30,804 nucleotides of DNA from a virus. Positions within the stretch are counted from its first letter, which is position 1; each line of letters opens with the position of its first letter. Below are positions 1 through 30,804 of the stretch, one piece after another. The notes beneath the pieces are model-generated. The model had not been told where the DNA came from. It made no database searches and worked only from the letters and a program-made list of their open reading frames with translations. Where the stretch lies: the IMG/VR virus record IMGVR_UViG_3300048838_001842, positions 1 to 30,804 of that record. One strand, given 5' to 3'. Both the position numbers and the translations under genes were made by a program.

Positions 1-924
1 CTACCCACCAAAATACTTCGCCCTCAGCGCCGCCTCCGAGCGGATCGCATACACCGACGCCGTGAACTCCGGCGAATAATGACCCAGCCACGCGCTAACC
101 GCGGCCAGGTCATGACCCCGATCCAACATCCGCAAGGCAAACGCGTGGCGAAACGCATGAGGATTGCATGGCCTCGCCGCCGGGATACCCGCGGCCGTTT
201 TCAGCCGCCGCAACACATGCTGCACCGCCACCGCCGACACGCCCCGAAACGGCTCCCGCAACGTCAACCACAAATCCTGTGGCCCACATTGCGGCCGATC
301 CGCCAACCATTCAGATAGAGCCTCGCCCTGGGTAGGCTCATGGCCAACATACACCGTCCGCGGCTTCTGGCCTTTCTCAACCACGTACAGCGCAAAGCAC
401 CGCCGGCCGCCGTCCACCCACTGCTCCAGATGATCCACCCGCATGGACAGCAAACCACCCAGCCGGCAACCACTCGCCCATAGCACGTCAATCAGAGCCC
501 GATCCCGCGTACACTCAGCCGCCTCCCGCATGGCCAGATAATCCGCCTCAACAACCGCCTTCGGCGCCGGCGGCGGCTCAGCCGCAAACGGTACCGGGCG
601 GGCCGGATTCAACGCCACCACCCCCGCCTGCAACAAACGGCCGAATAACGTTTTCACCGCCCTGAGGTAGCTGTTTGCCGTCACCGGCTTCATCCGCTCC
701 AGCAGAGACCGGTGCCAATCATAGACCTGCTGCGGCGCCACCTCATCAACATGCAGGTCCCCGATCATCGCGGCCAACGATCGCGCGCCGTCTTCCAACC
801 AGCGCAACGTACTCGCCGCCACATCCACAATGCCGCCGTTGACACGCGCGGCCAGTGCCGGCGCTTCCAGCAACCGCAATTGCCCGAAACGCCGATCCGT
901 ATCCGTAAACAACACCTGAGCCAC
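1..924 (-). CDS. int: Tyrosine integrase (phage site-specific recombinase)
   Basis: Catalyses integration and excision by conserved-Tyr strand exchange between attP and attB. The 307-residue protein has an N-terminal SAM-like core-binding domain (about residues 30-110) and a C-terminal catalytic domain (about 120-307). The full active-site set is visible: R154 (SGCRLGG), K184 (VEKGQK), H256-x-x-R259 (HAFRH), H282 (LGHYS) and nucleophile Y292. The ATG at 924 is preceded by AGGAGGTGG, a strong ribosome-binding site. It is divergent from the replication gene at 1058. Its stop codon is the first three bases of the window, so attP, normally close to int, would lie outside or at the circular junction with the excisionase-like gene at the other end. 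It has no N-terminal arm-binding domain of the large lambda type. Confidence 0.97.
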   Translation of the reverse strand: MAQVLFTDTDRRFGQLRLLEAPALAARVNGGIVDVAASTLRWLEDGARSLAAMIGDLHVDEVAPQQVYDWHRSLLERMKPVTANSYLRAVKTLFGRLLQAGVVALNPARPVPFAAEPPPAPKAVVEADYLAMREAAECTRDRALIDVLWASGCRLGGLLSMRVDHLEQWVDGGRRCFALYVVEKGQKPRTVYVGHEPTQGEALSEWLADRPQCGPQDLWLTLREPFRGVSAVAVQHVLRRLKTAAGIPAARPCNPHAFRHAFALRMLDRGHDLAAVSAWLGHYSPEFTASVYAIRSEAALRAKYFGG

Positions 925-1057
925 AACGCCACCTCCTGCACCTAATTTGGCTTTGGCCCCTACCCTGCCAAACAGGGACAGAAAGCACCGGGCCGGCGGA
1001 GCACCATCCGCCGGCCCACGTAACCATTTATCCTAACCCGGAGGTACCCATCGCACA
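925..1057. promoter_or_regulatory. Divergent int/rep intergenic region with hairpin
   Basis: This 133-bp spacer separates the divergent integrase and replication genes and must hold both promoters. A perfect 11-bp inverted repeat with a 6-nt loop lies at 990-1017 (GGGCCGGCGGA / TCCGCCGGCCC), and a weaker CCCTG-N5-CAGGG repeat lies at 963-977. Ribosome-binding sites are visible at both ends (AGGAGG for int; GGAGGT at 1040-1045 for rep). I found no convincing -35/-10 pair. The hairpin lacks a T-tract, so it may be an operator or a 5' UTR structure rather than a terminator. Confidence 0.5.
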
Positions 1058-1843
1058 ATGACGCCAGACAACGAACAGCTACAAACATTTCGCGCCATCC
1101 GCGGCGCCCCGGCCACTGTCCTCCTGCTCCTGTTCATCCGCGGCGTGTCCATGACCAACCGCGAGATTTGCCGTTTCACCGGCTACAGTGACAAGACCGT
1201 CACCGCCGCCAACGGCCTCCTCGAGAGCATCGGATTCCTGCAATACAACGGCCGCCAACACGGCTGGTCACTGCGCGCCGGCGTGCAACTGCCGCTGCCC
1301 CTCGGCGAAAGTTATCCACAGGTAGAGGCAAGTTATCCACAGGCTGTGGATAAAGAGATCGGAAATTCTCCGATCTACCCCCAACAGATCGGAAATTCTC
1401 CGATCTACGCTCCTACTACTACTACTACTATATATACTCCCCCTCTTTCCGAGTTAAGCAGTAGTAGCAGCAGCAAGAATGGCCACCTAGATCGGAGAAT
1501 TTCCGATCTAGGCCAAAACGGCCACACAGATCGGAAAAATTCCGATCTAGCCCCCGCCCCCACCGGCGCCGCCGTCACCTATTGGCTTCGCCGCGCCGGC
1601 GTGGGCGCCAACAGCCCCAAATACCGCCAACTCGCCGCCGCCGGCCTAGACCCCCACACCGTCCGCGCCCACGCCCTAGAACGGCTGGCCTGCCCTGACA
1701 CAATCCCGGTCGGCCTGTTCATCCGCAAGCTCGAAGACGGCGACCCCCCGCCCGCCCCGCGCTGCCCGGACTGCTACCGCCAGTTAGACGATTACGGCAA
1801 CTGTAACAACTACTTCTGTGAACCATCATCTGAGGAGGAATGA
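1058..1843 (+). CDS. Lambda-O-like replication initiator with embedded origin
   Basis: Probable origin-binding initiator that recruits the host helicase. Residues about 10-75 form a winged-helix domain (IRGVSMTNREICRFTGYSDK, then a GLLESIGFL recognition region). Residues about 85-170 are low-complexity linker, rich in Ser and Thr. Residues about 170-230 form a compact helical domain (YWLRRAGVGANSPKYRQLA to VGLFIRKLEDGDPPP) of the kind seen at the C-terminus of phage replisome organisers. A final CPDC...CNNYFC set (about 238-256) looks like a zinc ribbon. The linker DNA carries DnaA boxes and palindromes, annotated separately, an architecture known from lambda O. GGAGGT precedes the ATG. The family assignment rests on domain order and context; transcription regulation is an alternative role for the winged helix. 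Confidence 0.75.
   Translation: MTPDNEQLQTFRAIRGAPATVLLLLFIRGVSMTNREICRFTGYSDKTVTAANGLLESIGFLQYNGRQHGWSLRAGVQLPLPLGESYPQVEASYPQAVDKEIGNSPIYPQQIGNSPIYAPTTTTTIYTPPLSELSSSSSSKNGHLDRRISDLGQNGHTDRKNSDLAPAPTGAAVTYWLRRAGVGANSPKYRQLAAAGLDPHTVRAHALERLACPDTIPVGLFIRKLEDGDPPPAPRCPDCYRQLDDYGNCNNYFCEPSSEEE
1356..1376. repeat. Origin palindrome 1 (initiator-binding iteron)
   Basis: Inverted repeat AGATCGGA-AATTC-TCCGATCT, three bases after the last DnaA box. It encodes the peptide IGNSPIY in the initiator reading frame. The next copy starts 30 bp later, about three helical turns, so both sites face the same side of the helix. Confidence 0.8.
1386..1406. repeat. Origin palindrome 2
   Basis: Identical to palindrome 1 over all 21 bases and in the same reading phase. 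It ends immediately before the CTA-repeat / TATATA unwinding element. Confidence 0.8.
1489..1509. repeat. Origin palindrome 3 (reverse orientation)
   Basis: The exact reverse complement of palindromes 1 and 2, with extended arms (CCTAGATCGGA / TCCGATCTAGG, 1486-1512). It is read in another codon phase and encodes DRRISDL instead of IGNSPIY. Conservation is therefore of DNA rather than of peptide. Confidence 0.8.
1528..1548. repeat. Origin palindrome 4
   Basis: Arms AGATCGGAA / TTCCGATCT around a 3-nt AAA centre, 39 bp after palindrome 3. It encodes DRKNSDL. The centre differs from the other three copies, so the arms are the conserved part. Confidence 0.78.
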
Positions 1844-1846
1844 CCC

Positions 1847-2146
1847 ATGCCCCACATAGTCCAATTCACCCGCATGCCCGAATTCATAGCCGACCTAGAC
1901 GCCGGCGAGGTGTCCGGCGTCTACTACGAGCTGATTGACCAGCCCCTGAGCCGCACCGATTACGGCCTCAGCCGCTGGCAACTAACCACCATCATCCGCG
2001 CCATCGTCGCCAACGGCCGAACAGCCCACGCCGCCACCCTAACCTTCCCTCATGGCCCCACCATCACCCTCATGAGAGGCCACACAGTCGAACCCACCGG
2101 CGACGATGCTGGCCGGTGGCAAGAGGCCCACGCTCAACCGGGTTAG
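1847..2146 (+). CDS. Small early protein of unknown function
   Basis: A 99-residue protein with no family that I recognise. It is acidic near the N-terminus, with a mixed alpha/beta pattern and no membrane segment. It starts three bases after the initiator stop, with GAGGAGGAATGACCC in front of the ATG, so it is very likely co-transcribed and translationally coupled with the initiator. Its last codons lie inside a 37-bp sequence that recurs at the end of the next gene. The tail AHAQPG comes from that repeat and is probably not functional. Confidence 0.75.
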   Translation: MPHIVQFTRMPEFIADLDAGEVSGVYYELIDQPLSRTDYGLSRWQLTTIIRAIVANGRTAHAATLTFPHGPTITLMRGHTVEPTGDDAGRWQEAHAQPG

Positions 2147-2160
2147 CACCCCCTCCCCCC
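2124..2160 (+). repeat. 37-bp direct repeat, copy 1
   Basis: The sequence runs from AGGCCCACGCTC through AACCGGGTTAG to CACCCCCTCCCCCC, covering the 3' end and TAG stop of the gene above. It matches 2448-2484 with two substitutions. One of them (CAA/TAA) moves the stop codon of the second gene upstream. Confidence 0.85.
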
Positions 2161-2200
2161 TGTTTCGGCAAAGATAAATGGCAAGTCACAAAGGAGAGAA

Positions 2201-2461
2201 ATGAAATCAGGAGCTACCTTACTGCAACAGGGGACCCGGCCGGGATTCCCGCCCGTGGTCATCGTCGGCGCGGACGATCGTATGGTCCGCGTCTCATTCG
2301 GCACTATCCAGTTTGTCCTGAGCGCCCACGACGGCGGGGCCACGGTGTTGGTTAGAGCTGAGGGCTACGACATTAACGGCCACGCGGTTGCCCTAGAATC
2401 GCGCGGGGCAACCGATATCAGGAATACCGTCGAATACCGTCTGAGGGAGGACCACGCTTAA
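2201..2461 (+). CDS. Small early protein of unknown function
   Basis: An 86-residue protein with several predicted beta strands (VVIVGADDRMVRVSFG, TVLVRAEGY) and no recognised domain or membrane segment. AAGGAGAGAA precedes the ATG. Its stop codon lies in the second copy of the 37-bp repeat that also ends the previous gene, which suggests both genes sit in exchangeable cassette positions of the early operon. Confidence 0.75.
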   Translation: MKSGATLLQQGTRPGFPPVVIVGADDRMVRVSFGTIQFVLSAHDGGATVLVRAEGYDINGHAVALESRGATDIRNTVEYRLREDHA

Positions 2462-2484
2462 CCGGGTTAGCACCCCCTCCCCCC
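2448..2484 (+). repeat. 37-bp direct repeat, copy 2
   Basis: Second copy of the repeat at 2124-2160, 324 bp downstream. It contains AACCGGGTTAG and a C-rich tract of CCCCCTCCCCCCCC. It covers the TAA stop of the gene before it and leads into the hairpin at 2504. Confidence 0.85.
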
Positions 2485-2497
2485 CCTCTTTAGCCGC

Positions 2498-2535
2498 AAA
2501 AAAAGCCGGCTAACCAGGAGGGCAGTTAGCCGGCT
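2498..2535 (-). terminator. Rho-independent terminator facing left
   Basis: Perfect 11-bp stem AGCCGGCTAAC / GTTAGCCGGCT (2504-2514, 2525-2535) with a 10-nt loop and seven A residues at 2498-2504. Read on the minus strand this is a hairpin followed by seven T residues, a classic terminator. On the plus strand there is no T-tract, so rightward early transcription should pass. No leftward gene lies immediately to the right, so it would stop antisense or spurious leftward RNA. Confidence 0.7.
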
Positions 2536-2618
2536 CAGCGCCCGAACTCTCACATAAGGGCGGCCAAACACATTGTAAGGTCGCCCGAACAGAAAAACAA
2601 TCAACTAGGAGACCTGAA

Positions 2619-3398
2619 ATGTTTAACGACAACGACCAATTTGATCTCAGCGGCGAGGCCACCCGGAGCACTTTGGGGAGCGCCGCCTCATGGCTCGGTT
2701 GGGGGCTGCTCCTCGGCCTGGCCATCGTAACCGCCGTGCATGCCATCAGCATCACCCAGCACTACACCGGCCTCAGCGCCAACACCGGCGACGCCTTCGC
2801 CATGATCCGCATTGCCGGCGTCGTCCTGGCCGAGCTATTCGCCGTGGCCACCGCCGTCCTGCTGGCCACCAACACCCTCCGCGCCAGACAGAAGCCCATG
2901 GCCATGGCCGTCGAAATCACCTGGTTCCTGTTCGCCGCCATGAATCTGGTTAGCTCCTTCGCCGTTGAACACGGCGGCGAAATGCCGCATTTCGTGGGGA
3001 CATGGGTGCGCTATGGCCTGCCCGTGGCCGCCCTGATCATCGGCGTGCAGTTCTACATCATGCTCCGCCTCAACCCCGACGCCAAACGCCAGGCCGATCT
3101 GGCTGAGCTGGCCGAAAAGTTTGCCTATAGCCAACACAAGGCCACCGTCGAGGTGCTCAATAGCGAGCAGATGGAAGCGGTTTTACGCCAGGCCGCCTGG
3201 CAGAAGCTGCCCCGCACCGTCGGGCAAAAACTCAACCTCAGCGACGCCCAAATCCGCGCCCTAGAGCTGCAGGCCCCCGCCCTGCTGGATCTCAATCAGA
3301 ACGGCGTGCCCGACATCCACGAAAACCAACAAACCCAGCAAACCGCCTATGCCGCCGGCCCAAACGGCCACGGCCCGGCGGTCAACGGCCGCCATTAG
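2619..3398 (+). CDS. Four-helix membrane protein with cytoplasmic tail
   Basis: A 259-residue protein with four hydrophobic helices at about 24-45, 62-84, 96-115 and 129-149. A soluble tail of about 110 residues follows, with two amphipathic helices (160-195, 205-222) and a DLNQNGVPD loop (224-232) resembling an EF-hand or dockerin calcium loop. AGGAG lies in front of the ATG. I do not recognise the family. Its place in the early operon argues against a holin. A membrane anchor for replication or superinfection exclusion is possible but unproven. Confidence 0.8.
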   Translation: MFNDNDQFDLSGEATRSTLGSAASWLGWGLLLGLAIVTAVHAISITQHYTGLSANTGDAFAMIRIAGVVLAELFAVATAVLLATNTLRARQKPMAMAVEITWFLFAAMNLVSSFAVEHGGEMPHFVGTWVRYGLPVAALIIGVQFYIMLRLNPDAKRQADLAELAEKFAYSQHKATVEVLNSEQMEAVLRQAAWQKLPRTVGQKLNLSDAQIRALELQAPALLDLNQNGVPDIHENQQTQQTAYAAGPNGHGPAVNGRH

Positions 3399-3415
3399 AT
3401 CGCTATGTCTACCGC

Positions 3416-3730
3416 TTGCACTGCATCCATTGCGGCGCCCAATTCAGCGCCGCCCACCCAGCCCGCTACTGCTCGGAGCAGTGCAAGCGGCAGACAGCCG
3501 CCCGCCGCGGCACAAGCAACGATAGGCCCGACGTCTGCGCCGTCTGCGGAGACCCCCTCCCCCCCGATCGCAAACGCCGTGCCGCCCGCTACTGCTCAAC
3601 CAGATGCAAACGAACAGCCGCTCAGCGGCGTAGGAGACTCAACCAACATGACCACCAAAACCCCCCAGCCCCGGCCGCAACCCCAACAGCCCCGACCCGG
3701 CAATGGCAAGCCGCCCAAAAACGAGATTAG
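3416..3730 (+). CDS. Double zinc-finger early protein
   Basis: Two similar zinc-binding units follow each other: CIHCG...YCSEQCKR (residues 3-24) and CAVCGDP...RYCSTRCKR (about 42-65), each a CxxC/CxxxC treble-clef-like pattern, followed by a basic Arg-rich stretch. This suggests a small nucleic-acid-binding protein. The start is uncertain: TTG at 3416 lacks a clear ribosome-binding site, and an ATG at 3405 lies in another frame, so translational re-initiation after the stop at 3398 or a sequencing indel is possible. The 3' third overlaps the next gene in a different frame. Confidence 0.65.
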   Translation: MHCIHCGAQFSAAHPARYCSEQCKRQTAARRGTSNDRPDVCAVCGDPLPPDRKRRAARYCSTRCKRTAAQRRRRLNQHDHQNPPAPAATPTAPTRQWQAAQKRD

Positions 3731-3788
3731 CCTGATCGATCTGATCGACGAACACATTCAGGCCAACAAGGCGGGCAAACACGGGTGA
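3648..3788 (+). CDS. 46-residue peptide overlapping the zinc-finger gene
   Basis: A small protein that starts at ATG 3648, with GGAG about 12 nt upstream. It has a Pro/Gln-rich first half and an amphipathic helix (NEISLIDLIDEHIQANKAG) at the end. The frame stays open upstream without a second good start. The helix looks like genuine coding sequence, so either this is a separate overlapping gene or a frameshift adds it to the zinc-finger protein. Confidence 0.5.
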   Translation: MTTKTPQPRPQPQQPRPGNGKPPKNEISLIDLIDEHIQANKAGKHG

Positions 3789-3841
3789 CGCCCGCTTATG
3801 TCGTACCCCTAAATAGGGGCCCCAATCACGGAGAATCAGCC

Positions 3842-4033
3842 ATGCAAACCAATGACCCCATTTTTGATCCCGACGGCCGTTTGGCCAAAATCATCACCAT
3901 GCCCATACCCGGGCGCACCCCGGCCAACGCCGTGCTACTCTACACCGACGGCCAGGCCCGCGTAGCCGACCTCGCCCTGTGCCGGCCGGCCGCTGAGCCC
4001 GCTGAGGAACCCCAGCCGGAGGCCACACAATGA
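3842..4033 (+). CDS. Small early protein of unknown function
   Basis: A 63-residue protein, beta-rich in the middle (NAVLLYTDGQARVADLAL) with a Glu/Pro-rich C-terminus. I prefer ATG 3842, because GGAG lies 8 nt upstream, over an upstream GTG at 3785 that overlaps the previous stop. A short hairpin CCCCT-AAAT-AGGGG (3807-3820) lies in the leader. The stop overlaps the next start (ATGA), so the two are coupled. No family recognised. Confidence 0.6.
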   Translation: MQTNDPIFDPDGRLAKIITMPIPGRTPANAVLLYTDGQARVADLALCRPAAEPAEEPQPEATQ

Positions 4034-4407
4034 GTGCCAGCCTAAATGACATCGTGGCCGAAATGGTCCACCGCGGCGTTGCCCAGCGTCAAACCCTGAG
4101 CCGCGGCCTCATCCTCATCTACCGGCCGCCGCAAGCCGACGGCGCGCCCTACTACACTCTGGCCGCCGCCCGGCCCAATGTATTCCCCAGCGATGCAGAG
4201 CTGGCCATCGTTCGCAGTTGCCTTGAAAAAGCCCTCGAAACCCACCCCCGGCTGCTCAGCTATGACCTCAGCCATTGGGCTTCGGAGCAGCGCGCCAACC
4301 TGGCCGTGAATGTCATCCGGTGGCGCCATTGGCCCATTCGCGACATGCTGATTGCCCCACTCGCGCTACAACCCATCTTGCGCGCTGCCCTGGCCCGCCG
4401 GCAGTAA
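4030..4407 (+). CDS. Early protein of unknown function
   Basis: A 125-residue soluble protein with mixed alpha/beta composition. It has a Trp/His-rich stretch near residues 80-105 (LSHWASEQ, RWRHWPIRD) but no family I can name. It overlaps the previous gene by four bases (ATGA). It is the last gene of the rightward early operon, and the strong terminator begins three bases after its stop codon. Confidence 0.75.
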   Translation: MSASLNDIVAEMVHRGVAQRQTLSRGLILIYRPPQADGAPYYTLAAARPNVFPSDAELAIVRSCLEKALETHPRLLSYDLSHWASEQRANLAVNVIRWRHWPIRDMLIAPLALQPILRAALARRQ

Positions 4408-4409
4408 TC

Positions 4410-4447
4410 AAAACGGCCGTCTAGGAACCCCTAGACGGCCGTTTTTT
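4410..4447. terminator. Bidirectional intrinsic terminator
   Basis: Perfect 16-bp stem (AAAACGGCCGTCTAGG / CCTAGACGGCCGTTTT) with a 4-nt AACC loop. It is followed by TTTTTT on the plus strand and by AAAA on the other side, so it works both ways. It sits between convergent operons: the early genes end at 4407 and the late operon ends at 4474. Confidence 0.93.
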
Positions 4448-4473
4448 GCAAACCGCTGAGCTGAGGTAATAAC

Positions 4474-4890
4474 CTACCTCAACAGCGCCTGCTCCACCTC
4501 CAGCCGGTTCCGAATGTACGCCGCAATCGTGATCACCGACGCCACCACCGGGCCGATCAGCGCCAGCCACATAGTCGCCTGCTCTTGGCTGAGCACCCTC
4601 AGCGCCACCAGAACCATGCTGATCGTCGTGGCCAGGGTCATCCAAAACTCAACCGTCAACACCGGCGAATCGGCCGGCAACAGCCCCCTCACCGTGGCCT
4701 CAGCCCGGATTTTCCCGGCGCCGATGATATAGACCACGATCGGCAGAACGGCCGTGACAAAGCCGATCAACATGGCCACCCACGCGTCGGCTTCTTCTTG
4801 CGAGGCTACACCCAACGTCACCACGATCAGGGCGCCCGAGCTCAATATCGCCGCCCAAAACTCAACCGTCAAATACCGCTTTGTATCCAT
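4474..4890 (-). CDS. Holin-like protein built from a duplicated two-helix unit
   Basis: A 138-residue protein with four hydrophobic segments (about 13-28, 36-57, 84-100, 107-126). The two halves are homologous: LTVEFW at residues 7-12 and again at 78-83, each followed by a helix, an acidic SQE(E/Q)A turn and a second helix. Size, hydrophobic profile and position at the end of the late operon fit a holin that permeabilises the membrane for lysis. I chose ATG 4890 because AAGGAG (about 4902-4907) is well spaced for it; the GTG at 4899 is too close. No endolysin is adjacent. Confidence 0.65.
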   Translation of the reverse strand: MDTKRYLTVEFWAAILSSGALIVVTLGVASQEEADAWVAMLIGFVTAVLPIVVYIIGAGKIRAEATVRGLLPADSPVLTVEFWMTLATTISMVLVALRVLSQEQATMWLALIGPVVASVITIAAYIRNRLEVEQALLR

Positions 4891-4891
4891 C

Positions 4892-5374
4892 TCAATCACG
4901 CTCCTTTAGATCTAAATGCACCCCGTTTCGCCGGGTTGCCATACTCAACCCCGTAAACACCCCCGCCGCCAACACCAGCACCCCAAACCATAGCCACGGC
5001 TCAGCGCCAAAGAACTTTTCCCGCCACTCCGATACCAGCACCGGCGTTGTGGCCACAATCACCCACAGGATCAGCCCAATTAGCCCAAACGTTCGGCTGA
5101 TCGCGTTAATATCCTGATACCTGGTTTGGCGCGCGATCGGCGCGAGCGCGTTCTCCAGCCGCGCCAACGATTCATTGGCTGATTGAATCTCTCCCTCAAT
5201 CCCTTGTAGCCGGCGATCCCGCTCCTCGCCCATGTGGGCCATATGCGTAACGGCCTGCACCAGACCCGAGGCCTCATTGCGGCGCCGATCGCCATAGAGG
5301 ATTCCGCGCAGGTCCTGCATGTCATTCTGCAGCTCAGTGATCGCGTCATCCACAAATTCAGGGGTTCGTGCCAT
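4892..5374 (-). CDS. Coiled-coil membrane protein, probable lysis accessory
   Basis: A 160-residue protein. Residues about 8-80 are charged helix with coiled-coil character (AITELQNDMQDLRGIL, IEGEIQSANESLARLENAL). Two membrane helices follow at about 95-113 and 126-146, then a short basic tail. It is directly upstream of the holin-like gene. The coil-plus-helix design resembles XhlA-type and other holin accessory proteins, but XhlA is shorter with one helix, so the assignment is by analogy and context only. Confidence 0.55.
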   Translation of the reverse strand: MARTPEFVDDAITELQNDMQDLRGILYGDRRRNEASGLVQAVTHMAHMGEERDRRLQGIEGEIQSANESLARLENALAPIARQTRYQDINAISRTFGLIGLILWVIVATTPVLVSEWREKFFGAEPWLWFGVLVLAAGVFTGLSMATRRNGVHLDLKERD

Positions 5375-5491
5375 ATGGCTTCACTTAACCTCATTCCAAC
5401 CGTATATTGAACCGTGCACGTCCCCGCCGTCAACGGCGCATGCAACGCCTATAAGCTGAATAATGTTTGTTGACTGCGGCATCGTCATCAA

Positions 5492-5965
5492 TCACAGCTC
5501 CACAATCAGCGCGATTTTTAGATCGGCAGTGGTTGGCGACCATGCGCCCGTCGACGTCAAGCGCACCGTAACCTCCTCCCCCGGCTCAAGACTCACCGAT
5601 CCGCTTACAAAATCCAGCGCCGGCACACTATCGTCAATGATGCTCGTCAACCCGGCAACCGAACCACCAACGTACAATGCAACCGTCAACGAGCCGGCCG
5701 TTCGCGGCGCATTCAACGCCACCAGCAGCCCCGTTACAGTACACGCCACCGGCAACTGCAATGCCGCGTCATCACTGGAGCCATACCGATTGACAGTGCT
5801 GGCCGTTAGGCCGGCCGCCACATTAGTGCGCCGCCACCCATCCAGATACACCCGCAACACCTCCCCCGAGGTACGGCGCTCCAGCGATTGCAACCGCTGA
5901 TCCTTCCGGTCCAGCTCATCGATCAGATTGCCGCCAATCAGCAGGTGCTCAATCAACGACGCCAC
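5492..5965 (-). CDS. Putative tail appendage protein (coil plus beta domain)
   Basis: A 157-residue protein with a short N-terminal helix (LIGGNLIDELDRKDQRLQSLERR) that could trimerise, followed by a beta-rich domain (about 40-157) with Thr/Val/Gly-rich strands, as in small receptor-binding or collar proteins. GTG 5965 is preferred because GGAGG lies 10 nt upstream and the preceding gene stops at 5968. It is the last structural gene before the lysis genes, a usual place for fibres. No named family recognised. Confidence 0.55.
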   Translation of the reverse strand: MASLIEHLLIGGNLIDELDRKDQRLQSLERRTSGEVLRVYLDGWRRTNVAAGLTASTVNRYGSSDDAALQLPVACTVTGLLVALNAPRTAGSLTVALYVGGSVAGLTSIIDDSVPALDFVSGSVSLEPGEEVTVRLTSTGAWSPTTADLKIALIVEL

Positions 5966-5967
5966 GG

Positions 5968-7059
5968 CTACACCGCCTCCAGGACCAGCTCGCACCGGTT
6001 GCCCGCCGGCCGAAACTCCCGGCCCAACACCTCGAATTGATCATCCACGCCGGCAAACCCTGCCGACGGCAACATCACGCGCAACACATCCCCCACCGTA
6101 TATTGCCCAAACATGCCCGGCGGCCGATTGAGCGCCGTTAGTTGCAGCGCCTGCCGCGGCTCAGCCTGCCGAGCCACTATCGTCTCGCCCATGGCCGCCA
6201 ATGCACCTACCGCGCGGATCTCGTCCACGAACTCGGGCGTTTCGCGCACCCCGTACTGCGCAATACTGGCCTCATCCGACACCACCGCCATCATACGCGT
6301 ATCCTCGCTCCATCCCGTACCCGCGCCCACCATCTGCACCCGATTCACGATCGCGTCCTCCTCGCGGTACCTGAAATCCTCACCCACATTGTGGCCCTCA
6401 ACCAGGGCCACATTCGGCCGCCGCCGGCTGCGCCGCGCGAAGATGTTGACCGCCGCCCCAATGACGCCCGCGTTGAGCGCGCCCACTGCCTCAATAGCCC
6501 AATCCTCGACCGCCAACAGCTGCTCCACGGCCCGGCCCACATTAGCAAAATGGTATTCCACCGACACGCTAACTGTCCCGGCCGGCGCCGAGGCTACCCG
6601 CAACGCCGGCACATACGACAATAACGCATCAATGATCGAGTCGGCCGTCATCCCATCGTAGGGCAATTGCGCCGGCGTGCTGCGCCAATTTAACGCTTTC
6701 AACAGTCCCGCCGCCTCCAGCCGCAAGGCGCCGTACTGCCACTCTCGCGGCCCTGTTATCACACCCACCCAATCGGGTAGACCGTTGTCAAACCGCACCA
6801 ATACCCGGTTGCCATACTGGAGATTGTGCTCCGTAACGCGCGGCCCGGGCGCTATCGCCAGCTGCGCCTTGCCCGGCCCGCCCAACTCCCAGCTGAGTCG
6901 ATCAATGCTGAGCTGCAACTCGGCCAACACGCGGCCGTCCCGCCCGCCAACCAGTGCCAGCAGAACGGGCCTAGCCACCGGCTCGCCGTACAGCGGCGGC
7001 GGGGGCGGCGGCCCCGCCGCCAAACCCAGAAAAAACAGGACGCTACGAAAGCCCGCCAT
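5968..7059 (-). CDS. Tail tip/baseplate hub protein (ReqiPepy6 Gp37-like)
   Basis: A 363-residue protein with the layout of siphovirus tail-tip hub proteins: an N-terminal beta domain with a LELAxGPG-like segment (ELGGPGKAQLAIAPGP), the NRVLVRFDNGLPDWVGVI motif, and a C-terminal barrel (VGDVLRVMLPSAGFAG...FEVLGREFR). These features match proteins annotated as 'siphovirus ReqiPepy6 Gp37-like' and gp27-type hubs. A Pro run near residues 18-23 is unusual. It lies downstream of tape measure and Dit, as expected for the tip. No lysozyme or peptidase motif is obvious. Confidence 0.65.
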   Translation of the reverse strand: MAGFRSVLFFLGLAAGPPPPPPLYGEPVARPVLLALVGGRDGRVLAELQLSIDRLSWELGGPGKAQLAIAPGPRVTEHNLQYGNRVLVRFDNGLPDWVGVITGPREWQYGALRLEAAGLLKALNWRSTPAQLPYDGMTADSIIDALLSYVPALRVASAPAGTVSVSVEYHFANVGRAVEQLLAVEDWAIEAVGALNAGVIGAAVNIFARRSRRRPNVALVEGHNVGEDFRYREEDAIVNRVQMVGAGTGWSEDTRMMAVVSDEASIAQYGVRETPEFVDEIRAVGALAAMGETIVARQAEPRQALQLTALNRPPGMFGQYTVGDVLRVMLPSAGFAGVDDQFEVLGREFRPAGNRCELVLEAV

Positions 7060-7061
7060 AC

Positions 7062-7685
7062 TTATGCTGGTGTACTAACCCCGGTTACCGGCGGCGCGTC
7101 AACGTCAGTTGACACGTCCTTACCCCACGCGGCTGTACTACCATCCTCTTTGTAAACCGTCAGCTCATCCCCGGCAACCGCCCAGTCGTTGCGCAAGAAC
7201 CGCAACGCATTGAGCACCGAATACGGCGCCTCACCGCTAAGGCCCGACCAATCCGATTTCAGCAACGCGGCGACGATCGCCGCCAGCGCGTTTTCATGCA
7301 ACGTGGCTGAGGTGATCAAACCAGCCGTCATCTCATTGGCGTGCACCTGCAAGGCGTCGCTGCCTTCCACCAACGCGTCATAGACATTGGCCGGCAACAC
7401 CAAAAAGTCACGCCATACCGGCAACGCACCGGCCTCATTGACATACAATCTGAGCCGCCCTAGCGTGTTCGTATCCGTTGTGCTCAACGGCACTTTATAA
7501 TGCCCACCGCCCAAATGTGTTGCCGCCGTCGCGTTATTCTTTTGCGCCGCGGCGCCGGCGGCTTTGATCAGCTGACAATCGGCCTGGCTCAGCGTGAGCG
7601 ACGTCTCCGGCGTCTTAAAATCGGTGTCATCAACAAATGGCCCGATCACTGCATCGGCCGCCGTGTTATGTTTTAGCCAGCTCAC
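7062..7685 (-). CDS. Virion appendage/tail fibre-associated protein
   Basis: A 207-residue protein starting at a GTG with GGAGG upstream. The N-terminus (VIGPFVDDTDFKTPETSLTLSQADCQLIK) is the beta-sandwich opening typical of phage baseplate upper or fibre adaptor proteins. The C-terminal half repeats a pattern common in phage structural proteins (VYDALVEGSDALQVHANEM, then VLNALRFLRNDWAV.ELTVYKEDGST.W). It probably links the tail tip to receptor-binding proteins; the receptor is unknown. Confidence 0.55.
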   Translation of the reverse strand: MSWLKHNTAADAVIGPFVDDTDFKTPETSLTLSQADCQLIKAAGAAAQKNNATAATHLGGGHYKVPLSTTDTNTLGRLRLYVNEAGALPVWRDFLVLPANVYDALVEGSDALQVHANEMTAGLITSATLHENALAAIVAALLKSDWSGLSGEAPYSVLNALRFLRNDWAVAGDELTVYKEDGSTAAWGKDVSTDVDAPPVTGVSTPA

Positions 7686-7703
7686 ACCGCCACCTCCTTC
7701 CCG

Positions 7704-7970
7704 CTACCCTAGCCACTCAATAAACTGATTGACCGGCCCTGAGGTTAGCTGCGACCGCGCGCCGGCGATCAAGTTATAGACCGCTTCCCCCGTGCCCTCG
7801 GGCGTCTCAAATAGTTGCTCAACCGGCGACCAATCCTGAGCATCGGCCACCACTGACAGGATCCGGTATAGCTTATCAATTGCTTGTTGTGCTTCCCATA
7901 CTGCGTCAACCGCCCCTCTCAATTCACGATTTTGTCTCGTACCTGTTCCATTAATGTCAATTCTTGGCAT
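7704..7970 (-). CDS. Small tail-region protein, unknown
   Basis: An 88-residue protein, mainly helical (VDAVWEAQQAIDKLYRILSVVADAQDW), with GAGGT upstream of its ATG. No transmembrane segment or recognised domain. It lies between two appendage genes and may be a structural or chaperone component for them. Confidence 0.6.
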   Translation of the reverse strand: MPRIDINGTGTRQNRELRGAVDAVWEAQQAIDKLYRILSVVADAQDWSPVEQLFETPEGTGEAVYNLIAGARSQLTSGPVNQFIEWLG

Positions 7971-7975
7971 TTGAT

Positions 7976-8536
7976 TTACCTCATCATTGAATAATAGATC
8001 GCCGGCTTGCCACCGCTTGGCGCGGTGTAATCGACATACAATTTTGCGCCTTGCCCATCGCCGCTATCGTAAGAGCGTCCCCGCCAGTTGGCACCCGTTT
8101 TCCCGATCATGATTACTGCTAACGCATAACCCGATACCCAGCCGCCGTGGCTGATTGCCTCCTGAACGATTGAAAGCAAGCTCGGCGAACTCTGATATCC
8201 TGTCCCCGGCACCGTCGCATTCCAAAATACACTTGCCGCCGTCCGTGTCCGCTCGCTAATGTTATTCGTCGCCGCTGCAAACACCGCCGCATTTCCCAGC
8301 TGGCAATACAGGTCCATCTTCGCAGTCAGATCCGCGCTTTGCGGGTGCACGATGTCTACATATGCACTGTTGATTGTGCTACCCTGCGGAATAGTCACGT
8401 TTGGGAAACGAAACCCGGCATACTGATCCGCGTTAGCAATGACAATCGACACATTGGTCACATTTGCTGTAGCGCCAACCGAGCTTTGGTAAGCATCATC
8501 GGTTGACTCAGCCACTTGACGCTCGAACGAAGTCAT
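7976..8536 (-). CDS. Beta-sandwich appendage protein (DNRLRE-like)
   Basis: A 186-residue protein that resembles the DNRLRE/carbohydrate-binding beta-sandwich pattern: FRFPNVTIPQGSTINSAYVDIVHPQS parallels the 'FdLssIPsgatI.sAkL.ly' signature. It ends in YDSGDGQGAKLYVDYTAPSG, also typical of that fold. Probable host-surface adhesin on the tail tip. The start is ATG 8536 (GGAGG at a good distance), overlapping the Dit stop by four bases. Confidence 0.55.
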   Translation of the reverse strand: MTSFERQVAESTDDAYQSSVGATANVTNVSIVIANADQYAGFRFPNVTIPQGSTINSAYVDIVHPQSADLTAKMDLYCQLGNAAVFAAATNNISERTRTAASVFWNATVPGTGYQSSPSLLSIVQEAISHGGWVSGYALAVIMIGKTGANWRGRSYDSGDGQGAKLYVDYTAPSGGKPAIYYSMMR

Positions 8537-10455
8537 ACCAGCCACCTCCGTTCAAAGAATATTTTCACATCCACATCCACCAGATTCGGATCGTCGTACC
8601 GCAACGTATTGCTACCCGGCGCCAATCTCAGCAAGTATGGGCGCAACGTGTCCGCGCGCACCAACGCCAGCTGATTGCTGCCGTCGCGCGCCAACGTGAC
8701 AGTATAGCGATCGACGTCAATAATCAGCGTGTCATTTGTATCCAGGTTAGTCGTATAACTAACTTGAATGGCTTCGCCGGTCGTCTCATTTGTCAACAAT
8801 GCCAACACCCGGCTGCTGGCCTCTACCGCCCCAAGCGTAAACAGCGGCGTCACGTTGCTATTTAACGTCACCGTCACATCCGAACATTCCAAATTGCCCC
8901 ATGGGTCGCCGGCTTGGATATGCGCGAAATCGAAGTGATACATGCTGAGGTAACGTGTCCCAGCCGGCCAACCACTGCCGGTGTAGGACCATGTATACCA
9001 CGCATTATTGTTCACCCAGGGAATATTGTAACGGGTAGTCCATGTGCCGCCGCCCGGCGATGTTCGGATAACGCTGGCCCACTTAGTCAGGCCGTGCTTG
9101 ATGTACGTATGACCGTTGCTAAACGCGGCGCCCACAATCCCGCATGGATTAAACAGGTACCAGTGGGAATACGCGTTTTGCCCATAAGGTTGGTTGCGGC
9201 GGCTGACCATCTCGCACCCCAGCTCGTCATATGGGTTAGCGGCCGCGCCCTGATTGCCCCCGTATTTGACGCTGCCTTTCAGATTCTCCCACACCCACGC
9301 GCCCGACCGCTGAGCGCCATCCTCGAAAAAGTAGGCATATACCCAGGTCGTATTCGTTGACGCGGCCAAATTAAAGATTGGCTTGTAATCGTCATCAGTG
9401 ACTTTTGCCGGCGTGGCCTCATTGCCGTACTCGATCAAGATATCGTGTTGCACCCATTGGATCGTCGCTCCGGTCGTGTGCGTCGCCGCGGCCGTGTTCC
9501 GTTGCGCCCGCGCCACGCCGGTAAACGAGTTGCCCGCTTTACCCGTATAGACAAACACCTCGTTGTCGATCAGCAGTAACCCGGCCGCGGGAAATGCGGC
9601 AATCGAGGCGGCGGCCACTATGGTCGTTAGCGAGCCCGTGTCCAGATCGCCACTCAAGCTCGCGGATTGCGCCGGCGCCCAATCCAGATTGATCCAGATA
9701 CTTGTTGCCGCCGTGTTAATGCCGTGCAACCAATAATCACTATCCACCCCGTTCACATAGACGCGTATATCGTCACCGCCGGCATCGAAAAAATCCGTCG
9801 ACGCGATCCGCGTATCCAGCGCCCCATTGGTAATGTTGCACGGGTAATTTTGCGCTGCGAGCGTTGAGCGCCATAGCCCCAAAACAAACAGGCGATTGTC
9901 GTTGCTATCGCCGCCGGCCGTTTGGTTGACACTCAACACAATTTGCGGATAGGCGTCCAGATTGACGCTATCAACCCCGTTCACGACCGTGAGCGTGTCG
10001 CCCGAGCTGGTGATATTCCATGCGGGTAATTCTGTTTGAACCACACTGCGCCACGCCAAATCTCGATCGCCGTCACCATCTAACACCAGCATCGTCTCCA
10101 GCACCCGACCATCACCGTCGGCGGCGTGCACACAGGCGAACGCCGCTGCCCAAACATAGCGCTCATTGCTGCCATCATCATCACTGATCACCAGCCGGCC
10201 CCGCACGCCGTGCCGAAACCAGTGATACCATTGCTGTTGCAGTTGCCGCTTGGATAGGTCCCCCTGCGCAATCAGCTGCGTATTAATCACCAGGTACCGC
10301 TCCGGCATGGTCATCGTACCCAGAACCGGGGAGGCCTGCGTCCGCGGAACCATTTCCGGCCGTACCTCAGCGGGCACTTGGCCCATGGCCGTCAATGAGC
10401 TGCGATAATTTCTGCCGTCATTGATCGGCTGATTGCGATAACTCACCAGTTTCAT
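8533..10455 (-). CDS. Distal tail protein (Dit), enlarged by a long insertion
   Basis: A 640-residue protein immediately downstream of the tape measure, the standard position of Dit, which forms the hub between tail tube and tip. The C-terminal ~110 residues (TLIIDVDRYTVTLARDGSNQLALVRADTLRPYLLRLAPGSNTL...) match the siphovirus tail component C-terminal domain. The middle contains a phage module of the form 'FPAAGLLLIDNEVFVYTGKAGNSFTGVARAQRNT' (about 285-325) and a Trp/Tyr-rich region (about 400-525) that could bind carbohydrate. Ordinary Dit proteins are about 250 residues, so this is an 'evolved' Dit. ATG overlaps the tape-measure stop (ATGA). Confidence 0.7.
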   Translation of the reverse strand: MKLVSYRNQPINDGRNYRSSLTAMGQVPAEVRPEMVPRTQASPVLGTMTMPERYLVINTQLIAQGDLSKRQLQQQWYHWFRHGVRGRLVISDDDGSNERYVWAAAFACVHAADGDGRVLETMLVLDGDGDRDLAWRSVVQTELPAWNITSSGDTLTVVNGVDSVNLDAYPQIVLSVNQTAGGDSNDNRLFVLGLWRSTLAAQNYPCNITNGALDTRIASTDFFDAGGDDIRVYVNGVDSDYWLHGINTAATSIWINLDWAPAQSASLSGDLDTGSLTTIVAAASIAAFPAAGLLLIDNEVFVYTGKAGNSFTGVARAQRNTAAATHTTGATIQWVQHDILIEYGNEATPAKVTDDDYKPIFNLAASTNTTWVYAYFFEDGAQRSGAWVWENLKGSVKYGGNQGAAANPYDELGCEMVSRRNQPYGQNAYSHWYLFNPCGIVGAAFSNGHTYIKHGLTKWASVIRTSPGGGTWTTRYNIPWVNNNAWYTWSYTGSGWPAGTRYLSMYHFDFAHIQAGDPWGNLECSDVTVTLNSNVTPLFTLGAVEASSRVLALLTNETTGEAIQVSYTTNLDTNDTLIIDVDRYTVTLARDGSNQLALVRADTLRPYLLRLAPGSNTLRYDDPNLVDVDVKIFFERRWLV

Positions 10456-13400
10456 CGGTGCACCTGCATAGCGTCTAGTTGGCGCAACAGCGATGGGCCT
10501 GAGGCCCCAGGCATAGTCACTGTGCCAATTGAAATACTGCGATCGATGGAGCTGCCGCCGTTCCGCGCTTGCGCCGCGCCGGCGCTCAATCCGGCGTCAA
10601 TGGCCCGCACCACGGCCCGCTCCACCGGCCGGACGTCCTTAAACGCATTCCCAAACCCCGCGACGCTCATCTCACCCAACCATAGGAATTCTTTCGACGG
10701 CGAGCCAATGCCCAGCGCCGCCTTAGCCGCCGCCAATGCCGCCTCAGCGATCTCCCGCGCCCGTTGCGCCACCCACTGCAGGCCCGCTTTTAGGCTATCG
10801 CCGATACTGGTCACAATGTTGCGCCCGATGCTGCCCCAATCTTGATTGAACGCCCCAAAGATCGCCTGCACGATCGCCGACGCAATGGACGAAAGCGTGT
10901 TGCGGGCGCTCTCCAAAATGCCGGCGATAGCCGACCAGGCCGTCCGCCATGCGTTTTCAATTGTGCTCAGGAACGCCTGCCACATGCCCTGTATGGCTGA
11001 GGTGACGCTCGTCACAATGCCCTGAATCGCGGATAGCGCCGCCTGAATCAACGCTTGAATGGACGCCCAAATGCTCTGCGTAAACGCCTGCAGCGCGCTC
11101 CAAATCGACTGCCAAAACGCCTGCACCGCCGACCAAACCGATTGAATCACTGCCTGAGCCGCGGCCATGGAGGTGGTGATCAAGGAGACGATCGCCGCCC
11201 ATACGGCCGTTAGGAACCCGTTGATCGCATTCCAAATGGATTCAATGAACGACTTGATCGCGTTCATCACCGAATCATTCACTGACTGCCAGGCCGCCAA
11301 CGCCCCGCTCACCATGGCCACAATCGATCCCCAAAGCCCCGTCAAGAATGCGCTGATCGCATTCCAAACGGATTCAATGAACGATTGCACCGCGTTAATG
11401 ACCGCCATCAAAGTCGAGTACAGCGTGTTAAACCACCCGATCACCCCGTTGACCATATCCGGCACAATCGAGCCGCCCACCACCGCCTGATACAACGCCG
11501 TGAAGAACCCGATCACCCCGTCAACCAACCCCGTCACAAACGCGATAATCGTATTCACAAACCCGCTTACCAGAGTGACCACCCCATTGACCAGGTTAGT
11601 CCAAATGGTTTGAATGCCGTCCCCCATTTGCTGCAGGCCTTGCTGCACGAGCTGGCTATTGCCCGTAAACAACCCCACAATCGCATTCCAAAACCCGGTC
11701 ACGAACTGCACCAGACCGGTCAAAATACCAATGACCGCCTGCACCACGCCCATGACCCCGGTCACAAACGGCTGAATCGCAGAAATGATCCCGCTTACCA
11801 CGCCCACGATAATCCCCACCAGGCCCACAAACGCGGCGCCCAACGTTGCCAACACCGCGCCAATGACCTGGCCCACGAACGAGACAACCGGCGTCAACGC
11901 TTGAAACAGCGGGCCCAAACTGGCCCATAGCGCCTTGAACTGCTCGATGATCGGCCCCGCGCCGGCGAACGCCGTTTGAACCGCCGTGATCATGTTCTGA
12001 ACGATCGGCCCGATCACCGTCACCGCGGCGCTGATTGCCGCCTGAATCGCCGTCCATACCTGCTGCACCACCGCCTGAATCGTCGGCCATGCCGTATTCC
12101 ACCACACAACGAGGGCGCCGATAACCGTCTGCACCACGGTTTGAATGATCGTGACGGCCGTTTGGATCCCCGTCTGAATTCCCGTCCAAACCGTCTGAAT
12201 CGTGGCCAGGATCGTTGGCCATGAGGCATTCCACCAGGCGATGATCCCGCCTATGACCGCCTGCACCACGGTTTGAATGATCGTGACGGCCGTTTGGATC
12301 CCCGCCTGAATCCCCGCCCAAACCGTTTGAATCGTGGCCAGAATCGTTGGCCATGAGGCATTCCACCAGGCAATGATCCCGCCCACCACGGTGGCGATCG
12401 TCGCTTGCAACCAGGCGATCACCATCTGCGTTTTTTCCTGTATGCCGCCCCAATTCTGCGACCAGGCCACGCCCAAACCCACCACGGCCGCAATGATCAA
12501 CCCAATGGGCCCGGTCAACACCCCAAACGCCGCACCCAGAATGCCGGCCGCGCCGCCGGCCGCGGTAAACGCCGCCGCAATGCCCGCAAACACCGGCAAC
12601 AGCGCGCCAATAGCCGATACCAGCATCCCGGCCACAACCAGAATCGGCCCCAGCGCCGCCGCGAACGCCACCACGCCAATGATCACCATCTGCGTCGACG
12701 GGCTGAGGGCGGTGAACCGTTCGATCAGGCTCGTAATTGACGCCACAACCGGGCTCAGCGCCCCCATGACCGCCGCCAACGCCGGCAACAGCGCCTGCCC
12801 TATCTGCTGGCCCCACACCTGTACCTGCACCCCCGCCTGCTGCATGGAAAATCCGACCGCATTGACCCCCTGAGTTTGCGCGTCAAATGCCGCTTGGCTG
12901 GCCCCCGCCGCCCCCGACATCGCCTCAATATTCGAGGTCAACGCCCCCGCCAACGGCCCCGCCAACGCCATGGCCAACGTCTGCCCCTCGATCGACCCAA
13001 TGTAGGATTGTAACGGTTGCCCGGCGGCCGCGGCCGCCCCCACGATCGCCTCAATCGTCCCCTGCAAGCCCAGCCCCTCGATCATGGCCTGGCCGCTCTC
13101 AAATCCGTAATCGGCCATCAACCCGGCCATAGCATCCGTGGGCGCCATAAGGCTCTGCATCACGCCGCGGAGCTGAGTGGCCACCTCGCTCGCCCCACCG
13201 GTCACACCCGTGCCCGTGGCCATCACTGCGAACAGCTCAGCTTGGCTAACGCTGAGGGCTGAGGTCAACGGCGTAACCGCGCCGATAGAGCCGGCCAACT
13301 CAGGGAAAGTGGTTTGCCCGAGGCTAACAGTCATTTGGGCCAAATCTGCTACCTGCTGCACCGCCTCGGCACTGGTATCACCATACGCCTTGGTAACGGC

Positions 13401-13841
13401 TGAGGTCAACGCGATCGCCTCCTCCGTCGTGGCCAGCCCAGCCGCCGCCGCGATCGCATTCACCTCAAGAATCTGGATCGAATCATCCGTCGCCCCAAAC
13501 GCCGACACAACTTGATAGAGGCCGTCCGTCAACGATCCCGTGCTCTGCCCCACCTGAATCGCCATGGCCTGCACCTCAGGCCCCCACTGCCCTACTTGCG
13601 CCTGAGCATCCGCGCTCAGGCTGGCCACGTTGGCCATGCCGGCGTTGAAATCATTGGCCATGAGCACCGCCGCCGTGCCCGCGGCCGCCAACGGCAACGT
13701 GATCCCGGCCGTCAACCCGCCGCCGATGCTGGTCATCTTCGAGCCGAGCGCCTCCATGGAGGAACCCGCCCCAGACATCGACTTTTCAAATTGACTTGTG
13801 TCACCCACCAGGGCGACGACCAGCTGAGCTAACGTTGTCAT
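10452..13841 (-). CDS. Tape measure protein
   Basis: An 1129-residue protein that sets tail length and is ejected with the DNA. The N-terminus (VVALVGDTSQFEKSMSGAGSSMEALGSKM) is the classic tape-measure opening, followed by the helical PhageMin_Tail core (about 60-350), a hydrophobic stretch (about 385-455), and long helical Trp-rich repeats. The C-terminus holds the conserved LGIGSPSKEFLWLGEMSVAGFGNAF motif. A 44-residue unit (IIAWWNASWPTILATIQTVW...) is repeated nearly identically. By the usual ~1.5 angstrom per residue, the tail would be roughly 170 nm. It follows the GT chaperone gene. Confidence 0.97.
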   Translation of the reverse strand: MTTLAQLVVALVGDTSQFEKSMSGAGSSMEALGSKMTSIGGGLTAGITLPLAAAGTAAVLMANDFNAGMANVASLSADAQAQVGQWGPEVQAMAIQVGQSTGSLTDGLYQVVSAFGATDDSIQILEVNAIAAAAGLATTEEAIALTSAVTKAYGDTSAEAVQQVADLAQMTVSLGQTTFPELAGSIGAVTPLTSALSVSQAELFAVMATGTGVTGGASEVATQLRGVMQSLMAPTDAMAGLMADYGFESGQAMIEGLGLQGTIEAIVGAAAAAGQPLQSYIGSIEGQTLAMALAGPLAGALTSNIEAMSGAAGASQAAFDAQTQGVNAVGFSMQQAGVQVQVWGQQIGQALLPALAAVMGALSPVVASITSLIERFTALSPSTQMVIIGVVAFAAALGPILVVAGMLVSAIGALLPVFAGIAAAFTAAGGAAGILGAAFGVLTGPIGLIIAAVVGLGVAWSQNWGGIQEKTQMVIAWLQATIATVVGGIIAWWNASWPTILATIQTVWAGIQAGIQTAVTIIQTVVQAVIGGIIAWWNASWPTILATIQTVWTGIQTGIQTAVTIIQTVVQTVIGALVVWWNTAWPTIQAVVQQVWTAIQAAISAAVTVIGPIVQNMITAVQTAFAGAGPIIEQFKALWASLGPLFQALTPVVSFVGQVIGAVLATLGAAFVGLVGIIVGVVSGIISAIQPFVTGVMGVVQAVIGILTGLVQFVTGFWNAIVGLFTGNSQLVQQGLQQMGDGIQTIWTNLVNGVVTLVSGFVNTIIAFVTGLVDGVIGFFTALYQAVVGGSIVPDMVNGVIGWFNTLYSTLMAVINAVQSFIESVWNAISAFLTGLWGSIVAMVSGALAAWQSVNDSVMNAIKSFIESIWNAINGFLTAVWAAIVSLITTSMAAAQAVIQSVWSAVQAFWQSIWSALQAFTQSIWASIQALIQAALSAIQGIVTSVTSAIQGMWQAFLSTIENAWRTAWSAIAGILESARNTLSSIASAIVQAIFGAFNQDWGSIGRNIVTSIGDSLKAGLQWVAQRAREIAEAALAAAKAALGIGSPSKEFLWLGEMSVAGFGNAFKDVRPVERAVVRAIDAGLSAGAAQARNGGSSIDRSISIGTVTMPGASGPSLLRQLDAMQVHR
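12109..12373 (-). repeat. 132-bp tandem repeat in tape measure gene
   Basis: Two nearly identical 132-bp units, with a degenerate third unit further left (about 11977-12109), encode 44-residue blocks starting IIAWWNASWPT. Matching anchors such as ATTCCACCAGG occur at 12228 and 12360. Unit gain or loss would alter tail length by 44 residues a step. Confidence 0.85.
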
Positions 13842-13847
13842 GGTTAT

Positions 13848-14587
13848 CTATTCACTCTTGCCCGCCCCCGGTCCCTCTGTGCCCCCAAACGCCGCATTTA
13901 GCATCTTGACCCGCTCCAGCATCGTCTTCCAACCCGGCTTATCACCCCCGCCCCCCCCTCCAAACTTGGGCAAGAAATCCTGTGGCGTGTAGGCCTGTTT
14001 GCGCTTCTTCGGATCGCGGTTGACGTTGGCGATCGTACTGGCCACAATGCCCGCCTGCAGGTCATCCCGTTCACCGCCAAACGGCTCCATAGCGTAATAC
14101 GCCTGCCATTCGCTCAGCTCCCGGCTGCTAATCCGGCTGAGGAGCTCGGCCACCGTCAAGCCGAGGGCCAGAGCTAGCCGGAAATAGAATCGTCGCTCTG
14201 GCCTGTCTCTGAGTTTCCCTCGAGCTCCTCAATATCCTGCTCAGTCAACCCATTCAGCCGTTGCGCCACCTCAAAGACCCGATTCAACGCCATAGCCGAC
14301 TTGCGCCCCAGCGCGGCCACGTCTTTCTCGGTAAACAGCAGCGCCCCGTCGGCGTCAACCATACACAACGCCACCAGCCGCGCCCGGATGTTGGCCAGGT
14401 TGACCGACGTCTTTTTGCCGTGGCGCACCACCAGCTCCTGCTCGAACTGATCCCGCTCAGTGCCGGTCAACATCTTCACCCGCACCACGCCACCCCACTC
14501 CGGCACATCCACATCCTCAAAGCTCAGGTCCTGCACGCCGAGGATTTGCTCCCGGCTCAATAATGTCGTTTTCAAAGAAACCTCCAT
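13848..14587 (-). CDS. Tail assembly chaperone GT (product of -1 frameshift)
   Basis: Fusion of the G protein (125 residues to the slip site) with a 121-residue T extension. T contains LRDRPERRFYFRLALALGLTVAELL and SSRELSEWQAYYAMEPFGGERDD, the gpT/DUF4035 signature. The -1 frame is open from the slippery heptamer GGGAAAC (14219-14213) all the way into T, and T is exactly -1 relative to G. T alone has only a TTG start within this readthrough, so it is not an independent gene. It acts with G to load tail tube subunits around the tape measure. A Gly6 run near residues 197-202 comes from a C-tract. Confidence 0.88.
14174..14587 (-). CDS. Tail assembly chaperone G
   Basis: A 137-residue chaperone, the unshifted product of the G/GT pair. 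It shows the expected pattern VDVPEWGGVVRVKMLTGTERDQFE...ANIRARLVALCMVDADGALLFTEKDVAAL of siphovirus tail assembly chaperones (DUF-type 'WGG' proteins). It sits between tail tube and tape measure, as in lambda. The start could be ATG 14587, or TTG 14575, which has GGAGG 5 nt upstream; a longer GTG start at 14620 seems less likely. Confidence 0.85.
   Translation of the reverse strand: MEVSLKTTLLSREQILGVQDLSFEDVDVPEWGGVVRVKMLTGTERDQFEQELVVRHGKKTSVNLANIRARLVALCMVDADGALLFTEKDVAALGRKSAMALNRVFEVAQRLNGLTEQDIEELEGNSETGQSDDSISG
14213..14219 (-). promoter_or_regulatory. Slippery heptamer GGGAAAC for -1 frameshift
   Basis: The heptamer lies in the required phase G-GGA-AAC (codons for Gly and Asn near the G C-terminus), 37 bases before the G stop codon. 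Lambda uses GGGAAAG at the same place. The -1 frame is stop-free through to the T region. Confidence 0.88.
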
Positions 14588-14652
14588 GCACACATAGCAA
14601 CCCGGCCGGCGGCTACCCACCCCCGGCCGTCAATCAACCCGCGCGGCCAAAC

Positions 14653-15081
14653 CTACTCCAGCGTCGGCTGGCCGCTGAGCTGCAACGTAACCTCAGCCGC
14701 CAACTCATCCTCTACCGCCGACGACGGCTTAAAGCTCGTCACCAGCGCCGCGAATTGCCAGGTCGTAGTACCCGAATCGGGAAACACGAGCTGATAGTTG
14801 TTCAAAGTGCGGCCGACCAGATTCTTGATCAACCCGGCGCTGTAGCTATGCGTGGCGTTGGTCGGAATGAAATTCAGATCGAACGATACCTCGCCGCCGC
14901 TCTGCAACGTGCCAATGAACTCACGCCAACCGTTGCTGTCGTGACTCGTCACCTCTTTGGCTTCCAGCTCCAGCTCCGGCCCATCGATATCGCGCACCTC
15001 GGCAATCGTAGTGAAGACCTCAGGATCATCACCATCGCCCATCTTCAACAGAACACCATACGCCGCTAATGCATTAGTCAT
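14653..15081 (-). CDS. Major tail tube protein
   Basis: A 142-residue protein with tail-tube features: AAYGVLLKMGDGDDPEVFTTIAEVRDIDGPELELEAKEVTSHDSNGWREFIGTLQSGGEVSFDLNF. It forms stacked hexamers that make the tube. It is placed between the tail terminator region and the G/GT chaperones, as usual. A small hairpin follows it (GGCCGG / CCGGCC around 14600-14630). High confidence from sequence pattern and order. Confidence 0.9.
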   Translation of the reverse strand: MTNALAAYGVLLKMGDGDDPEVFTTIAEVRDIDGPELELEAKEVTSHDSNGWREFIGTLQSGGEVSFDLNFIPTNATHSYSAGLIKNLVGRTLNNYQLVFPDSGTTTWQFAALVTSFKPSSAVEDELAAEVTLQLSGQPTLE

Positions 15082-15353
15082 TGCTCTCCATCTCCTTGAT
15101 CAGATTCATTTTCGACGGCCGTTTCCACAACCGCCCCAACCACCACCATATCCGGCTCAAACCCGCCTACAACCGCATGCGCCGCCCGCATATGGGTGGC
15201 CATCGCCCCCCGATCCAGCGTCGCATACGCGCACAAACCACACTCATAGTTGGCCATGCCCTGCCACATGGTCACCGTCACAACCGCCTCAGCCCGTCCC
15301 CGGGCCGGGGCGCTACCCCCCGCCCCCCCTCTTGCTCTTGCTCGCTTTGCCAT
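15078..15353 (-). CDS. C2H2 zinc-finger protein in the tail gene cluster
   Basis: A 91-residue protein with one classical C2H2 finger: C38-x2-C41-x12-H54-x4-H59 (YECGLCAYATLDRGAMATHMRAAH region). A basic Gly/Arg-rich N-terminus precedes it and an acidic C-terminus follows. ATG 15353 is chosen because GGGAGG lies just upstream; the gene overlaps both neighbours by a few bases. Function unknown. It may bind nucleic acid or stabilise a small virion component. The N-terminal Gly run derives from a G-rich motif shared with the portal gene. Confidence 0.65.
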   Translation of the reverse strand: MAKRARARGGAGGSAPARGRAEAVVTVTMWQGMANYECGLCAYATLDRGAMATHMRAAHAVVGGFEPDMVVVGAVVETAVENESDQGDGEQ

Positions 15354-15748
15354 CAATCCTCCCGGTGCCAAAACATGAAATCCATGCGCACGCTCCTCAG
15401 CTCGCCGTCATCCCCATACTCATCTACATCACCATCCAGCCACGCCCCCTGCACCTCCACCCCCGCCACCGTGGCCCTCAGGCCGTCCAGCGCGCCCCGC
15501 ACGGCCGCCGCCACCGCCTTAGCCTGAGCATAGCTATTGGCCGACGCCGTCACCTGCACCCGCGGCCGCGCCAACCCGCTCGGCCCGCTATGGCTCCGCA
15601 CGCGCCGGGTGCTGATCCGCTGATACGCCACCGCCGGCAATGCCGCCTCCTGCGGAATCGGCTGAGGATACACCCGCCCCCCCACCAGCGCGCTCAGCGT
15701 CACGTCCCCGGTCAAAACCGCATACACCGCCGCCTCAATATCAGCCAT
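15353..15748 (-). CDS. Tail terminator/completion protein (DUF3168)
   Basis: A 131-residue protein with the DUF3168 pattern: an N-terminal helix (IEAAVYAVLTGDVTLSALVGGRVYPQPIPQEAALPAVAYQRIS), then RPRVQVTASANSYAQAKAVAAAVRGALDG and a C-terminal strand FWHRED. It caps the tail tube and joins it to the head. The order (connector, head closure, gp10-like, terminator, tube) is canonical. Confidence 0.88.
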   Translation of the reverse strand: MADIEAAVYAVLTGDVTLSALVGGRVYPQPIPQEAALPAVAYQRISTRRVRSHSGPSGLARPRVQVTASANSYAQAKAVAAAVRGALDGLRATVAGVEVQGAWLDGDVDEYGDDGELRSVRMDFMFWHRED

Positions 15749-15754
15749 ACGTCA

Positions 15755-16174
15755 TCAATCGATTGCCGCCAAAATCTCTTTGCCCACGGCCGCCGAAACC
15801 TCATCCACCCCCTCATCCACCGCCGGCCGCAAAAACGGCTGAGCTGCCACGCCCCGCGGGAACGCCCGCGCCGCGAACGTATCCCCAAACTTAAGCGCCC
15901 GCTTTGACCGCGGCGCCACCAGGTGCGCGCTCGTCCCCGTCTCAAAAAACAGGTAATACCAATGCGCCGCGTCCGGCCCCACATAGGCCGTTAAGCCGTC
16001 AATCTCCAGCCCAATGCCCGGCCCGGGCGCGTTAGCGCTCACCTTCCCCTGCAGCACCTTGCCCCCCGCCTCAACGCCCTTGCTCATAGCCGCCGCGCCC
16101 GCCTCCCCCGCCGCCTTTATGGCCCGGAGCACCTCATCCAAATTCTTGATCTCCAACCTGATCGCGTCTGCCAT
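15755..16174 (-). CDS. HK97 gp10-family head-tail protein
   Basis: A 139-residue protein matching the HK97-gp10 family: IKNLDEVLRAIKAAGEAGAAAMSKGVEAGGKVLQGKVSANAP, then YYLFFETGTSAHLVAPRSKRAL and AAQPFLRPAVDEG. The 'E-x-G-T-x...P...PFLRPA' signature is intact. It acts in head-tail joining or tail completion and lies directly upstream of the tail terminator. Confidence 0.9.
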   Translation of the reverse strand: MADAIRLEIKNLDEVLRAIKAAGEAGAAAMSKGVEAGGKVLQGKVSANAPGPGIGLEIDGLTAYVGPDAAHWYYLFFETGTSAHLVAPRSKRALKFGDTFAARAFPRGVAAQPFLRPAVDEGVDEVSAAVGKEILAAID

Positions 16175-16185
16175 ATCAACCGCCC

Positions 16186-16512
16186 TTAGCCCTCAATCAA
16201 TTCCCGGCACATGAGCTCCAGCCGCTCGCCGCGCTCCAGCGGATTGATCACCGACTCAATCACCAATACCCGCCCCCCCTCCAATTGCAACCGCATCGCC
16301 GGCGACACCCCCGGCCGGTGCCTCATGGCCACCCGGTGCGAAATGTCCGCCTGCTCTTGCCGCCCCTCCAGATACTCCCGGCCGCGCAACGGCTCCACGC
16401 TGGCCCACACCGTGGCCACATCCGCCCACGCCGGCTGCCTTTCGCCATAGCCGTCCTGCGCCGCCGTCCGCGCCTGAATCGTTACCCGGTGCCGCATCCA
16501 TCCCGCGCGCAT
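16186..16512 (-). CDS. Head closure/head-tail adaptor (SPP1 gp16 family)
   Basis: A 108-residue protein with the adaptor signature: MRHRVTIQARTAAQDGYGERQPAWADVATVWASVEPLRGREYLEGRQEQADISHRVAMRHRPGV. It binds the connector ring and closes the filled head. Small, beta-rich and in the expected order between connector and gp10-like genes. Confidence 0.9.
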   Translation of the reverse strand: MRAGWMRHRVTIQARTAAQDGYGERQPAWADVATVWASVEPLRGREYLEGRQEQADISHRVAMRHRPGVSPAMRLQLEGGRVLVIESVINPLERGERLELMCRELIEG

Positions 16513-16517
16513 ATGTT

Positions 16518-17117
16518 CTACTCAGCCGGTCCCTGAAACCGCCAAACCCGGTGCGGCCGCAACAGCGACCACGCCCCAAACGGCAGAGCCGCCACGTTAA
16601 ATCCCTGCGCCACAATGATCTCCTCACGGTTTTCATACAGCGCCCCGACCAGCAACAGCAGCGCCCGCTTGACCGTCTGCGGCACTGCCGCCGCGTCCCC
16701 ATACCCCGCCACAAAACGCACCTGCACCCCGTTCACCGGCCTCAGCTCCGCCGCCGGCCACGACGCGCCCCGCACCAGGCGTACCCGGCCCGGCTCGCTG
16801 ATTGCATCCACCTGGTAATTGGCCGGGTCAAACACCCCCGCCCCTCCCTCTGAATCATGCGCCGTTACCGCCGTCACCGATTGCAACCGCGGGTGCGGCA
16901 AAACGATCTCCCGCCCCCGTGGCCAGGCGTCTAGGAACAGATCCCAAGTCTGGGTGATCAGCACCCGCCGGCAGTGCACTTCCACATGCTCCCGCGCCGC
17001 CGTGATCAGATCGCCGATCAGCCCATCATCCGCGTCCGTATCAACCCGCAAATGAGCCTTAGCCTCAGCCACGGTGACCGGCTCCTCCAGCGGCCCGGTT
17101 AGCAACACAGTGCCCAT
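16518..17117 (-). CDS. Head-tail connector (HK97 gp6-like)
   Basis: A 199-residue protein beginning with the family motif (PLEEPVTVAEAKAHLRVDTDADDGLIGDLITAAREHVEVHCRRVLITQTWDLFLDAWP), an all-helical connector N-terminus, followed by a beta-rich insert and a helical end (VKRALLLLVGALYENREEII). It forms the ring under the portal. Confidence 0.92.
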   Translation of the reverse strand: MGTVLLTGPLEEPVTVAEAKAHLRVDTDADDGLIGDLITAAREHVEVHCRRVLITQTWDLFLDAWPRGREIVLPHPRLQSVTAVTAHDSEGGAGVFDPANYQVDAISEPGRVRLVRGASWPAAELRPVNGVQVRFVAGYGDAAAVPQTVKRALLLLVGALYENREEIIVAQGFNVAALPFGAWSLLRPHRVWRFQGPAE

Positions 17118-17123
17118 AGCCGC

Positions 17124-17354
17124 CTACCGCCCCCCGCCCGCCGGCTTGCGGCTCCGCTTCACAACGCGCTTGTGGTCGACGGCCGTTTCCGCCTCAGGCT
17201 CAGCGATCGCCGCCTCAGCCCCGCCCGGCTCCAACGCCTCAGCCCGCTCCCACGCGATCAGCATCGTCCCCAGCTCATCACTGACTTCCACCACCTCACC
17301 CGCCCCCCGGTGCGCGCCGCTGATCAACACATTCCGCCGCAATCGAATTTTCAT
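17124..17354 (-). CDS. Small head-region protein, unknown
   Basis: A 76-residue protein with a short SH3-like beta start (MKIRLRRNVLISGAHRGAGEVVEVSDELGTMLIAWERAEAL) and a disordered, Ala/Glu- then Lys/Arg-rich tail. Many phages carry a similar small gene between capsid and connector genes. GGAG lies 6 nt before the ATG. Confidence 0.6.
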   Translation of the reverse strand: MKIRLRRNVLISGAHRGAGEVVEVSDELGTMLIAWERAEALEPGGAEAAIAEPEAETAVDHKRVVKRSRKPAGGGR

Positions 17355-17371
17355 AACGCGCTCCGCGCGGC

Positions 17372-17421
17372 CGCGGGTGGCCGGCCGTTCCCCGACAGTG
17401 CAGGACTACCGGCCACCCGCG
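17372..17421 (-). other. 13-bp stem-loop after the major capsid gene
   Basis: Perfect 13-bp inverted repeat (CGCGGGTGGCCGG / CCGGCCACCCGCG) with a 24-nt loop in the short gap downstream of the capsid stop. It has no T-tract, so it is not a simple intrinsic terminator. It could protect the 3' end of capsid mRNA or partly attenuate transcription. Confidence 0.6.
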
Positions 17422-17435
17422 CCCACCAATCAACC

Positions 17436-18797
17436 CTACGCCGTCAAAGCGTCAAGCATCGCCGCGAACGATTGCGGGTGCCGGACAGCAATGTCAACAT
17501 CCTGCAACGCCACAACCCGCACCGTGCCGGTTGTGGAGCTCGAATAGGGATCCACCAGAACATCCAACGCCCCCCACATGCCGATCAGCAGGTCGCCCCA
17601 ATTGCCAAAGAAGATCGCGCTGCAAACGCCGTTGCTCGTGCCCTTGGTCAAATTGTTGGCCACCTGATTGGTGATCCACGCCGGATACCCATTCAGCGGC
17701 GTACCGCCCTCAGCCCAAAGCATGCGCTGATCCGTGCCGACGACCGTGCTTTTCAGCTTGCCGCGCACCTTGGTATTGGTCATGTACGCCACGCGTCCCA
17801 TATCGGCGTTGTCCTGAGCCACCTCAGTCTCCAGCGCCACGATATGCGAATGCGCCGGCGCCAGGCCGTTGGTACCGCCCGCCACGCTCCCGATCCCAGA
17901 GGTTGCCGCCACGCCCGTCGGCTGATTGCTCGAGCCGCTGCCGTGCAGGGCCGCCCGGTCGATCTCCAGCGCCAACACCGTGGCCAGGTCCTGCCGAACT
18001 ATGGCCTCGATGTCGATGCTTGCTTGCCTCAGCAGCTTGCGGCTGATATCGCTGTACGCCCCGATCGTCTTCGGCGCCAGGGTCACCTGGTCAAACGCCG
18101 CCTGGCTCTCCGTGGGCGCGCCGCTCTCAGCCACCCAATACGCCGTCGCGCCGCCCGTCTGCCGCGGAATGGCCACATCACCGACCAGGCCGGTCAACAT
18201 GCGCGCCCCGGCCCGCTGCACCATCATGGCATTTCGCAGCAGGTCAATGAAATCAGTCGACATGAGATCGGTGGCCACTGTATGGCCGCCGGCCGTGTCC
18301 GTGCCGACCGTCAGATCGCGCTGCTCGCGAACGTACTGAAAGCCGCGGTTAGTCCGCACCTGCACCGATCGCCGCCCGCCGTTGCCGGCCAGGTAATCAA
18401 ACGGCACATAGAAGCCCTGCGGTTCCCGGCCCAGCCGCTGAGCCGTGGCCGCGCTGGCCTCCTGCTCCAGCTCCGCCCCGCGCCAATCGCCGCGCACCGC
18501 GGCATTAAGCGCCCGGACGAGGCTGTAATCGCGCTGCTCCGCCGGCGTCATGCCGATCGTCGGATCGGGGCGCATGCCCGGCCGCGCCGGCTGCCCCATT
18601 TCAGTCTGCCAACCCTCAACCCGCTCGCGCCGCTCAATCGCCTGCGCCAGGCCGTCAATGCGCGCTTCGAGGTCCGTGTATTGGCCCTCCTCCTCAGCCG
18701 TCAAACCGCGCTCGGCCGCGTCGGCCGTATCCAGCATAGCGCGGGCCTGCTCAACCAACCGCGCGCGATCTTGTCTCATCTCAATCAAAGTAGGCAT
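17436..18797 (-). CDS. Major capsid protein (HK97 fold)
   Basis: A 453-residue protein. Residues about 1-75 are a charged coiled-coil delta domain used as internal scaffold (MRQDRARLVEQARAML to IERRERVEGW). The mature part contains HK97-family signatures: GGHTVATDLMSTDFIDLLRNA, IPRQTGGATAYWVAESGAPTES, TLAPKTIGAYSDISRKLLRQASIDIEAIVRQDLA, LEIDRAALHGSGSSNQPTG, and a C-terminal VRVVALQDVDIAVRHPQSFA. The protease gene is directly upstream. ATG 18797 is chosen because GGAG lies 8 nt upstream; the longer reading frame adds 13 unlikely residues. Confidence 0.96.
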   Translation of the reverse strand: MPTLIEMRQDRARLVEQARAMLDTADAAERGLTAEEEGQYTDLEARIDGLAQAIERRERVEGWQTEMGQPARPGMRPDPTIGMTPAEQRDYSLVRALNAAVRGDWRGAELEQEASAATAQRLGREPQGFYVPFDYLAGNGGRRSVQVRTNRGFQYVREQRDLTVGTDTAGGHTVATDLMSTDFIDLLRNAMMVQRAGARMLTGLVGDVAIPRQTGGATAYWVAESGAPTESQAAFDQVTLAPKTIGAYSDISRKLLRQASIDIEAIVRQDLATVLALEIDRAALHGSGSSNQPTGVAATSGIGSVAGGTNGLAPAHSHIVALETEVAQDNADMGRVAYMTNTKVRGKLKSTVVGTDQRMLWAEGGTPLNGYPAWITNQVANNLTKGTSNGVCSAIFFGNWGDLLIGMWGALDVLVDPYSSSTTGTVRVVALQDVDIAVRHPQSFAAMLDALTA

Positions 18798-18836
18798 CTC
18801 GTTTTCTCCATAGCGCCTATGCGCCGTCAAATTCAA

Positions 18837-19598
18837 TTACGTCCTCAGCTTCATCTCCTGCAACTGCAACCGCCGCCGGCGAACCGACAGGCGCTCCTGC
18901 GCCCGCCTCAGCTCCTCCAGCTCATCCGCGGGATCGGCCGCCTGACCGCCCCCGCCTTGTTGCGCCTGCCGGAGAATCTCATCCACGATCTCCTGCACAA
19001 ACACCGGCCCCACCCCCCGCACTTGCCCGGCGATATGCCGCGCCATGGCCTCGCGAATATCCTGCGCTGCCCGCACCCCCACCGTCGTCCCCTGGTAAGC
19101 CGGATAGGTCACCGGCGAAACATCGTACAGCTCAACATCCAACAGCTCGCGCAGCGTGTAGCCCGACACTGCGTCCTGAGTCCACCGCTCAGCCACAACG
19201 TCAAACGAAAAACTGCTCTGACTGACATCCCCCCGCTCAATACTGGCCTGAGCATCCCTTGCCCATTGCGCGTCCGGCAGATCCACCGTATACGCCAACC
19301 CATGCTCATCCTCCACCACCGCCAACGTGCCGCTGCCCCGCCGCCCCAACACGAAATCACTGTTATGATTCCAAAGCGCGCGCACGTCTGCCCCCGCCTC
19401 CAGAGTCCGCGCGAACGCCCCCGGCCGGATCACCTCGCGCAATCCCGGCATGAGCTCGGTGACCTGGTTAAACACGGCCGCATAGCCCTGAATTTGGCCC
19501 CCAGCGGCGCGAATTGGGGTTTCAATGGCCCTTACCTCGCGATTGGCCCCCTGCGCCCCGCCACGGCCGTTTTCCTGTGTGCTACTCATAACCGGCAT
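18837..19598 (-). CDS. HK97-family prohead protease
   Basis: A 253-residue serine protease that cleaves the capsid delta domain during maturation. Visible motifs: GYAAVFNQVTELMPGLREVIRPGAFARTL, the His of ALWNHN (H78), the Ser of QSSFSF (about S129), and the ELYDVSPVTYPAYQGT segment with the third catalytic acidic position. The C-terminal ~80 residues are Gln/Arg/Leu-rich helix, possibly an internal scaffolding part that is itself degraded. AGGAGG precedes the ATG. Confidence 0.94.
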   Translation of the reverse strand: MPVMSSTQENGRGGAQGANREVRAIETPIRAAGGQIQGYAAVFNQVTELMPGLREVIRPGAFARTLEAGADVRALWNHNSDFVLGRRGSGTLAVVEDEHGLAYTVDLPDAQWARDAQASIERGDVSQSSFSFDVVAERWTQDAVSGYTLRELLDVELYDVSPVTYPAYQGTTVGVRAAQDIREAMARHIAGQVRGVGPVFVQEIVDEILRQAQQGGGGQAADPADELEELRRAQERLSVRRRRLQLQEMKLRT

Positions 19599-19607
19599 GG
19601 CAACCTC

Positions 19608-19805
19608 CTAACCGCCCTGATTGACGCCAAATCCGGCGAACCCGCCCGGCAACAGCAAGTAGCTTGTCGACGGCGTCTTGCTGAGGTCCACCCCCCCCGC
19701 CGGCGTCCTCACCACTTCGCTCGGGCGCACCAACATCACTTGAATCGCCTGCCCCGGTTCCCACTCCCGCAAAATCACCACGATCTCAGGCTTTTTGGTT
19801 TCCAT
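19608..19805 (-). CDS. Small protein between portal and protease, unknown
   Basis: A 65-residue beta-rich protein (METKKPEIVVILREWEPGQAIQVMLVRPS...YLLLPGGFAGFG). No family recognised. ATG 19805 follows a GGGAG tract; the preceding portal gene stops at 19825. Confidence 0.55.
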   Translation of the reverse strand: METKKPEIVVILREWEPGQAIQVMLVRPSEVVRTPAGGVDLSKTPSTSYLLLPGGFAGFGVNQGG

Positions 19806-19824
19806 CTCCCTCTCCCTCATCCAA

Positions 19825-21807
19825 CTACGCCGCAACGATCAGACAATCACAACCCTTATGTGCCGGCGGGTGGCCCACTCGCCGCGAAACCAGCAGCGGC
19901 CGCGCCGCGCCCTCCGGCTGAAACTCATCCCCCGCCCCCAGAAAACTCTCCCGAATCCCCACCACCTTGCCATTCAGCGCCCGGCAATACGGACACGTCT
20001 CCTTGCCCGAGCTAACCCAGCGCAGATACGCCACGCCGAAAAAGCCATACACAAACACCGCCACCGCATTCCCCAGCCGCACCACTTCCTCCGCGGCCAC
20101 ATCATCCGCCCGCGTTTCCCGCCAGGTGCTCAGCTCATCCTCCAACGCCGCCGCGGGATCCTCAGCCGCCAACGCCTGCCGCACCCGATCCTGCTGCTGA
20201 GCCGCCAACCGCGCCGCGAACGCCGCCACATACGCCTCAACCCACCGGCTCAGCACATCCTCAGCCGGCTCCCCCTCCTCAATCTCATCCCCCGCCTCAC
20301 GCGCCACGCCCCCCGCATACGTCTCCGCCACGGGCCGCACCTGCTCCAACACAAACGCTTGGTGCTCCCGATAGAACTCCTCTAGCCACTGCTCAAATTC
20401 ACCCCGGCCGCGCTTTTCCAACAGCCGCCGCGCCGCGGCCCCCACGTCATTGGCCTCCCGCCGCAACACCCGCGCCACCGTCTCCCGGTAAAGCGGGCGG
20501 TGGCGATCCGCCAACCGCCGCCGTTCCCCCGCGCTCCGCCGGCCGCGCGTCTCCGCCACCGCCGACCGCGGCTCAGGCAACCCCGCCGGCGCACCCCCCG
20601 CCCCCCCCTCTTGCGGCGGCATCTCGCCCTGCACCGCCATATTCAGCGGCAATAGGAACTCATCCCCGCCCTCGAACGGATTCAGATTCTCCAGCGACCG
20701 CACCTCATTCCGGCTCATCCAACCGTTCCCGATCGCCACCGCATACGCCGCGCTCCGGCTGGTAAGGTCACCCCGCAACAGGCCATCAATCACGAACGCC
20801 ACAAAATAGCGCCGCCGCTCCGCCGGCGACAGCAACACCCGCATGAGCGCCTGCTCCCACCGCACCACCCACGGCCGAATCGTGTGGATCGAAAAAGCAA
20901 TGGATTGGTGCTCGATGTTGCTAAACGTGGCCCGCTCCAAATCCTGAATCAAATGCGGCGGCACGCGGAAAATAGACGCGATCTCCGACCGCTGATACTT
21001 ACGCGTCTCCAGAAATTGCGCGTCCTCAGGCGGGATACCAATCATCTGGTACGTCATGCCTTCCTCGAGCACCGTCACCCGGTGGCTATTGCCTAACCCT
21101 TGGTGACGTTCCTCCCATGACTCCTGCACATTCCGCGTCCCGTCTTCCCCCAGCACCCCCGGATGCATGAGCAGGCCGCCCGGCGTCGCGTCGTTGGCGA
21201 AAAAGCGCGCGCCATATTCCTGAGCCGCCAACCCCAACCCGATCGCCTCCCTGGCCATGCGGATCGGCGAGTAGCCCGTCAACCCATTGCCCCCCATGCC
21301 CCGCACGTGAAGCACTTCCTCGGCGGCCAGCTCAACCGCGGCCTGCCCCGGCGCCTTAACCAGGTACACCAACCGCCCCCCCCGCCGCGTAACCGTCACC
21401 TGATCCGGCCGCAACGGCCACAATGCCATCACCCGGCCGCCGTTATTCCACTGCACCTGTGCATACCCGTTGCCCCACAACGACAAGTGCCCCATGAGCG
21501 TTTCCCTGAGCTCAAATGTGGTCATCTCCGGATTGGGCGCCATGTGCAGCAGCTCATACAACGGGTGCTCAGGCGCGCGCCGGCGCCCCCCGTCCGGCAA
21601 CCGCTCATAGACCATCAGCGGCAAACTGGCCAACGTCTCCGCCAACACCCGCACGCACGCATACACCGCCGCGCTGGCCAGGCTATTCTCCTCAGTCACC
21701 GCCACGCCGCTTGACGTGCTGCCCCCCAGCCCCCCCCGCCAATGGCTCATCACACTAACCGACCGGCGCTCAGGCTCACGCGCCAACAGCCGCACCAACA
21801 TCCCCAT
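19825..21807 (-). CDS. Portal protein fused to a MuF-like domain
   Basis: A 660-residue protein. Residues about 1-380 are an HK97-family portal: VYACVRVLAETLASLPLMVYERLPDG, LRETLMGHLSLWGNGYA, EEVLHVRGMGGNGLTGYSPI, FRVPPHLIQDLERATFSNIEHQSIAF. After a Gly/Pro linker (about 400-425), a charged helical region leads to a C-terminal Mu protein F-like domain (YLRWVSSGKETCPYCRALNGKVVGI...GHPPAHKGCDCL) with likely zinc ligands C605, C608, H650, C653 and C655. MuF is usually a separate minor head protein. Start ATG 21807 overlaps the upstream stop (TAATG) and has GGAGG in front. Confidence 0.93.
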   Translation of the reverse strand: MGMLVRLLAREPERRSVSVMSHWRGGLGGSTSSGVAVTEENSLASAAVYACVRVLAETLASLPLMVYERLPDGGRRRAPEHPLYELLHMAPNPEMTTFELRETLMGHLSLWGNGYAQVQWNNGGRVMALWPLRPDQVTVTRRGGRLVYLVKAPGQAAVELAAEEVLHVRGMGGNGLTGYSPIRMAREAIGLGLAAQEYGARFFANDATPGGLLMHPGVLGEDGTRNVQESWEERHQGLGNSHRVTVLEEGMTYQMIGIPPEDAQFLETRKYQRSEIASIFRVPPHLIQDLERATFSNIEHQSIAFSIHTIRPWVVRWEQALMRVLLSPAERRRYFVAFVIDGLLRGDLTSRSAAYAVAIGNGWMSRNEVRSLENLNPFEGGDEFLLPLNMAVQGEMPPQEGGAGGAPAGLPEPRSAVAETRGRRSAGERRRLADRHRPLYRETVARVLRREANDVGAAARRLLEKRGRGEFEQWLEEFYREHQAFVLEQVRPVAETYAGGVAREAGDEIEEGEPAEDVLSRWVEAYVAAFAARLAAQQQDRVRQALAAEDPAAALEDELSTWRETRADDVAAEEVVRLGNAVAVFVYGFFGVAYLRWVSSGKETCPYCRALNGKVVGIRESFLGAGDEFQPEGAARPLLVSRRVGHPPAHKGCDCLIVAA

Positions 21808-21953
21808 TAACGCCCCCTCCGGCCCGCTCCCACCACGGCCACGCCCACCAGGGCCACGCCGGTAACCAGAAATGCCAACGGCGGGTAGATCAACCAGCAC
21901 CCTACCGCCGTCAAGATCAAACCAGTGGCTCCCAAAACGTCGTAAATATCCAT
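21807..21953 (-). CDS. Small two-helix membrane peptide
   Basis: A 48-residue protein with two hydrophobic helices (VLGATGLILTAVGCWLIY and LAFLVTGVALVGVAVVG). It is coupled to the portal gene by a TAATG overlap. ATG 21953 lacks a good ribosome-binding site, but the same frame upstream is Arg-rich and implausible. Small membrane peptides upstream of portal genes occur in other siphoviruses; the role is unknown. Confidence 0.5.
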   Translation of the reverse strand: MDIYDVLGATGLILTAVGCWLIYPPLAFLVTGVALVGVAVVGAGRRGR

Positions 21954-22039
21954 AAAACAAAAGCGCCGCGCCGGCCGGGCCCTAAAGAGTAGTCCCCCGC
22001 CGCCGCGGCGCCTTCGCCGTAACGTGTCTTCCCGCATTC

Positions 22040-22068
22040 AGTCTAAGCGCGCCCGCGCTCAGGGTCAA
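22040..22068 (-). promoter_or_regulatory. Candidate sigma70-type promoter for head-tail genes
   Basis: Minus-strand TTGACC (22068-22063), a 17-bp spacer and TAGACT (22045-22040). It lies in the 115-bp gap after the LuxR-type HTH gene, pointing at the small membrane peptide and portal genes. The -35 matches 5/6 and the -10 matches 4/6 of consensus. Confidence 0.5.
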
Positions 22069-22347
22069 TCAACTATTTGCACAATCATCCGCCTCAATCA
22101 CCAGCATCTCCCCCTCTGCCGGCAACTCAATCAGCCCCCGCCGCAACCCCTCCACCACGGCCCCCGAATAAGTCCGCGCCCTGAGCATCATCCGCACTTG
22201 CCGGAGCTGGCCATAGATATGGCTCGGCGTATACGCCAACCGGGCCGCGATATCCACCGGCCCATACCCCCGCGCCAACAGCGCCAACAGCCTCAGCTCT
22301 GCCGCGCTCAGCTCCGTCCGCTCCTCAATCCGCCGCCTTGATGTCAC
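22069..22347 (-). CDS. LuxR/GerE-type HTH DNA-binding protein
   Basis: A 92-residue protein made almost entirely of a LuxR C-terminal-like HTH (residues 11-72: ELSAAELRLLALLARGYGPVDIAARLAYTPSHIYGQLRQVRMMLRARTYSGAVVEGLRRGLI). There is no receiver or ligand domain. It begins at GTG with GGAGG upstream. It sits between the large terminase and portal genes, just before a predicted promoter, so it may control late structural gene expression. That is inference; such short LuxR-like proteins have no single known role. Confidence 0.8.
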   Translation of the reverse strand: MTSRRRIEERTELSAAELRLLALLARGYGPVDIAARLAYTPSHIYGQLRQVRMMLRARTYSGAVVEGLRRGLIELPAEGEMLVIEADDCANS

Positions 22348-22365
22348 ACCAACCGCCTCCCGCCG

Positions 22366-24054
22366 TCAAAACGACCTCAGCCCACGCGACCGATACACCG
22401 ATTCACGCTGCCCCTGGCCCCCCACCACCGCCCGCTGCAACGCCATGAGTAAGCTAACCATGCCGTCGATCTTCTCCGTCGACTTGCCCTTATCCGGCTT
22501 TAGGTTGCCCGCCGGATCGCTCGTCGCCACCAGGTTATCAGCCATCCACGCCAACGCCGGGTTGCCCCCGTGGCTCAGCGCCCGCCTCTGAATCGCCACC
22601 TCCAACGTTTTCATGGCCGGGTTCATACTGACAAACCCCTGCCGAAACTCAACCATCGTGGCCCCCTCCTCCGTCAACGTGTTGCTGACCGACGTCGCAT
22701 TCCACGGGTCAAACGCGATCTCTTTGACTTGAAACCGCGCCATATCCGCCCGGATTTGGGCCAGGATGAACTCGTAATCCACCACATTACCCGGCGTCGT
22801 CTGCATCCACCCCTGCCGCACCCAGACATCATACGGCGCCCGATCCCGCTTAACCCGCTCCGCAATGTTTTCCTCCGGGATCCACAACCGCGCCAAAACA
22901 TCATACCGCGGCCCCTCCCCCCCCGCCTGAGGAAACACCCACACCAACGCCGTCACGTCCAACGTAGAGCTTAAGTCCAGGCCGCCCCAACACGGCCGCC
23001 CCACCAACGCCGCCTCATCAATCTCCCCCTGATTCCCGGCCCGCCACGCGTCCGGATCGATCCACCGCGTGCTAGCCTGAGTCCACACATTCAGCTCCTT
23101 TTGCAAAAACGAATTCAGCCGCGCCGGCATACCCAGCGCCACCCGCATCTTGTCCCGCATATCCTCCAGGCTCTTGCTAACCCCCAAATTCGGATTGGCC
23201 CGATACCACGCCGCCTCATCTTGCCAATCCTCCAACAGCCCATCCTCCCCCCGCTCAAGCGTGTAGATCAGCCCGTGCCAACTGTCATCCTCCAGCACGC
23301 CCGCCAACACCTTTTCTGTGTAGTCATGGAATTGCCAACACACCGACTGCCGATCGCTGCCCGCCGTCGTCACCACATACAACAACGATTGCCGCCGGCT
23401 ACCCGTGGCCGTCCTCAGCACGTCATACATATCGCCGTTAGGGTGCGCGTGCATCTCATCCAAAATTCCCCCATGCACATTCAACCCGTCCAACGTATGG
23501 CTATCCCGCCCCAACGGCTCAAACTTGCTAAACGTCTTTTCGCTATGGATGTTGTCCTTAACCAGGCTCAGCTCCCGCCCCAGCGCCGGCGACTGTTTCA
23601 CCATGCGCACCGCCTCTTGATGCACAATGCGCGCCTGCTCCCGCTTCGTCGCCGCCGTGTAAACCTCAGCCCCCGCCTCCCCGTCCGCCGCCAACAGATA
23701 CAACCCCACCCCCGCCCCCAGTGTGCTCTTGCCATTCTTGCGGCCCACCTCGAGATAGCTCATCCGAAACCGCCGCGTGCCGTCTGCCCGTTTCCACCCA
23801 AACAGATTCCAGAGGTGAAACTGCTGCCACGGCTCCAGCGCCAAAGTGGTCCCCGCCCATTCCCCCTTGCTATGTTTCAACACCCCATAGAACGCAATGG
23901 CCACCTTTGCCGCCCGCTCATCAAACCACAACCCCCGCCCCGGCCCCTCAACCAGATCGCGCCGGTGGCGCTCGCAACCCAGCCGCACCCACCGGCACTC
24001 CGCCCGCCGCCCCTCCAAAACATCATCCACGTACCGCTCGGCGTCAAAATCCAC
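22366..24054 (-). CDS. terL: Terminase large subunit
   Basis: A 562-residue packaging motor. The ATPase domain shows the Walker A-like motif VGRKNGKST (103-111), Walker B ILDE (197-200) and the coupling motif VVTTAGS. The nuclease domain has likely metal-binding acids D360 (GLDLSSTLD), D449 (AFDPWN) and D530 (KIDGMVSLLMA). It is the Terminase_1/YmfN-like family common in HK97-type phages. The start is GTG 24054, five bases after the stop of the small membrane gene. The small subunit is over 4 kb upstream, separated by the ParB/ABC-GNAT cassette. Confidence 0.96.
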   Translation of the reverse strand: MDFDAERYVDDVLEGRRAECRWVRLGCERHRRDLVEGPGRGLWFDERAAKVAIAFYGVLKHSKGEWAGTTLALEPWQQFHLWNLFGWKRADGTRRFRMSYLEVGRKNGKSTLGAGVGLYLLAADGEAGAEVYTAATKREQARIVHQEAVRMVKQSPALGRELSLVKDNIHSEKTFSKFEPLGRDSHTLDGLNVHGGILDEMHAHPNGDMYDVLRTATGSRRQSLLYVVTTAGSDRQSVCWQFHDYTEKVLAGVLEDDSWHGLIYTLERGEDGLLEDWQDEAAWYRANPNLGVSKSLEDMRDKMRVALGMPARLNSFLQKELNVWTQASTRWIDPDAWRAGNQGEIDEAALVGRPCWGGLDLSSTLDVTALVWVFPQAGGEGPRYDVLARLWIPEENIAERVKRDRAPYDVWVRQGWMQTTPGNVVDYEFILAQIRADMARFQVKEIAFDPWNATSVSNTLTEEGATMVEFRQGFVSMNPAMKTLEVAIQRRALSHGGNPALAWMADNLVATSDPAGNLKPDKGKSTEKIDGMVSLLMALQRAVVGGQGQRESVYRSRGLRSF

Positions 24055-24057
24055 GCG

Positions 24058-24237
24058 TCACCAACCACAACCCAGCCGGCTCAGCTCCACCCTCAGCCAC
24101 AACGCCCCCGCCACTATGGCCATAGTCACGATCAACCCCACCAGTACATACCCGGCGCCGGCCGCGCCCGTCCAAATCGGCGTCGTGTTAGGCTCAGGCC
24201 GCTCAGGCGGTTCCCGCTTCCCCTGCAGCTCATCCAT
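24058..24237 (-). CDS. 59-residue single-helix membrane protein
   Basis: A small gene read directly from the sequence. The N-terminus is charged and Pro-rich (MDELQGKREPPERPEPNTTP), followed by one membrane helix (about residues 22-47) and a short polar tail. The ATG overlaps the upstream stop (ATGGATGA) and the TGA lies four bases before the terminase start, so it is embedded in the coupled operon. No family recognised. Confidence 0.6.
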   Translation of the reverse strand: MDELQGKREPPERPEPNTTPIWTGAAGAGYVLVGLIVTMAIVAGALWLRVELSRLGCGW

Positions 24238-24478
24238 TCGTGGCTGAGCCCCCGACCCCCCGGCTTACAAATCGCGCCGCCTGTTCCACCCGCAACGCCA
24301 AAGCCGGCCGCTGAGTCAACCGCGCCACAAACCGCCCCACCTCCTCCGGCCGCGCCCCATTCCCCACCTCAACCTCAACCGCCTCCGCCAAATCCGGATA
24401 GTTATCAACCAAAAACTGATAACTTTCCTGATCCAGCGCCGCCTGCAACACCGGCATGCTCCTGGTCAAAATGGCCAC
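24230..24478 (-). CDS. Small protein upstream of terminase, unknown
   Basis: An 82-residue helical, acidic protein (VLQAALDQESYQFLVDNYPDLAEAVEVEVGNGARPEEVGRFVARLTQ). GTG 24478 is chosen because AGGAGG lies 7 nt upstream; the frame extends further but overlaps the previous gene. No recognised domain. Confidence 0.55.
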   Translation of the reverse strand: MAILTRSMPVLQAALDQESYQFLVDNYPDLAEAVEVEVGNGARPEEVGRFVARLTQRPALALRVEQAARFVSRGVGGSATNG

Positions 24479-24480
24479 AC

Positions 24481-24726
24481 TTACACCTCCTCTGCATCCG
24501 GGATCAACTTCCCCAGCTCCACCTGCGCCCACCGCAAAATCTTCGCCACCTGCTCAACCCCCTCCAGCTTGCCGGCCGCCTCGCGGTACAGCGTCGGATC
24601 AAGGATCGGCCCCGTCGCATGCGCCAAATCGATCGCGCTGAGGAACCCAATCAGATCCATCTCCAGCAGCAGCCCTCGCACCACCCGCAACTGATAATGC
24701 GTCAACAAATACTGCTCCTCGTCCAT
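24481..24726 (-). CDS. Small helical protein, unknown
   Basis: An 81-residue acidic helical protein (MDEEQYLLTHYQLRVVRGLLLEMDLIGFLSAID...). ATG 24726 follows the previous stop (TAG at 24730-24728) and has GGAGG 5-6 nt in front. No family recognised. It is part of the chain of small coupled genes between the modification-like cassette and terL. Confidence 0.6.
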   Translation of the reverse strand: MDEEQYLLTHYQLRVVRGLLLEMDLIGFLSAIDLAHATGPILDPTLYREAAGKLEGVEQVAKILRWAQVELGKLIPDAEEV

Positions 24727-24727
24727 A

Positions 24728-25135
24728 CTATCCTCCATTGCCCCGCCGATCCGGCAACCGCCCCCGGGTGCTGACATCCGTCTGCCCCAGCAACGGCCCA
24801 TCCGTCCCGTCCACAATATCCTCAGCCCGCAACACCCCCGCCTCAATCAGCCGCTCAATCGTCGGCCACCGCACCGATTCCCCCACCACCCCCGCCCCAT
24901 CCACCAACACCACCACCGGCCACCGCCGCCCAAACTCCCCCCGCCGCAACCGCCGCTCCAACCGCCACCCCGCCCCCAGCAACCCCGCAACCCGCGCCTG
25001 ATACTCACTCAACTCAGCCATATTACGCTCCACGGGCGGGGCAAGGGGCCCGCAAACACCGGCCCACCATACAGCCGCCCCCCGCCTCAGCTCCTCAACA
25101 TCCTCATCACCGTCCGGAAATAGCGGCGTGCTCAT
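24728..25135 (-). CDS. Protein of unknown function downstream of formyltransferase
   Basis: A 135-residue protein. Residues about 40-110 form an alpha/beta region (RVAGLLGAGWRLERRLRRGEFGRRWPVVVLVDGAGVVGESVRWPTIERLIEAGVLRAEDIVDG) that may be a small nucleic-acid-binding or enzyme-associated domain. It overlaps the formyltransferase by 29 bases. ATG 25135 has a GAGGTG site; an internal ATG at 25021 also has GGAG, so a shorter protein of 97 residues is possible. Confidence 0.55.
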   Translation of the reverse strand: MSTPLFPDGDEDVEELRRGAAVWWAGVCGPLAPPVERNMAELSEYQARVAGLLGAGWRLERRLRRGEFGRRWPVVVLVDGAGVVGESVRWPTIERLIEAGVLRAEDIVDGTDGPLLGQTDVSTRGRLPDRRGNGG

Positions 25136-25793
25136 CCACAATCACCTCATACCCCGCCGGCGCCGGCCCAATGCGCGGCAAATCCGGCCGAAACAACGGC
25201 TCCCGTTCCCAACTCGGCTCCCACGTGGCCAACGCCTCATCCTGAGGAACCATTACAATCCGCCCCGCGTCCAGGTCCCCCAACGCCTCCCCCAGCAGCC
25301 GTATCCCCAACCCCCGCAACTCCCGGCGCCACAACTCGCCCGCCGTATCCCCCGGCCGAATCCAGCACCACGCCTGCCGGGCGATAGGCCCCGCGTCAAC
25401 GCCCTCCGTCAACCAATACACCGTCCCCCCCGTCACCGGGTCACCCAACTTGATCGCCCACCGCACCGCGTCCCGGCCCCTGTGCCGCGGCAAGAGCGAC
25501 GGGTGATACCCGATCCCCCCCAGCCGCGTCCGGCCTAACGTCTTAGCGCTGATAAAATCATGCGAATGAGCCGCCACAATCAGATCAACCCCGCCCGGCA
25601 ACGCCCCCGCGCTCAGCCCGCCCGCCTGTAGCAGCGGCAACCCCGCCCCGGCCGCGGCGCCAAACAGCAAGTCCTCACGCCCGTCTGCCTGAGCACGGGG
25701 CGCAACCACCAGCGCCACCTCGTCCCCCCGCCCCAGCAGCAACCCCAGCGCCAATCGCCCAAACGTCCGCTGCCCACACAACACGACCTTCAT
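25107..25793 (-). CDS. Formyltransferase-fold enzyme
   Basis: A 228-residue protein of the 10-formyl-THF-dependent formyltransferase fold. The Rossmann-like N-terminus (MKVVLCGQRTFGRLAL) and the core motif HPSLLPRHRGRDAVRWAI..GDPVTGGTVYWLTEGVDAGPI (97-137) are clear, with H97 and D133 present. The usual catalytic Asn two residues before the His (N-x-H) is replaced by G95. The enzyme lacks the C-terminal tRNA-binding domain expected of a full Met-tRNA formyltransferase (about 310 residues), so initiator tRNA is an unlikely substrate. ATG overlaps the ABC-GNAT stop by four bases (ATGA), so it is coupled to it; it may act on the same substrate. Confidence 0.85.
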   Translation of the reverse strand: MKVVLCGQRTFGRLALGLLLGRGDEVALVVAPRAQADGREDLLFGAAAGAGLPLLQAGGLSAGALPGGVDLIVAAHSHDFISAKTLGRTRLGGIGYHPSLLPRHRGRDAVRWAIKLGDPVTGGTVYWLTEGVDAGPIARQAWCWIRPGDTAGELWRRELRGLGIRLLGEALGDLDAGRIVMVPQDEALATWEPSWEREPLFRPDLPRIGPAPAGYEVIVDEHAAISGR

Positions 25794-26926
25794 GACCGCT
25801 CCCCGAGATACCGAAACCCCTGCACCGCCCGCATGTGCCCCCCATAGCCCGTTCGTTTGGTTGTCTTCCCCGTTGGGCTTTGGGGCCCCAATACGTCTGA
25901 CATCCTGATTCGCCGGGCGCTCTGCGCCTTATTTATACCGAACATCACCGCGCTTACCTGAGTCCACTTCCGATCCCGCCGCAAGGCCGCGCATAATCCC
26001 GGGTGGCTTGTGTGAAACAACATGGGCATAGGCTTGCCATACCTGTTTTCACCCCGCAGCCAGAGCTCACAAACCCCATTCAGGAACCGCATACCCACCC
26101 CCGCCCCCTGCCATTCCGGCATAACCACCAGCCGGCACGCCCGCCCCTCCCGCAGGCCCGGCCGCGTGCTAACCGCCACATGGGCCACCGGCTCACCCTC
26201 TACCGCGCCCACGTAATAGCTCGGCGCCACCATTCGCGGGATCTTTAGATAGTGATGTGGCTCAAACAACGGCCAGTAATGCCCATCCGTCTGCCAAAGC
26301 TCCAGCTCGAACCGTGGGCGCCGCCAAAGCCCCCTCCCGCTGTACACCCCCGTTGCCGTGTCCAGCACCCAATCCGGCTCCAACCAATCCACAATGTCAT
26401 AATGGCAACTCAGCAGCACCGCCTGCCCCGTCCCCCGCCGCCACGCCTTGCCAAACGCCAACGCCCCCATCCGCGCGATCTGCCGATCCACAACCGACGT
26501 AAACTCATCCACCACCACCCGCGCCGGCGCGTCAATTACTACCCGCGCCAGGTCCGCCCGAAACCGCTCGCCGTTGCTCAGCACCCCATAAGGCCTCAGC
26601 CACGTCGGCACATCCCCCAACCCCACCGCTGCCAATGCCGCCGTTACCTCATCGAACGGCCGGCCCGGCCCAATCGCCTCAATGATCGGCCCCTCCGGCC
26701 ACTCACCGTCATAGAACGCCCCGCCGCCCCAGAACGCCCGGCCCAGGCTTGTCTTACCGCTCCCACTGGGTCCCACAATCAACCCAATTCGCCAATCATC
26801 ATCCTCAACCGGCAACTCCACCGCCAAATCAAAATTGGCCCCCGTCTCCACATTGAACAGGCTTTTAACCCGGGCCGCCCGGTACGACGTAAAATCCTCG
26901 CAACTGTTGTGAACCTCAATCCTCAT
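25790..26926 (-). CDS. ABC-ATPase fused to a GNAT domain (Mom-like candidate)
   Basis: A 378-residue two-domain protein; positions are given in a numbering that begins six residues earlier, at the GTG at 26944. The N-terminal half is a soluble ABC-type ATPase: Walker A GPSGSGKTS (58-66), signature LSNGE (122-126), Walker B VVVDEF (143-148) and switch His H181. The C-terminal half (about 205-384) is an acetyltransferase fold with LFEPHHYLKIPRMVAPSYYVG, the cofactor-loop pattern RLVVMPEWQGAGVGMRFL (271-288) and HTSHPGL. There are no membrane segments and no partner permease, so it is not a transporter. Mu Mom, which hypermodifies adenine, is itself a GNAT-fold enzyme. ATG 26926 overlaps the ParB-like stop by four bases. 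Confidence 0.85.
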   Translation of the reverse strand: MRIEVHNSCEDFTSYRAARVKSLFNVETGANFDLAVELPVEDDDWRIGLIVGPSGSGKTSLGRAFWGGGAFYDGEWPEGPIIEAIGPGRPFDEVTAALAAVGLGDVPTWLRPYGVLSNGERFRADLARVVIDAPARVVVDEFTSVVDRQIARMGALAFGKAWRRGTGQAVLLSCHYDIVDWLEPDWVLDTATGVYSGRGLWRRPRFELELWQTDGHYWPLFEPHHYLKIPRMVAPSYYVGAVEGEPVAHVAVSTRPGLREGRACRLVVMPEWQGAGVGMRFLNGVCELWLRGENRYGKPMPMLFHTSHPGLCAALRRDRKWTQVSAVMFGINKAQSARRIRMSDVLGPQSPTGKTTKRTGYGGHMRAVQGFRYLGERS

Positions 26927-27480
26927 ACCGTCACCACCCGGCACTTAAGCCCGCGCGCCGTCAAATCGTTATAGACCGATTCCTGCTCATCCTCCGAGGC
27001 ACACATAACCGTAACCGCCCATTGCGGCGCATACTCAAAACCGTTCTCGCCCGGGCCCCCAGACGCCTCCAGCAACGTAGCAATTTCCGAAGCGTCAAAG
27101 CCCGAGTAAACCTCATCCGGGTCCAACGCCTGCAGCAGCTCCCCCAACCCCTCAACATCCCACCGGCTCAAATCCCCCACCCGGTTATCCGCGATCCCAA
27201 ACCCCGCCGCCGCCGCCGGGCTATCCTCAACCCAAACCACCGCGATATGACTCCAGCCCAACGCCCGCGCTGCCCTCAGCGTCCCGTTGCCCGCCTCAAC
27301 CTTGCCCCCCTCCAGCCGGTTAGCCACAATCGGCTTACGCTGCCCATACTGCCGCAACGACGCCCCAATCCGATCCACCGCATGCCCCGTCCGCACATTC
27401 GCCGGGTCCTCATGCACCTCATCAATCCCCACCGCCAACCCCCGCAACCCCTCCGCGATATAGCTCAGCTCAGCAGCCAT
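26923..27480 (-). CDS. ParB/Srx-like DNA-associated protein
   Basis: A 185-residue protein with a ParB N-terminal-like domain: NVRTGHAVDRIGASLRQYGQRKPIVANRLEGG, the nucleotide-binding GxGxxR motif (GNGTLR, 64-69) and ADNRVGDLSRWD (97-108). The C-terminal part (about 153-185, QWAVTVMCASEDEQESVYNDLTARG) is a small beta-alpha-beta domain rather than a ParB dimerisation helix. No HTH is seen and no ParA is encoded, so chromosome or plasmid partition is unlikely. It overlaps the preceding gene by 11 bases and the ABC-GNAT gene by four, marking a coupled pair. Confidence 0.88.
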   Translation of the reverse strand: MAAELSYIAEGLRGLAVGIDEVHEDPANVRTGHAVDRIGASLRQYGQRKPIVANRLEGGKVEAGNGTLRAARALGWSHIAVVWVEDSPAAAAGFGIADNRVGDLSRWDVEGLGELLQALDPDEVYSGFDASEIATLLEASGGPGENGFEYAPQWAVTVMCASEDEQESVYNDLTARGLKCRVVTV

Positions 27481-27667
27481 GAGTGCTCCTCGATCCGGCG
27501 GCCACCGTTACCGGCTCGTCCTCACTCTCCCAATGATTTTGAAGCATGACGATCTGGCTCTCAACGCTGGCCAGTAAGTTACGGAGATAACCCGCCTCTG
27601 CCTCAGCCTTTTCGATAAGCCGCGACAACCGGTCATATTCCAACCACAACCGATCCGACTCACTCAT
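27470..27667 (-). CDS. Small coiled-coil protein, unknown
   Basis: A 65-residue protein. The first 50 residues are continuous charged helix with coiled-coil heptads (LWLEYDRLSRLIEKAEAEAGYLRNLLASVESQIVMLQ). ATG 27667 has GAGG 7 nt upstream. It overlaps the neighbours on both sides, so it belongs to the same coupled operon. Confidence 0.6.
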   Translation of the reverse strand: MSESDRLWLEYDRLSRLIEKAEAEAGYLRNLLASVESQIVMLQNHWESEDEPVTVAAGSRSTHGC

Positions 27668-27848
27668 ACTCATCCTCAGCCACCACAAAACCGATCCCCG
27701 CCACCCACGCCCCCAACCGAAACAACCTCAGCGACAACCAAACCCGCCAATAAAACCGCCTCTTACCCCTCAGCTCAACCTCATGCACCGTGGCGATCAG
27801 CGTCAACCGCTCCATGAGCTCATTCAGATCAACCCCGCCGCTACTCAC
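27660..27848 (-). CDS. Small basic protein, possibly membrane-associated
   Basis: A 62-residue protein with a basic middle (RGKRRFYWRVWLSLRLFRL) followed by a short hydrophobic stretch (GAWVAGIGFVVA). GTG 27848 is chosen because GGGAGG lies 5-6 nt upstream; it overlaps the previous stop by eight bases. No family recognised. Confidence 0.5.
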   Translation of the reverse strand: MSSGGVDLNELMERLTLIATVHEVELRGKRRFYWRVWLSLRLFRLGAWVAGIGFVVAEDEYE

Positions 27849-28134
27849 CGCCACCTCCCATCCCCCAATCAAACACCGGCCGGCCATCAACCATGTCTAT
27901 CCACACCGTCCGCCGCGGAACTTTACTACCCGGCTCTACCACCGCTAGCTCAGGGTGACTCACAAGCACGCTAACCACCCGCGGGCCGTCCGGGTGATCC
28001 ACTAACATTCCCTCAATTCGCATACCTTCCGGTAACTGTAACAGCAGCCCAACCACCTCCACGCTCAGGGCAACACGCGCCACCCGCCACGGCTCGCCGC
28101 GCGCACCGACCAATTGCTCGTCCACCACATCCAT
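27841..28134 (-). CDS. Small protein, unknown
   Basis: A 97-residue beta-rich acidic protein (RVARVALSVEVVGLLLQLPEGMRIEGMLVDHPDGPRVVSVLVSHPEL) with a Gly-rich end. ATG 28134 has GGAGG 8 nt upstream; an ATG at 28155 that overlaps the small terminase stop (ATGA) is also possible. No family recognised. Confidence 0.6.
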   Translation of the reverse strand: MDVVDEQLVGARGEPWRVARVALSVEVVGLLLQLPEGMRIEGMLVDHPDGPRVVSVLVSHPELAVVEPGSKVPRRTVWIDMVDGRPVFDWGMGGGGE

Positions 28135-28151
28135 AGCCCTTTCCTCCACAA

Positions 28152-28634
28152 TCATTCGCCCACCCGCTGAAACAACAGCTCCGCCAACGACGGCTCCTGA
28201 TCCCCACCCCCCTCAACACTGATCCGCGACCGCGCCGCCGGCGTCATCCCCAACTCCCGCATGAGCAGCAGCGCGTCCTTTTTGGCCCGGTTAGCGATCG
28301 CCAGGTACGGATTTTGAATGATGTTCCCGTTCGTCGTCTTCACAACTTCCCCCTTATCCCGCACCACCGCCTCCGCCCGCCGCCAGGCCGCAAACGTCTC
28401 ACAATACAACGCCAAAGCATCATGATCCGCCTCAGTCAACAGCCCCGCCCGCCACAACCGCCCCGCGTGCCGCCGCCACTCAGCCCGCGCCTCATCCCCC
28501 AGCCACCGCGGCGCCGACGGAGCCCGTGGCGCCGCCGCCGGCCGCGGCTCCTTCGCATTCAAAGCCCGCTTGCCCGGGTTCCCCTGCAACTTTTTGACTT
28601 GTGTTGGCTTGGGCGCCGGCCCTCTCCGCCCCAT
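28152..28634 (-). CDS. terS: Terminase small subunit (P27 family)
   Basis: A 160-residue DNA-recognition subunit of the packaging enzyme. The N-terminus (MGRRGPAPKPTQVKKLQGNPGKRALNAKEPRP) is diagnostic for the P27 family, followed by the conserved helical core APRWLGDEARAEWRRHAGRLWRAGLLTEADHDALALYCETFAAW and IIQNPYLAIANRAKKDALLLMRELGMTPAARSRI. AGGAGG lies 7 nt before ATG 28634. It is separated from terL by nearly 4.1 kb, which is unusual. Confidence 0.95.
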   Translation of the reverse strand: MGRRGPAPKPTQVKKLQGNPGKRALNAKEPRPAAAPRAPSAPRWLGDEARAEWRRHAGRLWRAGLLTEADHDALALYCETFAAWRRAEAVVRDKGEVVKTTNGNIIQNPYLAIANRAKKDALLLMRELGMTPAARSRISVEGGGDQEPSLAELLFQRVGE

Positions 28635-28635
28635 A

Positions 28636-28995
28636 TCACCGCCTCCTACGCCACCACAACGCCCGCCCCGCCCTAACCGCGTCCGGCACAACCGGCCGCT
28701 CCACCCGCACCACCGCACACCGGCAATTCACCCGCTCAGGCGGCCCACCCCGCCGCGCCCGCTCCTCAACCAACCCCCACGCCTCAACCACCGCCCGCAC
28801 CCGCTCCCCCAACACCGCCGCGGCCTCCCTGATCGCCTCAGCCAACCGCCGCCAAACCGCGGCGACAGCCTCAACCGCCCTGGCCACCGCCGCCCCCAGC
28901 TCAGCCGCCCGCGCCTCAGCCCGCTTCCCCTCCCTGAGCCGCCCCACCGCCCGCGCATATTCATCCCTCGTCCGCTCGTCATCAAACCCAAACAT
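28636..28995 (-). CDS. Alanine-rich helical protein, unknown
   Basis: A 119-residue protein, almost entirely charged helix (residues about 8-85, rich in Ala, Arg and Glu), with a Cys-Arg-Cys near residue 96. It ends one base before the terminase small subunit start, so the two are coupled. ATG 28995 has AGGAGG upstream. It could bind DNA or the small terminase, but no family is recognised. Confidence 0.6.
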   Translation of the reverse strand: MFGFDDERTRDEYARAVGRLREGKRAEARAAELGAAVARAVEAVAAVWRRLAEAIREAAAVLGERVRAVVEAWGLVEERARRGGPPERVNCRCAVVRVERPVVPDAVRAGRALWWRRRR

Positions 28996-29116
28996 CACGC
29001 CTCCTACCACACCACCCCCCTATCAAAACCTGCGGCCGCGAAAAGTTTGCGGCCGCGTTGGTCTAGCTTCTGGGAGCTGTAGAGATTCACGGCCCCCCAC
29101 CCCCCGGCCGCGCTAC
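28996..29116. other. Short gap with twin GCGGCCGC, candidate cos region
   Basis: A 121-bp stretch between the HNH and terS-proximal genes. The decamer TGCGGCCGCG occurs twice, 17 bp apart (29031-29040 and 29048-29057), separated by AAAAGTT. HNH plus terminase gene neighbours are typical of cos-packaging phages, and cos usually lies next to terS. This is positional inference only. Confidence 0.3.
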
Positions 29117-29512
29117 CTACCCCCCCCCTCCATCGTTGGCCGCGCCGCCCGCTCCGGATGCTGTGATACGGCTATGGCATGAGTGGCACAACGGCATGAG
29201 ATTGGCCTCGCTATTCAGCACTCGCGTTGGCAAGTCTTTGGTCGCAAGCGGGATAATGTGATGCAAGTCCGTGGCCACAACGACCTCACCAATCTCTGCA
29301 TGAATACCAAACGGATCAGAACACAGTGGATGCTTAGCTAACACCACTTGCCTCAGCCGACGCCACCGGTGGCCATACCCACGGCGCGCTGAGCTCAACC
29401 GCTCATCCACCCGCCGCTGAGCATCGGCCGAATGCTCATCACAGTAATCCGATCCGACGGTAACGTTAGGGCAACCAGGCACGCGGCAAGCGCGGCCAGC
29501 TCGACGAGGCAT
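29117..29512 (-). CDS. HNH endonuclease
   Basis: A 131-residue HNH nuclease: N-terminal Cys/His cluster (CRVPGCPNVTVGSDYCDEH), then the HNH core LHHIIPLATKD, NLMPLCHSCHSRIT. In HK97-like phages this protein works with terminase in DNA packaging and cos cleavage. ATG 29512 begins MPRRAGRACRVPGC. Its start overlaps the end of the next upstream gene by about 47 bases. Gly-rich C-terminus. Confidence 0.92.
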   Translation of the reverse strand: MPRRAGRACRVPGCPNVTVGSDYCDEHSADAQRRVDERLSSARRGYGHRWRRLRQVVLAKHPLCSDPFGIHAEIGEVVVATDLHHIIPLATKDLPTRVLNSEANLMPLCHSCHSRITASGAGGAANDGGGG

Positions 29513-29846
29513 AGACGTTTCCCAAACGCAAACGGCCCATGCTATGGACAGCATCGGCCGTTTCAATCACCACACCCTCAGCCCGAATAATCAACCCACT
29601 CAACCGCAACCAGGCCTGAGCCTCATCATAAGCAACCCGCCGGCGCCGCGCAGTATAGCCGGCTACCCGGGCAAGCTGCCCAGGGTGGAGCGCCGCCATG
29701 GCAACGTCATACACCAGCACCGGCCCCTCGCGGAGCTCAGCCACCCGCGGCCGCCCGTCAAGAAGCGGTACCCGGTGCGTACCGAATACCCGCTCCCATT
29801 CCACCCGGCGCCCCTGAGACACTGCCACCGCTACATAACAGCTCAT
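29466..29846 (-). CDS. First gene of the leftward operon, unknown
   Basis: A 126-residue soluble protein. It contains a basic segment (RVAGYTARRRRVAYDEAQAWLRLSG) and a beta-rich N-terminus (MSCYVAVAVSQGRRVEWERVF). No family recognised. ATG 29846 lies exactly 7 nt after a TATACT -10 element, and no ribosome-binding site is visible, so the mRNA may be leaderless. As the first late-operon gene it could be regulatory. Confidence 0.6.
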   Translation of the reverse strand: MSCYVAVAVSQGRRVEWERVFGTHRVPLLDGRPRVAELREGPVLVYDVAMAALHPGQLARVAGYTARRRRVAYDEAQAWLRLSGLIIRAEGVVIETADAVHSMGRLRLGNVYASSSWPRLPRAWLP

Positions 29847-29853
29847 GCATTCT

Positions 29854-29881
29854 AGTATAAAGAATAATGTTTCATTATGAA
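29854..29881 (-). promoter_or_regulatory. Leftward late-operon promoter
   Basis: Minus-strand TTCATA (29881-29876, 4/6 of consensus), a 16-bp spacer and TATACT (29859-29854, 5/6). The start codon at 29846 begins 7 nt after the -10, so transcription would start at or next to the ATG. The segment is AT-rich against a GC-rich background. Confidence 0.6.
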
Positions 29882-29901
29882 ACACACTATGTTATAGTGT
29901 G
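29868..29901. promoter_or_regulatory. Two adjacent inverted-repeat operators
   Basis: TGTTTCAT-T-ATGAAACA (29868-29884) overlaps the -35 element. CACACTAT-GTT-ATAGTGTG (29883-29901) lies just upstream. Both have perfect 8-bp arms, and the first is a 17-bp operator-sized palindrome. This layout fits repressor and activator binding at the late promoter. Confidence 0.65.
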
Positions 29902-29930
29902 GTTACCTGCCCAGAAGGTACCCCCCCAAG

Positions 29931-29969
29931 CAAAAGAGCCGGCTGCTTTGAAAACAGCCGGCTCTTTTG
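29931..29969. terminator. Bidirectional intrinsic terminator
   Basis: Perfect 15-bp stem CAAAAGAGCCGGCTG / CAGCCGGCTCTTTTG with a 9-nt loop and T-tracts on both strands. It separates the secreted Excalibur gene from the leftward operon promoter, so that gene is an independent transcription unit. Confidence 0.92.
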
Positions 29970-30013
29970 TTGTGTACTGCCGGAGACCCCCGCCCCCCCT
30001 GATCAGCATCTAA

Positions 30014-30538
30014 TCACGGCCAAATAAACACCCACCCACCAAACACCAACGGCAATGACTCGCAGGCCTCGCCGTCGCCATCCGCGTCTAATTGATGCAC
30101 GTCATAGCCAACCAGTGCCCAGCAATAATCAAAACACGCCTGAGCCTCAGCCTGTGTACTGAAATCCGAACAATTGTACGCGTCATAGGAGCAGATAGAA
30201 CACCCGCCCGGCGCTTGCCGCGTCGCCGTGGCCGTTGGCGGAGGTGCAACAGTAGAGGTCGGCGCCGGCGTCTTTGTCGGCGAGCTGGTCACCGTTGGCT
30301 TAGGAGTCTGCGTTGCGACGGCCGTTTTTGTCGGCGTAGGCGCCACCGTAGAGGTCGCGGCCGCCGTGGCCGTGGGCATAGGCGTGGGCGGCGCTATGTC
30401 TAACACCACCGGCAAATAAGCCCCCGGTGCAACGACCCCCGCCCCCCTATCAGTTGCCCCCAGCGCCCCGGCGGCGCCCAAAACAACTACCAGCAACCCA
30501 GCCCAAACCAACCACCTGGCACGCGGTAACAACCCCAT
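30014..30538 (-). CDS. Secreted Excalibur-domain protein with Pro/Thr linker
   Basis: A 174-residue exported protein. Residues about 8-29 are a signal/anchor helix; about 50-108 form a long Pro/Thr/Ala linker (PTPMPTATAAATSTVAPTPT...). The C-terminal domain (113-163) is Excalibur-like: CSDFSTQAEAQACFDYC...HQLDADGDGEACESLP, with calcium-loop acids D151, D153 and D155 and six Cys. Excalibur domains bind calcium at the surface of bacteria. It is flanked by its own terminator and lies outside the late operon, so it is probably a lysogeny 'moron' gene that changes the host surface. The linker style is common in Chloroflexota. Confidence 0.85.
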   Translation of the reverse strand: MGLLPRARWLVWAGLLVVVLGAAGALGATDRGAGVVAPGAYLPVVLDIAPPTPMPTATAAATSTVAPTPTKTAVATQTPKPTVTSSPTKTPAPTSTVAPPPTATATRQAPGGCSICSYDAYNCSDFSTQAEAQACFDYCWALVGYDVHQLDADGDGEACESLPLVFGGWVFIWP

Positions 30539-30561
30539 AGCAGATCAACCCCCTCAACTGC

Positions 30562-30590
30562 TTGACATTGCCACCCGCGTCGCTTATCAT
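30562..30590 (+). promoter_or_regulatory. Near-consensus sigma70 promoter
   Basis: TTGACA (30562-30567), a 17-bp spacer, TATCAT (30585-30590). The perfect -35 and spacing make it the strongest promoter seen in the window. The excisionase-like ATG at 30598 is 7 nt after the -10. A TCATGT-CCA-ACATGA inverted repeat (30587-30601) overlaps the -10 and start codon and may be an operator. Confidence 0.75.
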
Positions 30591-30597
30591 GTCCAAC

Positions 30598-30804
30598 ATG
30601 ACAAATGCGAAAGACAAGCCAACTGAATGGCTGACAATCACGGAGGCCGCCAAACGCCTCGGCGTGAGCGGTAAAACCGTATGGCGCTGGATTGACGACG
30701 GGCTATTCCCCGGCACAATCCGCCTCAGCCCTCAGCCCAAAAGCGAGTTTCGTATCCCGCTGGCCGCCATCGAACGCTTCGAAGAGAGCCGCAAAGTCAA
30801 GTAG
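30598..30804 (+). CDS. Excisionase/MerR-like HTH protein
   Basis: A 68-residue protein with an HTH_17-type winged helix: WLTITEAAKRLGVSGKTVWRWIDDGLFPGTIRLS, then SEFRIPLAAIERFEESRK. These proteins act as recombination directionality factors or small repressors. ATG 30598 is preferred over 30589, because the promoter would start transcription at 30597-30598, giving a leaderless mRNA. Its TAG is the last codon in the window. If the genome is circular, it would face the integrase, with attP between them. Confidence 0.8.
   Translation: MTNAKDKPTEWLTITEAAKRLGVSGKTVWRWIDDGLFPGTIRLSPQPKSEFRIPLAAIERFEESRKVK

Follow-up and report, generated by a model that had tools for sequence, protein, structure and literature searches.

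A candidate theta-type replication origin within the linker DNA of a predicted winged-helix initiator gene in a temperate phage

The lambda O initiator gene carries in its middle four symmetric repeats of about 19 bp, which are bound by O dimers and adjoined by an AT-rich unwinding region (PMC3985674, PMC5043065). The gene of the phage SPP1 origin-binding protein gp38 holds oriL, made up of repeats and an AT-rich unwinding region; DnaA is not mentioned in the main text of the paper on gp38 and oriL (PMC6316719). The Rep protein of pSK41 (RepA_N family) has a winged-helix N-terminal domain and a separate C-terminal domain, and four Rep boxes lie mid-gene, where the encoded linker peptide is dispensable; in the staphylococcal plasmids no DnaA boxes have been detected, according to a review (PMC5703833). 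The basal unwinding system (BUS) of bacterial oriC consists of a DnaA box and a DnaA-trio (PMC8287927, PMC6669920), and a published search for such trios allowed a spacer between box and trio of at most 16 bp (PMC8287927).

The window analysed here is the whole of virus record IMGVR_UViG_3300048838_001842 (30,804 bases, 63% GC). The phage is temperate and siphovirus-like, and portal and tape measure genes were found in profile searches of the record. The other genes that bear on the argument are:

1-924, minus strand: integrase
1058-1843, plus strand: open reading frame (ORF) P0001, 261 aa, the proposed initiator, divergent from the integrase gene
22366-24054, minus strand: large terminase
26923-27480: ParB-like protein, 185 aa
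28152-28718: small terminase, P27-type
30562-30804: excisionase-like HTH_17 protein, terminating at the right edge of the record

The integrase stop lies at base 1 and the HTH_17 frame stops at the final base, so that the record has seemingly been trimmed at gene boundaries. Relatives of the terminase occur in genomes of Pyramidobacter, Gemmatimonadales and Piscirickettsia-type bacteria. Among the proteins that were scanned, none could be recognised as a replicative helicase, a primase or a polymerase, so replication of the phage probably relies on host machinery.

P0001 comprises a winged helix at about residues 8-80, a low-complexity linker (residues 82-165) and C-terminal helices with a CxxC...C...C tail. 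The DNA that encodes the linker contains the following elements:

1312-1320, plus strand: DnaA box 1, exact TTATCCACA
1333-1341, plus strand: DnaA box 2, exact TTATCCACA, 21 bp past box 1
1345-1353, minus strand: DnaA box 3, exact TTATCCACA, inverted, 12 bp past box 2
1356-1376: palindrome 1, AGATCGGAAATTCTCCGATCT, proposed initiator site
1386-1406: palindrome 2, identical in sequence to palindrome 1
1413-1436: (CTA)6TATATA, proposed unwinding element, DnaA-trio-like
1489-1509: palindrome 3, AGATCGGAGAATTTCCGATCT, the sequence of palindromes 1 and 2 reverse-complemented without a mismatch
1528-1548: palindrome 4, AGATCGGAAAAATTCCGATCT, core AAAAT
1386-1509: larger inverted arrangement of palindrome 2 plus the CTA tract against an AGC/AGT tract plus palindrome 3, with 45-nt arms that are 76% complementary

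We read positions 1312-1548 as a theta-type phage replication origin inside the linker DNA of its own initiator gene, with a probability of roughly 0.8. A first-pass annotation of the sequence had proposed an origin of this kind from the palindromes, having overlooked the DnaA boxes immediately upstream in the same linker; the three boxes, the location in the AT-richest 200 bp of the record and a related phage with the same layout now support it.

Like ori-lambda, the locus has repeated symmetric sites within the proposed initiator gene, beside an AT-rich stretch. It differs from ori-lambda in that the palindromes lie on both sides of that stretch and three exact DnaA boxes are added, whereas a P-like helicase loader was not recognised in this phage and nothing in the record matches the lambda O family (Phage_rep_O, PF04492) at E<=10. 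With the RepA_N proteins P0001 shares a winged-helix N-terminal domain (fold predicted), central repeats and a separate C-terminal domain, but it has no match to PF06970 at E<=10, and the three DnaA boxes set the phage apart from the staphylococcal plasmids. The likeness to SPP1 lies in the proposed placement of the origin within the gene of a phage origin-binding protein; SPP1, however, codes for both a helicase loader (gp39) and a helicase (gp40), and neither was recognised here. Lambda O/ori had been named as the known precedent, unrelated in sequence. This is correct as far as it goes, but lambda is not the only precedent, since SPP1 gp38/oriL and pSK41 Rep share the layout. The arrangement of an origin in its initiator gene is thus already known; what is new is the presence of DnaA boxes in the same coding stretch, in the gene of a protein outside the tested initiator families.

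The N-terminal domain of P0001, annotated earlier as a winged helix, is modelled as such by AlphaFold2 from the single sequence, with moderate confidence (pLDDT 67). Fold comparison gave Z of about 10 to many winged helices, a generic result in which transcription regulators predominate and MarR/IclR-like winged helices are closest; the lack of initiators in these match lists carries no weight either way. For the C-terminal part, helices and a cysteine pattern are predicted with low confidence. P0001 had no match above cut-off in Pfam, PHROG, NCBIfam or the PDB sequences, and phrog_7498, a DnaD-like phage helicase loader, has no match in the record, with matches in G002 and G003. P0001 is probably the initiator of the candidate origin.

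Homologues of P0001 were found in none of the viral contigs, genome contigs, phages and plasmids searched, and none came from searches with either of its domains, with the integrase or with the gene at 2619-3398. Because no homologue of P0001 was found, the case for conservation is one of analogy.

The first-pass annotation had described four palindromes in two pairs around a CTA-repeat/TATATA stretch, and an exact search bears this out. The pattern AGATCGGA-N5-TCCGATCT occurs exactly four times in the record, each time exact, and the count does not change when three mismatches are allowed; in shuffled sequence 0.07 palindromes are expected, with a maximum of one. Each palindrome measures 21 bp, with perfect 8-bp arms and a 5-nt core, and one pair lies on each side of (CTA)6TATATA. 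Repeat comparison confirmed that reverse-complementing palindrome 3 gives exactly the sequence of the first two, which fits a two-fold symmetric site in double-stranded DNA. The encoded peptides (EIGNSPIY, QIGNSPIY, LDRRISDL and TDRKNSDL for palindromes 1 to 4) differ, as had been noted; the cause, however, is the reading frame and not the orientation, the arms being identical on both strands. Palindromes 1 and 2 are read in codon phase 1 and palindromes 3 and 4 in phase 2, and because the pairs are read in different phases the repeated unit is the DNA and not the peptide. The spacings of 30, 103 and 39 are non-uniform in helical turns, which counts against the origin reading. Owing to the eight GATC sites that lie in the palindromes, GATC is denser here than in any other 200 bp of the record. 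AGATCGGA equals the 8 nt with which the TruSeq adapter begins; an Illumina adapter artefact was ruled out, as no 12-nt adapter stretch is present and the copies lie within an open frame. In viral contigs the exact palindrome was found in 21 contigs, in single copies, which is about the chance level for so large a collection.

Perfect 8-bp stems with 5-nt loops could also form in RNA, and the palindromes might then be mRNA hairpins bound by a regulatory protein. We hold this to be extremely improbable: palindrome 3 is inverted, with a loop unlike that of palindromes 1 and 2, so that the copies are the same only as a double-stranded site; the stems are identical and do not covary; and no curated RNA family scored over its cut-off. 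An Rfam match to MIR8742 lay far under its cut-off and was dismissed as a by-product of the inverted repeat.

Two-fold symmetric sites would also suit a dimeric repressor. The palindromes could accordingly be operators, with P0001 as an autoregulator or a lysogeny repressor whose binding sites are in its own gene, beside the divergent integrase; divergence from an integrase is a usual location for regulators, and the closest folds are those of MarR/IclR-like proteins. The sites begin about 300 bp into the coding region, however, where a sigma-70-type promoter was not found, and operators would account neither for three DnaA boxes of exact consensus nor for the AT-rich CTA tract nor for the same design in the related phage. 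We therefore regard this explanation as unlikely.

The linker is of low complexity and palindromes 3 and 4 sit within a 39-nt tandem duplication, as would be expected if repeats and poly-Thr/poly-Ser codons had expanded neutrally in a disordered linker, without any function of the DNA. Such an origin of the repeats appears very improbable in view of the pattern of divergence. In every one of the four copies the arms have remained identical and palindromic, whereas the 24 flanking bases show 11-17 differences, and the two pairs stand in different frames; within the 39-nt repeat, 0 of 16 arm positions differ against 7 of 23 elsewhere (p=0.016). Codon choice points the same way. With the linker peptide fixed and codons drawn according to the phage's own usage, 200,000 back-translations, which gauge codon choice only because the peptide is held fixed, yielded three DnaA boxes twice and a (CTA)5 tract twice. 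Three palindromes of the 8-5-8 type arose in five of these trials and never more than three, against five in the real DNA when the box 2/box 3 pair is counted. The GC3 of the linker is 0.43, the minimum among the 283 gene windows compared being 0.52. It had been proposed earlier that selection must act on the DNA; because the three boxes arose in only two trials and the observed palindrome count in none, selection does appear to act on the linker DNA itself.

The three DnaA boxes, clustered in 42 bp, are the only exact TTATCCACA boxes in the whole 30.8 kb, so that the locus has the clustered exact boxes of an origin; the peptide SYPQVEASYPQAVDK encoded there is merely their translation. At 55% AT, in a genome of 63% GC, positions 1350-1549 exceed every other 200-bp stretch of the record in AT content, and 1410-1439 is tied for the second-weakest 30-bp duplex. 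A GC-skew peak or switch at 1300-1550, suggested as a check on the origin, is absent; the skew is negative over the entire record and so lends the origin no support. The region resembles the BUS in that its DnaA boxes have in their neighbourhood a CTA repeat, complementary to 3'-GAT-5' trios, that leads into AT-rich DNA, and (CTA)6 at 1413-1430 provides at least three trinucleotides of the 3'-GAT-5' type. It differs in the spacer: the nearest exact box, box 3, is 59 bp from the tract, against the limit of 16 bp, and a scan for degenerate boxes (at least 6 of 9 matching) found none within 16 bp of it. The distance of 59 bp is the reason why the tract is not filed as a DnaA-trio.

The three-box pattern with its 21/12 spacing was found in viral contigs at five loci, where the clusters fall in no ORF of 100 aa; the spacing by itself therefore does not mark a lineage. 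A triplet with the same spacing lies between phage genes at L005:6018-6059. L005 was dropped as a relative of P0001, its match consisting of the intergenic DnaA-box DNA alone.

A ParB-like protein is encoded by the phage and centromere sites can be repeated palindromes; the palindromes might accordingly serve another phage protein in partition (as a parS-like site) or in packaging. The ParB-like protein is short, though, with ParB-like families linked to methylases and nucleases among its best matches, and ParA was not seen in the phage. The genes of both terminase subunits are distant from the palindromes, and the DnaA boxes would again be unexplained; this explanation is thus highly unlikely.

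Contigs L034 and L065 were fetched by their terminase (51% identical) and not by their boxes. Each carries a DnaD-like winged-helix gene:

L034, 123-878: ORF of 251 aa
L065, 2154-2909: ORF of 251 aa

As the two ORFs are identical, they count as one case. Their N-terminal half matches phrog_7498 (E=3e-7), and the protein does not align with P0001. The linker DNA contains three DnaA-type boxes, TGTGGAAAA, at spacings of 11 and 12 and in two reading frames (CGK, VEK, VEN), as well as 18-bp inverted repeats, of which a direct copy matching at 15 of 18 positions was seen by eye upstream, at 525-542. None of 50,000 back-translations of this linker gave the three boxes. In the DNA surveyed for this feature, P0001 and the L034/L065 case were the only ORFs of at least 100 aa with three clustered boxes. 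The design is the same as that of P0001 in unrelated sequence, and judged by sequence the gene is probably a second origin within an initiator gene. That a related phage has an unrelated protein and unrelated sites in a common layout suggests that what selection repeats is the placement in the linker of a winged-helix initiator.

For the origin in P0001, the following sequence of events may be envisaged. The winged-helix N-terminal domain would bind the four 21-bp palindromes as dimers, and host DnaA, to judge from the exact consensus, would bind the three upstream boxes. Their joint action would bend the DNA and unwind the AT-rich (CTA)6TATATA between the palindrome pairs, after which the C-terminal domain, DnaA or both could recruit the host helicase and primase. 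The linker peptide probably needs flexibility only, and its DNA would therefore be free to carry sites. A more elaborate proposal is that of a two-sided origin, entirely inside the initiator linker, in which the winged-helix protein, bound to the flanking palindromes, stands in for a trio-proximal DnaA box and delivers host DnaA to the DnaA-trio-like tract; with the DnaD-like gene of L034/L065 it would form a recurring class of phage initiator genes that carry their own sites plus host DnaA boxes. We put this forward tentatively and consider it rather doubtful. Boxes and palindromes in different frames of one ORF may serve as a signature for initiators in phages without recognisable replication genes.

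Some other features of the record deserve mention. At 25107-26944, a formyltransferase lies beside an ABC-ATPase-like/GNAT fusion (phrog_11143, unknown function, E=1.6e-142), an unusual cargo adjoining the packaging genes. A 38-nt repeat of 95% identity (2123-2160 and 2447-2484) spans the ends of two successive small genes of the early region. Finally, an inverted repeat of 19 bp with a gap of 1 nt at 29931-29969, close to the 50 bp with the highest AT content in the record (29849-29898), is possibly a terminator or a regulatory site.
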